Source of the DNA: Alphaproteobacteria bacterium
Lineage (GTDB): Bacteria; Pseudomonadota; Alphaproteobacteria; Micavibrionales; UBA2020
Direction of reading: 5' to 3'
DNA length: 64,000 nt
Assembly (NCBI GenBank): GCA_016794125.1
Contig: JAEUKT010000004.1
Coordinates: forward strand, 1 to 64,000
Shown: positions 1-64,000 of the stretch, piece by piece
Numbering within the stretch: the stretch's first letter is position 1
Layout: the number at the start of each line of letters is the position of its first letter
Notes under the pieces: generated by a model
What the model was told of the DNA's origin: nothing
Database searches by the model: none
Seen by the model: the letters and a program-made list of their open reading frames with translations, nothing else
Program-made: the position numbers and the translations under genes

Positions 1-2226
1 GACGCGCCTGCCGGTACCGACACCACCATCACGACGCTGGAAGACACCCCGCATGTGATGACCGCAGCCGAGTTCGGCTTCACTGACCCGAACGACAGCC
101 CCGCGAACAGCCTGTCCGCCGTCGTCATCAGCGCGCTGCCAGCATCCGGCAGCCTGCGCCTGAACGGCGTGGCGGTCACGGTCGGCCAGGTGATCTCCGT
201 CGCCAACATCAACAGCGGCCTGCTGGTATTTACCCCGGCCGCCAATGCCAACGGCGCCGCCAACGCCGCCTTCTCCTTCCAGGTCCGCGACAACGGCGGT
301 ACCGCAAACGCAGGACAGGACACCGACCAAACCCCCAATACCATCACATTCGATGTTACTGCGGTTAATGATGCGCCGATTGGCAGCAATGCGACGGTGA
401 CGCTGCTTGAAGATTCATCCTACGCCTTCACGATGTCGGATTTCGCCTATAGCGACGCGAATGACACGCCTGCCAATAACCTGCTCGCGATCCGCATCGC
501 CACTCTGCCTGCGGGCGGTGCGCTGACGTTGAATGGAATTGCTGTGACGGCTGGCCAGTTTATCGATCCTGCCGACATTACGGCTGGCCTGCTGGTCTTC
601 ACGCCGGCTGCGAACGGCGCTGGGACGAATTATTCGGGCTTTACGTTCCAGCTGCAGGATGACGGCGGCACGGCGAATGGCGGCTTCGACCTCGACCAGA
701 CACCGAACCGTATCCAGATTGATGTGACGCGCGTCAACGATGCGCCTTCCGGTACCGACCGCACTGTGACGACGCTGGAAGATATTCCGCATGTGTTCTC
801 GGCTGGCGATTTCGGCCTGACCGATGTTCTGGACAGCCCTGCCAATACCCTGCTGTCTGTGACGATTAACACGCTGCCCCTGAACGGCATCCTGATCTTG
901 AACGGCGTCGCCGTGACGGCGGGCCAGGTGATCAGCGCCGTGGATATCGCAGCGGGCCGTCTTTCGTTCCTGTCGGCCTTGAACGAAAACGGCGCGAATT
1001 ACGCTTCGTTTGATTTCCAGGTGCAAGATAACGGCGGCACGGCGAATGGCGGCGTGGATACCGATGCGACGCCGAACACGATCACTATCGATGTGACTGC
1101 GGTCGATGACCCGCCCGTGCTGGCCGTGAATACCGGCATCACGCTGCTGGAAGGCGGTACTGTCACGATTACGACCGCACAGCTGAATGCGACAGATGTG
1201 GACACGACGGATACGGATATCATTTATGCGGTAACGCAGCAGCCGCTGCATGGCCGTCTGGAACTTTCAACCAACCCCGGTGTTGCGATCACTTCGTTTA
1301 CGCAAGCAGAACTGGCGGCGGGGCTGATCCGGTACGAGCATGACGGCGGCGAGACTATTGCAGACAGCTTCCGCTTCGCGCTGCGTGATGGTACGACCGT
1401 GCTGCCTGCGCAAACCTTTGCCATCACCGTGACGCCGGTTAATGATCCTATTTCGGATATTTATGTAACCCGCACATGGTTCCCCGAAAATGCGCCTCTC
1501 GGCTGGCATTTGAGCTTCCTGAACGCGGTCGATCCGGATAATACGACCTTTACCTGGAGTTTCGTGGGTTCGCCCTCGATCTTCGCTATCAACGGGAATG
1601 ACCTTGTTGTGAATGCGACGCTGGATTACGAAACGACGCCGGTCAAATCCTATACGGTCACTATTCAGGCGTTTGACGGCGAATATACCTATCAGGAAAC
1701 TTTCACTTTCGATCTGCTGGACACCAACGAGTTTGTGCAGCCGGATGATATCGCCAAAGCGCCGACGTCCAGCAATGGCGGGCCGCGCGGACTGGGCGAG
1801 CTCGGACTGCTGGATAACTATATCCTGACGACTGTGCGCGGCATCGATTTCACCGGCAGCGATCTGCAGCAGCAGGAAGCCGATGATGTGTTTGGCAGCG
1901 ATAGCGCTGTCGAGCGCGATCACGGTTTCGACGGCCTGTTTGCGCAAGGCATTGCGACACTGACCACCGAAGAGCGCGCGCGGATGCATAACGATCAGAA
2001 AGAACATGGTGCGGCGACGGAAATGTACGACCAGAACCCGCTGTTCAAGGCGCTGATGCGCCACGCCCAGAAACCGGCGTCGGATATCGCAGAGAAGCTG
2101 ACGGCGACTGAAAAAGATATGTACCGCAAATCGACATCGCAGCAGCTGGACGATGCTGCGCGTTATTACCAAAGCAAGCATGACCAGCTGGTGCGCGCCC
2201 TGACGGACGAAACCCCGAAAACCTGA
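1..2226 (+). CDS. Large repeat adhesin-like protein, C-terminal part (partial)
   Basis: The reading frame is open at base 1, so this is the C-terminal 741 residues of a longer protein. It begins with three tandem 123-residue modules, each with a TLED start, a PAN-S/L core, an LNGxAVTxGQ strand, a DxGGTANxG turn and an NDAP or DDPP end. This is typical of the Ig/cadherin-like repeats of giant bacterial surface proteins. A CSPG-like module follows (about residues 373-480, LLEGG...PLHGRLEL...RYEHDGGET), then a cadherin-like module with DYE (about 483-575). The last 165 residues are hydrophilic and probably helical, with no membrane anchor, LPXTG or RTX motif. Role inferred: extracellular adhesion or matrix. 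Secretion route unknown. It converges tail to tail on an ABC transporter, 3 nt apart. Confidence 0.8.
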   Translation, partial: DAPAGTDTTITTLEDTPHVMTAAEFGFTDPNDSPANSLSAVVISALPASGSLRLNGVAVTVGQVISVANINSGLLVFTPAANANGAANAAFSFQVRDNGGTANAGQDTDQTPNTITFDVTAVNDAPIGSNATVTLLEDSSYAFTMSDFAYSDANDTPANNLLAIRIATLPAGGALTLNGIAVTAGQFIDPADITAGLLVFTPAANGAGTNYSGFTFQLQDDGGTANGGFDLDQTPNRIQIDVTRVNDAPSGTDRTVTTLEDIPHVFSAGDFGLTDVLDSPANTLLSVTINTLPLNGILILNGVAVTAGQVISAVDIAAGRLSFLSALNENGANYASFDFQVQDNGGTANGGVDTDATPNTITIDVTAVDDPPVLAVNTGITLLEGGTVTITTAQLNATDVDTTDTDIIYAVTQQPLHGRLELSTNPGVAITSFTQAELAAGLIRYEHDGGETIADSFRFALRDGTTVLPAQTFAITVTPVNDPISDIYVTRTWFPENAPLGWHLSFLNAVDPDNTTFTWSFVGSPSIFAINGNDLVVNATLDYETTPVKSYTVTIQAFDGEYTYQETFTFDLLDTNEFVQPDDIAKAPTSSNGGPRGLGELGLLDNYILTTVRGIDFTGSDLQQQEADDVFGSDSAVERDHGFDGLFAQGIATLTTEERARMHNDQKEHGAATEMYDQNPLFKALMRHAQKPASDIAEKLTATEKDMYRKSTSQQLDDAARYYQSKHDQLVRALTDETPKT
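10..1116 (+). repeat. Three tandem 369-bp coding repeats
   Basis: Three consecutive units (10-378, 379-747, 748-1116) are each exactly 123 codons. They share the framework TLED...DSPANxL...LPxxGxLxLNGxAVTxGQ...DNGGTANGG. The nucleotide sequences have diverged (synonymous changes throughout), so the copies are not recent. The first nine bases end a preceding unit, so more copies lie upstream. Confidence 0.85.
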
Positions 2227-2229
2227 TCG

Positions 2230-4053
2230 TTATGCCGATGCCGGCATCTGGTCGGGCAGGAATCCACCGGCCTGCATGTTCCACAGACGCGCGAAGATGC
2301 CGTCTTTATCCAGCAGTTCCCTGAACGAGCCGTCCTCGATCACGCGCCCGCGTTCCATAACGACGATGCGGTCCATATGGCTGAGCGTGGAGAGGCGGTG
2401 GGCGATCACGACGGTCGTGCGGCCCTTCATGGCTTCGGTCATCGCGGTCTGGATCGCCATCTCGGTTTCGCTGTCGAGAGCGGATGTTGCCTCGTCGAGC
2501 ACCAGAATGGGCGCGTCCTTGATGATGGCGCGCGCAATGGCGATGCGCTGGCGCTGGCCGCCCGACAGTTTCACGCCACGTTCCCCGACCAGCGTGTCGA
2601 AGCCTTTGGCTAGCGTGGCGATAAAGCCGGTAGCTTCAGCGGCGTCGGCAGCTTTCTCGATATCGTCGGGTGTTGCATCGGCGCGGCCATAACGGATGTT
2701 TTCGCCCAGCGTGCGGTGGAACAGGACGGGTTCCTGCGGGATCACGGAAATGGCGGCATGCAGGCTGTCTTGGGTCACTTCGGCAATGTTCTGGCCGTCG
2801 ATGTAGATGCCGCCGCCCTGCACGTCATAGGCGCGCAAAAGGATCTGGCAGATCGTCGTCTTGCCTGCGCCGCTCACACCGACGAAGCCCACTTTCTGCC
2901 CTGCCTTGATCTTCAGGTTCAGGCCGGTAAAAACGGGCTGGCCAGGCACATAGCTGAAATCGACGTTGCGGAATTCAATCTCGCCCTGCGCGACATCGAG
3001 GTCGGGCGCCTGCGGTTTGTCGATGACGCTGAGCGGGGTGGAGATTTTCTGCAGCGATTCCTGCAATATGCCGATATCGTCGAATTTCTGGCTTAGCAGG
3101 CTGACCGTGCCGGCCAATGCGCCGAACATGTTCATGGCAAGGCCGACCGTCATCGCCAGCTGTGCTGTGCTGACCTGGCCCTGCTGCCAGCCATAGACGA
3201 CAAGCGCCATGAAGCCGCACAGGAAGAAAGTCATGATAAGGTCGAAGGTTCCCCAGAAAATGCTGACATAACGGTAACGCGCGCGGAAGGTCTCCGTCAT
3301 TTCTTCCTGTGCGATGTCGAGGCGCGAGAGTTCTTCGCGCCAGCCGACGTTTTGCTGCACGATCGACAGGTTAGTCGTGCTGTCCACGATATAGCCTGTT
3401 AAACGCGATGACTTTTCCGCGTGGTTTGCCGACAGCATTGTCCATTTCGGCGCGGTCAGCACGGCGCAGATCATGCCGACAACGATAAATGCGGGTACGA
3501 AAAGGGCGAAAAGGGGGGTAATACTCCACAGCAGCGCGCCGCCGGTGATGAAGCGCACCAGCAGCGACATGATGTTGTACTGCACCTTGTCGCGCAGCGA
3601 GCTAATGACATCGCCCGCGCGGCGTACATGGTTCGCCAGAACGCCCGCGAAATTCGCGTGAAGGAAAGACTGGCTTTGCTGGATCAGGCGGGCGAACAGC
3701 AGCGCGCGTGTTGTGTTCAGAAGTTCCGGGACGTAAATGCGCTCCATCCATTCGCGTCCGCGATAGGCGGCGTTGCGGATCGTCCAAAGTGTCGCGAGCA
3801 GGCCGAGTTCGAACGCGATATTTTTCCAAATATCGGGGCCGCCATTCGATGTGACGCCCACGATGCGCCCCAGCACCCAGGTGACGAGCGTATCGCAGAC
3901 GGTGGCGATGACTTCGCAGGCAACCGCAGCGACAGCGCGCCATTTCATTGCAGTCGAGCAATGCTTTAGCACATACCGGATAAACGGCCACGGCTTGTCA
4001 GGCGTGCGGGGAACGCGCTTATGGGCGGCGGCAGAGGGGGAGGTAGTGGACAT
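2230..4053 (-). CDS. ABC transporter, fused permease and ATPase (MsbA/LapB-like exporter)
   Basis: Half-size exporter of 607 residues. The N-terminal half has about six membrane segments (ABC_membrane type 1). The C-terminal ATPase has Walker A GVSGAGKTT, signature LSGGQRQRIAIARA, Walker B ILVLDEATSALDSE and H-loop AHRLST. It presumably works as a homodimer in the inner membrane. There is no C39 peptidase or CLD domain at the N-terminus, so it is not a typical type I secretion peptidase-exporter. The ATG at 4053 is used; an in-frame TTG six codons upstream is possible. The substrate cannot be read from the sequence. Lipid, polysaccharide or drug export are all compatible. It sits head to tail with nothing obvious and converges on the repeat adhesin. 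Confidence 0.88.
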   Translation of the reverse strand: MSTTSPSAAAHKRVPRTPDKPWPFIRYVLKHCSTAMKWRAVAAVACEVIATVCDTLVTWVLGRIVGVTSNGGPDIWKNIAFELGLLATLWTIRNAAYRGREWMERIYVPELLNTTRALLFARLIQQSQSFLHANFAGVLANHVRRAGDVISSLRDKVQYNIMSLLVRFITGGALLWSITPLFALFVPAFIVVGMICAVLTAPKWTMLSANHAEKSSRLTGYIVDSTTNLSIVQQNVGWREELSRLDIAQEEMTETFRARYRYVSIFWGTFDLIMTFFLCGFMALVVYGWQQGQVSTAQLAMTVGLAMNMFGALAGTVSLLSQKFDDIGILQESLQKISTPLSVIDKPQAPDLDVAQGEIEFRNVDFSYVPGQPVFTGLNLKIKAGQKVGFVGVSGAGKTTICQILLRAYDVQGGGIYIDGQNIAEVTQDSLHAAISVIPQEPVLFHRTLGENIRYGRADATPDDIEKAADAAEATGFIATLAKGFDTLVGERGVKLSGGQRQRIAIARAIIKDAPILVLDEATSALDSETEMAIQTAMTEAMKGRTTVVIAHRLSTLSHMDRIVVMERGRVIEDGSFRELLDKDGIFARLWNMQAGGFLPDQMPASA

Positions 4054-4182
4054 GAGCGGAAACCCGGGCAAGAATCGTTCCTAATGCCTGAATTTTTGCC
4101 GTTCCCCGAAAGAAAGACAACTGCATTATGGCTGCAAGGCAGCGGATCGCGCAGGTTGTGGCGTTAAAACACCATTTTCAGG

Positions 4183-4767
4183 TTAATTGATGAGGCCGAC
4201 CGCCGTGCCGGGGTTCAGGAAGTCGAAGATGGTCGTACTGTCCGTATCGTTGATCGGCCCGCCCGACAGGACGGGCTTTTCCAGCAATGCGCCATCATGA
4301 AACACCATCGTGACGCTGTAGCTGACGCCCTTTTCGTCGGTTTGGAGACGGATGGGGGATGACAACCCGTGTTTGCGGTAGGTGTCTTTATAATCGAGCT
4401 TATAGCCTATGCTTTCCTGGATGATCGTATAGATTTCCATCTGTTCCTCCGGCGTGCCGGGCAGGGGCGAGTTTTCACCGCCAAAAAGCGCCTTGCGGAT
4501 GCCGATGCGGTCGAGCAGCGTCATCTGGGCTTTCTTGATACCGAGGGTTTTCAACGCTTCTTCCTCGCTCATACCGGGCGCGAGCTTATCGACGCGGGTT
4601 TTAAGATCGTTGCCGGAAGTAAAATACGGCTGGTTGACCGCCGTCGTTCCGCCGGGCACGGGCGCGCTGCCGGCGCAGCCCTGCACGCACAAAATCACCA
4701 TCGCCAGACAGACGGAGTGCAGGATAGTCATGCATTTTGAGACGGGATTGGTTGGCGGATGGGGCAT
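4183..4767 (-). CDS. Putative small lipoprotein, unknown function
   Basis: 194 residues. A hydrophobic N-terminal segment ends in the lipobox-like VQGC, followed by AGSAPVPGG, which suggests a lipoprotein signal peptide. The rest is mixed alpha/beta, with GMSEEEALKTLGI resembling the short helical motif seen in SmpA/BamE-like lipoproteins. The ATG at 4767 has a GAAGAG element 5 nt upstream. An internal ATG at 4731 would also leave a workable signal peptide but lacks a clear ribosome site. I do not recognise the family. The gene stands alone, with about 110 nt free on each side. Confidence 0.6.
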   Translation of the reverse strand: MPHPPTNPVSKCMTILHSVCLAMVILCVQGCAGSAPVPGGTTAVNQPYFTSGNDLKTRVDKLAPGMSEEEALKTLGIKKAQMTLLDRIGIRKALFGGENSPLPGTPEEQMEIYTIIQESIGYKLDYKDTYRKHGLSSPIRLQTDEKGVSYSVTMVFHDGALLEKPVLSGGPINDTDSTTIFDFLNPGTAVGLIN

Positions 4768-4883
4768 TTTACTCTTCAGGGCTAAATCATTGTTTTCGCG
4801 GAATTCCGATTCACCGCGTATTCCTATTCTCCCTTAAAAGGGTAAATAAGTGCTTACGTACCAATAAGTTAGCTTATGCTTGG

Positions 4884-6092
4884 CTATTTATCTTTTAAAA
4901 ACAGCAAGATACCCTGTGCGGCGGCAATACCGGTGCTGAAGCAGGCCTGCAGCAAATATCCGCCGGTGGGGGCTTCCCAGTCCAGCATTTCGCCTGCGGC
5001 AAACACAGCAGGCAGGCGGCGCAGCATCAGGTTGTCATCGACCTCGTCCCATGTGATGCCGCCCGCGCTTGAAATCGCACGGTCGATATCGAAAGTGCCG
5101 GTCAGGGTGATGGGGAATGATTTGATAAGCGCAGCAAGAGCGTCGGGCGGTAGGGTTTTGGCCGACTGGTTTTCTTGCAGCAATCCGATGGCGGCAGGCG
5201 ACAGCGCGGCTTCCTGCCGAAGGAAGTTAGACAGGCTGCGCCCGCGCCGCGATTCCGTCAGGCGGCTCGCCAGATCAGCTTGTTCAAGGCCGGGCTTCAG
5301 GTCAATTTGCAGCTGTGCGCTGCCATTTTTAGCGATTGCTTCGCGCAGGGCGGCCGACAGTGCATAAACCGCGCCGCCTTCGATGCCTTTATCGGTGAGC
5401 ATCGCTTCACCGGCTACGCGCTGGCCGCCGAACGACAGGGAGACTGGCTTGACGGGCTGACCCGCATATTTCGCGCGGAAAACATCCGACCATTGCACGG
5501 TGAAGCCGCAGTTCGACGGGCGGAGCGGGCTGACGGTGATTTTTTTGTCGGCAAGGTATTTTGTCCAGCCGCCGTCCGATCCAAGGCGCGGCCATGATGC
5601 GCCGCCGAGCGCAAGCAAGGTTGCATCGGGGGTTGCTGTTTCTTCTGCGCCTTCGGCATTCATAAAAACCAGCGCGCCCTGATCGTTCCAGCCGCGCCAG
5701 TCGCGCTGCAGGCGGAATTCGACGCCAAGCTTGGCAAGCCGCTGCTGCCACGCGCGCAGCAGGGGCGATGCTTTCATGCTTTTCGGGAATACCCGCCCGC
5801 TGGAGCCCACGAAAACCGGCTCGCCCAAGCCTTCGCACCAGTCGCGCAACGCTGCGGGGGTGAAGGCGTTGATGTAAGGCGCAAGATGTTTTTCGGCTGC
5901 GCCGTAGCGCAGCAGGAATGTCGACAGGTCTTCTGAATGGGTCAGGTTAAGGCCGCCGCGCCCCGCCATCAGGAATTTGCGGGCAAGCGATGGTTTGCGG
6001 TCATAGACGCTGACGCGGATGCCGGCTTCGGCCAGCTTTTCGGCGGCGATCAATCCGGCGGGGCCGCCGCCGATGACGGCAACGGATGCCAT
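4884..6092 (-). CDS. FAD-dependent oxidoreductase, HI0933-like (TIGR03862-type)
   Basis: 402 residues. An N-terminal Rossmann dinucleotide motif (VIGGGPAGLIAAEKLAEAG) is followed by a conserved MAGRGGLNLTHSE stretch typical of HI0933/YhiN flavoproteins. The C-terminal second FAD contact is FAAGEMLDWEAPTGGYLLQ. The 'GRGGLNLTHSEDL' and 'GSSGRVFPKSMKASPLLRAW' segments point to the subgroup annotated as PP_4765-like flavoproteins. Its substrate is unknown. The ATG overlaps the stop of the ABC-F gene by one base (TAATG), so the two are translationally coupled. Confidence 0.85.
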   Translation of the reverse strand: MASVAVIGGGPAGLIAAEKLAEAGIRVSVYDRKPSLARKFLMAGRGGLNLTHSEDLSTFLLRYGAAEKHLAPYINAFTPAALRDWCEGLGEPVFVGSSGRVFPKSMKASPLLRAWQQRLAKLGVEFRLQRDWRGWNDQGALVFMNAEGAEETATPDATLLALGGASWPRLGSDGGWTKYLADKKITVSPLRPSNCGFTVQWSDVFRAKYAGQPVKPVSLSFGGQRVAGEAMLTDKGIEGGAVYALSAALREAIAKNGSAQLQIDLKPGLEQADLASRLTESRRGRSLSNFLRQEAALSPAAIGLLQENQSAKTLPPDALAALIKSFPITLTGTFDIDRAISSAGGITWDEVDDNLMLRRLPAVFAAGEMLDWEAPTGGYLLQACFSTGIAAAQGILLFLKDK

Positions 6093-7963
6093 TAGCCGGC
6101 TGCCTGTTCCTGCGCTTCCTGCGCCTCCAGCCAGATGGCTTCCTGTTTTTCGAGGTCTTTCAGGACGGTGGCGTAGGCCGCCTTGGTTTCCTTGATTTTT
6201 TGCGGATTATTGTAATATTCCGGCAGTGCCATCAGGCCTTCAAGGCGTTCTTTTTCTTTCGACAGTTTTGCGACGGCCTTTTCAGCCTCGGCGATTTTCT
6301 TGTCGTTCTTTGGCGCAGGCGCGGAAACGGTTTTTGTTTCTTTGGCTTCCTTGGCGCGCTTTTCTTTTTCTTCCTTGCGCTCTTCGCGGCGGGATTTCAG
6401 GATGAAGTCGCGGTAATCATCAAGGTCGCCGTTGAAGTTCTGGCACGCGCCGTCTTTCACCAGCCACAAACGGTCTGCCACACGCTCCACCATGATCGGG
6501 TCGTGGCTGACGATGACGATCGCCCCGTCGTAATTGTTCAGCGCCTGCACCAGCGCCTCGCGGGCTTCCATGTCCAAATGGTTGGTCGGTTCGTCAAGCA
6601 GCAGCAAGTGCGGCTTGTCAAAGCTCATGAAGGCGAACAGCAGGCGGGCTTTTTCACCGCCGCTGAGCGAGCTGATCGGGTTGTCGGCAAGGTTTTTCGA
6701 GAACCCGAAAGCACCCAGCACGGCACGAACGATGTGTTCCTTGTAGTCGCCGGTTTTCTGTTTTGTCAGGCGCGCCATTTCCTGGAACGGCGTCGATTTG
6801 ACGTCCAGTTCTTCGGTCTGGTGCTGGGAGAAATAACCGATGCGCAGCTTGCCCGACCGTACCATCTCGCCCTGCATCGGGCTGAGTTTTCCGGCGATCA
6901 GCTTCATCATGGTCGATTTGCCGTTGCCGTTCGCGCCCAGCAGCGCGATGCGGTCGTCGGTGTCGATGTTTTCGTGGATCTTGCGGACGATCGGCTTGCC
7001 CTCGGTATAGCCCACATCTACATGGCGGATCGCAATCAGCGGCGGCGACAGTTTTTCGGGGGACGGGAAGGTGAAACGCACCGCGCGCTCCATCATCACC
7101 TCATCGACCAGATCCATGCGTTCCAACGCCTTGATGCGGCTCTGCGCCTGCGCGGCCTTTGCGGCAGAAGCACGGAAACGGTCGACAAAGGCCTGCATAT
7201 GCGCGCGCTGCGCCTGCTGCTTTTCGAACATCTTTTGCTGCACGCCGATCTTGGCGGCGCGTTCACGCTCGAATGTGTCGTAATTGCCGGTATAGGCGAC
7301 CAGTTTCTGCTTGTCGATATGGATGACATGATCGATGCACTTGTTCAGCAATTCGCGGTCGTGCGAGATGACCATCAGCGTATGCGGATAGTTAGCCAGA
7401 TAGGTTTCCAGCCACATAATGGCTTCAAGGTCCAGGTGGTTGGTCGGCTCGTCCAGCAGCAGGAAATCAGGCTCGACGAACAACGCCGCCGCCAGCGCCA
7501 CGCGCATGCGCCACCCGCCGGAGAAGGACGAGAACGGCTCGTATAACTGGTGGTCCTTGAACCCGAGGCCGGTGAGCAGGATGGCTGCCTTCGACGGCGC
7601 GGCATAGGCATCCAGTTCGATCAGGCGAGCATAAATATCGCCCAGTTTGTTGGGGTCTTCTTCCGTCTCGGTCGCCTTCATCAGCGACGACATTTCCTCG
7701 TGCGCGTTCACGACCATGTCGATCAGCGGGGTATCTGTGTCCTCGATATCCTGCCGCACCATGCCGAAACGCTGGCGCTGGGACAGGCTGATGGTGCCGG
7801 AATCGGCATGCAACTCGCCTGCGATCAGCTTGAAAAGGGTGGATTTGCCCGTACCGTTTTGCCCGACCAGACCGACCTTCCAGCCGTCCATGACGTTTAC
7901 GCTGGAATCCTCGATCAGCGTGCGCGATCCTACTTTATATGTCAGGTTGTTGATGGTGAGCAT
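6092..7963 (-). CDS. ABC-F family ATPase (ribosome-associated, Uup/EttA-like)
   Basis: 623 residues with two ATPase domains and no membrane segments. Domain 1 has Walker A GQNGTGKST, signature SFSGGWRMRVALA and DFLLLDEPTNHLD. Domain 2 has GANGNGKST, SLSGGEKARLLFA and HLLLLDEPTNHLD. They are joined by a charged P-site-tRNA-interaction linker, and a C-terminal coiled coil rich in K/E suggests a Uup-like arm. The frame is open for another 67 residues upstream, but ATG 7963 (MLTINNLTYKVG) is chosen because it starts the first domain and has GGATAAGGG upstream. Family members act on translation or ribosome assembly. It is divergent from the methyltransferase at 8091. Confidence 0.88.
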   Translation of the reverse strand: MLTINNLTYKVGSRTLIEDSSVNVMDGWKVGLVGQNGTGKSTLFKLIAGELHADSGTISLSQRQRFGMVRQDIEDTDTPLIDMVVNAHEEMSSLMKATETEEDPNKLGDIYARLIELDAYAAPSKAAILLTGLGFKDHQLYEPFSSFSGGWRMRVALAAALFVEPDFLLLDEPTNHLDLEAIMWLETYLANYPHTLMVISHDRELLNKCIDHVIHIDKQKLVAYTGNYDTFERERAAKIGVQQKMFEKQQAQRAHMQAFVDRFRASAAKAAQAQSRIKALERMDLVDEVMMERAVRFTFPSPEKLSPPLIAIRHVDVGYTEGKPIVRKIHENIDTDDRIALLGANGNGKSTMMKLIAGKLSPMQGEMVRSGKLRIGYFSQHQTEELDVKSTPFQEMARLTKQKTGDYKEHIVRAVLGAFGFSKNLADNPISSLSGGEKARLLFAFMSFDKPHLLLLDEPTNHLDMEAREALVQALNNYDGAIVIVSHDPIMVERVADRLWLVKDGACQNFNGDLDDYRDFILKSRREERKEEKEKRAKEAKETKTVSAPAPKNDKKIAEAEKAVAKLSKEKERLEGLMALPEYYNNPQKIKETKAAYATVLKDLEKQEAIWLEAQEAQEQAAG

Positions 7964-8090
7964 GAATCCCTTATCCTTCAGGCTGATGGTTATGACATAA
8001 ACAAGGCCAAAGGGGAAGGATTTAAGCGCTTGCCAAGCGTTGCGCGAAGCCGCAGCGCATGGTGTAATAGGTTGAAAGATTAGAGAAAAC

Positions 8091-8873
8091 ATGGCCGAAA
8101 CCGGAAAAACAATCACCAGCGCCGCCAACCCCGCCGTCAAGCGGCTGCGGTCGCTATCGGCCAAGAAGTATAGGGATGAAGAGGGGGTATTCCTCGTCGA
8201 AGGCCTGCGGCATGTGCAGGACGCGCTGGCGGGTGGCTTTATCCTTGATACCCTTGCTTATTCCGCCCGTGGCGCGCGGGATGTAGCAGGGCTGGCAGGC
8301 AGGGCCAAAGAAACATTGGAATTAAACGATGGCCTGCTCAGCCGCATTACGCAGCGTGATAATGCGCAGGCGGTGATCGGTGCGTTCAGGCTAAAGACCG
8401 CCGCCATTTCATCGGTCACATCCGGTTTCTGGGTGGGGCTGGAGGGGATACGCGACCCCGGCAACCTTGGCACCATCATCCGCACCGCCGACGCGGTGAA
8501 GGCCGATGGCGTGCTGCTGCTGGGGGATACCTGCGATCCATGGTCACCCGAGGCCGTGCGTGCCACGATGGGGTCGTTTGCCCGTGTGCCTGTTGCGCAA
8601 GGCACGCTGCCGGAATTCCTGACATGGCGAAAAAACTGGAAAGGCCGCGTTGTCGGTACGCATCTGCAAACAACGACGGATTACCGCGCGGCCGATTACG
8701 CGTCGCCGCTCTTGCTGCTGATGGGCAGTGAATCAAACGGATTGTCGAAGGAAGCGGCGGCGGCTTGTTCGACGCTTGTGAAAATCCCGATGACGGGCGG
8801 CGCGGAATCGCTCAATCTTGCGGTATCGACGGGCATTATGCTGTATGAAATCTGCCGTGACAGGTTGAAATAA
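8091..8873 (+). CDS. TrmH/SpoU family RNA 2'-O-methyltransferase
   Basis: 260 residues. The N-terminal substrate-binding part carries VFLVEGLRHVQDAL. The SPOUT catalytic domain has all three family motifs: motif 1 LEGIRDPGNLGTIIRTADA, motif 2 LLLMGSESNGLS and motif 3 IPMTGGAESLNLAVSTGIMLYE. It transfers methyl from S-adenosylmethionine to a ribose 2'-OH of rRNA or tRNA. The target nucleotide cannot be told from sequence. Its stop codon abuts the stop of ppc with no base between them, so no room is left for a terminator. Confidence 0.88.
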   Translation: MAETGKTITSAANPAVKRLRSLSAKKYRDEEGVFLVEGLRHVQDALAGGFILDTLAYSARGARDVAGLAGRAKETLELNDGLLSRITQRDNAQAVIGAFRLKTAAISSVTSGFWVGLEGIRDPGNLGTIIRTADAVKADGVLLLGDTCDPWSPEAVRATMGSFARVPVAQGTLPEFLTWRKNWKGRVVGTHLQTTTDYRAADYASPLLLLMGSESNGLSKEAAAACSTLVKIPMTGGAESLNLAVSTGIMLYEICRDRLK

Positions 8874-11480
8874 CTATCCGGTATTCCGCATCCCTGCTGA
8901 AATGCCGCCGATGGTGAGCGCCAGCGTTTTTTTAAGGTCTTTGGGCGGATGCGCCAGCGCGCGATATTCCTTCAGCAAATGCGCCTGCAGAATGTTCAAC
9001 ACATCGACATAGGGTGTGCGGATGCGGATGGAGCGCGATAGCACGGGCGTTTTTTCCAGCAACTCGCCGCGCCCTGTCACCTTGCGCAGCATATCAGCCG
9101 TCGTTTGCAGGTGTTGCAGGTATTCTTCGGTCAGGTATTGTAGCGACGGTTCGACCAGTAGGCCGGAATAATAACGCGTAATCTGTTCATCTGCCTTTGC
9201 GACCACCATTTCAACAAGATCCGTGACCGCCTGAAAAAATGGCCAGTTGTGATACATATCGCGCAGCATTTTCAGGTTGCCGTTGTCGATTTCCGCCGCC
9301 AGCGCATCGCCGACACCCAGCCATGCCGGCAGCATGGTGCGGGATTGCGTCCAGCCAAAAACCCACGGGATCGCCCGCATGCTTTCCAGCCCGCCGCCTT
9401 TTTTGCGGCGGCCGGGGCGGCTGCCGATTTTCAGCAAGCCTAGTTCGGGGGCGGGGGTCAGTTGCGAAAAATGCGCCATGAAATCGGGCGTTTCATAGAC
9501 TGTCTTGCGGAACGCCTTTTCCGATATGTCGGCCATGCGCTGCATGGTTTTATCCCATGCAGGGTTACGCTTCTGCGGCTTGGATAATACCGCCTCCAGA
9601 AAGCCGGACAGGTAAAGCTCCATCGTGCGCTCTGCCACGGCAGGCAGGCCGAATTTTGAATCGATCGCTTCTCCCTGTTCGGTCACGCGGATGCTTTTCG
9701 TTTCTAGCGGGCGGGGCAGCGCCAGCAGCGCCGTTTCAATCGGCCCGCCGCCGCGCGCAACGCTGCCGCCGCGCCCGTGGAAGAATGTCGTGTGCAGCTT
9801 ATGTTTTTTGCCAATCGCCAGCAGCGACGATTGCAGCCCGTAAATTTCCCAAGCGGCCGCCAGATATCCGCCGCGTTTCGATGAATCGGAATAACCGACC
9901 ATGATTTGCTGCTCTGCGCCCGCATGCTTGCGATAGACGGGCAATTTATATAGTGCCTCCATCGCGTTGCATGCATTTTTCAGGGATGCGGGGGTTTCAA
10001 ACAGCGGACTGATCGGCACTCTTTGTGTGATGTCTGCAGCCTTCATCAGGAATTGCACGCACAGGATATCTGCCGCGCTTTCAGCCATTGAAATGATATA
10101 GGGGCCAAAGAATTCGTCCGGAAATTCATTATAGACGCGCAAGGTGTCCAGCACCTCGGCGGTTGCGGACGATAGTTTTTTTGGCAGGGGCGGCTTTTTG
10201 CCGTGCAGCGCTTTTTCCAGCAGTTTTATTTTCTGTCCGTCTGTTGCCTGCGCATAAGCTTCGCCTAAAATTTCCTCGACTGCCGAGGTATGTCGGTCGG
10301 AGCTTTGGCGGATATCCATTTTCAGGAAGCAAAGCCCGAAGACGCGCACACGCCAGATCAGCTCCTGCAACGGTACGCGGCCTAGTGCATCGGCCTTGTG
10401 TTTTGCCAGATAGGCCTGCATCTCGTAAAAAATCGCCAGCAATTCGTTGCGCGTTAGGCCGGACAGGTCGCGGCGGAAGGCGCGCAGGCGCGTTTCGGCT
10501 TCATGTATCCTAGCAAGGCAGAATTTCTGGATATCGGCGCTACCCTTGTCTTTGTCAAAGGCGAAGGTGTCACGCAGGCTTTCAAGCGCGACAAGATACC
10601 GTTTCGTGGCTGCGTTAGATGCTTCGCGCAGCACTTTTCGCGTAATTTTCGCTGTTACGCCGGGATGCCCGTCACGATCGCCGCCCATCCATGTACCGAA
10701 GCGGATCGGGCGCGGGTAAAGTTGCGACATATCGCCGACGCATTCCTTGTATGCGGCGCTCATCAGGTGATGAAAATCCGGAATGGCACGCCACAGGATG
10801 CGCTCCGCAACTTCTAACCCGTATCGCGCCTCATCCACAGGTGTCGGCTTGCGGTCGCGCACCGCACCGGACAGCCACATTTGCGTGATGATCGATGTGA
10901 TGTTGCGCATCTCCACTTCCTGCGCATACGGCGCAAGTTCGCCGGTGTCGAGCTTTAGCAGGGAAATGGACAGGTCGCGATAGGCGCGTACGGCCTGTGG
11001 ACGCATGGCTTCGGTCGGGTGTGCGGTCAGCACAAGGTCGATCTGAACGTCGCGCATCGCATCATGAATCGTCTTTTCCGATATGCCGCGCTTGCGCAGA
11101 CGTTCGAATGTTTCATAGGGCGATGCGCGTTGCGCATCTTTGCCTGCCCGGCGGTAATCGTTGCGGCGGCGGATGCGGTGAACCTGTTCGCACAGGTTGG
11201 CAAGGCGCAGGAACTCGGTAAAGGCTTTGGCAACCTTGTACTTCTCCGCATGGGGCAGGCCGTGCAATTCTTTCTCGATGGCTTTTGCGGCGTTTTTATC
11301 GCCCAGCCTGCTTTTCTGCGACAGCCGTCGCAGGGTTTCGACCTTGTCGAAAATCTTTTTTCCTTCGAATAATGTAATCGTTTCGCCTAATATGCCGCCC
11401 AGCAGGCGGATATTGGCGGAAAGCGGGGCTAGCGTGTCTATCTGGTCATTTACGCGCTGTTTATTCCCGTGTCTGGCCAT
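8874..11480 (-). CDS. ppc: Phosphoenolpyruvate carboxylase
   Basis: 868 residues, within the usual range. Diagnostic motifs are VLTAHPTEAMRP with the catalytic His, the glycine loop FHGRGGSVARGGGP, GYSDSSKRGGYLAA and the C-terminal MRNTG. It converts phosphoenolpyruvate and bicarbonate to oxaloacetate, an anaplerotic reaction in the cytosol. The ATG lies 20 nt inside the end of proA, so ppc is the last gene of a proB-proA-ppc operon. Linking oxaloacetate supply to proline synthesis makes metabolic sense because glutamate derives from the TCA cycle. That link is an inference. Confidence 0.96.
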   Translation of the reverse strand: MARHGNKQRVNDQIDTLAPLSANIRLLGGILGETITLFEGKKIFDKVETLRRLSQKSRLGDKNAAKAIEKELHGLPHAEKYKVAKAFTEFLRLANLCEQVHRIRRRNDYRRAGKDAQRASPYETFERLRKRGISEKTIHDAMRDVQIDLVLTAHPTEAMRPQAVRAYRDLSISLLKLDTGELAPYAQEVEMRNITSIITQMWLSGAVRDRKPTPVDEARYGLEVAERILWRAIPDFHHLMSAAYKECVGDMSQLYPRPIRFGTWMGGDRDGHPGVTAKITRKVLREASNAATKRYLVALESLRDTFAFDKDKGSADIQKFCLARIHEAETRLRAFRRDLSGLTRNELLAIFYEMQAYLAKHKADALGRVPLQELIWRVRVFGLCFLKMDIRQSSDRHTSAVEEILGEAYAQATDGQKIKLLEKALHGKKPPLPKKLSSATAEVLDTLRVYNEFPDEFFGPYIISMAESAADILCVQFLMKAADITQRVPISPLFETPASLKNACNAMEALYKLPVYRKHAGAEQQIMVGYSDSSKRGGYLAAAWEIYGLQSSLLAIGKKHKLHTTFFHGRGGSVARGGGPIETALLALPRPLETKSIRVTEQGEAIDSKFGLPAVAERTMELYLSGFLEAVLSKPQKRNPAWDKTMQRMADISEKAFRKTVYETPDFMAHFSQLTPAPELGLLKIGSRPGRRKKGGGLESMRAIPWVFGWTQSRTMLPAWLGVGDALAAEIDNGNLKMLRDMYHNWPFFQAVTDLVEMVVAKADEQITRYYSGLLVEPSLQYLTEEYLQHLQTTADMLRKVTGRGELLEKTPVLSRSIRIRTPYVDVLNILQAHLLKEYRALAHPPKDLKKTLALTIGGISAGMRNTG

Positions 11481-12711
11481 CGCCCCGCACCACCCATTTG
11501 TAACTCGTCAGCGCCTCCAGCCCCATCGGGCCGCGCGCATGGAGTTTTTGCGTACTGATGCCGATTTCCGCCCCCATGCCGAACTGCCCGCCATCGGTAA
11601 AGGCGGTCGAGGCATTGGCATAGACGGCAGCCGCATCGACTTCGGCCAGAAAACGGTCGATGGATGGTTTATGTTCCGAAACAATCGCTTCGCTGTGGCG
11701 TGACGAATGATCGCGGATATGCGAAAGCGCGGCATCGAGCGAGGATACGGTTTTGATCGACATCTTATACGACAGGAATTCGCAGCCAAAACTTTCTTCT
11801 GTCGCGGGATGCAGCAGTTGCGCGGGATATTTGCCGTTCAATGATTTATAAGCTTCGGCATCCGCAAATATCTCCACGTCCTTGGTCGCCATCGGCGAAA
11901 CAAGGTCATAAATATCGACAATCCGGCTTTCATGCACGACCAGCGTATCCAGCGCGTTGCAGACGCTGACGCGGCGGGTCTTGGCATTGTGAATGATTTT
12001 CTGGCCTTTTTTAAGGTCGCCCGTCGCGTCGAAATAGGTATGCACGATGCCTGCACCTGTTTCGATCACGGGCACGCGCGAATTTTTGCGCACAGCATCG
12101 ATCAACCCCTGACTGCCGCGCGGGATCAGCACATCCACTAATCCGGTCGCGTTCATCAATGTTTCTGCGGCGGCACGTTCCGGCGGCAACAGGCAGGCAG
12201 CCCCCGCTTCGATACCATGCTTCGCCAGCGCTTTGGTAATGCAGCCCATTAGCGCGGCGTTGCTGTTATGCGCTTCCTTGCCGCCTTTTAGGGCGCAAGC
12301 ATTTCCGGCTTTAAAGCAAAGTGCAAAAACATCAACGGTCACATTTGGGCGGGATTCATAAATTACGCCGACCACGCCCAACGGTACGGCGATACGTTCG
12401 ATGTGCAGCCCGTTCGGCATATCGCGCTTGAGCTGTACCTGGCCGAGCGGGCAGGGCAGGGCGGCAACGGTTTTAATATCAGCGGCGATACCCGCCAGAC
12501 GCTGCGGTGTCAATTGCAGGCGGTCATAGCGCGGATCGTCTTTCGGCATCAGGGCAAGGTCTTTTTCGTTTTCCGCCAGTATCTGCGCTTGGTCGGCCAG
12601 CAGGGTTTCAGCAAGCGTTTGCAGCAGGCTGTTGCGCTTCGCATCATCCAGCACGGCGAGCGCATAGGTCGCGCTGCGTGCGGCCTGTAATTGTGCGGTA
12701 ACGTCAGTCAT
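11461..12711 (-). CDS. proA: Glutamate-5-semialdehyde dehydrogenase (gamma-glutamyl phosphate reductase)
   Basis: 416 residues, the normal ProA length. It carries the family signatures VIYESRPNVTVDVFALCFKAGNA (split here over two segments), LKGGKEAHNSN, and the catalytic Cys in VCNALDTLVVH. It reduces gamma-glutamyl phosphate with NADPH, the second step of proline synthesis. Start ATG 12711 (MTDVTAQLQAARS) is chosen because it overlaps the end of proB by 8 nt. The longer upstream reading frame only copies proB. It overlaps ppc by 20 nt at its 3' end. Confidence 0.95.
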   Translation of the reverse strand: MTDVTAQLQAARSATYALAVLDDAKRNSLLQTLAETLLADQAQILAENEKDLALMPKDDPRYDRLQLTPQRLAGIAADIKTVAALPCPLGQVQLKRDMPNGLHIERIAVPLGVVGVIYESRPNVTVDVFALCFKAGNACALKGGKEAHNSNAALMGCITKALAKHGIEAGAACLLPPERAAAETLMNATGLVDVLIPRGSQGLIDAVRKNSRVPVIETGAGIVHTYFDATGDLKKGQKIIHNAKTRRVSVCNALDTLVVHESRIVDIYDLVSPMATKDVEIFADAEAYKSLNGKYPAQLLHPATEESFGCEFLSYKMSIKTVSSLDAALSHIRDHSSRHSEAIVSEHKPSIDRFLAEVDAAAVYANASTAFTDGGQFGMGAEIGISTQKLHARGPMGLEALTSYKWVVRGDGQTRE

Positions 12712-13798
12712 GGCCAAGTTCCGCCGTGTTGATATGCAGATGATCGTAATGGATGAATTCCGGACGGTTTTTCTGGCCCAGATGCTCGCGCAGTTTTTCA
12801 GCGCTGTAGCGTGCGATGCCAACGCCAATTTTATGCCCGTCGGGGTCGGCGATTTCGATCATGTCGCCTTTTTCAAACGTGCCGGTAAATGATTTGATGC
12901 CCACGGGCAGCAGGCTCATCACGCGCCCGCTGTCTTTCAGCAGGGCATAAAGCTGCGCATTGACGCGGATCACGCCGCTTTTACGGCCTGAATCAAACGC
13001 GATCCATTTTTTCAGGTTTGATTTTTTCTTGCGCGGCAGAATGGCCGTGCCGATCTGTTCGCCGTCCACGATGCGCAAAATAACGTCTTTGACCTTCATC
13101 GCCGCGATATGCGTTGTAACGCCGACATCCGACATCTTGCGCGCCGTACCCAGCTTGCTGGCCATGCCGCCGCGACCCAATGCAGATTTTGCGGCGGATA
13201 CTTTCGGCCAGCCGTGTTTTTCCGGATCGATCACGGAAATGATCTGCGCGCCTGCTTCATCGGGGTTGCGGTCATAAACGCCTTCGACGCTGGTCAAAAT
13301 CAGCAGTTTATCGGCGTTCAGCTGTGCGGCGATCAGCCCCGCCAACTCGTCGTTATCGGTGAACATCAATTCCTCCACCGCGACGCTGTCGTTTTCGTTG
13401 ATGATTGGCAGGATATTTCCTGCCGCCAGCGTTTCGCGCAGCAGGCGCGCGATGTTCAGGTAATGCTTGCGCGTCAGGAAATCCTGCTTGGTCAGCAGCA
13501 GCTGCGCAACTGCCACGCCATGTGGGCGGAACAGTTTGGCATAGGCCTGCATCAATTCCGGCTGGCCAAGGCTTGCCAGCACCTGTTTTTCGCCCAGCGT
13601 ACTGCCGTAATCGCGGTTCAGGCTTTCGTGCGCCACGCGCCTGCCCGACGCAACCGCGCCCGAACTGACCAGCACGACCTGATGCCCGGCCTGCTGCAAT
13701 ACGATAACCTGTCTTACCAACGCGGGCATCGCGCTTTTCAGAAGCGTGCCGTCGCTGGCCAGAATGGCCTGTGTTCCGATTTTAATGACGATTTTCAT
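12704..13798 (-). CDS. proB: Glutamate 5-kinase
   Basis: 364 residues. The amino-acid-kinase domain begins MKIVIKIGTQAIL and has VLVSSGAVASGRR, the glutamate loop IINENDSVAVEEL with TDNDELAGLIA, and GRGGMASKLGTARKM. A C-terminal PUA domain (about 270-364, GVIRVNAQLYALL...GDMIEIADPDG) matches the full-length E. coli type. It phosphorylates glutamate for proline synthesis and is usually inhibited by proline. ATG 13798 is used because the family starts there. It is the first gene of the proB-proA-ppc operon. Confidence 0.95.
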   Translation of the reverse strand: MKIVIKIGTQAILASDGTLLKSAMPALVRQVIVLQQAGHQVVLVSSGAVASGRRVAHESLNRDYGSTLGEKQVLASLGQPELMQAYAKLFRPHGVAVAQLLLTKQDFLTRKHYLNIARLLRETLAAGNILPIINENDSVAVEELMFTDNDELAGLIAAQLNADKLLILTSVEGVYDRNPDEAGAQIISVIDPEKHGWPKVSAAKSALGRGGMASKLGTARKMSDVGVTTHIAAMKVKDVILRIVDGEQIGTAILPRKKKSNLKKWIAFDSGRKSGVIRVNAQLYALLKDSGRVMSLLPVGIKSFTGTFEKGDMIEIADPDGHKIGVGIARYSAEKLREHLGQKNRPEFIHYDHLHINTAELGHD

Positions 13799-13920
13799 GA
13801 CTGTTATGCGAATCCCGAGACATCCCCATTTTATACCAGCCAATCCTTTCAAATTTATAAAATAATAGCATTGATAATCAGCGCCTTAATTCTTGAACTT
13901 GATGTGACTGGAATGGCTTA

Positions 13921-13949
13921 TTGACATAAAGGGAGATTCTGCCTAGAAG
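13921..13949 (+). promoter_or_regulatory. Candidate housekeeping promoter of the TelA-like operon
   Basis: A perfect -35 hexamer TTGACA (13921-13926) is followed after 17 nt by TAGAAG (13944-13949), a weak -10. It lies 57 nt before the ATG at 14007 in the only intergenic space of the operon. No GGAAC-type stress promoter is present here. Confidence 0.4.
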
Positions 13950-14006
13950 TCGGGCTCGGTTTTAAATATATGACAACTCCCGAAAGCCATTTTGCAGGTT
14001 ACCCCG

Positions 14007-15524
14007 ATGTATAACAGCTTTGATAACCGCCTTTCCATCAACGAAGCGAATGTCGAACTACAGGTGCTGATCCGCACGCAGGATGCGGTGGTCGATACGC
14101 TGGCCGCCGCCGCCAAGAACGTCGCGAGCGACAAGCAAAAAGCATCGGAAGGCTTGACGGCGGCTGTCCGTGCCATCGTGCGTGTAGATGATGTCGATCG
14201 TTATGCTGCTCTGTCGCGCGCAGCCAAGGATGACGGCGCAAGCTATAACTTTACCGCCGTCGTCGCCGACTGGGTGCAGAAGGATATTGACAACCGCAAG
14301 GAACGCGTCGGCCTTGAAGAAAAATGGGGCACGCGCCAGGAAGTGGCGCACAAGGCCGCCGAAGTGAAGGAAGGTATCGACCTTATCGCTTCCGCACTCG
14401 CCGAAATCTCTCCCGAAATCGCCCAGTTCGATGTCACCTCGGGCAAAATCAAAAAACACAACGAACAATATAAAGACAAGCCCAAGCTGCAGATCACTCA
14501 GGACAGCTACGACAACTATTCCAAATTCGGCTGGAAGGGCGTTGGCCGTTTCCTGCTCTGGCTCGTCGGCTATCGCGGCCCGCACCGCGCATACAAGGTT
14601 GTGAGCGAATACAACAAGAAGTTCGGCAATTATTACGACGACGCGCTGGAAATCACCGAACGCCGCAAGAACGAAAAGAAACTGCAGGGCGAACAGGCGT
14701 TGAAGCAGGCCGAATATGATAACCTGAACGCCATCGGCAACCGCATGTCCACGCTGGACCGCACCTATCGCGGATCGCAGGGCATCGCGCGCGATATCGG
14801 CGGTCTTGTCCTTGACCTCGTGTCGAAAAGCACGCGTTTTGTGCGCAACCTGCTGTCCGAAGTGCCGGGCGCGGAGGCGGACCAGATCGCGCTGAATTCG
14901 CTGAAACTCGCCAGCCTTGCGCCGCTCGAAACCATCGTGGCCGTGCATCACAGGAATGCGAAAGCAACGCTGAGCAGCCTGCAATCGCCGTTGGATACAT
15001 TACGTGATGCGATCGACGAAGTGGGCTCCGAGCACATTTCCTATGATTTCGACACGCTGAAAAATGGCATCGACAAGGCAGCCCGCAGCGGCCGCACCGC
15101 CGCCGCCGCCATTAACGGCGCGAGCGACTCCATCGAAACCTTCCAGTCCGCCCCCAACGCCGCATATGACGATATTAAGGGCAGCGTCGATAAAATCACC
15201 GCCATCCGCCCCGCCGAAGTGCAGCTGATCGCCGACCTGAGCGGGTTGGAAAGCAAAGTTGCGAACAAGCTGGAAGAATACCGCGCCGAACAGCGCAGGC
15301 TGGCCGAAATCGAACGCCAGCGCCGCGAGGCAGAGGCCGAGCGCGAACGCCAGCGCCTGCAGCGCGAATTCGAAAGCGTCGCGCGGCGGTCCACGAAGAG
15401 CGGCTCCGGCCCCTCGATCTCCGATACTCCCTCGACCTCCATCGGCATCGGTTCCGGCGGCATCACCCAGCGCGGTGGTTCCTCCAGCATCGGCATGGGC
15501 AGCCGTGGCATTACGGGCAGATAA
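14007..15524 (+). CDS. Unknown helical/coiled-coil protein, first gene of TelA-like operon
   Basis: 505 residues, unknown family. It is almost entirely helical. A charged N-terminal part is followed by a short hydrophobic amphipathic stretch near residue 180 (GVGRFLLWLVGY) that could touch a membrane. A long middle region holds helices rich in A/S/D. A strong coiled coil lies near residues 415-460 (EEYRAEQRRLAEIERQRREA, then ERQRLQREFE). The C-terminal tail is low-complexity Gly/Ser/Ile (SIGIGSGGIT, SSSIGMGSRGITGR), probably disordered or a partner-binding tail. The ATG at 14007 has AGG 8 nt upstream; an in-frame TTG at 13992 is less likely. It precedes the TelA-like gene by 56 nt. Confidence 0.75.
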   Translation: MYNSFDNRLSINEANVELQVLIRTQDAVVDTLAAAAKNVASDKQKASEGLTAAVRAIVRVDDVDRYAALSRAAKDDGASYNFTAVVADWVQKDIDNRKERVGLEEKWGTRQEVAHKAAEVKEGIDLIASALAEISPEIAQFDVTSGKIKKHNEQYKDKPKLQITQDSYDNYSKFGWKGVGRFLLWLVGYRGPHRAYKVVSEYNKKFGNYYDDALEITERRKNEKKLQGEQALKQAEYDNLNAIGNRMSTLDRTYRGSQGIARDIGGLVLDLVSKSTRFVRNLLSEVPGAEADQIALNSLKLASLAPLETIVAVHHRNAKATLSSLQSPLDTLRDAIDEVGSEHISYDFDTLKNGIDKAARSGRTAAAAINGASDSIETFQSAPNAAYDDIKGSVDKITAIRPAEVQLIADLSGLESKVANKLEEYRAEQRRLAEIERQRREAEAERERQRLQREFESVARRSTKSGSGPSISDTPSTSIGIGSGGITQRGGSSSIGMGSRGITGR

Positions 15525-15580
15525 CCATTTACCAACCAATTAACCGAATAAAACCGAAACCTAAAAAGGAAGCACACGAC

Positions 15581-16855
15581 ATGTCTAACGAACTTCTCGA
15601 CAACAAAAACATCGCGAACACTTTTGGCGGCGCCGCCGGCAAGCCCTTCAACGAAGATATCGTTGACTACCGCAAGGCGGATCCCGAAACGAAAGCGAAG
15701 ATGGACAAGCTGATCGCCACCATCGACCTGAAAGACCTCAACACCATCACCGTTTTCGGCAAAGAGCCGACCGATGTGCTGCGTGAGTCTTCCGAAGCCA
15801 TCGTGAAGCGCGCGCAGAACGCGACCACCTTCCTGGGCGGCTTTGCCCAGATCAAGGAAAAGCTTGAAAATTTCGATTTCAACACCGTGGGCAAGCTGGC
15901 GGCTGATTATTCGGCGAAAGTCGAGCGCAAGCTGAAAATGGCGGCGCTGTCGTTCAAGAAAAGCCCCTTCATGTACGTCGTGAAAAAAGTCGGTTATTTC
16001 TTCACCGGCCTCCGCGGCGGCAAAGAAACCTCGATGGACAACATTCGCCACGAAATCGACAAGAGCCTGCTGCAGCTGGCCGATGTCGTTGCTGACCTCG
16101 AGGAATCGAAAGCAAAAATCCCCGGCGTAATCAAGGACCTCAACATCCTCGAAGACGCACGCCTGACCGCATATTCCGACTACGGCATCTATGTCGGCGC
16201 GGCGCTGGAAAAATACCGCCAGGTGAAGGAAGAAGTGCTGCCGAAACTGGAAGAAGAAGCATCGACCAGCCCCCTGAAACAGGTCGAACTGCGCAACATC
16301 CGCCTTGCCGCGACCGTCCTTAACGCAAAAGTGACCGACATGGACACGTTCCACAAGTCGAGCCTTGTGCAACTGAAAACTATTGACGACCTGCAGGAAG
16401 CGCTCGCGATGAGCCAGCTGAAAATCGACAGCCACCTGACGATTTCGCAAGGCCAATGGACCGCGATCCTGGCTGAAGCTGCGACCGCAGCGCAAGTCAG
16501 CGAAATCGCTGAAACCGTGAAAACGGCAGATGATTTCGGCGACAAGATTTTCGAACAGTCGCAAAAACTGTCCGACATGACCAAGGCAATGTCGCGCGCG
16601 GCATTCGGCCATGGCACGCTCGATCCCGTGAAAGTGATCCAGCACCTGGAAAAGCGCACGCAGGACATCAAGGACGACCTCGTGTTCATGACCGAGTTCA
16701 ACGCGAAGATGGAAGCGCAGCGCACGGCGCTTGACGAAGCCGGCCAGAAGTTCCGCGAAGCGGCGAGCAAAGTGACCGCTCCCCGCGCGGTGCAGGAAGC
16801 AGCTGAACAGGCCGCGACCGCAGCGATGAAACAGCCGCAACAGCCGAAACCCTAA
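15581..16855 (+). CDS. TelA/KlaA-like (toxic anion resistance family) coiled-coil protein
   Basis: 424 residues, close to the usual TelA length of 360-430. From memory of Bacillus YaaN/TelA, the layout agrees throughout. It has an N-terminal 'DLKDLNTITVFGKEPTDVL' segment, an 'I..K...FDFNTVGKL' helix and a region with a long helix ending in 'YGIYVGAALEKYRQVKEEVLPKLEEEA'. A QLKTIDDLQEALAMSQLKID segment is followed by 'LTISQGQWTAILAEA', and a C-terminal GTLDPVKVIQHLEK helix ends the match. This is a family resemblance, not a database hit. TelA proteins are linked to tellurite, colicin or antibiotic tolerance, with no known enzyme activity. RBS AAAGGAAG. It sits between two unknown proteins, and no ter, klaB or xpaC genes are present. 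Confidence 0.7.
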   Translation: MSNELLDNKNIANTFGGAAGKPFNEDIVDYRKADPETKAKMDKLIATIDLKDLNTITVFGKEPTDVLRESSEAIVKRAQNATTFLGGFAQIKEKLENFDFNTVGKLAADYSAKVERKLKMAALSFKKSPFMYVVKKVGYFFTGLRGGKETSMDNIRHEIDKSLLQLADVVADLEESKAKIPGVIKDLNILEDARLTAYSDYGIYVGAALEKYRQVKEEVLPKLEEEASTSPLKQVELRNIRLAATVLNAKVTDMDTFHKSSLVQLKTIDDLQEALAMSQLKIDSHLTISQGQWTAILAEAATAAQVSEIAETVKTADDFGDKIFEQSQKLSDMTKAMSRAAFGHGTLDPVKVIQHLEKRTQDIKDDLVFMTEFNAKMEAQRTALDEAGQKFREAASKVTAPRAVQEAAEQAATAAMKQPQQPKP

Positions 16856-16882
16856 TCGTTCAGTCAACAGGAGCCGGCCGTC

Positions 16883-18349
16883 ATGGCATTAGAATCGTCC
16901 CCGAAGCTCGTGAGCAACAAATTCTCCGGCGCTGCAGCGCCGGATGCGAAGCGCGCGCGGATCGATGTCCGGACGGTCGGCTATCCTGCTGATGGTGATG
17001 ACCAGAAAATCACCTGGATGGGTATGTCGCCCGCGCCCGGCAAGGGCGACGGCTGGTATGTCATGCTGGTGGAGGAAGAGCCCAATAAATACCTCGTGCA
17101 GGTCAACAAGGACGAACGCCTTGTCGAAGTGGTTAAGGTGCTGGGCAAGGGCGAAGACGGCCCGATGACGTTTGAGAAAGCGGTCGAATACCTTGCTGTA
17201 TGGGAATATTCCCGCATGGCCAAGGGCGGGGTGCCGCATGAAAAGCAGGATCGCGACGATCTTGGCAAGCATTACTATAAAAACCTGCTGCTGAAGCGTG
17301 GGTATCTGGTGGATACGACCGGAACGCTGGCGGCAATCGCGGATATTTACCCCGCACAGACAGGCAAGTTCCTCAAATCCGACCTCGAGGCGCTGGAGCG
17401 TTTTCAGGACGGGTTGCGCGGTGAAAATATCCTGAACGAACTGATTTCGTCGCACGACCCGATCTTTATCTCGGAAACGACGCTGGAGGAAGATCTGCAA
17501 AGTTTCGGCGAGATCGCGCTGTTCAACAAGATGCAGCTGTTTGCGGAGACGCTGGTTAAATATGCCGGTGTGAAACTGGCGGAAGTGCAGAATTTCTATG
17601 CCGACCCCACCGCGAAGGCGGGGGAGGACCTGGCCGCAGCGCTCGCGAAAAGCGGGTTCTTTACAGAAGAGAAAGTCGCGAGGTTCAACGAAGTGAAGGC
17701 TGAGTTGTTCGGCGGCGTGTTCCGTTTCTTCCATGTCGATGAAGCCGACTGGGACAAGGAACTGGACCTAAAAAGCAAGGAGCTGCGCAAGGGCCTGTTG
17801 ATTAATCCCGATGCCGCGCAGACTTATAACTATTTCGATCGCCAGATCGGCCATCCGCTGACGTCCGATGACGTGAACGCGATGCTTTTTGTATCCGCCC
17901 GTTCGCTGGTCTATTTCCGCGAAATGCTGAAGGACAGCCCGCAGAAAGACGCGCTGGAGCGCAAAGGGATTTATAAGCAGGGCGATATCGACGATCTGCT
18001 GAATTACCTAGACCTCCTTGACATCAAATACCAGTACAAGGCGCTGGCCGAAGCGGCCGTGTCGCTGCCCGGCACGAAACGCGACAAGGAACTGGAAGAA
18101 AAGAAACAGGCCTTCATCCTGCGCGTGCAGGGTTTCAAGGAAAACCTGAAGGAAAGCCAGGATTATTCGGCGGCGATGGAAAAACAGATTGATGCCTTCA
18201 TCCGCTCCAGCACGCCGATCTACCTGCTGGACCGCATCGAAGCGCTGCCCGGCAAGATCGCCAAGGCCGAACAATATATCCGCGATCGCGTGCTGCCGAA
18301 ACCCGTGCAGCCCCCGCCAGCGCAAAACCCGAAACAGCCGACGCTATAA
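16883..18349 (+). CDS. Unknown soluble protein, third gene of TelA-like operon
   Basis: 488 residues without signal peptide or membrane segment. An N-terminal beta-rich portion (residues about 25-85, with ITWMGMSPAPGKGDGWYVMLVEEE and KYLVQVNKDERLVEVVKVLG) is followed by a helical body and a Pro-rich C-terminus (KPVQPPPAQNPKQPTL). I do not recognise the family. The start ATG 16883 has CAGGAG upstream, 27 nt after the TelA-like stop, so the two are almost certainly co-transcribed. Pro-rich tails of this kind often bind partners. That remains an inference. Confidence 0.75.
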   Translation: MALESSPKLVSNKFSGAAAPDAKRARIDVRTVGYPADGDDQKITWMGMSPAPGKGDGWYVMLVEEEPNKYLVQVNKDERLVEVVKVLGKGEDGPMTFEKAVEYLAVWEYSRMAKGGVPHEKQDRDDLGKHYYKNLLLKRGYLVDTTGTLAAIADIYPAQTGKFLKSDLEALERFQDGLRGENILNELISSHDPIFISETTLEEDLQSFGEIALFNKMQLFAETLVKYAGVKLAEVQNFYADPTAKAGEDLAAALAKSGFFTEEKVARFNEVKAELFGGVFRFFHVDEADWDKELDLKSKELRKGLLINPDAAQTYNYFDRQIGHPLTSDDVNAMLFVSARSLVYFREMLKDSPQKDALERKGIYKQGDIDDLLNYLDLLDIKYQYKALAEAAVSLPGTKRDKELEEKKQAFILRVQGFKENLKESQDYSAAMEKQIDAFIRSSTPIYLLDRIEALPGKIAKAEQYIRDRVLPKPVQPPPAQNPKQPTL

Positions 18350-18377
18350 TTAATAATAATTCCGAGGAGTGTGTGAC

Positions 18378-19394
18378 ATGGGTGATTTCGATTTCAACCC
18401 CAAGAAAAAAGACGACAAGGGTATCGGCAAAATCCGCCTTGGCGATGAAACTGCAGCCGAGCAGAAAGAAGCAGTCGCCAAAACCGCGACCCGCAAAAAA
18501 TGGCTCATCGGCGGCGGTATCGCAACCGGCGCGCTGGTTGTGACGCTTGGCCTGACGGCTGTTTTCAACAGCTCGAGTGACAAGCCTGCAGCTCCACAGC
18601 CGCAGCGCACCGAACAGACGCAGACTTACCAGCCGCCCGTGCAGGCGCAGAATCCGCCCAGCGAACAATCAGGCGTTTCGCTGGCACAAAGCTATGCTGC
18701 CAAGCAAAGCGCGATTTATCGCGACCAGATCCAGATTTACAAGGAAACCGACCGTTCCGGCCGCATGGTTGGCACGGGCGAAGCCTATATCAGCGCGAAC
18801 GGTCAGGCCGTGCCATTCGGTTCCGATTTCGCGGTGCATGTATCGCTGTTCGAAAAAGGCGGTATCAGCCTCCTTGTGGCATCCGGCCCGCATGCAGGTT
18901 CACGCGTGGAGTTTATGCCTGTCGGCGTGCGCAGCACGCCCCGCATCACCTACAGCCGCGTCGGACAAGAAATAGCAACACCCGACGGCCCGCGCTTCCA
19001 GATGTTGCCGCAAGCGCAGCGCACCGAACAGACCGTACCCATGAAAACGCCTGCGATTGCAGGCAGTGGCGTTGCGATGCCCGACCAGGCATGGGAATTC
19101 GACAAGAATGTGCGTGAAAACGGTGAAACCGTTCGTGCCTTCACGGTCAAGGGCAATGTTGAAGATGGTGTGTTTTCGGTCAAAATCTGGAATGGCGACA
19201 CCTACACCATCAATTTCGCCACCGGCCAATACACCGTTGACAGCGTTTTCCTGTTCCATCCGAACTATCTGGAGGAGACGCAGCGTACAGGCGTCAATAT
19301 CGACGCATCAACGATTCCGCTGGTAAAGGGTGTCATGCAGGTTGCGCCCGCGCAGCGCCCCGCGCCGTCGCAGACGCGCGCGCCCGGCCGCTAA
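18378..19394 (+). CDS. Single-pass membrane protein with periplasmic domain, last gene of TelA-like operon
   Basis: 338 residues. A charged cytoplasmic N-terminus of about 41 residues (MGDFDFNPKKKDDKGIGK...) precedes one membrane helix (residues about 42-63, WLIGGGIATGALVVTLGL). A Gln/Pro-rich linker and a probably periplasmic beta-rich domain follow, ending in a Pro-rich tail. This topology resembles inner-membrane anchors that reach into the periplasm. The family is unknown. ATG 18378 is chosen because GAGGAG lies 8 nt upstream; an in-frame GTG at 18369 overlaps that ribosome site. The operon ends in a hairpin about 25 nt after the stop. Confidence 0.75.
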   Translation: MGDFDFNPKKKDDKGIGKIRLGDETAAEQKEAVAKTATRKKWLIGGGIATGALVVTLGLTAVFNSSSDKPAAPQPQRTEQTQTYQPPVQAQNPPSEQSGVSLAQSYAAKQSAIYRDQIQIYKETDRSGRMVGTGEAYISANGQAVPFGSDFAVHVSLFEKGGISLLVASGPHAGSRVEFMPVGVRSTPRITYSRVGQEIATPDGPRFQMLPQAQRTEQTVPMKTPAIAGSGVAMPDQAWEFDKNVRENGETVRAFTVKGNVEDGVFSVKIWNGDTYTINFATGQYTVDSVFLFHPNYLEETQRTGVNIDASTIPLVKGVMQVAPAQRPAPSQTRAPGR

Positions 19395-19419
19395 CGGCGC
19401 ATAATATCGATCATGATAA

Positions 19420-19455
19420 GCAACAGGCCCGCGGGGAAACCCGTGGGCCTGTTGC
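19420..19455 (+). terminator. Strong hairpin between convergent transcription units
   Basis: A 16-bp stem (19420-19435 with 19440-19455, one G-U pair) closes on a GAAA tetraloop. It lies between the end of the TelA-like operon and the convergent glycine-zipper gene. No T tract follows on either strand, so it may act as an mRNA 3'-end stabiliser rather than a classic intrinsic terminator. Confidence 0.6.
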
Positions 19456-19482
19456 CCGTCCAGCCTCTGTAGGGAGAGGAGG

Positions 19483-19734
19483 TTATTCGCGATTTTTCTG
19501 GCTTTGGTCGTAGATATAGCCGCCGATTGCGCCTGCACCTGCCCCGATTGCAGCGCCGCAGCCGACACATCCGCCGGTCATGGCTGTGCCAACGGCACCG
19601 ACACCCGCACCGATGCCGGCTCCGGAAAGCGTGCGTTGCTGGGTTGAATTCATGCCACTACATGCGGTGAGTGACAGAAGCGCGATACCGAGGATGGGGG
19701 CGCGCAGTTTGCTCATTATGGTGCGGTCTTTCAT
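19483..19734 (-). CDS. Glycine-zipper outer-membrane lipoprotein (small, 83 aa)
   Basis: Signal peptide with lipobox LTAC (Cys about residue 26), then a glycine-zipper run (GAGIGAGVGAVGTAM and GAAIGAGAGAIGGYIYDQ) with GxxxG spacing. Such proteins are lipid-anchored to the outer membrane or form oligomeric membrane helices, as in the SlyB/Pcp/OsmB group, and are often stress-induced. ATG 19734 has AAAGGAG upstream. A perfect EcfG-type promoter ends 32 nt before the start, consistent with stress induction. Confidence 0.8.
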   Translation of the reverse strand: MKDRTIMSKLRAPILGIALLSLTACSGMNSTQQRTLSGAGIGAGVGAVGTAMTGGCVGCGAAIGAGAGAIGGYIYDQSQKNRE

Positions 19735-19766
19735 AGGGATCTCCTTTAAAAAATGTTCGAATATCC

Positions 19767-19791
19767 AACGCCCCAAGCCTTTGTTTGTTCC
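19767..19791 (-). promoter_or_regulatory. EcfG-type general stress promoter (glycine-zipper gene)
   Basis: On the minus strand it reads GGAAC, 16 nt, CGTT, a perfect match to the alphaproteobacterial sigma-EcfG consensus. The -10 ends 32 nt from the start codon at 19734. Confidence 0.75.
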
Positions 19792-19801
19792 CCGAAAAGA
19801 A

Positions 19802-19829
19802 ACCGCCCGGCTAGGGCAAGCCGGGCGGT
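19802..19829 (-). terminator. Intrinsic terminator after the EF-hand gene
   Basis: An 11-bp GC-rich stem (19802-19812 with 19819-19829) has a 6-nt loop. On the minus strand the T-rich tract TTCTTTTC follows. It ends the EF-hand transcript just before the promoter of the next gene. Confidence 0.65.
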
Positions 19830-19890
19830 GTATGGGCCGAAACACGGGTTTACGTGTGTGGAGGGTGCTCCGGCTGGCTTTTAGTGGTTA

Positions 19891-20553
19891 CTACTTGTTC
19901 AGGGCGGCTTCAGCGCGGTTTTTAGCGTCGATGCTGGCGTTATACACGCCTTCCCATTCTTTTTTCTCGATCACCTTGCTGTTATCGACATCGACGATGT
20001 TGAAATGCTTGTCGGTGAACTCGCGCGGTGACAGGCCGTTGTTGTTTTTGTCGAAACGCGACAGCTGCGTGTATTCCAGGAATTTTTCATAGGTGACTTC
20101 CTGCTTGTCGGCAATACCGTCATTGTCGAAGTCATAGGTGATCTTCGTCATTTTCTCCATCGGAGCGACGGTCAGGACGGCGGGGCGCTCGTATTCGTTA
20201 TTGTCGATTACCATGTTGCCGTCGGTATCATAGAGACCGAACAGCATATCTCCGACCTCCGCTAGCGACAGGATGCCGTTGCGGTTCGCGTCGAAATCCT
20301 CGAAGTGGATTGCGCGCGTTGTCGGCGGAAGTGGCGACGGTGCCACAGTCGTTTCAGTCAACGTCTTGGACGATGTGGTCGTGGTGGTGGTTTCAACGGC
20401 AACGGGCGCGCCGGTGGTCGTTGTGGTTGTGGTCGATTCAACGACGGGCACTTCGACAGTGCGTTCGCGGACGATAGTGGTTTCCGCAGTAGCCTGTAGG
20501 CTGAGCAGGGCGACAGCCGCGCAGGTGATCATAAATGTTCCGGTCTTCATCAT
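19891..20553 (-). CDS. Exported EF-hand calcium-binding protein with Thr-rich linker
   Basis: 220 residues. The signal peptide ends near ATA/ETT (residue 23). A linker of Thr/Val runs to residue 80, with TTTTTTT and TTTTTT tracts. Five EF-hand loops follow: canonical 12-residue loops at D88-E99, D109-E120, D141-E152 and D188-E199, and a degenerate one at D168, whose twelfth position is Phe. The likely role is calcium-dependent periplasmic or surface function. The partner is unknown. RBS AAAGGAG. A perfect EcfG-type promoter lies upstream, back to back with the promoter of the PRC-barrel gene. Confidence 0.8.
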   Translation of the reverse strand: MMKTGTFMITCAAVALLSLQATAETTIVRERTVEVPVVESTTTTTTTGAPVAVETTTTTTSSKTLTETTVAPSPLPPTTRAIHFEDFDANRNGILSLAEVGDMLFGLYDTDGNMVIDNNEYERPAVLTVAPMEKMTKITYDFDNDGIADKQEVTYEKFLEYTQLSRFDKNNNGLSPREFTDKHFNIVDVDNSKVIEKKEWEGVYNASIDAKNRAEAALNK

Positions 20554-20588
20554 GCGTATTCTCCTTTAGGGTTCAAGTCTCGTGTGCA

Positions 20589-20613
20589 AACGCGGGCAAA
20601 AGAAAACGGTTCC
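20589..20613 (-). promoter_or_regulatory. EcfG-type general stress promoter (EF-hand gene)
   Basis: The minus strand reads GGAAC, 16 nt, CGTT. The -10 lies 35 nt from the start codon at 20553. It is divergent from another such promoter 62 nt away. Confidence 0.75.
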
Positions 20614-20674
20614 ATGGATTATGGTATAGGCTTGTTTTTATTCGATATAAATTATGCGCGCCAAAGGGTCTCGG

Positions 20675-20699
20675 GGAACCATATGCAACAAGATGCGTT
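20675..20699 (+). promoter_or_regulatory. EcfG-type general stress promoter (PRC-barrel gene)
   Basis: GGAAC (20675-20679), 16 nt, CGTT (20696-20699), a perfect consensus. It lies 40 nt before the ATG at 20740. Confidence 0.78.
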
Positions 20700-20739
20700 T
20701 GAATGGCGACCCCCTACAAAACTCAAAAGGAGATTTATC

Positions 20740-21603
20740 ATGAAAACCTATAACCTGATCGGCGCAGTATCCGCAATTGCCCTGCTGTTTGCCGCGCCAG
20801 CAATGGCTGAAACAGCCAAAGAAATGAACAAAGAGTACAACCAGAATGAATCTTACGGCAGCCGTGCGAAAGACACCGGATCGGCCGTAGATCGCCAGCA
20901 GAACAATTCGGAAGCAAAAGAAGACTTCGCAAAAGCGACGAAAGACGCTTCGGCTTCGCTGAAAGAAACCGCTGACGAGATCAAGGCTGCGTTTATCGAC
21001 GAAGATGTGAAAGTCAAAGCGTCGCACGTGACCTTCAGTAAACGTACGACCGCTGACGGTATCATCGGCAAGCCAGTCGTGAACCAGTCGAACGACCGCG
21101 TCGCGACTGTTGAAGACGTGATCCTCGACGCAAACGGAGATGCAAAACTGGTTGTCGTGAAAGATGGTGATTTCGCCGGTATGGGGGGCAAACTGGCCGC
21201 TTTCGACTATGACTCGATCATCTCGCGCAAATCGGATGGCGATATTGTTATGCCGATCACCGAACAGACCATCGATAAAGTCGCCGAATTCTCCTACGAA
21301 AAAACGGACAAAGAAAATGTCCGCGTGATCCCGGCGAATGGCTACTCCGTGAAAGGCCTGCTGGACGGCAACATCGTTGATCCTGCCGGCAACAAACTGG
21401 CATCGATCGACAACTTGTCGCTGAAGGGCGGCAAGGCTGACCTGATCATCGCAGGCTACGGCAAAGTCCTCGCCATGGGCGGCGACAAGGTTGCGGTTGA
21501 CTTCGACACGGGCCGCCTGGTCCGCGACGGTGATAATGTGAACCTGAAACTGAGCCAGAACCAGACGGCGAAGTTCAACACCTTCAAAGACACGCACAAC
21601 TAA
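20740..21603 (+). CDS. Exported PRC-barrel domain protein
   Basis: 287 residues. The signal peptide ends in APAMA/ETA. A charged helical stretch rich in K/E/D (residues about 24-95) is followed by two PRC-barrel-like units: GIIGKPVVNQSNDRVATVED (about 105-165) and SVKGLLDGNIVDPAGNKLAS (about 200-265). The second of each pair ends in GMGGKLAAFDYD or AMGGDKVAVDFD. PRC-barrel proteins of this form are common in alphaproteobacterial stress regulons, and their molecular role is unclear. Start ATG 20740 has AAAAGGAG upstream and the EcfG-type promoter 40 nt away. The frame is open further upstream only by chance. Confidence 0.82.
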   Translation: MKTYNLIGAVSAIALLFAAPAMAETAKEMNKEYNQNESYGSRAKDTGSAVDRQQNNSEAKEDFAKATKDASASLKETADEIKAAFIDEDVKVKASHVTFSKRTTADGIIGKPVVNQSNDRVATVEDVILDANGDAKLVVVKDGDFAGMGGKLAAFDYDSIISRKSDGDIVMPITEQTIDKVAEFSYEKTDKENVRVIPANGYSVKGLLDGNIVDPAGNKLASIDNLSLKGGKADLIIAGYGKVLAMGGDKVAVDFDTGRLVRDGDNVNLKLSQNQTAKFNTFKDTHN

Positions 21604-21621
21604 GCGTGACGTAATAAGTTT

Positions 21622-21649
21622 CCGGCCTGTCCCGAAAGGGGCGGGCCGG
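21622..21649 (+). other. GAAA-tetraloop hairpin between PRC-barrel and csbD genes
   Basis: Stem 21622-21633 with 21638-21649 (12 bp, two G-U pairs), loop GAAA. No T tract follows. It may protect the upstream mRNA or attenuate read-through into the CsbD gene, which has no promoter of its own that I can see. Confidence 0.5.
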
Positions 21650-21688
21650 CGCTTATCCACCCTCAACCTCTGACTAAGGAGATATCAC

Positions 21689-21892
21689 ATGAACGAAGAC
21701 ATCCTTCAAGGCAAATGGAACGAACTCAAAGGCTCCATCCAGGAAAAATGGGGCAAGCTGACCGATGATGACATGACGCGCATCAACGGCGACCGCATCA
21801 AGCTTGCGGGCACGATTCAGAAAAATTACGGGATCGCGCGCGACGAAGCTGAAAAGCAGCTGAAGGAATGGGAAGACGAGCACAGGGTCTAA
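21689..21892 (+). CDS. CsbD family stress protein
   Basis: 67 residues with the family pattern GKWNELKGSIQEKWGKLTDDD, followed by a second half KLAGTIQKNYGIARDEAEKQLKEW. CsbD-like proteins are small, hydrophilic and induced by general stress, with no known enzyme activity. RBS TAAGGAG, 7 nt spacing. It is 85 nt downstream of the PRC-barrel gene and probably shares its EcfG-type promoter by read-through past the hairpin. Confidence 0.9.
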   Translation: MNEDILQGKWNELKGSIQEKWGKLTDDDMTRINGDRIKLAGTIQKNYGIARDEAEKQLKEWEDEHRV

Positions 21893-22044
21893 GTCTCCTC
21901 AAGCTCCAACCTTCCCCGGATGGGGGTCGTCGGTTCACCGATGGCCTCCATCTCTTTTACCTGCAACCTGCTAAAAAAGTGAACTTTATGGCTTCAGGAC
22001 TGTTGGCGACGCAACAGATTCAATTTTAACCGAGGAGACAGATC

Positions 22045-22377
22045 ATGCAAAACATTCAGACCGATAAAGGCCTTAAACGCGTCGATGGCGCTATCGCAGG
22101 TCTTGGCGAACAGCTTTCCGCAGATGTCAACGACGTCCGTGACGATGTGAAATCGCTGAAGGAAAACGTGAGCGCGCTGGGCCACTCCCTGAAGGAAGAA
22201 GCCTGCGCGAAAACAAGCGAGTTGAAAGACCTCGCTTCCGAAAAACTGGAAAGTGTGATGAAACGCGGCGACGAAAGCCTTAAATTCATTGATGATGAAG
22301 TCCGTGCGAACCCTCGCAGCGCTGTGGCTGTCGCGTTTGCAGCCGGCATCCTCGCCAACTTCCTCCTGCGCCGGTAA
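22045..22377 (+). CDS. DUF883 (ElaB/YqjD-like) membrane-anchored protein
   Basis: 110 residues. A long amphipathic helix with heptads (LGEQLSADVNDVRDDVKSLKEN) is followed by a C-terminal membrane anchor with the family ending RANPRSAVAVAFAAGILANFLLRR. E. coli ElaB/YqjD proteins tether to the inner membrane and associate with ribosomes in stationary phase. RBS GAGGAG. The next gene starts 6 nt after the stop, so they form a pair resembling yqjD-yqjE. Confidence 0.85.
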   Translation: MQNIQTDKGLKRVDGAIAGLGEQLSADVNDVRDDVKSLKENVSALGHSLKEEACAKTSELKDLASEKLESVMKRGDESLKFIDDEVRANPRSAVAVAFAAGILANFLLRR

Positions 22378-22383
22378 CCCGCC

Positions 22384-22821
22384 ATGGCCGTCGTCCAACC
22401 CATGATCACGCAGATGTTGCTTAACAGCCTGTTGACGCGTACGTCGAAAACCCCTGCCATGCGCAAGGCAGAAATATGCCTGCTGGCGGCTTGCGGGATA
22501 TTTTCGGTGATCGGTTCCGTGTTCCTCTTTGTCGCCCTTCACGCTTTCGCGCTTGTTTATTACGTGCCATGGGTGGCGGCGACAATCACAGGCAGCGCGG
22601 CGCTAATCGTCGGCCTGTGCTGCGCCGTTGCGGCGGGTAACATGGAAACCGCACGGAAGGCCATGAAGCCCGAGCATAGCATCGAGGATACCGGCGAGGC
22701 TCTGCTGGCCGCGCTTGGCCATGCAACGCAAGGGCTGGAGAAACCGATTAGTGAAAACCCGCGCACTTCGGTGCTGCTGGCATCGCTCGCGGGATACTTG
22801 GCTGGCGACAGGCTGCACTAG
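22384..22821 (+). CDS. Small membrane protein, YqjE/holin-like position
   Basis: 145 residues with two membrane helices near the middle (about 35-62 and 65-88; FSVIGSVFLFVALHAFALVYY and AATITGSAALIVGLCCAVAA). A C-terminal ENPRTSVLLASLAGYLAGDRLH segment repeats the RxNPxxA-type ending of the preceding DUF883 protein. Its position matches YqjE (phage holin family) of yqjD-yqjE pairs. No clear Shine-Dalgarno is seen, so translation may be coupled. The family call is inferred from position and topology. Confidence 0.7.
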   Translation: MAVVQPMITQMLLNSLLTRTSKTPAMRKAEICLLAACGIFSVIGSVFLFVALHAFALVYYVPWVAATITGSAALIVGLCCAVAAGNMETARKAMKPEHSIEDTGEALLAALGHATQGLEKPISENPRTSVLLASLAGYLAGDRLH

Positions 22822-22843
22822 GCCGCAAGATATCCGCGCGCAC

Positions 22844-22875
22844 AAAAAAGCCGCCCTTCCGGGGGCGGCTTTTTT
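22844..22875. terminator. Bidirectional intrinsic terminator
   Basis: AAAAAAGCCGCCC (22844-22856) pairs with its complement at 22863-22875, with a 6-nt loop. A tracts on the left and T tracts on the right let it stop both the rightward stress genes and the leftward response-regulator gene. Confidence 0.88.
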
Positions 22876-22895
22876 CATTTCAAGGATACGAATAG

Positions 22896-23636
22896 TTAAT
22901 CAAGTGGTTTTGCCTCGCCGCAGAACATATATCCAACGCCACGTACTGTCTTGATCAGCGCAGGGGTTGCGGGGTCGTCGCCCAGCTTCTTGCGGATGCG
23001 GGCCACTTGCGTGTCGATGACGCGGTCGTAAGCATCGAATTTTCCACCGGCACGGGTCAGTTCGAAAAGCTGTTCACGGGACAGCACGCGGTTCGGCGCC
23101 ATCACCAGGGCCTCCAGCAGCTTGAACTCGCCTGTGGTAAGTTCGGAGGGCGTATTTGTATTGTCGAAAAGCTGGTATTGCTGGCGGTCGAGAGTCCAGC
23201 CGTTAAAGCCCACTTTCTTTGCTTTTGCGAGCGGAGCATCCTTGTCGTTGCTTGCAGGCTTATCGTTCTCGCCGGCGCGGCGCAGGACCGCCTTGATGCG
23301 TGCGGAAAGCTCCCGCATTTCAAAAGGCTTGGTCAGGTAGTCGTCTGCGCCCATTTCAAGGCCGACGATCTTATCGGCTGTCTCGTTCTTGCCGCTGACC
23401 ACGATAACTGGAGCGCGCGTCTTGGCGCGGATTGCGGTCAGGAGCGACAGACCGTCGTTGTCGGGCAGCATCAGGTCGAGAAGGATGATATCGGGTTGCG
23501 CCGTATCCAGCTTTGCCAGTGTCTCAGCACCGCTAAAAGCTGTCATGAGCTGATAACCCTGATTCTCCAGATACGTGCGCATCACGATCTGCAGATCCTG
23601 GTCATCATCGACTGTTAAGACGGTCGCTTTATGCAA
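22896..23636 (-). CDS. OmpR/PhoB-family response regulator
   Basis: 246 residues. The receiver domain has acidic pocket D10/D11, phospho-acceptor D54 (ILLDLMLPD), Thr/Ser VVSG and Lys in YLTKPF. It is joined to a winged-helix Trans_reg_C domain (ELTTGEFKLLEAL...LSREQLFEL...IDTQVARIRKKLGDD...IKTVRGVGYMF). It binds DNA and regulates transcription on phosphorylation. The start is a TTG at 23636, because the frame has a stop seven codons upstream and no earlier ATG. The hybrid kinase gene lies 118 nt upstream in the same direction, so the pair may work together. Confidence 0.9.
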   Translation of the reverse strand: MHKATVLTVDDDQDLQIVMRTYLENQGYQLMTAFSGAETLAKLDTAQPDIILLDLMLPDNDGLSLLTAIRAKTRAPVIVVSGKNETADKIVGLEMGADDYLTKPFEMRELSARIKAVLRRAGENDKPASNDKDAPLAKAKKVGFNGWTLDRQQYQLFDNTNTPSELTTGEFKLLEALVMAPNRVLSREQLFELTRAGGKFDAYDRVIDTQVARIRKKLGDDPATPALIKTVRGVGYMFCGEAKPLD

Positions 23637-23754
23637 AGCCTGATTACCCTGTGCCTATGCTGAATCAACGCTAATAATGTTTGTTTATAAAGTCTTAGGC
23701 CTGAAAATGATACAGGTATTTTCCCAAGCTTACAGCTAACTGAGAAATATAGAT

Positions 23755-25986
23755 TTAAACCTGCTGCGGGGTACTCAGCAGCGCGTAAATTTTCGCCCTC
23801 AATTCTGCCTCGACAATCGGTTTCGGTAAATAGGCATCCATACCGGCATCGATGCATTGCTCGCGGTCACCGACAAGAGCATGCGCCGTCATGCCGATAA
23901 TCGGTGTACGGGGGCTGCCGCGTTCTTTTTCGGTACGGCGGATTTCGCGGGTGGCTGTGAAACCGTCCATTTCCGGCATCTGCACATCCATAAGGACCAA
24001 GTCATACCGGGTTGCCAGCCACTTATCGAGGCCCTCTTTACCTGTACGGCTAATGTCGTAGGGGCATTTCATCGCATCCAGCAGATAGCTCAGAATGACG
24101 ATGTTGCCCTCGTAGTCATCGACGACGAGCACGCGTTTCTGGCGGATGTCATGCGGACGTCCAGCCTCGGCATCGATGTCTGGTTCGTCAACGATGACCG
24201 GTGCCGGCTCAGCCAGGTGAAGCGGCAGGATCAGCGTGAAAAGTGACCCTTCTGCCGGTTTGCTTTCCACAAGGATATTTCCCCCCATCAGTCGTGCCAG
24301 GCGCAGCGATATGGGCAGGCCCAGGCCCGTGCCTCCGTATTTGCGGGAAACCGAGCTGTCTGCTTGCTTGAAGCGCTCGAAAATCAGCGCAAAGTTTTCG
24401 GGCGCGATACCGATACCGCTATCCTGTACATCGATCCGCAGTTGCGCCGTTTCCCCCTCGCCTGTGCTGCGGGCGACCACGGTCACGCTGCCCTGTGGCG
24501 TGAACTTCAACGCGTTGCCGATCAGGTTGATCAAGATCTGGCGCAGGCGCACGGGATCCCCGACGACCTGCAGCCCCCGCACGGCGCTGTAATCGAAGGT
24601 GAACCGCACGCCTTTTTCCGATGCCTTGACCGAAAAAATGCTGACGACCTGGTCAAACAGGTCCTGAAGGTCGAACGCTTTTTCGTAGAGATCCAGTTCT
24701 CCGCTTTCTATTTTGGAGAAATCTAGAATGTCGTTGATCAGGTCCTTCAGCGAAGCGGTGCTGGAACTGAGCGTACGTACCAGTTGCCGCTGCCTTGCGT
24801 CGAGCCCCGCCTGCGTGCCTTCGAAAATTTCGGCGATGCCGGAAATGGCGGTAAGGGGCGTGCGGATCTCGTGGCTCATATGGGCAAGGAAGTCGGTCTT
24901 GGCGCGGTTGGCTTTTTCCGCGCGCTCCTTGGCCTTCTCGAGCTTTTCTTCGTACGCCTTTATGTGCGTGATATCGGTATGAGCGCCAACCAGCCTGTAA
25001 GCTTGTCCCGCGTCGTCGTAAAGCGCGCGGCCCCTGGCGTTGATCCAGACCCAACGTCCGGTTTTGTGACGCATGCGGAAGACGCTCAGGTATTCGCCGA
25101 TTTCGCCGCTGCGGTATTGTTCTATCTGCCCCAGCACACGTTCCTTGTCGTCCGGATGCAGCAGCTCATGCATCGCCTGCATGCCATTTACGGGAAGGTC
25201 GTCATAGCCCAGCATGGCAAGGTATTGCTTGGAATAGAATGCCTTGTCGCGGGCGAAATTCCATTCAAAAAAACCGTCGCTTGCCCCTTCGATAGCAAGA
25301 CGGAACGCATCTTCGGATTCAACAAGATTGCGCTCCGCCCGGTCGCGCCCGATGCGTGCGGCTAAATACCAAGCATTGATGATCATGAACAATATGGCCG
25401 TCACCATGCAGGCGATCAGCAGCCGTTGACGGTTGTGCAAGCGCTGCTGCGCCATGCCCATGCGCATGTCTCCCAAGGTCTTCTGCGCATCCAGAAGCAT
25501 GTCCTTATTTACCCGGATCATATTATCGCGAATGGTTTCAGCGCTCAGGACCGGGCTTTGTTTACGTACCGGCACAGCTGGCAGGCTTTCCTGCGCGTCA
25601 AGGCGTTTTGAATACTCCAGGAAATAGGATTGCAGTTCATCCAGTTTGGCGGACTGCTCGGGCATGACCTGCATCAGCTTGTTCATGTCGGCGAGGATGT
25701 CGGATACCTCCGCCTTTGCGATGGTATAGTCTGTCACGAATTTGCGGTCGCCAGAGAGCGCATAGCCGCGTACGCTCGCCAGCATGCGTTCAATGCGGGG
25801 CGTGATGTCCTGGTTCTTGCGCACGATGCTTTCTGTATGCTCGATCCAGGTGACCTGGTTATCGACTGTACGCGCGCCGAGCAGCAGCAGGCCAGCAATG
25901 ACACCGAAACTGCCCAGAATAAGCAGCAGGAATAGCCCGTAATTCCGGTATTTGTTGATCAGCGGTATCAGGCTGTTGATTGTCAT
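23755..25986 (-). CDS. Hybrid sensor histidine kinase (CHASE3-like, PAS, HisKA, HATPase, REC)
   Basis: 743 residues. Membrane helices lie at about 16-38 and 187-210, enclosing a periplasmic sensory region of about 145 residues like CHASE3. A PAS domain (about 225-340, with WVWINARGRALYDD and LVGAHTDIT) is next. HisKA follows with phospho-acceptor H372 in FLAHMSHEIRTPL. The ATPase has N box LIGNALKFTP, G1 DSGIGIAPENF and G2 GGTGLGL. The C-terminal receiver has VVDDYEGN, LVLMDVQMPEMDGF and TAHAL...YLPKPI. A phosphorelay to an external Hpt or to the downstream regulator is expected. The signal is unknown. Confidence 0.9.
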   Translation of the reverse strand: MTINSLIPLINKYRNYGLFLLLILGSFGVIAGLLLLGARTVDNQVTWIEHTESIVRKNQDITPRIERMLASVRGYALSGDRKFVTDYTIAKAEVSDILADMNKLMQVMPEQSAKLDELQSYFLEYSKRLDAQESLPAVPVRKQSPVLSAETIRDNMIRVNKDMLLDAQKTLGDMRMGMAQQRLHNRQRLLIACMVTAILFMIINAWYLAARIGRDRAERNLVESEDAFRLAIEGASDGFFEWNFARDKAFYSKQYLAMLGYDDLPVNGMQAMHELLHPDDKERVLGQIEQYRSGEIGEYLSVFRMRHKTGRWVWINARGRALYDDAGQAYRLVGAHTDITHIKAYEEKLEKAKERAEKANRAKTDFLAHMSHEIRTPLTAISGIAEIFEGTQAGLDARQRQLVRTLSSSTASLKDLINDILDFSKIESGELDLYEKAFDLQDLFDQVVSIFSVKASEKGVRFTFDYSAVRGLQVVGDPVRLRQILINLIGNALKFTPQGSVTVVARSTGEGETAQLRIDVQDSGIGIAPENFALIFERFKQADSSVSRKYGGTGLGLPISLRLARLMGGNILVESKPAEGSLFTLILPLHLAEPAPVIVDEPDIDAEAGRPHDIRQKRVLVVDDYEGNIVILSYLLDAMKCPYDISRTGKEGLDKWLATRYDLVLMDVQMPEMDGFTATREIRRTEKERGSPRTPIIGMTAHALVGDREQCIDAGMDAYLPKPIVEAELRAKIYALLSTPQQV

Positions 25987-26031
25987 CTGTCTTTTTTCGT
26001 TAAAGAATTTCGATGCACTAAATATATAAAA

Positions 26032-26059
26032 AAAATGATGCTCCGCAGAGCATCATTTT
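26032..26059 (-). terminator. Intrinsic terminator after the DUF1328 gene
   Basis: AAAATGATGCTC (26032-26043) pairs with GAGCATCATTTT (26048-26059) around a CGCA loop, with A/T tracts on both sides. It ends the short DUF1328 transcript before the kinase gene and may work both ways. Confidence 0.85.
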
Positions 26060-26087
26060 CTTCTTTATTCCATATTGTACATATCGC

Positions 26088-26264
26088 TTATACCGGCGGT
26101 GCCTTGCCGCGCAGCGCGTGAACGGCATACGCAACAATAAACAGCACCAGGAAAGCAATAAACAGGATGCGTGCGATTTCAACTGAAAGGATGGCCAAAC
26201 CACCAAATCCCAGAAATGCAGCAATAAGTGCGAGTATCAGGAATGAAAATGCCCACTGCAACAT
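26088..26264 (-). CDS. DUF1328 (YtjA-like) small membrane protein
   Basis: 58 residues, translated by hand from the minus strand: it begins MLQWAFSFLILALIAAFLG and ends HALRGKAPPV. Two membrane helices contain the family pattern FLGFGGLA and AxxLFxIFLVLFIV, matching DUF1328 (YtjA in E. coli). These proteins are of unknown function and are often in stress regulons. Strong RBS AGAGGAGG lies 5 nt before the ATG. A near-perfect EcfG-type promoter lies 73 nt upstream, and a terminator follows the stop by 28 nt. Confidence 0.9.
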   Translation of the reverse strand: MLQWAFSFLILALIAAFLGFGGLAILSVEIARILFIAFLVLFIVAYAVHALRGKAPPV

Positions 26265-26337
26265 GATCGCCTCCTCTTATTTTGTTGTTAATTGACAAAG
26301 AGATAGCCGCTTTTGGCACCCTCTTTCCAGCCATTCC

Positions 26338-26363
26338 AACTATTCACGGTTTCAACTGGTTCC
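26338..26363 (-). promoter_or_regulatory. Near-consensus EcfG-type promoter (DUF1328 gene)
   Basis: The minus strand reads GGAAC, 17 nt, AGTT, one mismatch in the -10 (CGTT expected). It is divergent from a perfect EcfG-type promoter 14 nt away. Confidence 0.5.
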
Positions 26364-26377
26364 ATGAGGGATTTAGG

Positions 26378-26403
26378 GGAACTTATTATTATCGCACGTC
26401 GTT
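26378..26403 (+). promoter_or_regulatory. EcfG-type general stress promoter (26.4-27.5 kb operon)
   Basis: GGAAC (26378-26382), 17 nt, CGTT (26400-26403), a perfect consensus. It lies 27 nt upstream of the GTG start at 26431. Confidence 0.78.
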
Positions 26404-26430
26404 CGCCATTCAAGCAGGAGGAGCCGTACG

Positions 26431-26691
26431 GTGACGGTAGCAAGGCAAATGAGCGACGACGTAACGGATTACGATATTCAGTCACTGGTCGATGGCCAGC
26501 TTGAACCAGAGGAAGAGAAGCGCATCTGGCGCTATATCGAACAGAACGCCCTACACATGCGTCGCTACGAAGAACTTGTCGCGCAGAAAAAGCTGCTGCT
26601 GATGTGGTGGGCGGCAGAAAATTCGGTCGAACCCCAGGACAAAGAGCTGGATCCCCGATTATACGTCGTGCAGTCGAGTGAAAAGCATTAA
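26431..26691 (+). CDS. Small anti-sigma-factor-like protein
   Basis: 86 residues, soluble. The segment DYDIQSLVDGQLEPEEEKRIWRYIEQN resembles the N-terminal helix-turn-helix of short anti-sigma factors (DxxLxALVDGELxPxxxxxVxxxLxxxP), but the zinc-ligand CxxC and membrane anchor are absent. The GTG start is chosen because AGGAGGAG lies 7 nt upstream and an EcfG-type promoter precedes it; an ATG at 26449 has a weaker site. It heads an operon with the next two genes. An anti-sigma role is an inference from the one motif. Confidence 0.6.
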   Translation: MTVARQMSDDVTDYDIQSLVDGQLEPEEEKRIWRYIEQNALHMRRYEELVAQKKLLLMWWAAENSVEPQDKELDPRLYVVQSSEKH

Positions 26692-26714
26692 CAAGATCGA
26701 CAAAGGAGCATGTC

Positions 26715-26951
26715 ATGCGTACAGGATTTCCCGGCATCATCGCTCTTCTCCTCGTGGTTGCGGTGATTTTGTATTCCTTCGTCGAACCGGGCGCAGCCCG
26801 CGAGACAACCGAGGAAATCCGCCAGAGCGTGCGTGAAGGTGTCCGCGACACCAAGGACCATATTGATTACGGCGTTGCCGCTGCCAGGAAGGACGTTGAA
26901 ACCATCAAATCGGATTTACGAGAAGGAGGTTACAATGATCGAAAAAAATAA
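26715..26951 (+). CDS. Small single-pass membrane protein
   Basis: 78 residues. One N-terminal membrane helix (about 5-24, FPGIIALLLVVAVILYSFV) is followed by a charged helical tail (residues 30-78), which is cytoplasmic or periplasmic depending on orientation. The family is unknown. The stress-related operon setting suggests an envelope role. RBS AAAGGAG. It overlaps the next gene by 17 nt. Confidence 0.65.
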   Translation: MRTGFPGIIALLLVVAVILYSFVEPGAARETTEEIRQSVREGVRDTKDHIDYGVAAARKDVETIKSDLREGGYNDRKK

Positions 26952-27513
26952 CCCGGTCGTCCGTGAAGCGGTTGGCATTTTCAACGACGCTGCCAACCTG
27001 CAGCATGCGCTTGACGCGTTGGAAGAACAGGGATTCATGCGGCAGGAAATCAGCATTTTCGCCAACGATCTGGCGCCCGTGCCCGCCGATGACATCACGC
27101 CGCGTCATGCGGATGCGGTAAAGGACGATCCTTCGGTTCCTCGCCAAGTGTTCATTCCCATCGAGATCATGGGCGAAGTCGAGGGTGCGCTGATCGGCGC
27201 GCCAATGTATATCGGTGCGGTTGCGGGCGCTATTTCGGCGGCCGCCGCGGGATTTGCGATTGCCGTCGTGGTCGTGTCTGCAATCGTCTTGGGGCTGGCC
27301 GGGGGCGTGCTTGGCTATTTTGCCGCTGCATGGATACGCCGCAAATACGACCGCGCTATCGATGCGCAAATGCAGCGCGGCGGTATCGTGCTGTGGGTGG
27401 CGGTTCGCGCAGCCAGCATGCAGGAAATCGCGCTGGAAGTATTGCGTAAGCATTCTGCGTATGACGTCCACCTGCACGACGTTCCCCTGCACGGCGGCGC
27501 AAAAGTTCACTAA
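26935..27513 (+). CDS. General-stress-type membrane protein with glycine-rich helices
   Basis: 192 residues. The N-terminal part (AVGIFNDAANLQHALDALEEQGFMRQEISIFAND) resembles the alpha/beta fold of general stress protein 17M-like or DUF3341-like domains. Two glycine-rich membrane segments (about 85-130) with AGxISAAAAGFAIAVVVVS and GLAGGVLGYFAAAWIR follow, then a short C-terminal domain (RGGIVLWVAVRAASMQE...HSAYDVHLHDVPLHGG). ATG 26935 has AGAAGGAGGT upstream, 17 nt inside the preceding gene. No terminator is seen. Confidence 0.7.
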   Translation: MIEKNNPVVREAVGIFNDAANLQHALDALEEQGFMRQEISIFANDLAPVPADDITPRHADAVKDDPSVPRQVFIPIEIMGEVEGALIGAPMYIGAVAGAISAAAAGFAIAVVVVSAIVLGLAGGVLGYFAAAWIRRKYDRAIDAQMQRGGIVLWVAVRAASMQEIALEVLRKHSAYDVHLHDVPLHGGAKVH

Positions 27514-27730
27514 TACAATTTATTAGTGGATAGGGCGCTTGTACCTTCGGTTCAGCTGCTATTTTATGGCACATATTATTTTCCCGAACATTTGAAAACG
27601 GAATTCCCCTCGATACTGAAACCCTCAATAGGCTCAACGGTTTGCTAAATGCCCAACCGGCTATAGCTTATGACAGGGGGCTGTAGTAAACTTAAGGAAT
27701 AGCCGAATATTACGGGCACAGGCGATCGGC

Positions 27731-28858
27731 ATGGTCGGTCAGGGCGAAAAAGAACACATGGACAACTCTATCAGGGCTCAGGCGATGCCTGACGAAGCAC
27801 CGGTTGCGGCACCTTCGGGCGCAACTCTCGATTTCAAGCAAATGACCGAACATTGCAACAACTACAAGGGCGCCGACCTGAAGAAGAGCCTTTGGCAGCT
27901 GTTCAGCACGAGCGCGATCTTTTTCAGCAACATGGCGGCTATTTTCGCGGCAGCGCATTACGGCCATTATTTCCTGACATTCCTGCTGATGATACCGGCG
28001 GGCCTGCTTTTGATCCGCATGTTCATCATCCAGCATGACTGCGGACATGGTTCTTTCTTCAACCAGAAATGGGCGAACGACCTTGTCGGGCGCGCGATCA
28101 GCGTGCTGACCTTCACGCCTTACGACCTGTGGCGCCGCACGCACAACCTGCACCATGCTGGTTCGGGCAACCTTGACCGCCGTGGCAGCGGCAGCGTCGA
28201 TACCCTGACCGTCAAGGAATATCAGGCGATGTCGCCGGGACGCCAGCGCTTCTACCGCTTTTATCGCCACCCGCTGACGCTGCTGGTTTTCGGGCCGCCC
28301 CTGTATGTGTTGTTCTTCCAGCGTTTCCCGCCGGCGAAGAATTTCCTGTCCATGCCGAAATATCACACGCCGCCCACCAGCCAGACGCTGCCCAGCGTGC
28401 TCGGTCTCAACCTGGCGATGCTCGCCTGTTATGGCGTTGCGGGTTATTTCCTTGGCTATGCGCAAGTTGCCATCATTTATCCCGCGACGCTGGTGATGGC
28501 GTACTGGCCGGGCCAATGGCTGTTCTTCATGCAGCACCAGTTCGAAGACACCCATTGGGAATACGGGCCCAAATGGAGCTATGCCGAAGCCGCCGTCATG
28601 GGCAGCTCGTATTACAAACTGCCGAAGATACTGCAATGGTTCACCGGCAATATCGGTTTCCACCACATCCACCACCTGAACGCGTCGATCCCGAACTACA
28701 AGCTCGAGGATTGCCACAATGCCTATGCGGATTTCGAGAAGGTCAACACGCTGAACATCCGCCAGAGCTTGAAATGCGCGAACCTTGCCCTGTGGGACGA
28801 AGACAGCCGCAAGCTGATCCGCTTCAAGGACCTGCCGCCCAAGCTGAAGGTCGTCTAA
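27731..28858 (+). CDS. Membrane fatty acid desaturase
   Basis: 375 residues. All three histidine boxes of acyl-lipid desaturases are present: H102-DCGH-106, THNLHHAGS (H138, H141, H142) and H311-H312-I-H314-H315. There are four membrane helices in two pairs. It is a non-haem di-iron enzyme that introduces a double bond into membrane-lipid acyl chains. The third box HHIHHLNASIPNYKL is like that of delta-12/omega-6 acyl-lipid desaturases, but regiospecificity cannot be fixed. Start ATG 27731 or ATG 27758; ribosome sites are weak for both. No close neighbour belongs to lipid metabolism. Confidence 0.9.
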   Translation: MVGQGEKEHMDNSIRAQAMPDEAPVAAPSGATLDFKQMTEHCNNYKGADLKKSLWQLFSTSAIFFSNMAAIFAAAHYGHYFLTFLLMIPAGLLLIRMFIIQHDCGHGSFFNQKWANDLVGRAISVLTFTPYDLWRRTHNLHHAGSGNLDRRGSGSVDTLTVKEYQAMSPGRQRFYRFYRHPLTLLVFGPPLYVLFFQRFPPAKNFLSMPKYHTPPTSQTLPSVLGLNLAMLACYGVAGYFLGYAQVAIIYPATLVMAYWPGQWLFFMQHQFEDTHWEYGPKWSYAEAAVMGSSYYKLPKILQWFTGNIGFHHIHHLNASIPNYKLEDCHNAYADFEKVNTLNIRQSLKCANLALWDEDSRKLIRFKDLPPKLKVV

Positions 28859-28880
28859 GCACGTTCTGGATTGACTATTA

Positions 28881-28932
28881 AACAGCAACGCCGCCATCCG
28901 TCTTATGACCGATGGCGGCGTTGCTGTTTTTA
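28881..28932 (+). terminator. Bidirectional intrinsic terminator after the desaturase gene
   Basis: An 18-bp perfect stem (28881-28898 with 28911-28928) ends in TTTTT. It stands between the desaturase and the convergent nicotinamidase-like gene and can serve both. Confidence 0.9.
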
Positions 28933-28939
28933 GCGCCGG

Positions 28940-30124
28940 TTATCCCGCAAAACCCGGAAATTTACGCGAGACGCCGGGCTGGTTCTTTCCCGGCAGTGTC
29001 AGCTCCAGCATTTTGTCGATGGTGGTGGTGCCGACATTCCGCGTCGTGCGCACGCGTTCTTCCACCCCGTCGAGGCTAAAGGGCACTGCCGCGCCGCCCG
29101 GGATGGGGATGCCGCGCGATATCTCGGGCACGAAGTTTACCTCGACCCCCATCTGGCGCATCTTGAAGTGGCCGGCCAGGAAATCGACGATATTGTTGAT
29201 CGAAAACTCGACGCAGAAATTGGACGCAAGGCCGCCGACATTGATGACGACATCTTCAATGCCCTGCTGCTTGAATTTTTGAGCGACGGACTTGAAGACA
29301 TCCCATGCGCCTGTCATCGTCTCGCCATCGTTTTCGACGCCGATGCCGTAACTGTCCACTTCGCTGTCGGCACCCTTGCGCACGACATAGAATTCGTTGC
29401 CAGTCGTGGCATCGCGATGATAGATCGTACGGCTCATCAGGTCGCCGTTCAGCTTGTCCTGCAGTTCCTTGGGCAGTTGCATATCGGCGGGGTACAGGCT
29501 GCTGTCGGTGCCCTGTACGCCATGTTTCGTCCACAGCGTCTGGGTCGAAAGCAAGCGGCCAGCGGCGCGGTATCCGTCAAAGCTATTGTCCATATATTCA
29601 TCGAGCACTTTCGTGACGCGGCCGCGGTCTTTTTCCGAAGGCGCAAGCCCGGAAGATGTTTCGACCGCCACCTTGCGGATGCGCCCGTCTTGTTCTTTCA
29701 GCCCGATGATGTCGCGGTTTTCATCGAACACGATTTCAGCGAAAGGGAAGGGGACGGGCGGGTTTTCAAAACCGTTGAAGAAGTGCACGGGCTGTTGCGC
29801 CTGAAGCTTCAGCGTCGCAGCATCGGGTACCGGCTGGCCGTTTTCGGTCAGAAATTCGCGGAATTTGGCGATGCGGTATTCCATCACGCCAGGGTGGTTC
29901 ACCATGAAGCTGATATGGTTTGCCGGGTGATAATCCTGCCCCAGAATGAACACGCTGTCGCGGCTCTGTGCGATAATGTCGCCCATCAGCGCGGTGACTT
30001 CCTCGCCCTTTGGTACATACAGCACGCCGCCGGTGGCGTCCGTCAGCGACAGGTCTAAAAAACCGCGCTCCGGGTCGATGAACACGTTGATGGCCGCGGT
30101 TTTCTTGCCGTTGATGATTTTCAT
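28940..30124 (-). CDS. pncA: Nicotinamidase-like cysteine hydrolase, enlarged
   Basis: 394 residues, about twice the usual nicotinamidase. The isochorismatase-fold catalytic set is visible: D17 (FIDPERGF), the metal site D64-x-H66...H70 (LGQDYHPANHISF), W198TKHGVQGT, catalytic K250 (VVRKGADSEVDSYG) and C304 (GGLASNFCVEFS). The extra length is about 120 residues between 75 and 195. It should deamidate nicotinamide to nicotinate. The ATG overlaps the stop of the pncB-like gene by 4 nt (ATGA). The family is clear, while the insertion has no recognised domain. Confidence 0.85.
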   Translation of the reverse strand: MKIINGKKTAAINVFIDPERGFLDLSLTDATGGVLYVPKGEEVTALMGDIIAQSRDSVFILGQDYHPANHISFMVNHPGVMEYRIAKFREFLTENGQPVPDAATLKLQAQQPVHFFNGFENPPVPFPFAEIVFDENRDIIGLKEQDGRIRKVAVETSSGLAPSEKDRGRVTKVLDEYMDNSFDGYRAAGRLLSTQTLWTKHGVQGTDSSLYPADMQLPKELQDKLNGDLMSRTIYHRDATTGNEFYVVRKGADSEVDSYGIGVENDGETMTGAWDVFKSVAQKFKQQGIEDVVINVGGLASNFCVEFSINNIVDFLAGHFKMRQMGVEVNFVPEISRGIPIPGGAAVPFSLDGVEERVRTTRNVGTTTIDKMLELTLPGKNQPGVSRKFPGFAG

Positions 30125-32040
30125 TTTTTCAATCCTGCTGCCGTGTTGTTGCCACCGTCAAAGCGTTCCTTGTATTCGCCAACGCCAGCACCGCCTGATG
30201 CGTGGCCCAGATGCCGCTGTTCCACGGCGGCGCGCTGGTCGAACAGCTTGCGGTCCAGATAAACCGGTATGCGTCCGGGTTCGGGCGGCAGCGATTTTTC
30301 AATCGCCGCGATATCGAGGTTCAGCAGCGACTGGCCAGCTTTTTTGGCCGCGTTGAAGGCGGCGACCAATTTTTCCTTGAGAACCTCCGCACGCGGGCGG
30401 CGCACCTGCCGCACATTGTCAGGCAACGTGTCCAGTTGCGTCTTGATGCGTTTTTCGAGCGCCGCAAGGTCGGTCGTAAACTTGCCGCTGCCGGGATGCG
30501 TTTCTTTCTGTGCGGGCGCAGGCATCACCAGCTGGCCGTTTTCATCAAACACTGCAACCAGCGAGTCACGCGAGATCAGGTTAGCAGGTGACGTTTTCAC
30601 ATCCTTGAAATCGCGCAGGTTGATCATTTCACCGGCGGGATCAAGGCCTAGAGTCTGGTCATACACAACCACATGCGACAGCTTGCCATCGGTGCTGTAA
30701 AAACGGCGTGAATTGATGACACCGGGGTTGGATGATTTGACAGGCGCGTTCGAGGCGACCTTCATCACCGGGGTTTTCTGGATGTCGGCAGGGATGTCTT
30801 CACCATCCAGCACATCCATATAGACGGACGAGGCCTTATAGACGAGGCCGAGCGGGGGTACATGCGATCCGGCGGTGCCGATGCCCCATGATTTGAAGAA
30901 CGCGCCTGCCGCGCGCATTTCCTGAGCTGAATATTCGTCGATGCCGTCGGCGGCGGAAACAAAAACTTTCGACTTCTCTGCGTGCTTGAGCAGTTCTTCA
31001 TGGCTCATGCCGCTGACCTTAGCGGGGTCGAGGCCGTCGATAAAACCTTCTTCGGCAAAACGACGCAGCGCGATTTTAGAATATTCGACGATATCGCCGG
31101 AATCAAAGCGGATGCCGTAATTGGCCCCCAGCCCCAGCGCATGCAGTTCCTTGATCACCTGAATGGCGTTTTCCATCCCCTGAACGGGATCGTAAGTATC
31201 GACCAGCAGAATGCCGCTTTCGGGGTGGGCGAAGGCGAAGCTGCGGAAAGCGTCTTCCTTCAGCGCCCAGCGCAATTCGCGCACCTTGCCTTCGTCGCTC
31301 AGGCGGAACAGGTCGGCCATCGGCGCTTTGCCGATTTCCGCACCATGGGTCATCACCCAGGCATGGTCCATTGTGCCGGCAAAGGGCTGGGCGAACATTT
31401 TTGCTGCTGTGCCGGTGGACGATGATTTATAGCCGCCGGCGCCAAGGCTGCGCGAGGATTCCAGCATTGCGCCCAAACCGGGGCCGCGTCGCATGCCCTG
31501 CGCGCTGGCCTGGCCGCGCGGTGATCCGTTTTCCAGTTCTTCTTCGACCACGCTTGCCTGATGCGCGCCCTGTGTCATATAGCCGCTATGACCGTTGATA
31601 ATGCCAAGCGCGACGGATTCCAGCATCTTCACCTGCGCGATCGGGCCAGACACGCGCAACACGGGCTCCTGCGGGAAGAAAACCTCACCTTCGGGCAGCG
31701 CCTCGATCTTCAGCCTGAATTCCATTTCGCTTAAGTACTGGATAAACGCTTCGGGGAATACCGGCTTGCCGCTCGGGCGTTTCTGGCTGCGCAGGAAATT
31801 CAGGTCGTCTTCGGTGAAGCCAAAGGTCTGCCAGCGCTGCACGATGTCGATCAGGCCTTCCAGCCCGCCCGCAATACTATACCCCGCGCCCGCCGCTTCC
31901 TTGCGGCCGAACATATAGAAGGTGGATGGGTTGTCCGCACGGCCCTCCAGCCAATAGCCGTATGCTGTGGTGAAGTGGTATTTATCAGTCAGCAGCGGTG
32001 TCGTTTGATCGACATCATATGTATCGGCGATAAAACCCAT
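30121..32040 (-). CDS. pncB: Nicotinate phosphoribosyltransferase, long form
   Basis: 639 residues. Family motifs are LLTDKYHFTTAYGYW, the RFDSGDIVEYS segment of the phosphoribosyl-diphosphate site, DTYDPVQGMENAIQV, and GIGTAGSHVPPLGLVYK. It makes nicotinate mononucleotide from nicotinate and PRPP in the NAD salvage route. The C-terminal ~120 residues (from KETHPGSGKFTTD) form an extension beyond the usual 400-540-residue enzyme, ending in a Gly/His-rich tail. It is translationally coupled to the nicotinamidase-like gene, so nicotinamide can pass straight to nicotinate mononucleotide. Confidence 0.88.
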   Translation of the reverse strand: MGFIADTYDVDQTTPLLTDKYHFTTAYGYWLEGRADNPSTFYMFGRKEAAGAGYSIAGGLEGLIDIVQRWQTFGFTEDDLNFLRSQKRPSGKPVFPEAFIQYLSEMEFRLKIEALPEGEVFFPQEPVLRVSGPIAQVKMLESVALGIINGHSGYMTQGAHQASVVEEELENGSPRGQASAQGMRRGPGLGAMLESSRSLGAGGYKSSSTGTAAKMFAQPFAGTMDHAWVMTHGAEIGKAPMADLFRLSDEGKVRELRWALKEDAFRSFAFAHPESGILLVDTYDPVQGMENAIQVIKELHALGLGANYGIRFDSGDIVEYSKIALRRFAEEGFIDGLDPAKVSGMSHEELLKHAEKSKVFVSAADGIDEYSAQEMRAAGAFFKSWGIGTAGSHVPPLGLVYKASSVYMDVLDGEDIPADIQKTPVMKVASNAPVKSSNPGVINSRRFYSTDGKLSHVVVYDQTLGLDPAGEMINLRDFKDVKTSPANLISRDSLVAVFDENGQLVMPAPAQKETHPGSGKFTTDLAALEKRIKTQLDTLPDNVRQVRRPRAEVLKEKLVAAFNAAKKAGQSLLNLDIAAIEKSLPPEPGRIPVYLDRKLFDQRAAVEQRHLGHASGGAGVGEYKERFDGGNNTAAGLKK

Positions 32041-32201
32041 CTCGCACCAGCCATTTTCTTTAATTTAATCAGTTGTTTAGTAGGTGATTCCGGCGACTCT
32101 ATAGCATTGTTATGGCAAAGTCAAACCTTATAATCAATATGAGCAGAAGTCAGCGTCATTTGCAAGGTTTCAAGCGCCGCCGCGAATTGATAAAGTGGCG
32201 C

Positions 32202-32894
32202 ATGTCCAAACCCGATAAAAACGCCGTGCTGCTGATTACCGCCTTCGAGCCTTTCGACGGCGCGGCCACGAATGCGTCGCTGATCCTGCTGGAAAAACTG
32301 AAACAGCAAGACTGGCAGGGGCGTGTGGTCTTTTTCGGCCCTGTGCCGGTGTCGTTCGACGAGGCATGGCCGCTGATCCGGCAAGAAATGGCGAACCACC
32401 CGGATATCGAAGGTGTGCTGGCATTAGGGCAGGCGGAAGGACGCAAGAATATCAGTCTCGAGCGTGTCGCGCTCAACTGGAAAAATGCCAGTATTCCCGA
32501 CAACACCGGCGCGCAGCCCCGCAACAAGCGTGTCATCGCAGGCGGACCGGACGCGCTGTCAACGACCTTTCCCTGGCAGAAACTGGGCGATTCACCGGAC
32601 TGGCAAAAATCCTATTCGGCGGGCACTTACGTGTGCAACACGCTTATGTACCAGTTGCTGGACTGGAGCTTGCGCGAAGGAAAAATCGCCGGTTTCGTGC
32701 ATGTGCCGCTACTGGCATCACAAAATGCCGACCGGCATTTCGATGCGGAAACCCCGCGCATGAAGGATGACACTGCCCTGGCGGCAATGACGCGCATCAT
32801 CGATTTTTCGCTGGAAACGATTGATACGCGGCTTGCGGCAATGCCTGCGCCCGCAGCGCCGCGCAAGAGCAGGGATAACCCGCCCAGCGTTTAA
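32202..32894 (+). CDS. pcp: Pyroglutamyl-peptidase I (peptidase C15)
   Basis: 230 residues. It has the start motif LLITAFEPFDGAATN and the catalytic triad E87 (GQAEGRKNISLERVALN), C145 (SAGTYVCNTLMY) and H167 (FVHVPLL). It removes N-terminal pyroglutamate from peptides in the cytosol. The ATG at 32202 matches the family start; the frame is open 30 codons further upstream with no ribosome site. It converges on the SIS gene, sharing the palindromic stop TTAA (32891-32894). Confidence 0.88.
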   Translation: MSKPDKNAVLLITAFEPFDGAATNASLILLEKLKQQDWQGRVVFFGPVPVSFDEAWPLIRQEMANHPDIEGVLALGQAEGRKNISLERVALNWKNASIPDNTGAQPRNKRVIAGGPDALSTTFPWQKLGDSPDWQKSYSAGTYVCNTLMYQLLDWSLREGKIAGFVHVPLLASQNADRHFDAETPRMKDDTALAAMTRIIDFSLETIDTRLAAMPAPAAPRKSRDNPPSV

Positions 32895-34411
32895 CAGCGG
32901 CGTTTCTTCAGGCTTTCCACCGTCATCAAAACAACGGATTCCGCCGGTGTCATGCGCTCCGCTTCCTCGAACAGCTGATGACAGATATCGGCGTAGGAAA
33001 ACTGCATGATGTTCTGGTGATGCAGTAGATATTCGACATAGCGAATGGAACGGTCGATCAGTTTTTTATTGCTGGGTTTCACCCATGTCATCACATTGCT
33101 TTCAAACCGCCCGTGCCGCCCCATGACCAGCGTGGAATGCATGTTCAGCGCGATTTTCAGGAACAGATGCTCGAACAACGGGTGCAGGCTAGTCACATCT
33201 ACGTTGTGGCGGAGGTTGCCAAGGCTGAATTGCATCTCATTCCCTTGCCGTTCGATGCGGAAGGTATGCAGTTTCGCGGAAGCGGTGCGTTTCTCACGCT
33301 GCCGCCGCGCTTGCGCGGAGAAATCGAAACCGATCAACCGGCTGCGCCCCGCTACCGCCCGCAATTCATCCCATTCAATCGCAATCGGGTCACGCAGCAG
33401 TAATGCCTGCCACGCGGCTTCGGAATTCCCGGTGTGCGGCAGCGTAAAATACGACAGCGCGGGGGCGCGTGCGGGATCGTTGGCGTTTTCAAAGGCAAGC
33501 AGCGAGAAAGTGGGCGAACGCTCGGTCGTATCGGTCACGATCGTCATGCCGTAATCATTGGTTTCATACAGCAGGTACTCCCCCGCCGCGTAAATGCGCG
33601 ATTCCTCGGCAATAAAATCCTGCAGGAAAGAGAGGTCGGTTTCCTGCACAAAGGACAGGAATTCGGCGATATCCGCCTGCAGCAGCGCCGCGCCTGCGCC
33701 CAGCATTAATGCCGTGCTGGCCTGCATCCGCGTGCTGCCGGACAACGCCATGGGGCCGACAAACAGGCATATTTTCTCGATGCGGTCATTCTCCAGCACC
33801 AGGCGGGAGCGTTCCACCTGTTCATGCAGCGCATGATCCGGGTTGCAATACAGGAAAAACGGCTTGCGAGAAGATATCCGCGCAGCTTCCTCCGTCGCGC
33901 CGATCACAGACGGCGTTTCCCCGCCTTCGGTGCAGCTGACCAGCAGGTCATGCGGCCCGAAACCGATCTCGCGCAGCTGACGCGCGCCGAATTCGGGGTG
34001 ATCCTCGAAATTTTCAATGGAGTGGACAAGCGCAAGATCGCCGCCGCTCATGAAGCCCATGACATTATTTGCTTCCGGCCGCCCGCGATGGATAAAGCGC
34101 CAGATATATTCAATTGACAGCGACAGCCGCCCTGTCGCGCCGCAGCCATAGAAAAAGACGCGGTTCCCGGCGGCAAAGGTATCGCGGATCGACGCTTCGA
34201 GTTTTGTCAGCTCCGGCACTTTCGCCAATACATCCTTTATCACCCCGACATCAATGTCTGTCATGATGCGCAGGGCTTCGGGAATATTGTTGCGCGACAG
34301 GTCGGCCAGTTCATAGGTCAGCGGATGCCGTTGTTCGGTCGGCAGCGACCCCAGCTGGAACTTGGCCGCCACCGCCAAAAATTCATCCGCCTTTTGCCGC
34401 GCCGTGGTCAT
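32891..34411 (-). CDS. MurQ/GCKR-like double-SIS protein
   Basis: 506 residues. The first SIS domain (about 55-230) has FFYGCGATGRLSLS, a sugar-phosphate loop SCTEGGETPSVIGATEEAA, and the MurQ-like signature VGPMALSGSTRMQASTALMLGAGA. The remaining ~230 residues form a second domain, longer than MurQ (about 300). This is the layout of double-SIS proteins such as glucokinase-regulator-like ones. A sugar-phosphate etherase or isomerase role is likely, and N-acetylmuramate 6-phosphate is possible but unproven. ATG 34411 overlaps the stop of the PIG-L gene by 4 nt (ATGA). Confidence 0.75.
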   Translation of the reverse strand: MTTARQKADEFLAVAAKFQLGSLPTEQRHPLTYELADLSRNNIPEALRIMTDIDVGVIKDVLAKVPELTKLEASIRDTFAAGNRVFFYGCGATGRLSLSIEYIWRFIHRGRPEANNVMGFMSGGDLALVHSIENFEDHPEFGARQLREIGFGPHDLLVSCTEGGETPSVIGATEEAARISSRKPFFLYCNPDHALHEQVERSRLVLENDRIEKICLFVGPMALSGSTRMQASTALMLGAGAALLQADIAEFLSFVQETDLSFLQDFIAEESRIYAAGEYLLYETNDYGMTIVTDTTERSPTFSLLAFENANDPARAPALSYFTLPHTGNSEAAWQALLLRDPIAIEWDELRAVAGRSRLIGFDFSAQARRQREKRTASAKLHTFRIERQGNEMQFSLGNLRHNVDVTSLHPLFEHLFLKIALNMHSTLVMGRHGRFESNVMTWVKPSNKKLIDRSIRYVEYLLHHQNIMQFSYADICHQLFEEAERMTPAESVVLMTVESLKKRRC

Positions 34412-35241
34412 GCGAAGGTCCAAGATCTTTCGGTATAGGCATCATGTCCGGCAACTTTTTCATACGAAAAGCTGTCGCGGATAAAGGTGTCGTAATCCGG
34501 ATAGATGGATACCATCTGGCTTTCATAGGCGGCAAGGCTGTGATACATGGCCTTCAGTTCGTTCTCGGTCGCTACCAGCGTTTCGCTCGTCGCCTTTAAT
34601 TTGCCGGTTGATGCCACATCCAGCGCCGCCAGATACATGGGCAGCGTTTCATGGCGGCGGTCGGCGGGCACGAAATGGGTCAGGTAGTAATAATCGCCCA
34701 ATGCCCCTTCCATCTGCTCGCGGCTGACGCGGGGCAGGACAGCGTCGCTGCCAATCTCGTTCATGCGCCCCTGCAAAATGCCCGGCCAGAGGATATAGGG
34801 ACGGTCTTCGTAATATTTCACAGGCACGGATTTGATGCGCCGCCCCGCCTCATGTGCGATACGGTGATCGATGTGCGTACCGGCGGCGAGCGGAAAGACT
34901 GCGAGTTCGATGCCGTGTTCCTTGAAAAAACCTTCCAGCCGCTGCGTCACATGGGCAAGGAAGGTTTCCGGCACGTCCTTCATATCGCCCAGGAACAGTT
35001 CTTTTGTCGATTTATAGCGCGCGTCGCGGTCAGGTGCGTCGAACTCGTCGAGGATATAGCCGGCCGCGCCGATGCGTGCCATGGCTTCTTTTTCTTCCGC
35101 TGCGCGGCGAGTGTCGTTCTTTCCCTTGGTGAAGATATCGACCACAAGGATTTCGTCGCCCGCCGCCACGCGCCGTTGCATGAAAATGCCGCAGGACAGC
35201 ACAGCGTCGTCGATATGGGGCGATACGATGCAGATTTTCAT
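34408..35241 (-). CDS. PIG-L family N-deacetylase
   Basis: 277 residues. Metal-binding signature PHIDDAVLSCG (variant of PHPDDE, with the third residue Ile and an Ala in place of Glu) at the N-terminus and THIDHRIAHE, the HxxxH site, near residue 130. The family removes acetyl groups from N-acetylglucosamine derivatives (MshB, BshB, LmbE). ATG 35241 is used because the family motif begins there; upstream codons have no ribosome site. It is first in a two-gene unit with the MurQ-like gene and is divergent from the SIS gene. Confidence 0.8.
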   Translation of the reverse strand: MKICIVSPHIDDAVLSCGIFMQRRVAAGDEILVVDIFTKGKNDTRRAAEEKEAMARIGAAGYILDEFDAPDRDARYKSTKELFLGDMKDVPETFLAHVTQRLEGFFKEHGIELAVFPLAAGTHIDHRIAHEAGRRIKSVPVKYYEDRPYILWPGILQGRMNEIGSDAVLPRVSREQMEGALGDYYYLTHFVPADRRHETLPMYLAALDVASTGKLKATSETLVATENELKAMYHSLAAYESQMVSIYPDYDTFIRDSFSYEKVAGHDAYTERSWTFA

Positions 35242-35310
35242 GGCGGGGCTGTTCCTTCCGGTAATATCGGCTATTATATACCAAGCCTTTTCCCTGATGG
35301 AGAGCCTTTT

Positions 35311-36291
35311 ATGCAGGCCGACAGCCCCCACGCCCTGATCCGCGAAATGCTGGAAACGCCTGCCATCTTGCGCCGTTTTGATTCGACGCAAATAGCGGGC
35401 TGGGCGGATGCCATGTCCGGCAAACGCCTGCTGGTGACGGGGGAGGGGTCGAGCCGTATTTTCCCCGCCAAAAACCTGATCGCCCGCGCCCTGAAAACCG
35501 GCCATAAGCTGAGTATCGTAACCGAAGGCGCCCGGCAGGCGGCAGAATATGACCTGCGCGGATTTAACGTGCTGGCGGGCAGCAATAGCGGGCGTACGCG
35601 GGAATTAATCGCCCTGTGCGAAAAACTGCAGGCCGATAAAATCGATTGTTACGCGGTGACGGCAAACGGCGGCAGCCCGCTGACCACGGTTGCGACCGAC
35701 AGCCGCATCCTGACCTGCGGAGCGGAAAAAGCCGTTGCCGCGTCCAAAAGCGTCGTCGAACATGCGCTGGTCTACCAGTCGCTGCTGGGCGGAAATGAAT
35801 GGCGGCATCAGGCGCAGGCGGCGGAATATTGCGGCATGGTATTGGCGCAAACTCTCGCGCCCGGCGTGCTGGATCCTATTGCAGCTGCACCCGTCATTTA
35901 TTTCTCCGGCCGCAACAATGGTGTCGCCGAGGAATTGACGCTAAAGGCGAACGAGATTGCACGCCGTAAGAGCGACTATCTGGAGGGGACCTATGCCCTG
36001 CACGGTATCGAGGAAGTGATGCGGCAGGATGAAGTCGTCATTCTGATCGATCCCTTCACCGCCGAAATCGAAAAATACCAGAAGGTGCTGGAGCAGGGGA
36101 CCGGCATCAGGATCATCGCCATTTCGGCGCAGGACACGCCCTTTGATACCATCCGCATCCCCGCGCTTGACGGGTTCGATGCCTATTTCCAGCTGTTGGC
36201 GGGCTGGAATATCCTTGTTTCCGTTGGCATGGCCTGCGGCATCGATATCGACAAGCCGGAACGTGTGCGCAAGGTGGGCAATGCGATCTGA
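35311..36291 (+). CDS. SIS-domain sugar-phosphate isomerase/deaminase-like protein
   Basis: 326 residues with two SIS domains similar to GlmS C-terminal or AgaS/FrlB proteins: LLVTGEGSSRIFPAKNLIARAL (P-loop with Ser/Thr), AGSNSGRTRELIALCEKL, and VAASKSVVEHALVYQSLL, where KSV is typical of GlmS isomerase sites. The substrate is likely an amino-sugar 6-phosphate. ATG 35311 has GGAGAG 8 nt upstream. It is divergent from the PIG-L/MurQ-like pair across 69 nt, so these three genes probably share control. Confidence 0.75.
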   Translation: MQADSPHALIREMLETPAILRRFDSTQIAGWADAMSGKRLLVTGEGSSRIFPAKNLIARALKTGHKLSIVTEGARQAAEYDLRGFNVLAGSNSGRTRELIALCEKLQADKIDCYAVTANGGSPLTTVATDSRILTCGAEKAVAASKSVVEHALVYQSLLGGNEWRHQAQAAEYCGMVLAQTLAPGVLDPIAAAPVIYFSGRNNGVAEELTLKANEIARRKSDYLEGTYALHGIEEVMRQDEVVILIDPFTAEIEKYQKVLEQGTGIRIIAISAQDTPFDTIRIPALDGFDAYFQLLAGWNILVSVGMACGIDIDKPERVRKVGNAI

Positions 36292-36310
36292 GCTTGAAAC
36301 GGGGCAAAAA

Positions 36311-36336
36311 AAACCCCGCATTTCTGCGGGGTTTTT
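36311..36336 (+). terminator. Intrinsic terminator after the SIS gene
   Basis: A 10-bp stem AAACCCCGCA (36311-36320) with TGCGGGGTTT (36325-36334), loop TTTC, then a T-rich tail. It lies between convergent genes and can serve both. Confidence 0.9.
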
Positions 36337-36371
36337 CTTTTTCGCGACTGCCCAAAGGCAATCTTGAATAA

Positions 36372-36740
36372 TTAGCCGATAGCCGCCGACTTCAGTTTTT
36401 TCAGGGGGCGGATTTTCACGCGGACGGAAGCGGGCTTCGCAGCTGCTTTCATCATTTCGCCCGTGGCGGGGTTACGGATCAGGGTGCCTGCTTTGCGAGC
36501 GGGAACTTTGCGCAGGGTGACTTTCATCAGGCCGGGCAGGATGAACGTGCCAGCGCCTTTGGGATGAACGGAACCCAGCAGGGTGTTTTCGAGGGTCGCG
36601 AGAACGCCGGCAGCTTGTTTGCGGCTCAGTTCGTTCTGTTCAGCGAGCAGGGTCACGAGGCCCGATTTCGTCAGCGTTTGCTTGACGGGGGTGAGTGCTG
36701 CGGGAGCTGCTTTTTTCGCAGATGCTTTTTTCTTAGCCAT
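36372..36740 (-). CDS. HU-family DNA-binding protein
   Basis: 122 residues. An N-terminal Lys/Ala tail of about 20 residues (AKKKASAKKAAPAA) precedes an HU domain with helices LTKSGLVTLLAEQNELSRKQAAGVLATLENTLLG and the beta arm IRNPATGEMMKAAAKPASVRVKIRPLKKLK. The RNPATGE tip is the DNA-intercalating site. Such histone-H1-like tails occur in alphaproteobacterial HU variants. ATG 36740 has AGAAGAGAG upstream. A nucleoid-compaction role is expected. Confidence 0.9.
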   Translation of the reverse strand: MAKKKASAKKAAPAALTPVKQTLTKSGLVTLLAEQNELSRKQAAGVLATLENTLLGSVHPKGAGTFILPGLMKVTLRKVPARKAGTLIRNPATGEMMKAAAKPASVRVKIRPLKKLKSAAIG

Positions 36741-37445
36741 GATTGTATGTCTCTCTTCTGTTGGGTTTGTAGGGGTATTAAGTGTGATTCTATGCTGTTT
36801 CACGCAGCGTGGCCAGCCTCTTTGTAAAAACTCGTCACTACATGCGTGAGAATCTTATCTCACGATAACGTGCATTTTACCAAGGGTTTTTCGCATTTCT
36901 CATTATGTCCAATATGCGCCGGAGCTGTAAATGACGGGGTTTTTGACTCAATTCGCGCAGACGCGGCAAGGCGCACGGCGCATGGCAGTGCAATAAAAAT
37001 ACCCACGCACCCTGCGCTGCCGATCGCGGCATATATGTGTTTGGATACGTTATTTGCAGGGTTTTGCGCGTATTTATATTCTTAAATCTGTAGTGCATCG
37101 GATTGAACTAACAGCGTATTTTTCAACATATCCACAGGTGATCCGAGCTGCTGCGGCGCTGCTGTTACAAGCGTGCGCACGCATTTACGCGGATGTTGGC
37201 GGCCGTGATTGTACCTCCGGACTGCCCTGCAGCGCGCACCATTCGGATGTCGGCGGTGCTCTTCAGGATGCCGCCAAAAGCCGTTATTTACGGTATTTTC
37301 GGGGTGTTTTAAATGGGGCCTTACCGCCTTGCCGGCCGCGTTTTGTCTGTTCAGGCTATAAAAACGCCGCGAATCTGGTTGCGGTGTGCGCCGCGCTATG
37401 ATGACATTGACGGGTATTTTTTGACGTTCGGGGAGTTTTTCAGCC
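36741..37445. other. Gene-free 705-bp region between HU and FecR-domain genes
   Basis: No coding region is supported. The region is AT-rich on its HU side. It holds an inverted repeat near 36845-36864, one DnaA-box-like TATCCACAG (37130-37138), and no tRNA-like fold that I can see. It is large for this dense window. It presumably carries the divergent promoters of the HU and FecR-domain genes and could host a small RNA. Confidence 0.6.
36845..36864. repeat. Inverted repeat upstream of the HU gene
   Basis: CGTGAGA, six bases, TCTCACG. Perfect 7-bp arms form a possible operator or hairpin about 105 nt upstream of the HU start codon. The cognate regulator is unknown. Confidence 0.4.
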
Positions 37446-38723
37446 ATGCTTTGCATCCGTTCATTTGCCGTTGCTGTCGTCTTGTCTGCGGTTTTGCCGT
37501 TGCAGGCGATGGCGGAAACCGCTGTTGGTACACTGAAAACGCTGGCAGGAACGGCGCACCTGACGCATGCCGGGGCTGCACAGGCCATGAAAGAGGGCGA
37601 TACGGTCGGCATGGACGACGTGGTTGAAACAGAGGCCGGTTCGCGCGCCGTTTTCAGCTTTGCCGACGGCGCAGAATTAGTCATGACCGGCAAGGGCAAG
37701 CTGGTGATTGACGAATATGTGTACGATACCGCGAAGACGGCGGGTAACAAGGCCGTGCTGGATGTGCTGGATGCCGCTTTTTCCTACACCGGCGGGGCAA
37801 TGGACAAGGCCGCCAAGCCCGAGGTTAAATTAAACCTCGATTACGGCACGATCGGCATTCGCGGCACGAAACTGATCGGCGCGCGCCGCAACGGCATCAC
37901 ATGGGTCTATCTGTCCGAAGGCGGCGCGATATTCGAAAATGCGGGCGGCAAGACCGACATTACGCCCGGCTACGGCACGCGCATCCGCAGCAAGGCCGAT
38001 GCCCCGGCGCCTGCCTATCTCTGGGGCGCTGAGGAAGTGGCGTGGCTGCAGCGGTTTGTCGATGACGCGGGCGCGCACGAAACGCCTGCCATGGCATCGA
38101 ACATGTCATCCAAAAACATGGCGCAGGAACAGTTGCAAGCGGAAAATATGCCTGCGCTGTCTGCGCCTGCTTCCCCTGCCGCGCCGACAGCCGGCGGTGC
38201 CGCGCAAGGCAACGGAATGCCCGCGCGCAGCAGGGCCGCCGACAGCGTACCCGCAGCGGGTGCGCCGGCAGCCAAGGCGAAGCAATCCGTCAGGGCGGAT
38301 GCGCAGGCTGAAATCGCGCTAGTGCGGGCGGCGGCCGGCAAAGACGGGCTTGTCGCCGAAGAAGCGGCAGATACGCTGCGGGTCACGACAGGCCAGCCAG
38401 CCATCGTTCCGCTGGCAGCGGCAAATGCTGAAACGGCAAGACTGCAAAACACGCCGCTGCGCTACACGGCGGAGCTGAGCGCCCAAGCACTGGACGGCGC
38501 GGCACATCTTGAAGTCCATGTCCTGCTTTCCGGCGGGAAAAAGGGATATGTATTCGGCCGCGATACGCAGGATACGGCGGTGACACCTGCCGATGGCTGG
38601 AAAACGGTCACGGGAAGCTTCATGCTCAAGCCGGATGACGTTGCGGATCAAATCAAAATAAGTCTGGTCGTCGATGGCAAGGGCAGCGTGTTGGTGCGCA
38701 ACCTGCGTCTTGTGCGGGAGTAG
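37446..38723 (+). CDS. Secreted FecR-domain protein with carbohydrate-binding-like C-terminus
   Basis: 425 residues. The signal peptide ends in LQAMA/ETA. The FecR domain (about 27-150) carries AGTAHLTHAGAAQAMKEGD and AVFSFADGAELVMTGKGKL. A Met/Ala/Pro-rich linker of about 120 residues follows. The C-terminal region (about 325-425, ending DQIKISLVVDGKGSVLVRNLRLVRE) has a jelly-roll-like strand pattern of carbohydrate-binding modules. FecR domains occur in anti-sigma factors and in exported proteins like this one. It faces away from HU and converges on the P460 gene 12 nt on. RBS GGGGAG. Confidence 0.7.
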   Translation: MLCIRSFAVAVVLSAVLPLQAMAETAVGTLKTLAGTAHLTHAGAAQAMKEGDTVGMDDVVETEAGSRAVFSFADGAELVMTGKGKLVIDEYVYDTAKTAGNKAVLDVLDAAFSYTGGAMDKAAKPEVKLNLDYGTIGIRGTKLIGARRNGITWVYLSEGGAIFENAGGKTDITPGYGTRIRSKADAPAPAYLWGAEEVAWLQRFVDDAGAHETPAMASNMSSKNMAQEQLQAENMPALSAPASPAAPTAGGAAQGNGMPARSRAADSVPAAGAPAAKAKQSVRADAQAEIALVRAAAGKDGLVAEEAADTLRVTTGQPAIVPLAAANAETARLQNTPLRYTAELSAQALDGAAHLEVHVLLSGGKKGYVFGRDTQDTAVTPADGWKTVTGSFMLKPDDVADQIKISLVVDGKGSVLVRNLRLVRE

Positions 38724-38735
38724 CAGCGGCGGCAG

Positions 38736-39662
38736 TTATTGTGCGGTTTCGCAATACTCATTGCGCGCAACGGGCGGCAACTGTCCGTCCGGTCGGCCTG
38801 TTGTGAACAGGCTGACGACCGATACGCCTGTTTTTCCGTGGTCTTCGCAAGCGGGTTTGTCGGGGTTGATGTAACTGAGTGAAAACAGCGGCGAGTCGTC
38901 GCTGATCAGCAGGGCCGGATGGCGCGTGCGGATCGCCTCCCGGATCAGCACGGGGCGTATCTCTCCCATCGTTCCGACAAAAACATGCTTTTCAAACGGG
39001 CCGTGCACACGGCGCACCTGTTTCGTGCCGGCTGGGAGGTGTTTTTGCACATCCGCCCTCAACTTTGCGGCATCAAGCGTGGTGAAGGTAATGTTGCCGG
39101 TCGCTTCGGACAAAACGGGCGCAGCCGTGTTCAGCGCCAGCGCCATGGGCTGTGAAAACACATAACCGCGCTGCGGCACCATTTCATGGCAGGCGCTGCA
39201 GGCGCGTGAATCGATGGCATGGTCTTCGGGCTTTGACGTATTTTTGCCCGACCCGTTGAAAATGGCATATCCCCAGCCCTGCGTATCCGGGAATTTTTTG
39301 CGGTCGCGCACCATGAACTGGTAACGCTTGACGCCTGACGGCACGGCCGAGCTGGTGAAATCGGGGTCGTCCTCCGTCATCATGCCGATTTTTGCGAAAA
39401 CCGCGCCATCCGGGTAATCGGTCGATTTTTGCTGCAACGCTTTCCAAGCGATGTCATTCGCCCAGGTCAGGCGCATTTCGCCCGTGTCCTTGCGGTAGCG
39501 CGAAGTGACAAGGTGCCATTCTTTTTCAAAACTGCCGAATTGTGACAGGCTGTAACCGTTCATTGTGTCGGCAGTTTCTTCGGGGATTGCCGTTTTGGGC
39601 GCGATAAATACCAGCAGCATGCCGAAAAAAATGGTCGCCGTATTTCTGATTATGCGCTGCAT
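38736..39662 (-). CDS. Cytochrome P460 family protein
   Basis: 308 residues. A signal peptide or N-terminal anchor is followed by a periplasmic domain with one CxxCH haem site (C155-SAC-H159), preceded by DSRA and followed by EMVPQRGYVFSQP. Sequence around residues 85-95 (GAVFAKIGMM) fits the P460 Lys cross-link region. Family members oxidise hydroxylamine or handle NO. The catalytic type is not decidable here. RBS AAGGGAG. It starts 11 nt after the stop of the copper-monooxygenase-like gene, so both are one transcript. Confidence 0.8.
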   Translation of the reverse strand: MQRIIRNTATIFFGMLLVFIAPKTAIPEETADTMNGYSLSQFGSFEKEWHLVTSRYRKDTGEMRLTWANDIAWKALQQKSTDYPDGAVFAKIGMMTEDDPDFTSSAVPSGVKRYQFMVRDRKKFPDTQGWGYAIFNGSGKNTSKPEDHAIDSRACSACHEMVPQRGYVFSQPMALALNTAAPVLSEATGNITFTTLDAAKLRADVQKHLPAGTKQVRRVHGPFEKHVFVGTMGEIRPVLIREAIRTRHPALLISDDSPLFSLSYINPDKPACEDHGKTGVSVVSLFTTGRPDGQLPPVARNEYCETAQ

Positions 39663-39673
39663 GGCAGGCTCCC

Positions 39674-40672
39674 TTAAAATGCTTTTGCGTCGCCGGCGAC
39701 GTAGAGGCGCAGCACGGCCATGGCATCCGTCACGGAATTGCTCGTGTTGTTATACACTGTCGTGATTTCGTATTCATGTGCGGGCTCGATCCTGATCCCC
39801 TCGACGCTTGAGTAAAAATCGGCATCCGTCAGCGCGGCCTTTTTTTTGTCCTTTATCGTCTTGCCGTGCCATACGGTTTTGCCATTGGTTTTATCGGTTA
39901 GCGTCACGGATTCGCCATAGGGGTGCAGGTGAAGCTTGATGTAATGGATGTTGCCGCCCATATAAATGGGGTTCGTGCGGTCGATGGGGCTTTTGTATTC
40001 GTGACGGCCGGGCGGCACGTTGAAATGCACGAGCGACGACATGCCCGCAGGCATCGGTTCCAGCATCCCGTCCTGCGTGGTGCAAATATCGCCGGAAGAT
40101 GACGGCGCGGTATTGGTATCCTTGGCCATCACCGCGACCGTCACGGTGCGCAGCGGTTTCAGCGCGTATTTTTCCGCGTCCGCGTCGTCAACATAATGTA
40201 CGGTCAGCGTGTAGGACAGTTTTTTGTCGATGTCATCGTTGTTGTTCAGCGCCTGCGCCAGGATCGATGCATTGTTGGCCGCGTTCTCCGCCTTGATCGC
40301 AAAGCCCTGCGGGAATTTCATTTCTTCCAGTCCCTGCGATACCGTCATCAGCCGCTGGTCGCCTAGCTGCGGCTTGCCCAGCACGACCCAGGAATGGCAA
40401 AGGTATTCCGAAGAGACGGGGGCGCCTGCATCGTCCGATACATCGACGCGGAAGCTTTTGATCCAGATGTTTTGCGATTTTTCATCCGATCCGATTGTCA
40501 CTCGCCCGGTTTTCGACGGGCCTGTCATTGACGGGTATTTGCGGTCAACATGCAAGGGGCCGAGAGTAAACGTGCCGGTGCGCAACGCGGCATCTTCGGG
40601 TTGTGGCTCATCCGCGCGGGCAGGCGCAACGCAGGCCAGAAACAATGCGATCCCCATCACGAGTTTTTTCAT
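39674..40672 (-). CDS. Secreted copper type II monooxygenase-like protein
   Basis: 332 residues with signal peptide (cut near ARA/DEP). The C-terminal half resembles the CuM domain of peptidylglycine hydroxylases: HLH (H248-x-H250, IKLHLHPYGESVTL) and a terminal Met (M318, NNTSNSVTDAMAVL). LCHSW (H93) could be an N-terminal CuH-type ligand. Whether both copper sites are complete cannot be told. ATG 40672 has AAAGGGGG upstream. It is the first gene of a pair with the P460 cytochrome. Confidence 0.6.
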   Translation of the reverse strand: MKKLVMGIALFLACVAPARADEPQPEDAALRTGTFTLGPLHVDRKYPSMTGPSKTGRVTIGSDEKSQNIWIKSFRVDVSDDAGAPVSSEYLCHSWVVLGKPQLGDQRLMTVSQGLEEMKFPQGFAIKAENAANNASILAQALNNNDDIDKKLSYTLTVHYVDDADAEKYALKPLRTVTVAVMAKDTNTAPSSSGDICTTQDGMLEPMPAGMSSLVHFNVPPGRHEYKSPIDRTNPIYMGGNIHYIKLHLHPYGESVTLTDKTNGKTVWHGKTIKDKKKAALTDADFYSSVEGIRIEPAHEYEITTVYNNTSNSVTDAMAVLRLYVAGDAKAF

Positions 40673-40729
40673 CAAGCCCCCTTTGAAAGGCTATCAAAAC
40701 ACTTAAACTGCAGGCGCTCAAGCCTGTTT

Positions 40730-42631
40730 TTAAGGCCGTTTCGGCGCTGCCGGCGGGGCGGCGGGCGGCGGGGCGGGCGGTGTGGGGGCGCAGGCCAGGA
40801 CGTTGGGCGGAATGCCAAAGGCATCCACCAGCATTTGCGCGTGCGGCCGGATTTTTTCGGTCAGTTCACGCTCCAGCCGGCGCAGCGCTGCCGTTGTTTG
40901 GGGTTTCATCAGCCCGTTTTCGACATACCAAAGGCCGTTTTCGCGCATCGTATGGACGGCATACAGGTCGCAGACATCCTTCAGGATGGCCTTCACTTCC
41001 GGGTCTTTCTGCGCGGCGACCGCCTTGGTGAATTTTTGCAGCATCAGCCGCTCCGCATAGGCATCGGCATAGGCGAGCATATCGACCTGCGTCTTGTTGG
41101 CGGCGACGGCGGCGTTTTCGGCTTTGGCTATTTTCTGGATCTTGTCGCTCAGCATGTACATCATCGTGCGTTCGCGTGACGCGAAAATCTTGTTCTGGAA
41201 GGACGGGTCGAGGAAATGGTCGCGCTCCGTCTTGCCGCTTTCGGCGTTGAATTTGGCGAACAGGCGTTTCAGCTGCAGCGCCGCGATCTTGGTCACTTTC
41301 TGGAACGCGTTTACTTGCATGAATTTTTTCGACAGACGCGACAGCTGGTTTTTCGCAACCAGCAGGCGCAGCACGGTATTGTCGCCCTCGAAGGTGCGGA
41401 AGATGTCGATATCGTTGCGCAGCGCGCCGTGGCGCTGTTCCGACATATACCCGGCGCCGCCGCCCAGCTTGCGCGCCTCGTCGGCCGTTTTCATGGCGGC
41501 GTCGGATGATTTCGCCTTGATCGCGGCCGCCATGGTTTCCAGATATTCGTTGCCTTTCTGGTATTCGTCCATCAAATGGCGCGTCATGAAATGCATCGCA
41601 TAGGCATCGGCCAGATGCGGCAGCAGCCGCGCCTGCGTCGCCTGTTTATCCAGCAGCGTTTCGCCGAAAACCTTGCGTTCCTCCGCATGGGTGACGGCGG
41701 CGGTCAATGCGTTCTTCGCGCCGCTCAGCGACACCATCGACACGAAAATGCGGCCCGTGACCAGTGTGCCGATCATCTTGAAGAAACGCTGCGATTTTTT
41801 TTTGATCTCGCTTTGGTAATGGCCGTCCTGGTCGATTTGGGCAAAACGGTCGAGCATGTCGTCATGCGGCACGCGCACCTTATCGAAGGACAGGTAGCCG
41901 TTGTCGATGCCGTTCAGCCCGATCTTATGCCCGCAATCGTCGATCGTGACGCCCGGCATCGTGTTGCCGGCCTTGTCGCGGATCGGCACCATAAAGGCAT
42001 GCACGCCCATGGATTCCGCTTCCGGCGACATTTTCAGCTGCGCGAAAACGACCATCATTTCGCCGTGTTTCGCGGCGTTGCCGATATAGGCCTTGCGCGC
42101 CCCTTCGCTGGGCGTCGAAAGCACGAAGCTGCGCGTGGCGTGGTCGTAAATGGCTTCCGTCGATATGCCCTGCACATCCGATCCGCCCGCCATTTCTGTC
42201 ATGGCAAAACCGCCCAGCAATCTGCCGGACATCACATCGGGCAGGTATTTCGCGTGATGGCGTTCCGTGCCCAGGCTTTCGATGCTCATCCCGAACAGGC
42301 CGAACTGAACGCCCTGCTTGACCGCAAGGCTCATGTCGTGATGCGCGATAATCTCGACGATGTTCATGTATTTCTGGCGTTCGCCGCCGCCGCCGAAGGC
42401 GGGGTCATAGGGCAGCGTCGTGAACCCGGCTGCGACCATGTCGCGGATCCAGCCAAGGGTTTTTTCCCTGTATTCTTCTTTCGGTGTGTCGGGCGGCACG
42501 ACGGCCATATCGGGGCGGGAAATGAAGGCGCGCGCTGCATCGCGGCTGTCGGCGAAATCGCCGTCGAGGACGGCCTTCAGCCGTGCGCTCAGATTTTTCC
42601 CGTTGTCTTGCAGCTGAATGACGTTTGACAC
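40730..42631 (-). CDS. Acyl-CoA dehydrogenase, acyl-CoA oxidase-like
   Basis: 633 residues, larger than common acyl-CoA dehydrogenases (about 380). The core resembles peroxisomal acyl-CoA oxidases: GGFAMTEMAGGSDVQGISTEAIYD, FMVPIRDKAGNTMPGVTIDDCGHKIGLNGIDNG and RVPHDDMLDRF, followed by an extra helical domain and a Pro/Ala tail PTPPAPPPAAPPAAPKRP. The FAD would be bound and CoA esters dehydrogenated, with electrons going to oxygen (oxidase) or to ETF. An ETF-QO is encoded at the window's right end. The start is GTG 42631 with a weak ribosome site. It stands 98 nt from the formate-THF ligase. Confidence 0.85.
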   Translation of the reverse strand: MSNVIQLQDNGKNLSARLKAVLDGDFADSRDAARAFISRPDMAVVPPDTPKEEYREKTLGWIRDMVAAGFTTLPYDPAFGGGGERQKYMNIVEIIAHHDMSLAVKQGVQFGLFGMSIESLGTERHHAKYLPDVMSGRLLGGFAMTEMAGGSDVQGISTEAIYDHATRSFVLSTPSEGARKAYIGNAAKHGEMMVVFAQLKMSPEAESMGVHAFMVPIRDKAGNTMPGVTIDDCGHKIGLNGIDNGYLSFDKVRVPHDDMLDRFAQIDQDGHYQSEIKKKSQRFFKMIGTLVTGRIFVSMVSLSGAKNALTAAVTHAEERKVFGETLLDKQATQARLLPHLADAYAMHFMTRHLMDEYQKGNEYLETMAAAIKAKSSDAAMKTADEARKLGGGAGYMSEQRHGALRNDIDIFRTFEGDNTVLRLLVAKNQLSRLSKKFMQVNAFQKVTKIAALQLKRLFAKFNAESGKTERDHFLDPSFQNKIFASRERTMMYMLSDKIQKIAKAENAAVAANKTQVDMLAYADAYAERLMLQKFTKAVAAQKDPEVKAILKDVCDLYAVHTMRENGLWYVENGLMKPQTTAALRRLERELTEKIRPHAQMLVDAFGIPPNVLACAPTPPAPPPAAPPAAPKRP

Positions 42632-42747
42632 AGTTCACTCGCTATATGTTTATGACCCTTGAAGGGTACAGCGCGAACGTGCCGGGCGCAAGGCGCGTCT
42701 TTTACGCGTCCCGCAGTGCAGCAATTGAGGGATTAATGGCGATTGCC

Positions 42748-44418
42748 TTAAAACAGGCCCTGCACCTTGCCGTCAACCAGGTCAATCTGGTTCGCGGCGG
42801 GTGTTTTGGGCAGTCCCGGCATGGTCATGATGTCGCCGCAGACCATCACAATGAATTCCGCGCCCGCCGCCAGCCGCACTTCGCGGATATCCAGCACATG
42901 CCCCTCCGGCGCGCCGCGCAGTTGCACATCGGTCGAAAAGGAATATTGCGTCTTGGCGATGCAAACGTGGTAATGGCCGTAGCCGCTTTCCTGCAGCCTG
43001 TCGATCTGCGCGCGCACCTTGGCATTCGCATCGACTGACGCTGCGCGATAGACGCGCTGCGCGATCTTGCCGACCTTGACCCATAAATTGTCGTTGTCTT
43101 CATAGACGAAATGCGGTTTCGCGCCTTTTTCGCACAGCGCGACGACCGACCTGGCAAGATCCGCCGCGCCCTTGCCGCCATCCGCCCAATGCGTCGCCAG
43201 CACGGTTTCGACCCCCAGTTTCGCCATGCGTTCCTTGATCATGGCGACTTCGGCATCGGTGTCGCTGGTGAAATGGTTGATGGCGACGACGCAGGGCACG
43301 CCATAGACGCGCTGTACGTTATCGACATGGCGCTCCAGATTGACCATCCCGGCATCGAGCGCGGGCAGGTTTTCCTGCGTAATCGTCTTTAAATCAGCGC
43401 CGCCATGGTATTTCAACGCGCGGACGGTCGCGACGATCACGGCGGCCGACGGGCGCAGCCCGCTTTTGCGGCATTTGATGTCGATGAATTTTTCCGCGCC
43501 CAGATCCGCGCCGAAACCGGCCTCCGTCACCACATAATCGGCAAGCTTCAGCGCGGCCTTGGTCGAAATGACCGAATTGCAGCCATGCGCGATATTCGCA
43601 AACGGCCCGCCATGCACAAATGCCGGACAGTTTTCCAGCGTCTGCACAAGGTTGGGTGCCAGTGCCGCGCGCAGCAGCACAGTCATCGCCCCGTCCGCCT
43701 GCAAATCGCGCGCCAGCACAGGCTTGTTCGCCCGTGTATAACCGATCACGATATTGCCAAGGCGTTTTTTTAGGTCGTCGATGGACGTCGCAAGGCAGAA
43801 AATCGCCATCACTTCGGATGCGACAACGATGTCGAAACCGTCTTGCCGTGGATAACCGTTGCCCGTGCCGCCCAGCGACACGACGATATCGCGCAGGGCG
43901 CGGTCGTTCATGTCCATCACGCGCTTCCAGACGATGCGGCGCACATCGATATCCAGCGCGTTGCCGTGATGGATATGGTTGTCGATCAGCGCCGCCAGCA
44001 GGTTGTTGGCAAGCGCGATCGCCGAAAAATCGCCGGTGAAATGCAGGTTGATGTCTTCCATCGGCACGACTTGCGCATGCCCGCCGCCAGCCGCGCCGCC
44101 CTTCAGCCCGAAGACGGGGCCCAGCGACGGTTCGCGCAGGCAGATCATAGCCTTTTTGCCGATATGGCTGAGCGCATCGCCAAGTCCGACGGTGGTGGTC
44201 GTCTTGCCTTCGCCGGGCGGTGTGGGGCTGATGGCGGTCACCAGAATAAGCTTTCCGTCGGGTTTGTCTTTCAGGGTGTCGATATAGTCCAGCGACACCT
44301 TGGCCTTGTAATGGCCGTAGGGTTCCAGATGTTCCTCGGAGATACCCAGTTTGTCGGCTGCAAGGCTCGATATGCGCTGCATTCTGGCGTTCTGGGCAAT
44401 TTCAATGTCGGAGGGCAT
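42748..44418 (-). CDS. fhs: Formate-tetrahydrofolate ligase
   Basis: 556 residues, full length. P-loop [18 protein letters not shown], the formate/folate-site [20 protein letters not shown], and [15 protein letters not shown] match the family. It activates formate with ATP to 10-formyl-tetrahydrofolate in one-carbon metabolism. Start ATG 44418 (MPSDIEIAQ) follows the family start, but it sits directly after a T-run and has no Shine-Dalgarno, so translation initiation is unusual. Confidence 0.95.
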
Positions 44419-44420
44419 GA

Positions 44421-44461
44421 AAAAAAACTCGGCTGCGAAAGGTTATAGATTCGCGGCCGAG
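44421..44461 (-). terminator. Intrinsic terminator immediately before fhs
   Basis: On the minus strand a 12-bp stem (44461-44450 with 44439-44428, one G-U pair) has a 10-nt loop and is followed by seven T, after which the fhs ATG begins within 3 nt. It can end the ompW transcript. A TATAAC box lies in its loop (44443-44448). Confidence 0.75.
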
Positions 44462-44521
44462 TATATCGAACAAGCCATGATATGTGTAGTCATACCGGGG
44501 CGATAACGCCGCCGGAAAGGC

Positions 44522-45136
44522 TCAGAAGCGGTAGCCTACGCCCAATCCGAACACCCAGGGGTCCAGATCGACATCGGCGCGCACGGCACCGTTGTTAACG
44601 CTGACATCGGTATTCAGGAAGATTTTCTTCACATCCGCGTTCAGCATCCAGTGGTCGTCCAGCTTGTAATCCGCGCCGGCCTGCAGGGCATAACCGAAGC
44701 CGTTTTTATATTCGACGGAATTGAACGCGCCAGGGTCACCGTTGTAGAAAATGGTGTAGTTGATGCCGGCACCCAGATAGGGGCTGAATTTCTGGTCGTT
44801 CAGGAAATGGTATTGAGCGGTCAGCGTGGGGGGAAGCACCCAGACATCGCCGAGGTTCAGGCCGCCGGGCAGCCAGCCGACACTATGTTTCGAAGTCGCA
44901 AGAATCAGTTCCAGCGAAAACTGGTCGGTGAAGAAATAGCTGATATCCAGTTCCGGCATGACGGCTGCATCGACTGTCGCCTTGCCGGCAATCGTGCCGT
45001 TGCTGGATTCGGACGGGTTTACGTCGATCGCGCGCAGGCGAAGCTGCCAGTCATGGGGATCAAATCCGGCTTGCGCAGCGGGCGCAGTCAGGGAACAGCA
45101 GGCGCAAAGTGCGAGGGCGGCGAATGTTTTTTTCAT
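44522..45136 (-). CDS. ompW: OmpW-family outer-membrane protein
   Basis: 204 residues. The signal peptide ends AAQA/GFD. The barrel begins WQLRLRAIDVNP, has LGDVWVLPPTLTAQYHF and the typical YLGAGINYTIFYN, and ends LGVGYRF with terminal Phe. An eight-stranded barrel for small hydrophobic molecules is known from E. coli OmpW, which is induced by low oxygen. An FNR-type box lies 51 nt upstream of the start, in line with that. The ribosome site AAGGAG is embedded in a hairpin. Confidence 0.9.
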   Translation of the reverse strand: MKKTFAALALCACCSLTAPAAQAGFDPHDWQLRLRAIDVNPSESSNGTIAGKATVDAAVMPELDISYFFTDQFSLELILATSKHSVGWLPGGLNLGDVWVLPPTLTAQYHFLNDQKFSPYLGAGINYTIFYNGDPGAFNSVEYKNGFGYALQAGADYKLDDHWMLNADVKKIFLNTDVSVNNGAVRADVDLDPWVFGLGVGYRF

Positions 45137-45140
45137 TTTT

Positions 45141-45162
45141 AAAGCTCCTTTTAAGGAGCTTT
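45141..45162 (-). other. Inverted repeat overlapping the ompW ribosome-binding site
   Basis: AAAGCTCCTT (45141-45150) and AAGGAGCTTT (45153-45162) are complementary. In ompW mRNA the AAGGAG Shine-Dalgarno lies within the stem, so translation could be held off until the hairpin is opened. Confidence 0.5.
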
Positions 45163-45186
45163 TAGCGGATGCCCGCCGCGCATGAA

Positions 45187-45200
45187 TTGATTTTTGTCAA
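45187..45200 (-). promoter_or_regulatory. FNR-type box upstream of ompW
   Basis: TTGAT, TTTT, GTCAA, one mismatch to TTGAT-N4-ATCAA, centred about 58 nt before the ompW start codon. Confidence 0.6.
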
Positions 45201-45211
45201 TAAACGCCGAT

Positions 45212-46396
45212 TCAATCGCCCGTGAGCTTTCCGGCAATGATCTGCCGCACAAAAGGCAGCCCGCGCCCCAGTCCCATGAAGAGCTTGCGCGCCATTTTCC
45301 CGCGGCTTGTCGCATCCGTGAAAACGCCGACAAGCAGGTTTGTACCGTAATACATCGGCAGCGTCGCGGCGCGGTGGCGGCGGCTATAGCGTGCCAGCGT
45401 TTCTTCGCCGGAAAAATCGATGCCGCAGCGCTGCGCCTGCTTTATTTCATGCGCCAGCGTCACAGCTCCCTGCAGGCCAAGGTTGAAGCCGTGGGCCGTG
45501 ACGGGGTGCATGCCAACACCTGCGTCGCCGATCAGGCAGAAACGCCGCGCATGGAAAATATCTGCGTGGATTCCGACAAGCGGGTAACTGAAAAGCGCGC
45601 CGTCAAGCTTCATCCTGCCGAATGCATTGCTTATTCTTTGTGCCACATCAGCGCCGAACGCCTTTGGCGGTTGCGCCAATACAGCAGCGGCTTCGCGCTG
45701 CGTAACGGTCAGCACGACGGAGCAGGATTTAGGCCCCAGCGGCAGCACGGCCAGCGTCCGGTCGTAGAAAAAACATTCGCGGGCGATCCCGTCATGGTCA
45801 TGTTCCAGCGACATGCGGCAGACAATCGCGCTGCGGCCGAAATCGCGCCTTGAGGCCGCTATGCCCATCATATCGCGCGCTGCCGAAAAGCGGCTGTCGG
45901 CGGCAATCGCAAGGCGTGCCGTCACGCGCTGCCCGCTGTTAAGCAGCAGCGTCGCGGCTTTGTCGTCAGTTGATATGCGGGTCACCGAAGTCCCCGCCGC
46001 CAGCGTCACGTTTTCCTGCCGGCTGACGGCGGCGAAGACGGCTTTCTGGATGTTCTGGTTCGAGACCATATAGCCAAGGTTTTCTTTTCCCGCGCGCGCG
46101 GCATCAAAGGACAAAGGCTGGGTCAGGTCGCCGTTGAAAACCGCCGCGCCGATGATGCGGGACACGGCATCGCGCGGAATTTCATCCCACAGCCCCATTT
46201 TTTGCATGATCCGGTGCGACGGGTGCGTCAGCGCGATTTCGCGACCGTCATAGGCGGGATTTTTCAGGGTGGCGGCGGTTTTTTTCTCGACGACCAGCAG
46301 CCGCAAATCCGTTCCGTCCAACTGGCGTACGAAGCTTAATCCGGCGGGACCGCCGCCGATCACGGCGATATCGTAATCGCTACGCCGTCTGCGCAT
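45212..46396 (-). CDS. ubiM: UbiM-type ubiquinone hydroxylase (FAD monooxygenase)
   Basis: 394 residues. Rossmann IAVIGGGPAGLSF, DGREIALTHPSHRIMQKMG and AADSRFSAARDMMGIAASRRDFGRS, and the second FAD contact FCLIGDAGVGMHPVTAHGFNLGLQG, place it in the UbiH/COQ6 group. The DGREIALTH and DAGVGMHPVTAHGFN wording matches UbiM as I remember it. It would hydroxylate the ubiquinone ring with O2 and NADPH. The ATG 46396 overlaps hemN by 17 nt, so it is the second gene of the hemN operon. Confidence 0.75.
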   Translation of the reverse strand: MRRRRSDYDIAVIGGGPAGLSFVRQLDGTDLRLLVVEKKTAATLKNPAYDGREIALTHPSHRIMQKMGLWDEIPRDAVSRIIGAAVFNGDLTQPLSFDAARAGKENLGYMVSNQNIQKAVFAAVSRQENVTLAAGTSVTRISTDDKAATLLLNSGQRVTARLAIAADSRFSAARDMMGIAASRRDFGRSAIVCRMSLEHDHDGIARECFFYDRTLAVLPLGPKSCSVVLTVTQREAAAVLAQPPKAFGADVAQRISNAFGRMKLDGALFSYPLVGIHADIFHARRFCLIGDAGVGMHPVTAHGFNLGLQGAVTLAHEIKQAQRCGIDFSGEETLARYSRRHRAATLPMYYGTNLLVGVFTDATSRGKMARKLFMGLGRGLPFVRQIIAGKLTGD

Positions 46397-47723
46397 GTTT
46401 CTTCTGTTGCGGCGTGAAATAGGCATCGAAGCGCGACGCGACGACGCGCACCGCCTGCCGCGCATCCGGCGTGACGCGGATGCGCCCGCCGTCGCGGGTG
46501 ACAAGCCCGTCCGCCGCCATGTCGGCGAGGCTGTCGATCACGCCGGAAAACTCACCGGCATCGCGACCGTGCTGTTTCAGGATTGCGGGTATATCTGCCT
46601 CGAAATAACACATCAGCTGGCCGATGATGTCGGCGCGCAGCCTGTCCTCGTCGTCCAGCGTCCGCCCGCGGGCGACTGGCAGGTTTTTCTCAAGTATTGC
46701 GGTGCTGTATTCTGACATATGTGGCGTGTTCTGGTAGAAACCGTCCGGCAGCCGGCTGATCGCGGAAACGCCGAAACCCAACAGAGCGGCGGCGGTGTCT
46801 GTGGTATAGCCCTGGAAGTTGCGCGCCAGCGTTTTACGGTGCAGCGCGTCCAGCATGCTGTCTCCCGGCCTGGCGAAGTGATCAAGGCCGATCGGCTCCA
46901 TGCCTGCGTCGCACAGTAGTGTTTCGGCAAATGAAAACTGGTCGATCCGCGCCGCCGCATCCGGCAGGTCTTCGTCGCGGATAAGGCGCATGTGTTTTTT
47001 CATCCACGGCACATGCGCGTAACCAAACATGGCGATGCGGCCCGGATAAAGCGACAGAGACTGCGCGACGGTTTCGGCGATATCGTTCACCGTCTGCAAG
47101 GGCAGGCCGTACATCAGGTCGAAATTGATGCCCGTCACGCCGAAGCGGCGCAGCAGTTCGACCGATTTTTCGACCGTGCCGAAGCTCTGGCGGCGGTTGA
47201 TGGCGGCCTGCACGGCGGGGGAAAAATCCTGTATGCCGAAACTGGCGCGGTTGACGCCGCAATCGCCATAGGCTTCTGCCTTGTCGTGCGACACGCCGCG
47301 CGGGTCGGCTTCGATCGCAATCTCGGCATCCGGCAGGAAGCTGAAGCATTCGCGCAGCACATCCATGGTGCGGCGAAAATCATCGGGTTGCAGCATGGTG
47401 GGCGATCCGCCGCCGAAATGGAGATGCGACAGCGGCAGCCGCCCGCCGGCTTTTTCGGCAGTCATGCGCATTTCGCGGTGCAGCAGCGTCAGGTAATCCT
47501 CGACCGGCGCATATTTGCGCGTGGCGGTCGTATGGCAGCCGCAATACCAGCACATTTCGCGGCAGAACGGGATGTGCACATAAGCCGATACCGTGGCGCC
47601 CGCGGGCAGCGCCGCCAGCGCCTGTTGGTAATCAGCTGCGCTTTTGGACGTAAAATGGGGCGCGGTGGGATAGCTGGTGTAGCGCGGTATCTGCGCGTTG
47701 TATTTCAGGATTTTGTCTTTCAT
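46380..47723 (-). CDS. hemN: Oxygen-independent coproporphyrinogen III oxidase
   Basis: 447 residues. Radical-SAM cluster site C54-REM-C58-WY-C61 followed by GCH, with HFGGGSPTMLQPDDF and the Tyr-rich N-terminus RYTSYPTAPHF typical of HemN rather than HemW. It decarboxylates coproporphyrinogen III without oxygen in haem synthesis. RBS GGAGGG. An FNR-type box lies 47 nt upstream. ubiM follows, overlapping by 17 nt. Confidence 0.95.
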   Translation of the reverse strand: MKDKILKYNAQIPRYTSYPTAPHFTSKSAADYQQALAALPAGATVSAYVHIPFCREMCWYCGCHTTATRKYAPVEDYLTLLHREMRMTAEKAGGRLPLSHLHFGGGSPTMLQPDDFRRTMDVLRECFSFLPDAEIAIEADPRGVSHDKAEAYGDCGVNRASFGIQDFSPAVQAAINRRQSFGTVEKSVELLRRFGVTGINFDLMYGLPLQTVNDIAETVAQSLSLYPGRIAMFGYAHVPWMKKHMRLIRDEDLPDAAARIDQFSFAETLLCDAGMEPIGLDHFARPGDSMLDALHRKTLARNFQGYTTDTAAALLGFGVSAISRLPDGFYQNTPHMSEYSTAILEKNLPVARGRTLDDEDRLRADIIGQLMCYFEADIPAILKQHGRDAGEFSGVIDSLADMAADGLVTRDGGRIRVTPDARQAVRVVASRFDAYFTPQQKKHAQTA

Positions 47724-47769
47724 GGCTGCCCTCCATCAACTATTAGGCACGATGGCGGCAGAATCCGCA

Positions 47770-47783
47770 TTGATCAAAGTCAA
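47770..47783 (-). promoter_or_regulatory. FNR-type box upstream of hemN
   Basis: TTGATCAAAGTCAA, one mismatch to the FNR/Anr dyad, 47-60 nt from the hemN start. Confidence 0.65.
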
Positions 47784-47816
47784 TTACGGGCGTTTTCGGG
47801 AAAGGGGAGGGGCGTA

Positions 47817-48611
47817 TCAGTTTTGTTCGCTGCGATTGATCTGGATCAACTTCTTGCCGGGGCAGGTGTCGGCGCGGTCGCAGCCTGCGCCGCGTGTGCC
47901 GGCACATTCGCCGGGCAGCGCCGAACAATGGCTGCAGCAGTAATCGACCAGTCTGGAAAAACTCTCGACCTCGACCTCGGGCCCGTTCACGGATATGCCG
48001 ACCGGCTTCAGCTGCGCCAGCGCGCGTGAAAACGTTTCCGGCTTCATGCCAAGGCGCGCGGCGGCCAGTGACTTGTCGTAGGGAAACGAGAATGTGCCGC
48101 CCTTGCCGATCATGCCGGACGACAGCTGCAGCAGCAGGCAGCCCACGCGCTGCGGCGCGCTCATCAGCGCCAGATGCTCGTTTTCCATCTGCAGGTTGCG
48201 CATTTCCCGCGACATCGAATCCATGATGCGCACCATGATTTCATGGTTTTCGCGTGCCTGCGCGCGCAGGTCGTCGCCGGATATTTCTATGATTCTCGCT
48301 TCTTCCGCCGCTTCGGCCGCGAAAGGGTAGCCGGTATTTCCAAAAATGGCGGCTTCGCCAAATACATCGCCGCGTTTGAAAAGGGCGATCACCGCTTCTT
48401 CGCCCTCATTGGTTTCGCTGTAAAGCTTCACCCAGCCGCTGAGAACGACGAAAAGGCGGTCGGCCTTGTCCCCCTTCAGGAAGATGTTCTGTTTTTTTGC
48501 ATATTTCGCAATCCGCGCGGCCTTGACGAAGCGCTGGATCATGCTTTCCGGCAGCTCCGCAAAGAACGGAAGTCCGCGAAGGAATTTATCTGTTTCGTCA
48601 GCAACGGCCAT
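47817..48611 (-). CDS. Crp/Fnr-family regulator with Cys-rich C-terminal tail
   Basis: 264 residues. The cyclic-nucleotide-binding-like domain (about 15-135) lacks the four cysteines of FNR (no Cys before residue 158). The helix-turn-helix carries ETFSR (E192, S195, R196), as in FNR's ETISR, which recognises TTGAT. The C-terminal tail holds six Cys (C225, C226, C229, C236, C244, C250), enough for a metal or Fe-S site. It should control the low-oxygen genes around it, because boxes of that type lie before ompW, hemN and ccoN. The exact subfamily (FnrL, DNR, NnrR) is not assigned. Confidence 0.85.
   Translation of the reverse strand: MAVADETDKFLRGLPFFAELPESMIQRFVKAARIAKYAKKQNIFLKGDKADRLFVVLSGWVKLYSETNEGEEAVIALFKRGDVFGEAAIFGNTGYPFAAEAAEEARIIEISGDDLRAQARENHEIMVRIMDSMSREMRNLQMENEHLALMSAPQRVGCLLLQLSSGMIGKGGTFSFPYDKSLAAARLGMKPETFSRALAQLKPVGISVNGPEVEVESFSRLVDYCCSHCSALPGECAGTRGAGCDRADTCPGKKLIQINRSEQN
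47836..47849 (-). promoter_or_regulatory. Perfect FNR-type box inside the regulator's 3' end
   Basis: TTGAT-CTGG-ATCAA (47836-47849), a perfect dyad that encodes KLIQIN of the regulator itself. It lies about 113 nt upstream of the hemN start and 53 nt from the promoter-proximal hemN box. Confidence 0.5.
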
Positions 48612-48742
48612 AATTTATTAAATACCTTGTTTATACTTGGAAATATAAGCCTTTACGGCGCTGATTTCAACCGTCGTATATTATTATGGTATACCTCGTT
48701 GTCTCTGTTATAAGCGCTTCATAAAGAACAATTTTTCAGGCT

Positions 48743-48756
48743 TTGACTAAAATCAA
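48743..48756 (+). promoter_or_regulatory. FNR-type box upstream of ccoN
   Basis: TTGAC-TAAA-ATCAA, one mismatch to the dyad, 78 nt before the ccoN ATG in the 222-nt intergenic region. Confidence 0.6.
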
Positions 48757-48833
48757 GATGCATGTTACCCCGCATATGTAAGTTCAATGCACGCGGCGCG
48801 CTGCAGCGCAGCAACCTTTGCAGGATATAAGTC

Positions 48834-50264
48834 ATGACGGCACCCACCACCGCAACCAAACCGGTTTTCAACGACCACATCGTGCGCCTGTTCACGCTCG
48901 CCGCCATCTTCTGGGGCATCGTCGGCTTTGCGGCGGGGCTGTTCATCGCGCTGCAGATGGCGTTTCCCGAGCTGAACTTCGAACCCTATCTCAGCTTCGG
49001 CCGGCTGCGCCCCGTGCATACTTCGGCGGTGATTTTTGCCTTCGGCGGCAACGTGCTGTTCGCGACCAGCTACTTCGTCGTGCAGCGCACCTGCCAGGTG
49101 CGGCTGTGGAATGACGGGCTTGCCTTCTTCACCTTCTGGGGATACCAGCTGTTCATCGTCATCGCGGCGGTGGGGTATGTGCTGGGCATCAACCAGAGCA
49201 AGGAATACGCGGAACCCGAATGGTATGCCGACCTGTGGCTGACGGTCGTCTGGGTCGCGTATCTGCTGGTTTTCCTGATGACGCTGAAAGGCCGGCGGGA
49301 GCCGCATATCTATGTCGCGAACTGGTTCTATCTCGCCTATATCGTGACGGTTGCGATCCTGCACCTGTTCAACAACCCCTCGGTGCCCGTCGTCATTACC
49401 GGCGCGAAAAGCTATTCGGTCTGGAGCGGGGTGCAAAGCGCGATGATCCAGTGGTGGTACGGCCATAACGCCGTCGGCTTCTTCCTGACCGCAGGGTTCC
49501 TTGGCATCATGTATTACTTCGTGCCCAAACAGGCGCAGCGGCCGGTTTATTCCTACCGCCTGTCGATCCTGCATTTCTGGTCGCTGATCTTCATCTATAT
49601 CTGGGCGGGGCCGCACCATCTGCTGTACTCCGCGCTGCCCGACTGGGCGCAAACGCTCGGCATGACGTTCTCGATCATGCTGTGGATGCCCAGCTGGGGC
49701 GGGATGATCAACGGACTTATGACGCTTTCGGGCGCGTGGCACAAGCTGCGCGAAGACCCGATCCTGCAGTTCATGATCGTCTCGCTCGCCTTCTATGGCA
49801 TGAGCACGTTTGAAGGCCCGATGATGTCGATCAAGGAAGTCAACTCGCTCAGCCATTTCACCGACTGGACGATCGGGCATGTGCATTCCGGCGCGCTCGG
49901 CTGGAACGCATTCATCAGCTTCGGCGCGATCTATTACCTCGTGCCTGTGCTGTGGAACAAGAAAGCCATGTATTCGACCAAGCTGATCAGCGTGCATCTG
50001 TGGCTTTCGACGCTGGGCGTCGTGCTGTACATCACGTCCATGTGGGTCGCCGGCATCATGCAGGGCCTGATGTGGCGCACCTACGACGCGCTGGGCTTCC
50101 TGCAGTATTCCTTCGCCGAAACGGTGGAGGCGACGCATATCTACTACGTCATCCGCGCGCTGGGCGGCCTGCTGTTCCTGAGCGCCGCGCTGATCATGGT
50201 CTATAACATCCGCAAGACGATCAAGGGCGAAGAAGCGACCCTGCCCGTCCTGCAGGCCGCGTAA
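48834..50264 (+). CDS. ccoN: cbb3-type cytochrome c oxidase subunit I
   Basis: 476 residues, 12 membrane helices. It is the catalytic subunit of the high-affinity terminal oxidase, holding haem b and the haem b3-CuB site. Recognisable segments are [51 protein letters not shown], the [19 protein letters not shown] loop, and [15 protein letters not shown] with the final His ligands. It reduces O2 to water at low oxygen and pumps protons. First gene of ccoNOQP-GHIS; RBS AGGATA. An FNR-type box is 78 nt upstream. Confidence 0.97.
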
Positions 50265-50278
50265 AGGGGGCAACGAAG

Positions 50279-51031
50279 ATGCTGGATAAACACAAGAAGG
50301 TCGAAAAGAACTCGATCCTGCTGCTGGTACTGATCGTCGTCGTGGTCGCCGTGGGCGGCATCGTCGAGGCTGTGCCTCTGTTCCGCGTGCAGACAACCAT
50401 CGAAAAGGTGCAGGGCATGCGCCCCTACACGCCGCTGGAACTGGCGGGCCAGGATATTTACGTGCGCGAAAACTGCTCGGTCTGCCACAGCCAGCAGATC
50501 CGCCCGCTGCGTGACGAAGTAGAGCGCTACGGCCATTATTCTCTGGCGGCGGAAAGCATGTATGACCATCCCTTCCTCTGGGGATCGAAACGCACCGGCC
50601 CCGATCTTGCGCGCGTCGGCGGCAAATATTCCGACGACTGGCATGTGGCGCACCTGACCGCGCCGCGCCAGATGGTGCCGGCGTCGATCATGCCGTCCTA
50701 TGGCTTTCTCAACCACGAAGCTGTCGACCTGACGCAGATCAAGGAAAAGCTTTCCGCCCTGCGCATGGTCGGCGTGCCCTATACCGACGACATGATCGAG
50801 AACGCGTATAATGACGCGATGGCCCAGGCGCATCCGGAAACGGATTCGGCCGGCCTTGTCGGCCGTTACGGCAACAAGGTGCAGGTGCGCGATTTCGACG
50901 GCAACATCAAGGAAACGAGCGAAATGGACGCGCTGGTCGCCTATCTGCAGGTGCTGGGCACGCTGGCCGATATCCGCAATTACAACCCCGATATTTCGCC
51001 TGAACCGCTGGTGGAGAAGAAACATGATTGA
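50279..51031 (+). CDS. ccoO: cbb3-type cytochrome c oxidase subunit II (mono-haem)
   Basis: 250 residues. N-terminal membrane helix (about 11-30), then a periplasmic haem c domain with C66-SVC-H70 ([14 protein letters not shown]) and [20 protein letters not shown]. It passes electrons to CcoN. It starts 14 nt after ccoN and overlaps ccoQ by 8 nt. Confidence 0.96.
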
Positions 51032-51173
51032 TTTCATCGTCACGCATGCATCCAGCATCGCTTTGCTGGGGTTCTTTACGGGATTTGCCTATATCGTCGT
51101 GACGGTCATGCGCCCGTCGCGCAAGGCCGAACTGCAAAAACACGCGCTGATGCCTCTTCGGGGAGATGAATAG
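51024..51173 (+). CDS. ccoQ: cbb3-type oxidase subunit CcoQ
   Basis: 49 residues, one membrane helix (about residues 8-28, [21 protein letters not shown]) followed by a short polar tail [17 protein letters not shown]. Such small CcoQ proteins stabilise the complex. The ATG overlaps the ccoO stop by 8 nt, and its TAG shares its last base with the GTG of ccoP. Confidence 0.88.
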
Positions 51174-52063
51174 TGGCCGACACAGACAAGCAAAAAGAAA
51201 TTGACCGCGTCACCGGCGTCGAAACGACCGGGCACGAATGGGACGGCCTGAAGGAACTGAACAACCCCGCGCCCCGCTGGTGGCTTTGGGTGTTCATCAT
51301 CACTGTCATCTGGGCGATCGGTTACTGGGTCGTGTATCCCGCCTGGCCGACGCTCAGCGGTCATACCGAGGGCAAGTTTGGCTGGACCCAGCACAAGCAG
51401 TTGAAAGCCTCTCAGGCGGAAATTACCGCGCGCCGCGCCGTTTATATCGACAAGATGAAGGGCATGTCGCTGGCCGATATCAAAAAATCGCCGGAACTGT
51501 ACGAATTCGCCCGTGCGGGCGGCGGTGTCGCGTTCAAGGAAAACTGCGCGGCCTGCCATGGCACCGGCGCGCAGGGCAACGCCGTGCGGGGATACCCGAA
51601 CCTGAACGACGACGACTGGCTGTGGGGCGGCGACCTTGAATCCATTTATAAAACGATCCGCGTCGGCGTCAATTCGGGCCATGCCGATCAGCGCGGCACG
51701 CAAATGCCGTCCTTTGGCCGCGACGGATTGCTGACTGCGGCGCAGATCGACGATGTTTCCAAATACGTCGCCGAACTGCACAAGGGCGATGCCGCCCCTG
51801 TGACGGAAGCCCGCACGCGCGGCGCCACGGTGTTCGCCGAAAACTGCGCGGCCTGCCACGGCGCTGGCGGCGAAGGCAGCGTCGAAATGGGCGCGCCGCG
51901 CCTGAACGACGAAATCTGGCTGTGGGGCGGCGACGAAAAATCGATCCACAATACCGTCACCAACGCGCATCTGGGCGTGATGCCGACATGGGAAAACCGG
52001 CTTGACGATGATACCGTCAAGATGCTGGCGATTTACGTGCATTCGCTGGGTGGCGGCAAGTAG
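51173..52063 (+). CDS. ccoP: cbb3-type cytochrome c oxidase subunit III (di-haem)
   Basis: 296 residues. Membrane helix at about 36-57 (WWLWVFIITVIWAIGYWVVYP), then two haem c sites C125-AAC-H129 and C225-AAC-H229, each followed by GxGxxGN/S. GTG start 51173 with GGGAGATGAATA before it, overlapping ccoQ by one base. It accepts electrons from cytochrome c and passes them to CcoO. Confidence 0.96.
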   Translation: MADTDKQKEIDRVTGVETTGHEWDGLKELNNPAPRWWLWVFIITVIWAIGYWVVYPAWPTLSGHTEGKFGWTQHKQLKASQAEITARRAVYIDKMKGMSLADIKKSPELYEFARAGGGVAFKENCAACHGTGAQGNAVRGYPNLNDDDWLWGGDLESIYKTIRVGVNSGHADQRGTQMPSFGRDGLLTAAQIDDVSKYVAELHKGDAAPVTEARTRGATVFAENCAACHGAGGEGSVEMGAPRLNDEIWLWGGDEKSIHNTVTNAHLGVMPTWENRLDDDTVKMLAIYVHSLGGGK

Positions 52064-52082
52064 AGGCTGAAAGAAACATGCG

Positions 52083-53501
52083 ATGCTCGATGAAAACATA
52101 ACATATTTCGAAAAGCAGGCGCGGGTATATCCGCGTTCTGTCAAGGGACGCTATCGCCGCCTGAAATGGGCGGCGATTGCCGTTTTGCTGGGCATCTATT
52201 ACGCAACGCCTTGGCTGCGCTGGCACCGCGGCGAAAACCTGCCGGATCAGGCCGTGCTGATCGACATGCCGGCGCGGCGCGCCTATTTCTTCGGCATCGA
52301 AATCTGGCCGGACGAGGTTTATTTTATCACCGGCATTCTTGTGCTGGCGGCGATCGGCCTGTTCTTTGCGACGTCGCTGCTCGGCCGCGTCTGGTGCGGC
52401 TATGCCTGCCCGCAAACGGTCTGGACCGACCTGTTCGTCTGGGTCGAGGAAAAGATACAGGGCGACCGCAACGCGCGCATGAAGCTGGACGCCGGCGGCT
52501 GGACTTTCGCCTATGTCTGGAAAAAAGCCGTCACGCACATGCTCTGGATTGTTATCGCGCTCTGCACCGGCGGGGCCTGGGTGATGTATTTCAACGATGC
52601 GCCCACGCTGTTTGACAATCTGCGCCATTTCGACATGCCCTGGAGCGTCGGCAGCTGGATACTGGGCCTGACCGGATCGACGTACCTGATGGCGGGTTAT
52701 GCGCGCGAGCAGGTTTGCAAATACATGTGCCCCTATGCCCGTTTCCAGTCGGCGATGTTCGACAAGGATACGTTGATCATCGGTTATGATGCCGGGCGCG
52801 GCGAACCGCGCGGCAAGCACAAGAAGGGCACATCCTGGGAAGGGCACGGGCATTGCATCGACTGCATGCAATGCGTGGTGGTCTGCCCGGTCGGCATCGA
52901 CATCCGCAACGGCCTGCAGATGGAATGCATCGCCTGCGGGTTGTGCGTGGATGCCTGTAACGGCGTGATGGACAAAATCGACCTGCCGCGCGGGCTGATC
53001 CGCTACGACACCCAGCGTAATTACGAGGCGCGGCGTGCCGGCAGCACCGCAAAAAGCCGCCTGCGCATCCTGCGCCCCCGCACGTTTTACTATGCGGGCG
53101 TGATATCGCTGGTGGCGGGGCTGATGCTGTACGGGCTGATCGCGCGTCCGCGCATGGAGCTGCACGCCATCCAGAACCGCAACCCGCTTTTCGTGAAGCT
53201 GAGCGACGGCAGCATCCGCAACACCTATGTCGTCAAGATACTCAACAAGACGCATGAAACGCGCCATTTCTCGCTGGGTATCGAAGGCATGACGCCGAAA
53301 CAAATGACGCTGCAATCGGCGACGCCGCTGGACCCTTCCGATCTCGAGGTTGTGGGCGGGCTGGTGGCGCAATACCGCCTGATGGTCGTGGCCGACAAGC
53401 TGCCCGACCCGCGCCATACCATCAGCATCACGGCAAAGGAAATAGGCGGCAAGCTGCATGACGAAGCGACAACAATTTTTGTGAGCGGAGACGAACCATG
53501 A
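52083..53501 (+). CDS. ccoG: cbb3 oxidase accessory protein CcoG (FixG/RdxA)
   Basis: 472 residues. Several membrane helices precede two ferredoxin-like clusters: CIDCMQCVVVCP and CIACGLCVDAC. N-terminal CGYACPQTVWTDLFVWVEE is typical. It belongs to the polyferredoxin family implicated in copper reduction or cbb3 assembly. It follows ccoP by 19 nt and overlaps ccoH by 4 nt. Confidence 0.94.
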   Translation: MLDENITYFEKQARVYPRSVKGRYRRLKWAAIAVLLGIYYATPWLRWHRGENLPDQAVLIDMPARRAYFFGIEIWPDEVYFITGILVLAAIGLFFATSLLGRVWCGYACPQTVWTDLFVWVEEKIQGDRNARMKLDAGGWTFAYVWKKAVTHMLWIVIALCTGGAWVMYFNDAPTLFDNLRHFDMPWSVGSWILGLTGSTYLMAGYAREQVCKYMCPYARFQSAMFDKDTLIIGYDAGRGEPRGKHKKGTSWEGHGHCIDCMQCVVVCPVGIDIRNGLQMECIACGLCVDACNGVMDKIDLPRGLIRYDTQRNYEARRAGSTAKSRLRILRPRTFYYAGVISLVAGLMLYGLIARPRMELHAIQNRNPLFVKLSDGSIRNTYVVKILNKTHETRHFSLGIEGMTPKQMTLQSATPLDPSDLEVVGGLVAQYRLMVVADKLPDPRHTISITAKEIGGKLHDEATTIFVSGDEP

Positions 53502-53983
53502 GCGCAAGGCCTTCAGACCGTTTTATCCCCTGGTATTTCGTGCTGTTCTTTTCGATGCTGGCGGCGCTGTTCACGTGGTTTGTCTATCTTGCGCATACGA
53601 CGCATCCCGGCGTTGTGACGGATGACGCCTATGAGAAAGGCCTGAAATACAACATCCAGATATCCCGCGCGGATGCGCAGAAAAAACTGGGCTGGACCTC
53701 GGCGACGGATGTCCGCCGCGACGGCGGGAAAGCCTTCACCCTGTCGTTTACGCTGAAGGATAAATCGGGCGCGCCCGTGACGGGCGCAAAGGCCAGTGTC
53801 AGAATGATGCGCCCGTCGAACGCGTCGATGGATTTCAGCATGGCCATGACCGAAACAGCGCCCGGGATATATACGGCCGCGCTCGGCGATCCCGCCATCG
53901 GGCTGTGGGAGGCGCAGATCGGCGTATCGCGCGGGCAGGAGCTTTACCAGTCCGAAAAACGCATGGAATTGAAGGATGAGTGA
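53498..53983 (+). CDS. ccoH: FixH/CcoH-like assembly protein
   Basis: 161 residues. One N-terminal membrane helix (about 10-31, WYFVLFFSMLAALFTWFVYL) is followed by a periplasmic beta-sandwich domain, as in FixH. It has a role in cbb3 assembly. ATGA overlap with ccoG (4 nt), and an 8-nt overlap with ccoI. Confidence 0.88.
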   Translation: MSARPSDRFIPWYFVLFFSMLAALFTWFVYLAHTTHPGVVTDDAYEKGLKYNIQISRADAQKKLGWTSATDVRRDGGKAFTLSFTLKDKSGAPVTGAKASVRMMRPSNASMDFSMAMTETAPGIYTAALGDPAIGLWEAQIGVSRGQELYQSEKRMELKDE

Positions 53984-56129
53984 ACTCGCCACCGATTTCA
54001 GCAGCTTCATGGCGTCCGATCACGGGCGCAACCGCCTGCATCTGGCCGTGGAAGGCATGCATTGCGCGGGCTGCGCCATGAAGATCGAAAAGGCGCTGAA
54101 CGCCAAGGACGGTGTCGAGGCGCGCGTAAACGTGACGCGCCGGCAGCTGGTGCTGGTCTGGGACGGCGCCCGTATGCGCGGCAACGAACTGGTGGCGGAG
54201 GCGCAGAAACTGGGCTTCCGTTTTTCGCCCGTGACCGAAAAACTGCGCGGCACCGATGCGGAGGACGAAAAATTCCTGCTGCGCTGCATGGCGGTTGCGG
54301 GATTTGGTTCCGGCAACATCATGATATTTTCGTTGGCGCTGTGGTTTTCGAACCCCGGCATCATGGGGGGCGGTACGCGCGACCTTTTCCATTGGTTCTG
54401 CGCGCTGATCGCGCTGCCGACGGTCGTTTATGCGGGCCGGCCGTTTTTCCGCTCCGCCTGGAAGGCGCTGCGCCACCGCACGACAAATATGGATGTGCCG
54501 ATTTCGGTCGGCGTGTTGCTGGCAAGCGGCATGAGCATTTATGAAACGGTCAATCACGGCGCGCATGCGTATTTCGATTCCGTCACCATGCTGCTGTTCC
54601 TGCTGCTGGCGGGGCGTTACCTCGACCGGCGCGCGCGCGGCCATGCGCGGGCGGCGGCGGAAAATATCCTGTCCCTGAACAGCGGCACCGCGACCGTGCT
54701 GGAAAACGGGCAGGCGCGCCGCATCCCTGCCGACGACCTGCGCCCCGGCATGACCGTGATGCTGGCGGCGGGCGAACGCGTCTTTGCCGACAGCGTGCTG
54801 CTGGACGCGCCCGCGCTGATGGACACGGCTGCGATTACCGGTGAAACGGTCCCGCGCCCGTTGCCGGTTGGCGGCATGGCGCTGGCCGGCATGGTCAATG
54901 CGGGCCAACCCGCGCAGCTGCGCGTCGAAAAAGCCGCCGGCGACAGCCTGCAGGCCGATATCCTGCGCCTGATGGAAAAGGCCGAACAGGGCAATGCCCG
55001 CTATGTGCGCATCGCCGACCGCATCGCGGGCTATTATACGCCTGTTGTCCACGTACTGGCGCTGGGCGCCTTCCTGTTGTGGTGGGGTGCGCTTGGCATG
55101 GCGTGGCAGCCGGCATTGCTGATCGCGGCGACCGTGCTGATCATCACCTGCCCCTGCGCGCTGGGCCTTGCGGTGCCGGTCGTGCAGGTGCTGGCCAGCC
55201 AGTGGCTGTTCCGCCGCGGCATGCTGGTGAAGGCGGCGGATGCTTTCGAACGTCTGGCCAAAATCGACACGGTCGTTTTCGACAAGACCGGAACCCTGAC
55301 CATGGGCGAAGTGACGCTGGAAAATCCGCCCGATGCGGATATCTTGCAGCTGGCCGCGTCCCTGGCGGCGCATAGCGGCCATCCGCTCAGCCGCGCCGTT
55401 CTGCGCAGCTGGAACGGGCCCCTGCTGGCCTTTGACAGCGTCACCGAAGAACGCGGCGCAGGCATTGAAGCCTTTTACAACGGCCTGTCCATCAGGCTGG
55501 GTTCCCGTGCCTTCTGCGGCGTTTGCGGCGAGGCAGAGGACGGCCGGCTGGAAACATGGCTGTTAACACCGCAGCGCCGGATTCGCCTTGTGTTCGGCGA
55601 CGTGCTGCGTCCCGATGCCGCCGCGGCTGTCGCCGCCCTGCAAAAAAGCGGCCTGCGCGTGCTGATGCTGTCGGGTGACCGCGAACAGGTGGCGGCGGGC
55701 GTCGCGCAAGCGGCCGGCATCGCCGAATATCACGCCGGCATGGACCCCAGGCAAAAAGTGGAATTTATTGCGCAGCTGTCCCAAAACGGCCGCCATGTGC
55801 TGATGGCGGGCGACGGCATCAACGATGCGCCGGCGCTGCTGCAGGCGGATTGTTCAATCTCCCCCTCTAGCGCGATGCAGGTGGCGCAGAACGCCGCCGA
55901 TATCGTGTTTCAGGGCGCGTCGCTGAACGCGATACCCACCGCATACCGCGCCGCCGTGTTCTGCCAGAAACTGGTGCGGCAGAATTTCGCGCTGGCGATA
56001 CTGTATAACGTGTTTGCCGTGCCGCTGGCGGTTGCGGGCTATGTAACGCCGCTGGTGGCGGCGGTTGCGATGTCGTGCTCGTCGCTGGCCGTCACGTTCA
56101 ACGCGCTGCGCTTCAGCCGGCTGAAATAG
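53976..56129 (+). CDS. ccoI: Copper-translocating P1B-type ATPase for cbb3 oxidase
   Basis: 717 residues. N-terminal HMA domain with C30-AG-C33 (GMHCAGCAMK), metal-site CPC at C392-P-C394 (CPCALGLAVP), TITGETVPRP actuator, phosphorylation site D436-KTGTLT, and GDGINDAPAL hinge. This is the CtpA/FixI subgroup that exports copper for oxidase assembly rather than detoxification. Its place between ccoH and ccoS supports this. Confidence 0.95.
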   Translation: MSELATDFSSFMASDHGRNRLHLAVEGMHCAGCAMKIEKALNAKDGVEARVNVTRRQLVLVWDGARMRGNELVAEAQKLGFRFSPVTEKLRGTDAEDEKFLLRCMAVAGFGSGNIMIFSLALWFSNPGIMGGGTRDLFHWFCALIALPTVVYAGRPFFRSAWKALRHRTTNMDVPISVGVLLASGMSIYETVNHGAHAYFDSVTMLLFLLLAGRYLDRRARGHARAAAENILSLNSGTATVLENGQARRIPADDLRPGMTVMLAAGERVFADSVLLDAPALMDTAAITGETVPRPLPVGGMALAGMVNAGQPAQLRVEKAAGDSLQADILRLMEKAEQGNARYVRIADRIAGYYTPVVHVLALGAFLLWWGALGMAWQPALLIAATVLIITCPCALGLAVPVVQVLASQWLFRRGMLVKAADAFERLAKIDTVVFDKTGTLTMGEVTLENPPDADILQLAASLAAHSGHPLSRAVLRSWNGPLLAFDSVTEERGAGIEAFYNGLSIRLGSRAFCGVCGEAEDGRLETWLLTPQRRIRLVFGDVLRPDAAAAVAALQKSGLRVLMLSGDREQVAAGVAQAAGIAEYHAGMDPRQKVEFIAQLSQNGRHVLMAGDGINDAPALLQADCSISPSSAMQVAQNAADIVFQGASLNAIPTAYRAAVFCQKLVRQNFALAILYNVFAVPLAVAGYVTPLVAAVAMSCSSLAVTFNALRFSRLK

Positions 56130-56141
56130 GGGAGGGGCGGC

Positions 56142-56294
56142 ATGGACATCCTGCTGATCCTCATCCCGCTTGCGATCCTTCTGGGCGCGCTCTGGCTTGG
56201 CGGATTCATGTGGGCGCTAAAAGACGGCCAATTCGACGACCCCGAAGGTGCCGCCAACCGCATCCTGTTCGACGACCCTCCATCCGAAGGCTAG
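56142..56294 (+). CDS. ccoS: cbb3 maturation protein CcoS
   Basis: 50 residues, read directly from the sequence (MDILLILIPLAILLGALWLG at the start, DDPPSEG at the end). One membrane helix is followed by WALKDGQFDDPEGAANRILFDD, the CcoS signature. It is needed for cofactor insertion in cbb3 oxidases. Strong RBS GGGGAGGGG. Last gene of the eight-gene oxidase locus. Confidence 0.9.
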   Translation: MDILLILIPLAILLGALWLGGFMWALKDGQFDDPEGAANRILFDDPPSEG

Positions 56295-56396
56295 GCTGCC
56301 GCCGGTCTTCATCATTGCTATCCGCACAATAAATGACCGCGCCGAAAAACCGGTGCGCTGCGCGTTATTTCTGAAAGTGCATGATTATAAGGAAGG

Positions 56397-56471
56397 TGGT
56401 TGGGGTGCTAGGGATCGAACCTAGGAATGGCGGTACCAAAAACCGCTGCCTTACCGCTTGGCTACACCCCA
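56397..56471 (-). tRNA. tRNA-Gln (anticodon UUG)
   Basis: On the minus strand the acceptor stem TGGGGTG pairs with CACCCCA. The anticodon arm GCGGT-TTTTGGT-ACCGC puts TTG in the loop. The T arm holds GGTTCGATCC. The discriminator A and CCA are encoded (56397-56400), 75 nt in all. Confidence 0.95.
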
Positions 56472-56718
56472 ATATACGGAAGTGTCAGGACAATATATAA
56501 AAAGATTCGATTCCGCAAGTTTCATATGCAGCCATTAATCGCTATGAAAAATCAAGGTGTTACAGAGGGCTGTTCAAGCGCCTGCCGCGCGCCCGGCCTG
56601 CGGATGGTTTAAGGCTGTGATCGGGTTGGAGAATCTGCTAATCTGCCCGTCAGATACGAAAAATTTGGCCACCCATTGCCGCTCTTCCGCCGGAAGCGCG
56701 GAATTTCAGGTAAATGTC

Positions 56719-58392
56719 ATGACTGTCCAGCCCCGTCTTGTGCCCGTTTCCGACACCGCCGCCCCCGCTTCGCAGCAGGAACGCATCAACCAGGAAATGT
56801 TCCGCGCCATCGAGCGCCTTGGCCGCAAGCTGGAACGCGCGGAAACCGAACGCGCCAGTTTCTCCCAAGTACTCGCCCAGATCGAAAGCGCGGCAGAGCG
56901 TGACGAAGCGACCGGCAAGATTTACCTGCCCATGCTGGTGCAGGCGGACCGCGCGCCCGTGGCTGCGTCGTCGCGCTGGCAATCGGCGCTGTCGGTTGCG
57001 AGCAGCGTAATTGCGCTGCTGGCGGTCGGGCTTGTGCTGTACCGCGAACCTGCATCCGCGCCGCAGCTGACCACCGCGCAACTGGCGGCGCTCGACAGCC
57101 TGACCGAAACGCAATTCGCGCGCATGAACGGCCCGTCGGTCGATCCCGCCAATAACATCGATATTTCGCGCTTCACGCAGACCGCAACGCCGCCCGCCGA
57201 AGATGCGTCCGAAGAAACGAAAGTCGAAATCGCGCAGATCGAACAGCAATTGACGCCCGAAGAACTCTCCGCCATCGAGCCTGCTGCGGGCGACGCGGAA
57301 AAACCCGCAGGCGAAATTCTGGCCGATGAGAAACCTGTTGATGAAAAGCCCGCCGTCGCCGAAGCGAAAGTGGAAACGCCGGTTGAAACGGTTGCGGCTG
57401 ATAAACCGCTTGCGCAGCCCGCGAACGACTCTGCGCCTATTCCTCTTGCTGCCGCGCCGACCGTGGAGCAAAAAGCGATTGCCGCAGGCGAAACCGCGAA
57501 GAACGAAGCCGTCGCCGGTATCGACCGCGACCAGCTGCTGCCGAAAAGCTACCAGACGCTTGAAACCCGCGCGTTTGCGGGCGTGGCGGCGGCGCAGCAC
57601 GACCTTGCCGCGCTGTATGTGGCGGGCACGGGCGGCGTGCCGCGCGATTACGGCCGCGCCGTTTTCTGGTTCACCAAATCCGCCGAAAAAGGCATGGCAA
57701 ACGCGCATTACAATCTGGGCGTGATGTACCAGCAGGGGCTGGGCGTGCCGCAGGACGCGGCGGCGGCGCTGAGCTGGTATGAACGCGCGGCGCAGCTGGG
57801 CCATCCCGAAGCCATGTATAACCTTGGTATCGCGAATATCGAAGGCATCGGCGCAGACCGCAACATCGCGCGCGGCGTTGCGTTCTTCAAGCAGGCGGCG
57901 AATGCGGGCGTGTCGCAGGCGGCCTATAACCTGGGTGTGCTGTACGAAAGCAATTTCATCGGCCCCGCCGACCTGACGAAAGCGGCCGAATGGTACCAGA
58001 CCGCGGCGAACGAAGGCCATGCTGAGGCGAAAAAAGCCCTCGCGCGCCTGTCGGGCCCTGCCGCCCAGCCTTATCTGGGCGACATGGACGATGTGCTGGC
58101 CAAGCATGACGAAACCGAATACGGGCAGGGCGACGAAACCACGCCGGACGAGGAAGTGGCGGCGGTGCCTGCTAAAAAATCCCTCGCCCCCACGGCGGAA
58201 CAGGGCGACGACCTTGTGAAGCGCATACAGGAAGCGCTGCTTCAGCGCGGTGAAATTCCCCACACCACCGTGCCGGGCGAAATGAATGTGCAGACCGAAG
58301 CCGCCATCCGCAGCTGGCAGAAAAGCCTCGGCTGGAACGATGACGGTCTGCCGTCGCGCGAATTGCTGGAAAAAATCGAAGGCAAAAACTAA
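56719..58392 (+). CDS. Membrane-anchored Sel1-repeat protein with peptidoglycan-binding-like C-terminus
   Basis: 557 residues. An N-terminal soluble helix (about 25-70) is followed by one membrane helix (about 92-112, ALSVASSVIALLAVGLVLY), a long acidic Lys/Pro-rich linker (about 145-270), and about four Sel1-like repeats (AAQHDLAALYVAGTGGVPRDYGRAVFWFTKSAE and successors, to about 445). The C-terminal PG-binding-like domain (about 495-557) has VKRIQEALLQRG...TEAAIRSWQKSLG. Sel1 repeats bind partner proteins. Similar architectures (for example PodJ) are polar organisers in alphaproteobacteria, so a cell-envelope or pole role is plausible but inferred. Start ATG 56719. Confidence 0.8.
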   Translation: MTVQPRLVPVSDTAAPASQQERINQEMFRAIERLGRKLERAETERASFSQVLAQIESAAERDEATGKIYLPMLVQADRAPVAASSRWQSALSVASSVIALLAVGLVLYREPASAPQLTTAQLAALDSLTETQFARMNGPSVDPANNIDISRFTQTATPPAEDASEETKVEIAQIEQQLTPEELSAIEPAAGDAEKPAGEILADEKPVDEKPAVAEAKVETPVETVAADKPLAQPANDSAPIPLAAAPTVEQKAIAAGETAKNEAVAGIDRDQLLPKSYQTLETRAFAGVAAAQHDLAALYVAGTGGVPRDYGRAVFWFTKSAEKGMANAHYNLGVMYQQGLGVPQDAAAALSWYERAAQLGHPEAMYNLGIANIEGIGADRNIARGVAFFKQAANAGVSQAAYNLGVLYESNFIGPADLTKAAEWYQTAANEGHAEAKKALARLSGPAAQPYLGDMDDVLAKHDETEYGQGDETTPDEEVAAVPAKKSLAPTAEQGDDLVKRIQEALLQRGEIPHTTVPGEMNVQTEAAIRSWQKSLGWNDDGLPSRELLEKIEGKN

Positions 58393-58429
58393 TCGGAATA
58401 ACGGCGCGCCGCGCCGCTACCTCACATCG

Positions 58430-59296
58430 CTATCTCACAAGGTTCGCGGGCGCGATCCACCAGCGGGGCTGCGTCTGCTTCAGCTTGTTCACGGCGGCAA
58501 TGGCGGCCTCCGCCGTGTCATACATGCCAAAACATGTCGCGCCGCTGCCGGAAAGGCGTGCCAGGCGGCAATTGGGCGTGCTGTTCAGCGCCTCCAGCAC
58601 GTCGCGGATCTGGGGCGTTACCTCCATCGCGGCGTCGGTCAGGTCGTTGCGGTAGTTTTTCAAATCCGCGATCCATTCATGCATCGTCTTGCGCCGCCCG
58701 CTGAACTGGATGGGCGGGCTGTAACGGTTGCGAAAGCGCGCGAACACTTCCGGCGTGGGGGTGGGCACCAGCGGGTTGACCAGCACGAAATGCATGGCGG
58801 GCATTTCCGGCAGGCGCATCATTTTTTCCCCGATGCCCTCCGCCCAGACGGGCTTGCCGATGAAACAGGCGGGAACGTCCGCGCCCAGTTTCTGCGCCAG
58901 CTTCATCATCCGGTCCTGTTCGTCCGGCAATCCCCACAGCCGCGCAAAACCCTTCAGCGCGGCGGCGGAATCGGACGATCCGCCCGCGATGCCCGATGCC
59001 ACCGGCAGCAGCTTGTTCAGGTTCACGCGCCCGCGTACATGCGTGCCGTAATCCTTCGCCAATAACTGCGCGGCCTTGTAGATCAGGTTGTCATGCGCCT
59101 GCGGCATTTCGCCCGCGAACGGCCCTTCGACATCTAAAAACAGCGTGTCATGCGGCGCGAAATCGATCTTGTCCCCCACATCCACGAACACCATCACGCT
59201 CTGGACAAGGTGATAGCCGTCGTCGCGTTTGCCCGTGATGTGCAGGAACAGGTTGATTTTCGCGGGGGCTTGCAGCTGGAAATTGTTATACGGCAT
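58430..59296 (-). CDS. ispE: 4-diphosphocytidyl-2-C-methyl-D-erythritol kinase
   Basis: 288 residues of the GHMP family: LQAPAKINLFLHITGKRDDGYH, the ATP loop LLPVASGIAGGSSDSAAALKG, and LSGSGATCFGMY near the C-terminus. It phosphorylates CDP-methylerythritol in the non-mevalonate isoprenoid pathway. It is the last of three same-strand genes (TPR lipoprotein, Cys-rich protein, ispE), separated by 27-45 nt. Confidence 0.95.
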   Translation of the reverse strand: MPYNNFQLQAPAKINLFLHITGKRDDGYHLVQSVMVFVDVGDKIDFAPHDTLFLDVEGPFAGEMPQAHDNLIYKAAQLLAKDYGTHVRGRVNLNKLLPVASGIAGGSSDSAAALKGFARLWGLPDEQDRMMKLAQKLGADVPACFIGKPVWAEGIGEKMMRLPEMPAMHFVLVNPLVPTPTPEVFARFRNRYSPPIQFSGRRKTMHEWIADLKNYRNDLTDAAMEVTPQIRDVLEALNSTPNCRLARLSGSGATCFGMYDTAEAAIAAVNKLKQTQPRWWIAPANLVR

Positions 59297-59323
59297 GATA
59301 TCCGCTAAATACGCTTATTCGGT

Positions 59324-59959
59324 CTATTTTTCCAGCGCTTTTTGCTTTTCCAGTTCCTTCATGTTGGTCGGCTTGCGCCAGCCGGCCTCGTTCGGGATTT
59401 CCAGTATCGCGCCGCAGGTGTTTTTTTCGCAGGTGAACTGGCGCACGGTGCGGCCGTCGGGCCAGAAGCAGTTTTCCTTGCGCAGGTCACGGATGCGGTC
59501 GTAATCCTTCTGCAGGTTGTCGCGGTAGATTTTATTGATGATGATCTTTTTGTTGCAGGGGCCGTTCACATAGGCGCAGTCCTCGATCGTTTCGCAGTAT
59601 TGCGGGTTGCGGGTCACGGGGCTGTCGGGCAGCACTTTCGACACTTCCTGTATGTCGGCGGTGCACATGTTCTGCTTGCAGGCGATGTTGTTCGCTTCCT
59701 GGCGCGGCGCGGCGGCCATGCATTTATATTTCGATTCCGCGAATTTGTACCAGCCCTGTACCTGTTCGAAATTGCGCTTGTTCACCACGACAACGCGGCC
59801 GCAGGGCAGGCTGGCGGCGCGGCAGTCGGTATCGACTTCGCAGGTGTAATATTTTTTGTCCGACAGGTCGGGGGTGGAATACATCGCGGCGGGGCGTTCC
59901 GCCTGAGCAACGGCGGGCAGCATCAGGACGAATGACAAAATTGCGAAAAGCTTTTTCAT
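59324..59959 (-). CDS. Secreted Cys-rich duplicated protein
   Basis: 211 residues. The signal peptide ends AQA/ERP. Two copies of a Cys-rich unit follow: YTCEVDTDCRAASLPCG...CKQNMCTADI (about 38-105) and YCETIEDCAYVNGPC...FTCEKNTCGAIL (about 117-192). Spacing CxxDxDC...PCx is shared, so this is an internal duplication, probably disulfide-bonded in the periplasm. The family is unknown. ATG 59959, in a likely operon with the TPR lipoprotein and ispE. Confidence 0.75.
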   Translation of the reverse strand: MKKLFAILSFVLMLPAVAQAERPAAMYSTPDLSDKKYYTCEVDTDCRAASLPCGRVVVVNKRNFEQVQGWYKFAESKYKCMAAAPRQEANNIACKQNMCTADIQEVSKVLPDSPVTRNPQYCETIEDCAYVNGPCNKKIIINKIYRDNLQKDYDRIRDLRKENCFWPDGRTVRQFTCEKNTCGAILEIPNEAGWRKPTNMKELEKQKALEK

Positions 59960-60004
59960 GCGGCAATCCCTTTGGGCGTTATCATAGCCCAAAAATCATG
60001 GCGG

Positions 60005-61747
60005 TTAAAGCTTGCTGTCCGAATGGGCGACCATCGCGGGCTTGGCGTCGATGCCGCGCGAGATCTTGTTTTCCACGCCGGCGCGGAAGGCGGTGTCGCG
60101 CGACAGTTCATGCGCGCGCTGCCATTTGAATTTCGCCTCGTTTTTGCGGCCCGACTGCCAGTAAGCATCGCCCAGATGGTCGAGGATGGTTGAATCATCC
60201 GGCACGATGGAAACGGCACGTTCCAGCCATTCGATGGATTCCTTGTAATTGCCCGCGCGGTACAATGCCCAGCCGAGGCTGTCGACGATGTATCCGTCAT
60301 CGGGGCGCTGCGCGACGGCGCGGCGGATGTAATCCAGCGCCTTGTCCATGTTGATGCCCTTGTCGGCCCAGCTATAGCCGATGAAGTTCAGGATCATGGG
60401 GTTGTCGGGCTGGAAGGCCAGCGCCTGCAGCAAATCCTTTTCCGCGCCGTCCCAGTCGTTCATGCGTTCGCGCGACATGCCGCGGGCGTAAATCAGCGGC
60501 CAATGCTCTTCGGACGGTTTGTCGATGGTGGCAAGCGCCGCGTCATAGGCCTTCAGCGCATTCGCGAAATCTTCGTGGCGGCGGTGCAGGTCGCCCAGCG
60601 AGACGAGGGCTTCCAGTTTCGTTTCCTTGTTCTTCGACAGGTCTTCCAGCATGGTAATCGCCTGCGGCAGGTTATGGCTGATCTCCATCACCTCCGACAC
60701 GCGCACACGCGACAGCCAGTACAGCGGCTGGTTTTTGGCGATGGTGTCGTAATCGTCGACGGCCTTGCGGTAATTGCCGTGCAGCGCCGCGATATCACCC
60801 ATCATCATCATCGCAAACGGAGCCTTGGGCGCCAGCAGCAGCACCATCGCGCCGTAAATCTGCGCGCTGTCATATGCGCGGCGTTCATAGAGCAGCGTGG
60901 CAAGGTCGAACAGCGCAACCGCAGCCCCATCCGCCGCGCGCGTGATGTTGCGCGGCGTGTCGGCCGGCGATTTCACCGCGTTGATGAAGGGGCTGAACGG
61001 ATATAGTTTGCCGAGGTTGTCGTAGATCGCCTTGGAGATTTCCGGCTGGTTGTCGCGCTGGAAGAAATTCGCGGCCAGCACGGCGGTATGCAGCGTCAGG
61101 CCGTTCGCCATCGCCTCGCGGTAATGCTTGCCGGCGGTTTTTTTGTCGCCCGCCAGTTCCGCGATCAGCGCGGCGTGGATGTTGAATGTAGGGTCTTCGG
61201 CATCGGCCTTGTCGCCCAGCAGCGCGATCGCGCCCTTGGAATCGCCCGCGCCAACCATTGCCCAGGCGGTCATCAGCGGTTTTGTGTATTGGCCGAAACC
61301 GTCTTCGGGCAGTTTTTCGATGTATGCCAGCGCCGATTTGTAATCTTCGCGCGCCAGCGCGTCGGAGGCGAGGTAGATCGATGCAAGCTCGATATTTTCA
61401 GGATCCTGCGCAATCTTCTGCGCCAGTTCGCGCGCGCGGGCATACTGCATCGCGCCCATCGACAGCAGGAAGGCGCGCTGTTCCAGAAGTTCGTTGCCCT
61501 TGTCGAATTTCGTCACTTCGTTCATGTAATTCTGCGCGGCATCCCAGTCCTGCTGGCGCTGCGCGAAACGGCCGGCCAGATAACTGCCCGACAGGGTGTT
61601 ACCGGCGGGAGCGGGCTCGGCGGTTGCGAAATTGGGGGCGGAAGGAATTTTCGCCTGATCGGAAGCGGCGCAGGCATTGAGCGTGAATGAAACCGTAGCA
61701 GCGAGGACGAGGGCACCGGCAACCTGGAAAACTTTCACGAACCTCAT
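60005..61747 (-). CDS. TPR-repeat lipoprotein
   Basis: 580 residues. Signal peptide with lipobox LNAC, then an extended array of tetratricopeptide repeats across most of the length (for example EHWPLIYARGMSRERMNDWDGAEKDLLQA and PDDGYIVDSLGWALYRAGNYKESIEWLERAVSIVPDDSTILDHLGDAYW, each read as short pieces). It is a protein-interaction scaffold in the periplasm. The start is ATG 61747, with AAAAGGGG directly before it; a GTG three codons downstream has better spacing, and an upstream ATG at 61783 is possible. It lies upstream of the Cys-rich protein and ispE, a common alphaproteobacterial neighbourhood. Confidence 0.85.
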   Translation of the reverse strand: MRFVKVFQVAGALVLAATVSFTLNACAASDQAKIPSAPNFATAEPAPAGNTLSGSYLAGRFAQRQQDWDAAQNYMNEVTKFDKGNELLEQRAFLLSMGAMQYARARELAQKIAQDPENIELASIYLASDALAREDYKSALAYIEKLPEDGFGQYTKPLMTAWAMVGAGDSKGAIALLGDKADAEDPTFNIHAALIAELAGDKKTAGKHYREAMANGLTLHTAVLAANFFQRDNQPEISKAIYDNLGKLYPFSPFINAVKSPADTPRNITRAADGAAVALFDLATLLYERRAYDSAQIYGAMVLLLAPKAPFAMMMMGDIAALHGNYRKAVDDYDTIAKNQPLYWLSRVRVSEVMEISHNLPQAITMLEDLSKNKETKLEALVSLGDLHRRHEDFANALKAYDAALATIDKPSEEHWPLIYARGMSRERMNDWDGAEKDLLQALAFQPDNPMILNFIGYSWADKGINMDKALDYIRRAVAQRPDDGYIVDSLGWALYRAGNYKESIEWLERAVSIVPDDSTILDHLGDAYWQSGRKNEAKFKWQRAHELSRDTAFRAGVENKISRGIDAKPAMVAHSDSKL

Positions 61748-62063
61748 CCCCTTTTGCTGTAGTTTACATAGACACTTCATCATATAGGTGGCGTTTCGGG
61801 GCTTTTCCCCTAAGTACCTTTTTACACAACAAAGGTTAATATCTCGTGAGTACGCATCGTGTACGACACGCGTATCCGGCGCGACATTTTGTTATTCCGC
61901 AGCGAATTTAAATTGCGGCTGAAACTTAGAAAATTACGGATTTGCCCATAATTTTCGCAGTTTCTGTGGCATACGGGCGATTGTGTCTTGTCGCTGCCAT
62001 AGTTATGGAGCAACATCACCAACACACATCCCTGTTAAGAATCGTTACGAAAGCGAAGCTGCC
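61748..62063. other. 316-bp divergent intergenic region
   Basis: No gene is supported. It separates the TPR lipoprotein gene (left) from the hydrolase gene (right) and is AT-rich in its left half. A short palindrome CGTGT-ACG-ACACG (61858-61870) is present. No stress (GGAAC) or FNR-type motif is seen. Confidence 0.5.
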
Positions 62064-62954
62064 ATGCTCAAACGCCTCAAGGCTGCATTTAACTCCGCGA
62101 CTGAAATGCATCGCGCGGGGCTGGAATATGCCGCACTCGCCACCACCTGGCCGCTGATCAAGGACAGCCTGCCCAAGGGCGACGGCCATCCGGTGATTTT
62201 CTTCCCGGGTTTTCTGACCAGCGACATTTTCACCCTGCCGCTACAGTCGCGGGTGGAGGAACGTGGATACAAGGTCTATGGCTGGGATAACGGATTCAAT
62301 CTGGGCTTTGACGAAAAAACCGCGCAGCACCTGAAAAAACGCCTGAAGGATGTGTTCGACGCGAATGGCGGGCAGAAGGTCACGCTGGTCGGCCACAGCC
62401 TGGGCGGCGTTTACGCCCGCGAACTGGCCCGCGAATTCCCCGACATGGTGCGCGACGTGATTACGCTCGGCACGCCGTTCGGGTCGCTGGACGATACCGC
62501 GAAAGCCACATCCGAACACCTGAAGAAACTCTACAGCTTCTTCAACCCCAATTCCGTCCATGACGAAATCGAAGACATTGGCGCGCGCGGCCTCACGCCG
62601 CCGCCCGTGCCCACTACTTCACTGTTCTCCCGCAATGACGGCGTTGTGGACTGGAAGGCATCGCTGAACCCCGCCACGCCGCTCACCGAAAACATCGAAG
62701 TCTATGGCAGCCATATCGGCATGACCGCCAACGCGCTCACCATCGCCGCCGTCATCGACCGGCTGGCGCAGAAAGAAGGCGACTGGAAACCCTTCGATGC
62801 GTCGAAATATTCCGTGCTGCCTTTCCCGAAAGGCGCGGATGCATCCGACCTGCCCGCCAATCCGGGCTTCAAGATGGACAAAACGAAACGCTCGCTGTTC
62901 GACAACCCGCCCGTGAAGAAAAAAACCGCACCGCCGAAAGCGCCGAAGGCTTAA
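62064..62954 (+). CDS. Alpha/beta-hydrolase, lipase-like
   Basis: 296 residues. Nucleophile elbow GHSLGG in LVGHSLGGVYARELAREFPDMV. The oxyanion region is FFPGFLTSDIFTLPLQS, and the terminal catalytic His is likely in EVYGSHIGM. This resembles PGAP1-like or LCAT/lipase hydrolases of bacterial origin. It has no signal peptide and a Lys/Pro-rich tail. Start ATG 62064 has a weak ribosome site; the frame is open upstream without one. It is head to head with the TPR lipoprotein and converges on ETF-QO. Confidence 0.8.
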   Translation: MLKRLKAAFNSATEMHRAGLEYAALATTWPLIKDSLPKGDGHPVIFFPGFLTSDIFTLPLQSRVEERGYKVYGWDNGFNLGFDEKTAQHLKKRLKDVFDANGGQKVTLVGHSLGGVYARELAREFPDMVRDVITLGTPFGSLDDTAKATSEHLKKLYSFFNPNSVHDEIEDIGARGLTPPPVPTTSLFSRNDGVVDWKASLNPATPLTENIEVYGSHIGMTANALTIAAVIDRLAQKEGDWKPFDASKYSVLPFPKGADASDLPANPGFKMDKTKRSLFDNPPVKKKTAPPKAPKA

Positions 62955-62968
62955 GGGCACTTCCCTTT

Positions 62969-64000
62969 TTACATCCCCGAATAATTCGGCCCGCCGCCGC
63001 CCTGCGGCGTGGTCCAGACGATGTTTTGCGTGGGGTCCTTGATGTCGCAGGTTTTGCAGTGTACGCAGTTCTGCGCGTTGATGACGAATTTGGGTTTGCC
63101 GGCTTCGTCGTTCACAACCTCGTACACGCCGGCGGGGCAGTAGCGCTGCGCGGGTTCGGCGTATTCGGGCAGGTTGTAGTTGATCGGTACCGACGGGTCT
63201 TTCAGCTTCAGGTGGCTGGGCTGGTCTTCCTCGTGATTGGTGTTCGAAATAAAAACCGACGACATTTTGTCGAACATCAGCACGCCATCCGGCTTCGGAT
63301 AATCGATCGGTGTGCTGTCCTTCGCTTTTTTCAGGGACAGATGATCCGCATGGTTGCGGAACGTCCACGGCGCTTTGCCGCGCAGCAATACGGTGTCGAT
63401 CGCTGAATAAAGGAAGCCGAGGATAAAGCCCTTTACGAAACTGGGGCGGATATTGCGTACGCGGTGCAGTTCCTCGTGCAGCCAGCTGGTCTTGAATTTA
63501 TGCGTGTATCCCACCGGCTCTTTTCCCGTCGGGTCGCCCGCCGCAAACATTTCGGCGAGTGACTCCGCCGCCAGCATCCCCGATTTCATCGCGGCATGCG
63601 TGCCCTTGATTTTGGGCACGTTGAGGAAGCCCGCCGTATCGCCCACCAGCGCGCCGCCGGGGAAGGTGAGTTTCGGCAGCGATTGCAGCCCGCCTTCCGA
63701 CAGCGCACGCGCACCGTAGGAAATGCGCTTGCCGCCTTTCAGATACTTGGCAATCGCCGGATGCGTCTTGAAGCGCTGGAATTCGTGATAGGGCGACAGA
63801 TACGGGTTGGTGTAATCGAGGCCGATCACGAAACCGATAGAAATGATATTATTTTCGGCGTGATACATCCACGAGCCGCCATAGGTCTTGCTGTCCATCG
63901 GCCAGCCCGCGCTATGCACGGTCAAACCCTGCTTGTGGTTTTCGGCGGGTACTTCCCACAGTTCTTTAATGCCGATGCCATAGGTTTGCGGGTCGCATTC
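62969..64000 (-). CDS. Electron-transfer flavoprotein-ubiquinone oxidoreductase, C-terminal part (partial)
   Basis: The frame is open at the window's right end, giving the C-terminal 343 residues. It has the FAD-family GDTAGFLNVPKIKGTHAAMKSGMLAAESL segment, the membrane-associated ubiquinone-site region, and the C-terminal 4Fe-4S site RYCPAGVYE...CVHCKTCDIKDPTQNIVWTTPQGGGGPNYSGM (read in pieces). It carries electrons from ETF (acyl-CoA dehydrogenases) to ubiquinone in the inner membrane. It matches a window with an acyl-CoA-oxidase-like enzyme at 40.7 kb. The start lies beyond base 64000. Confidence 0.93.
   Translation of the reverse strand, partial: ECDPQTYGIGIKELWEVPAENHKQGLTVHSAGWPMDSKTYGGSWMYHAENNIISIGFVIGLDYTNPYLSPYHEFQRFKTHPAIAKYLKGGKRISYGARALSEGGLQSLPKLTFPGGALVGDTAGFLNVPKIKGTHAAMKSGMLAAESLAEMFAAGDPTGKEPVGYTHKFKTSWLHEELHRVRNIRPSFVKGFILGFLYSAIDTVLLRGKAPWTFRNHADHLSLKKAKDSTPIDYPKPDGVLMFDKMSSVFISNTNHEEDQPSHLKLKDPSVPINYNLPEYAEPAQRYCPAGVYEVVNDEAGKPKFVINAQNCVHCKTCDIKDPTQNIVWTTPQGGGGPNYSGM

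Follow-up and report, generated by a model that had tools for sequence, protein, structure and literature searches.

Four closely packed genes (P1, TelA, P3 and P4) occupy positions 14007–19394 of the analysed window, a stretch of 64,000 nucleotides from the contig JAEUKT010000004.1 of an alphaproteobacterium of the order Micavibrionales (Table 1). The intergenic distances of 56, 27 and 28 nt reported by a previous sequence-only reading were confirmed from the ORF coordinates. For P1, an alternative start is possible at a TTG at position 13992. By eye, purine-rich ribosome-binding sites were identified ahead of TelA, P3 and P4, and no clear one ahead of P1. The genes located downstream of the cassette (19483–22821) code for Gly-zipper lipoprotein, EF-hand, PRC-barrel and Holin-X family proteins according to Pfam.

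Table 1 Features of the four-gene cassette and its flanks (window coordinates)
Feature	Position	Strand	Description and basis
Putative promoter, TTGACA-N17-TAGAAG	13921..13949	+	sequence comparison
P1	14007..15524	+	505 aa; Arg/Glu-rich, then Gly/Ser-rich C-terminus
TelA	15581..16855	+	424 aa, divergent
P3	16883..18349	+	488 aa; N-terminal TelA-associated domain and helical C-terminal part
P3 N-terminal domain, residues 24–178	16952..17416	+	alignment of domain family
P4	18378..19394	+	338 aa; hydropathy, alignments, low-confidence model
Hairpin, 16 pairs, GAAA loop	19420..19455		folding; between convergent genes

The TTGACA-N17-TAGAAG element opens an upstream stretch conserved in genomes G003 and G004. 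Since a consensus promoter scan did not list this element, it is regarded as a putative promoter. No cassette genes were found in G003; its contig ends at the conserved stretch, so that this genome may also possess the cassette. The hairpin (arms 19420–19435 and 19440–19455), which had been taken to end the operon, is indeed strong (−40.7 kcal/mol, z −6), but it is not followed by a T-run and was not listed by a terminator scan; it may nevertheless act as a terminator. A search of Rfam yielded no match.

The TelA relation on which the sequence-only reading depended was found. The second gene product matches PF05816 with 46.9 bits (cut-off 30; E 2.6e-12), residues 43–385 covering profile positions 3–320 of 332, and is predicted to be soluble. 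In a comparison across 385 genomes of the class, both TelA proteins of the own genome scored about 48 bits against PF05816 and most TelA proteins from outside the order 230–384 bits, a gap which indicates that the TelA proteins of the order form a divergent branch of their own. Within the order, PF05816 matched eight out of ten TelA proteins at E ≤ 1e-3. PDB matches of the order's TelA profile, namely designed and coiled-coil chains, were rejected as homology, as was a 458-aa gene product in G028:C3 considered TelA-like, since the TelA profile does not match it.

As anticipated by the sequence-only reading, P1, P3 and P4 yielded no significant match in profile searches of Pfam, NCBIfam, PADLOC and PHROGs, and no convincing relative in the PDB. 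P1 is helical by sequence, displays no transmembrane segment in hydropathy analysis and is predicted to be soluble. Its orthologues are encoded in G004 (94 % identity) and G028 (36 %), and a lone relative in G054 (24 %). Relatives next to ankyrin-type loci (G107, G005) are candidates only, with E 0.009 by profile and 0.02 by hhalign. The low-complexity tails previously described for P1, P3 and P4 are present but mostly not conserved; only the P1 end, G(S/T)RG(I/L)(T/S)GR, is kept in G028.

P4 was proposed to be a single-pass membrane protein with a periplasmic domain, and the predictions agree: the protein has a single hydrophobic segment in its N-terminal part (a 19-residue window that starts at residue 44; transmembrane near 44–62) and is predicted to traverse the membrane once with its N-terminus inside. 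The predicted layout comprises a cytoplasmic tail (FNPxKK..DDKGIGK), the transmembrane segment, a Pro/Gln-rich linker and, in a low-confidence model, a beta-rich exported part. A comparison of the window with G028 shows conservation of the tail but not of the linker, which suggests docking. P4 occurs solely together with the cassette. Apparent relatives in G001 (E 4e-5) and G107 (E 0.003) were rejected, because the transmembrane segment and Pro-rich linker alone aligned, and the best PDB match, confined to a short segment of a designed propeller, was likewise rejected as homology. AlphaFold models were poor for P3 (pLDDT 48) and P4 (pLDDT 40), neither of which retrieved a PDB fold at E ≤ 0.001.

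Conservation of the neighbourhood in other genomes, the lack of which would have counted against the sequence-only reading, was found. All four genes are present in G004, a member of the same genus, with 94–98 % identity and at the same site beside proB. They are also present in the same order in G028 (Micavibrio sp. UBA6147), a representative of another family of the order, with 36–50 % identity and at a different chromosomal location. In G016, a short contig carries TelA and P3, and P4 lies at the edge of a second one, a split consistent with an interrupted assembly; P1 does not precede TelA there. Orthologues share 98, 66 and 50 % identity for P3 and 98, 71 and 50 % for TelA, which adjoins P3 in each case. 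All four genes are under purifying selection, as dN/dS between the window and G004 ranges from 0.02 to 0.07 (TelA, 0.03; P1, 0.07). The recurrence of the gene order in G028 and G004, and of TelA with P3 in G016, defines the four genes as a unit. Among 55 relatives, cassette P3 and P4 were each detected in only four genomes (own, G004, G028 and G016), and the cassette is thus patchily distributed. An empty site could not be defined in the genus, the neighbours of proB differing in G001, G002, G005 and G008. Downstream of P4, G028 and G016 harbour a regulator and RND-efflux-like genes of differing types (L011:15449-19902, L010:1-2524).

As judged from sequence profiles, the approximately 150 N-terminal residues of P3 constitute a domain family for which Pfam holds no model. 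A profile built from cassette P3 alone matched the N-terminus of ankyrin proteins adjoining another TelA. Profiles were furthermore constructed with each of seven families omitted in turn and searched against 1080 ORFs. At least one member of every omitted family was recovered at E 1.6e-7 or better, unrelated ORFs all having E ≥ 0.1, although several members of the most divergent family, coreB, scored just 0.01–7. The cassette P3 proteins were recovered at E 6e-10 to 3.5e-8 by the profile lacking cassette sequences. In an alignment of 20 sequences, the tryptophan equivalent to P3 W58 is invariant. Four strands followed by helices are predicted for the domain (model pLDDT about 35–75), and its faint resemblance to PC4/Pur-alpha may serve as a lead.

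The sequence-only reading missed that P3 belongs to an order-wide family partnering TelA, and that the own genome contains a second TelA locus (G000:C1:386903-390517; L030:6061-10518), which is followed by two P3-domain genes. P3-like genes adjoin nearly every TelA locus inspected, and a P3 domain was detected within 5 kb of 20 out of 31 TelA loci; of the other 11, some lie near contig ends, while those in G033 and at G005:C3:854862 are truly apart. Across 135 genomes of the order, many of them incomplete, 24 encode both TelA and the P3 domain, two the P3 domain only, four TelA only and 105 neither; some of the TelA matches counted, from 28 genomes in total, are weak (E near 1e-4). The co-occurrence has a Fisher p of 2.5e-20, uncorrected for relatedness, which renders the counts non-independent and inflates them. 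Distance matrices of TelA and neighbouring P3 correlate with r 0.957 over 19 loci (0 of 5000 permutations), a correlation which may reflect linkage only. That the four genes are ordinary co-directional neighbours of no shared function is highly improbable: another family retains the gene order at a separate place on the chromosome, and TelA and P3 co-occur and co-evolve, so that conservation largely refutes this explanation.

The TelA-P3 core recurs across a family, often next to rnd-like and aldehyde dehydrogenase-like genes. Other TelA-P3 loci encode four consecutive short exported or membrane-anchored proteins (G031), a single-pass protein (G107) or a lipoprotein-like protein (G001), all unrelated to P4. 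A small recurrent neighbour of TelA has a motif resembling W(L)xxPDNAK at its C-terminus (L014:6336-7199, L116:10307-11038, L015:5081-5866, L013:9053-9652), and in G085 and G052 TelA is located directly upstream of yajC-secD-secF-like genes (L116:11126-15662, L014:7075-11700). Ankyrin-repeat P3-domain proteins adjoin TelA with glycosyltransferase-like genes nearby (L016:2453-4666, L028:9371-11617, L027:5707-7872).

The common N-terminal domain, the varied C-termini (helical or ankyrin) and the lineage expansion of P3-domain proteins would also befit cargo or effectors that share a recognition domain and have TelA as dedicated chaperone. Cassettes, however, contain a single P3 conserved along its whole length, and no secretion genes were seen beside cassette loci, which makes this proposal improbable. 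The domain is present in 26 of the 135 genomes, with four copies in the own genome and 22 in G076, where tandem arrays (L113, L114) occur and the single TelA lies on a separate contig. An orphan 382-aa P3-domain gene of the own genome (G000:C1:161310-162458; L072:9311-10459) has no recognised TelA nearby. Patchiness, copy number and tandem arrays, together with the proposal that TelA of Ter systems stops phage entry (PMC7824862), could indicate a conflict module in which TelA and variable P3 adaptors keep phages or foreign DNA from entering at the membrane, the P3 paralogues diversifying against invaders. This is nevertheless unlikely: PADLOC gave no match (best E 0.004, partial stretches only), searches of plasmid and phage records and of viral contigs did not find P3, one family seems to have inherited the core rnd-TelA-P3 locus vertically, and purifying selection is strong.

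No match to the P3 domain was obtained outside the order among 385 genomes of the class and 398 of the phylum, sets in which the order is represented by the own genome and a few others. Restriction to the order containing Micavibrio, and the combination of a membrane protein with large helical proteins, might suggest a structural envelope apparatus for attachment or predation rather than a stress system. Yet TelA and P3 are missing from most genomes of the order and hence are not needed for a predatory lifestyle, and neither protein displays an export signal by eye; we regard such an apparatus as rather unlikely.

Among known systems, the KilA/KlaA-TelA operon of IncP plasmids likewise contains a TelA-family member in a short operon. 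It is plasmid-borne, whereas the cassette is chromosomal and has no KlaB or KlaC match in Pfam. The absence of ter, kla and xpaC genes stated by the sequence-only reading holds for the four genes and nine neighbours, which lack homologues of TerB/C/D, vWA, HAD, phosphoribosyltransferase and XpaC (5-bromo-4-chloroindolyl phosphate hydrolysis family). Ter systems (TerB/C/D/F and TelA) have TelA in common with the cassette, and TelA has been described as forming sub-membrane structures (PMC7824862). The XpaC-TelA operon (Listeria lmo1966-lmo1967; Bacillus YaaN), for which a role in envelope tolerance was proposed (PMC12791056), also combines a TelA-domain protein with a dedicated partner, but the TelA of the cassette is very divergent and no counterpart of P1, P3 or P4 was found there. 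Disruption of Listeria telA increased susceptibility to nisin 4-fold and to tellurite 2-fold, the mode of action being stated as not known (PMC12791056).

Given TelA as a sub-membrane component and its link to nisin and tellurite, the best reading of the cassette is a membrane-linked assembly built around TelA that protects the envelope, which we consider plausible, if somewhat short of probable, the protective role being extrapolated from TelA studies of other bacteria. P4 would cross the inner membrane once, its tail inside and its beta-rich domain in the periplasm, and act either as an anchor or as a sensor. A helical scaffold at the inner face of the membrane would be formed by TelA and P1, with P3 as adaptor: its N-terminal domain would join TelA, and its helical C-terminal half would select the target. 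The likely role would be to shield the envelope from membrane-active compounds or to counter a related stress of the TelA type. In favour of this reading are the recurrence of all four genes in G028, the co-occurrence and proximity of TelA and the P3 domain with their correlated distances, and the exported or membrane-anchored proteins near other TelA-P3 loci. Counting against such an assembly are the lack of an XpaC or Ter partner and P3-domain clusters without recognised TelA (G076, G028:C3, own C1:161382), and the strong divergence of the cassette TelA means that its function may differ from that of other TelA proteins.

More tentatively, and with considerable doubt, the P3 domain could represent a new, order-private family of adaptors with varied C-terminal modules, serving a TelA-based sub-membrane platform for envelope defence distinct from Ter and XpaC systems. 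The divergent TelA and its constant, readily recognised partner domain provide a concrete pair for binding and structural work, and a first context for dozens of unannotated proteins of Micavibrio-like bacteria.

Follow-up and report, generated by a model that had tools for sequence, protein, structure and literature searches.

A Crp/Fnr-type regulator of Alphaproteobacteria whose conserved C-terminal cysteines may hold an oxygen-responsive iron-sulfur cluster

The window analysed here is a stretch of 64,000 nucleotides of alphaproteobacterial DNA, taken as a whole. In it, the genes ccoN, ccoO, ccoP and ccoG lie upstream of a gene for a Crp/Fnr-type regulator, and hemN and the gene for a UbiM-type hydroxylase lie downstream of it. 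The features on which the following analysis relies are these:

47817..48611, minus strand: Crp/Fnr-type regulator gene, 264 aa, ATG start (reading of the ORF and Pfam)
48249..48506, minus strand: cNMP_binding (sensor) domain, residues 36-121 (Pfam PF00027)
48138..48140, minus strand: codon of C158, in helix D, where the DNA-binding domain starts; invariant in homologues with the tail motif
48012..48074, minus strand: helix-turn-helix, residues 180-200, with recognition helix ETFSR at 192-196 (Pfam and AF2 model)
47817..47951, minus strand: C-terminal tail, residues 221-264 and stop codon, in which C225, C244 and C250 are unconserved
47904..47936, minus strand: tail core C226-x2-C229-x6-C236 (from conservation among homologues)
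48834..50264, plus strand: ccoN, cbb3 oxidase subunit I, a likely target (TIGR00780, 728 bits)
50279-51031, 51173-52063 and 52083-53501, following ccoN: ccoO, ccoP and ccoG, respectively
46380..47723, minus strand: hemN, oxygen-independent coproporphyrinogen III oxidase, a likely target (TIGR00538, 408.5 bits, cut-off 325)
45212..46504, minus strand: ubiM-type 5-demethoxyubiquinol hydroxylase, with an uncertain ORF start and an overlap with hemN (NF006593, 476.4 bits, cut-off 420)
44522..45136, minus strand: gene for an outer-membrane protein of the OmpW family, a likely target (PF03922, 4.7e-47)
48743..48756, no strand assigned: FNR-type box TTGACTAAAATCAA, in the intergenic region between the regulator and ccoN; its place is kept in L001
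47770..47783, no strand assigned: FNR-type box TTGATCAAAGTCAA, 54 bp upstream of hemN; its place is kept in L001
47836..47849: FNR-type box TTGATCTGGATCAA, a perfect palindrome within the 3' coding end of the regulator (the disordered tail), 120 bp upstream of hemN
45187..45200, no strand assigned: FNR-type box TTGATTTTTGTCAA, 58 bp upstream of the OmpW gene

The regulator has both of the domains that define the Crp/Fnr superfamily, that is, a cNMP-type sensor domain (PF00027, 4.5e-21, 75 bits against a cut-off of 27.5) and a Crp-type helix-turn-helix (PF13545, HTH_Crp_2, 4.8e-07, 30.1 bits against a cut-off of 27). Within the superfamily, no NCBIfam equivalog fits it. The models for FtrB (NF006901, 121.5 bits against 211; NF050815, 67.9 against 300), for Fnr (NF008365, 54.9 against 228; NF045989, FnrL, 16.4 against 300) and for FixK (NF050806, 46.6 against 300) all remain under their cut-offs. 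The top sequence match in the PDB is a Ruegeria protein, 3fx3 (1.4e-36), and DNR is found among the more moderate matches (3dkw, 4.3e-19). The Ruegeria 3fx3/3h3z type, like FtrB, shares the overall fold of the regulator, but its alignment stops at residue 227 and no Cys tail is visible in it. The earlier note on this DNA had taken the protein for an FNR-like regulator in which the N-terminal cysteines of FNR are missing. Family scores and the tree rule out a member of the FNR subfamily that merely dropped those residues, and by the same measures the regulator belongs to the FtrB/Dnr-like branch of Crp/Fnr proteins. RedB of Rhodobacter was also tried as a relative; it was compared by description only, and the word cysteine does not occur in the portion of its published description that was available.

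The AlphaFold2 model of the regulator (pLDDT 88.7, from an alignment of 49 sequences) has the usual Crp/Fnr layout, with a dimer helix at residues 123-149, helix D at 152-163, the helix-turn-helix at 180-200, and a wing. Its nearest structure by VIA-align is holo-FNR of Aliivibrio fischeri (Z 23.4, rmsd 2.5 over 224 residues), and by Foldseek its nearest structures are 3fx3 and 3h3z. A predicted C-terminal helix at residues 218-228 bears C225 and C226, and predicted order in the tail extends to about residue 240; pLDDT falls below 50 at residues 248-251 and 253-264. In a second model, of a shorter relative that ends just past the third tail cysteine (L022), no residue has pLDDT below 50, and the final ten residues average 65.

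The regulator contains seven cysteines, at positions 158, 225, 226, 229, 236, 244 and 250. As had been noticed from the sequence, there is no cysteine in its N-terminal part (indeed none before residue 158), and the ETFSR recognition helix resembles that of FNR. The same note correctly placed six cysteines in the tail but omitted C158, which came to light when tailed and tail-less relatives were compared. In the first such comparison (99 ORFs, 84 of them distinct), C158 was present in 48 of 48 tailed proteins, in none of 15 tail-less ones, and in 2 of 21 with other tails. In a larger set of 186 Crp/Fnr homologues, from which ORFs shorter than 190 aa or running past the end of a locus were excluded, 79 of 79 homologues with the tail motif have C158, compared to 7 of 107 without it. 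(With the first tail pattern, 77 of the rows matched had C158, and one additional match, L181, has a tail of a different kind, called class B below; a wider pattern added L146 and L197, for a total of 79 rows.) Since the split between tailed and tail-less proteins was itself drawn by the three tail cysteines, only C158, H146 and T67 tell us anything beyond that definition. H146 is also tied to the tail, although less strictly, being found in 69 of the 79.

What the relatives keep of the tail is a core, C226-x2-C229-x5/6-C236, and not its other cysteines. The spacing between the second and the third cysteine is 5 in 46 homologues, 6 in 30, 2 in 2 and 11 in 1. The second cysteine is followed by Ser in 62 homologues, by Thr in 14, by Pro in 2 and by Ala in 1, so that 76 of 79 have Ser or Thr there. 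Beyond the invariant positions, five columns hold Cys in more than 15% of the tailed set: 20 (13 proteins), 164 (22), 225 (21), 244 (15) and 250 (14). The earlier suggestion of an alternative sensor in the tail thus stands in part. A conserved motif suited to such a sensor is present, but a cluster of six tail cysteines is ruled out by the infrequency of Cys at 225, 244 and 250 (21, 15 and 14 of 79); the invariant set consists of three tail cysteines and C158.

The association between C158 and the tail, for which the Fisher value carries no correction for relatedness, can also be followed on a tree, which we built without C158 and without the tail columns. For these contrasts eight long-branch or otherwise odd rows were removed, and the 186 rows were thinned to 113 at 62% identity. 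The supported independent contrasts comprise three in the same direction, none in the opposite direction and one with no difference, which are too few for significance. Two nested pairs have lost the tail: in L231 and L231x, C158 is replaced by Trp in both; in L124 and L126, by Ala and Leu; and H146 is replaced as well. The exceptions are L147 and L191, which retain C158 without a tail, and L031, which has a variant tail without C158.

These four cysteines bear comparison with those of E. coli FNR, whose cluster is held by C20, C23, C29 and C122 (PMC5398030). The N-terminus of that protein reads CQDCSISQLC, and its Ser is Ser24, directly after Cys23; Ser24 tunes the reactivity of FNR towards O2, which is altered when the residue is replaced (PMC4505428). 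The two proteins have in common the Crp/Fnr fold, an E-x2-S-R recognition helix, a box of the TTGAT-N4-ATCAA type, low-oxygen genes as neighbours, and three clustered cysteines (C-x2-C-S-x4-C in FNR) along with one remote cysteine. They differ in that the motif is N-terminal in FNR, with the remote cysteine in the sensor domain, whereas in the regulator the motif is C-terminal and the remote cysteine lies in helix D. Identity is 27% across FNR residues 52-239, and the regulator scores far under the cut-offs of the FNR family. Of the marks by which an FNR is recognised, the N-terminal C-x2-C-x5-C motif and central cysteine are absent from the regulator, and, on sequence, the E-x2-S-R helix and the boxes at candidate targets are present. 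From the position of the Ser/Thr and from the spacing, we liken the tail, although it is at the other terminus of the polypeptide, to the FNR ligand motif, and C158 to C122.

Bacillus already provides an Fnr protein with a C-terminal [4Fe-4S] cluster (PMC3520743, PMC12937710), an example showing that such a cluster is workable in a Crp/Fnr fold. In B. subtilis Fnr, an O2-labile [4Fe-4S] is held by C227, C230, C235 and D141 (PMC3520743). Like the regulator, the Fnr proteins of B. subtilis and B. cereus have three tail cysteines past the DNA-binding domain and a fourth ligand outside the tail, which for the regulator is a proposed one. By published description, however, theirs is a Gram-positive C-x2-C-x4-C motif with an Asp ligand, while in the regulator and its tailed relatives, which are alphaproteobacterial proteins, we find C-x2-C-x5/6-C and propose Cys158. 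A 2026 structural review treats the C-terminal cluster as the Gram-positive FNR arrangement and, in the portion available, states that no crystal structure of Bacillus Fnr exists (PMC12937710).

The DNA around the regulator is rich in boxes of the form TTGAYN4RTCAA. The window contains 4, compared to 0.21 expected, and 1 of 100 shuffled sequences has as many; the whole genome contains the pattern at 25 places, compared to 3 for the reversed pattern. The reported FNR-type boxes at the neighbours were indeed found, at hemN, ccoN and ompW. In the nearest relative (L001, 91% identical), the hemN box at 47770 is kept within an otherwise diverged spacer. The box at 47836 lacks one half-site there, and it is thereby ruled out as a conserved site.

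The same enrichment is seen across related loci. In 26 loci with the tail motif (208,761 bp), 59 boxes occur, in 25 of the 26 loci, where a first-order Markov model predicts 1.1; read backwards, the pattern does not occur. When the window segment is added, 55 of 63 boxes are intergenic, compared to about 27% by place alone (73% of positions are intragenic). The box-bearing genes include the regulator itself (13 loci), Hsp20 (8), CBS-domain proteins (5), Host_attach/baeRF (5), a DsbD_2-type cytochrome-biogenesis protein (4), ccoN (3 loci beyond the window) and hemN (2 loci), and, as single cases, nrdD and a Usp-like gene. Ten representatives of these neighbours were identified by profile, and the others by similarity to those or by eye. 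A box lies within 300 bp of the start of the regulator's own gene in 12 of 25 cases (a truncated one, L003, was left out). Box-bearing Hsp20, CBS-domain, Usp-like and Host_attach/baeRF genes recur as a neighbourhood around tail-motif regulators (L004, L005, L006, L007, L010, L011, L017), a grouping reminiscent of a regulon for dormancy or for stress at low oxygen.

Boxes are also enriched around relatives that lack this tail: 12 in 15 tail-less loci (0.2 expected), and 45 in 20 loci of class B (1.1 expected). The box therefore reflects the DNA specificity of the whole branch and does not by itself reveal the function of the tail; FNR boxes as proof of oxygen sensing by the tail are ruled out, since tail-less relatives have them too.

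The genome to which the window belongs (99.95% complete) encodes three HTH_Crp_2 proteins and four cNMP domains. The count was made with PF13545, because a search of this genome with PF00325 gave no match. No FnrL scores above cut-off in it, and the N-terminal FNR motif is found in none of the three HTH_Crp_2 proteins. Among the matches read from the order's 94 genomes, a canonical FNR-like N-terminus was seen in a single genome (L113). A survey of which clades share the tail had been proposed along with the original observation. Run here, it finds the motif in at least 46 of these 94 genomes and in at least 11 alphaproteobacterial genomes from elsewhere; these counts are lower bounds, as they are based on fetched matches, and among the same matches 0 of 11 non-alphaproteobacterial genomes have the motif. 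Two Sneathiella genomes carry both a canonical FNR and a tail protein, which rules out a strict replacement of FNR by the tail regulator. The cultured strain LMG23452 of Sneathiella chinensis has a member of the family (L016:3992-4750), so the tail regulator can be tested.

In our reading, which we hold with a probability of roughly 60%, the protein is an oxygen-responsive regulator of Alphaproteobacteria with a [4Fe-4S] cluster on C158, C226, C229 and C236, a ligand set and a lineage of its own. We infer metal binding, as well as the identity of the metal, the geometry of its ligands, the response to O2 and the direction of regulation. The regulator would be an FNR-like low-oxygen regulator, most likely an activator. 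In place of the N-terminal cysteines of FNR, the three tail cysteines and C158 of helix D would hold its O2-labile cluster, which is most likely [4Fe-4S]. When O2 is low, this cluster would fasten the tail to helix D, the first of the DNA-binding domain, and would set the recognition helices for TTGAY-N4-RTCAA, so that ccoNOP, hemN, ompW and related genes are switched on. O2, and probably NO too, would destroy the cluster and free the tail. A more far-reaching version, whose chances we consider even, holds that an FNR-type O2 sensor was built again at the opposite terminus, outside the FNR subfamily, with a [4Fe-4S] on C158 and the three tail cysteines; that O2 acts directly on the DNA-binding domain and not on dimerisation; that low-oxygen respiration is governed mainly by this protein in an order nearly devoid of canonical FNR; and that class B is yet another solution.

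Other explanations can be given for the same patterns. The cysteines might hold Zn(II), which merely stabilises the C-terminal helix against helix D, while the signal is something else, such as transcriptional control of the regulator gene or a ligand bound in the cNMP pocket. A CxxC with two more cysteines is also compatible with zinc, the sensor domain is intact, and the abundance of the regulator may be controlled, given the boxes near the start of its own gene in about half of the cases. Nonetheless we consider zinc unlikely, because three clustered cysteines and one remote, with Ser/Thr after the second, follow the FNR pattern and not the paired CxxC...CxxC, and because the box-bearing neighbours are low-oxygen genes in a genome that has no detected canonical FNR. 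We give still less credence to a metal-free thiol/disulfide switch formed by C158 and the tail cysteines, as found in some Crp/Fnr proteins. Bradyrhizobium FixK2, for example, is controlled by cysteine modification under oxidative stress (PMC2908626, PMC9104804), and the variable cysteines at 225, 244 and 250 would suit a flexible redox tail, but four strictly linked cysteines with spacings of 5 or 6 exceed the needs of a disulfide pair.

Least probable among these alternatives, in our judgement, is a regulator that senses NO rather than O2, in the manner of Dnr through heme or through an Fe-S cluster. The presence of DNR among the PDB matches points that way; DnrD of Dinoroseobacter is described as most likely heme-based (PMC5398030), and clusters of the FNR type react with NO as well (PMC4771820). 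The neighbours argue otherwise: the box-bearing genes of the 26 loci include cco, hemN, nrdD, Hsp20 and CBS genes, and nir, nor and nos genes were not recognised among them (ten of these neighbours having been identified by profile). Moreover, the nitrate-respiration island of the same genome has two Crp/Fnr regulators of its own.

The regulators of the FixK/FixK2 type share with our protein the type of target gene, the box and the absence of an N-terminal cluster. To our knowledge, FixK proteins lack such a Cys tail. As far as we have checked, the principle of sensing by a C-terminal cluster is known, whereas the ligand set, the lineage and the place are new; in the open-licence literature that our search covered, much of it as partial text, we recognised no description of a proteobacterial Crp/Fnr protein with a Cys cluster at its C-terminus. 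Surveys of alphaproteobacterial Crp/Fnr proteins tell the O2 sensors by their N-terminal cysteines; one of them does so for its mixed FNR-FixK group and, in the portion available, expects members of that group without them not to sense O2 directly (PMC2908626). Should the tail site prove to be a cluster, the rule of N-terminal cysteines would overlook an entire lineage, and genomes believed to be without a direct O2 sensor would in fact possess one. Oxygen-responsive switches would then have been built in a second way, observed here in Alphaproteobacteria, with an FNR-like sensor at the other terminus. The protein would also be a natural case in which to test how activity is governed by a cluster beside the DNA-binding domain, a question raised by Bacillus Fnr.

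Other tails occur in the same branch. Class B is a separate, well-supported clade (25 rows, a single change; members include L028, L030, L034, L055 and L065) with a four-Cys tail, LCxYCD...C...C, and without C158; it may represent a further metal site that arose within this branch of Crp/Fnr proteins. A further Crp/Fnr clade (L064, L132, L152, L153, L225, L232) has short FCD...C tails with two cysteines, a type also found in the genome of the window, near nitrate reductase-like genes. The two other Crp/Fnr regulators of this genome have the tails LCHFCDTDTAALCPKHTDACSDC and LADFCDLLLQETPC. Both are encoded in the nitrate-respiration island, which lies outside the window at about C4:616-653 kb (loci L098 and L099, C4:616000-655000) and contains, as named from translations, narGHJI-like and nrdD/nrdG-like genes, with integrase-like ORFs near both of its ends. 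The island holds nine further FNR-type boxes, and its two regulators may share the same boxes with the regulator described here.
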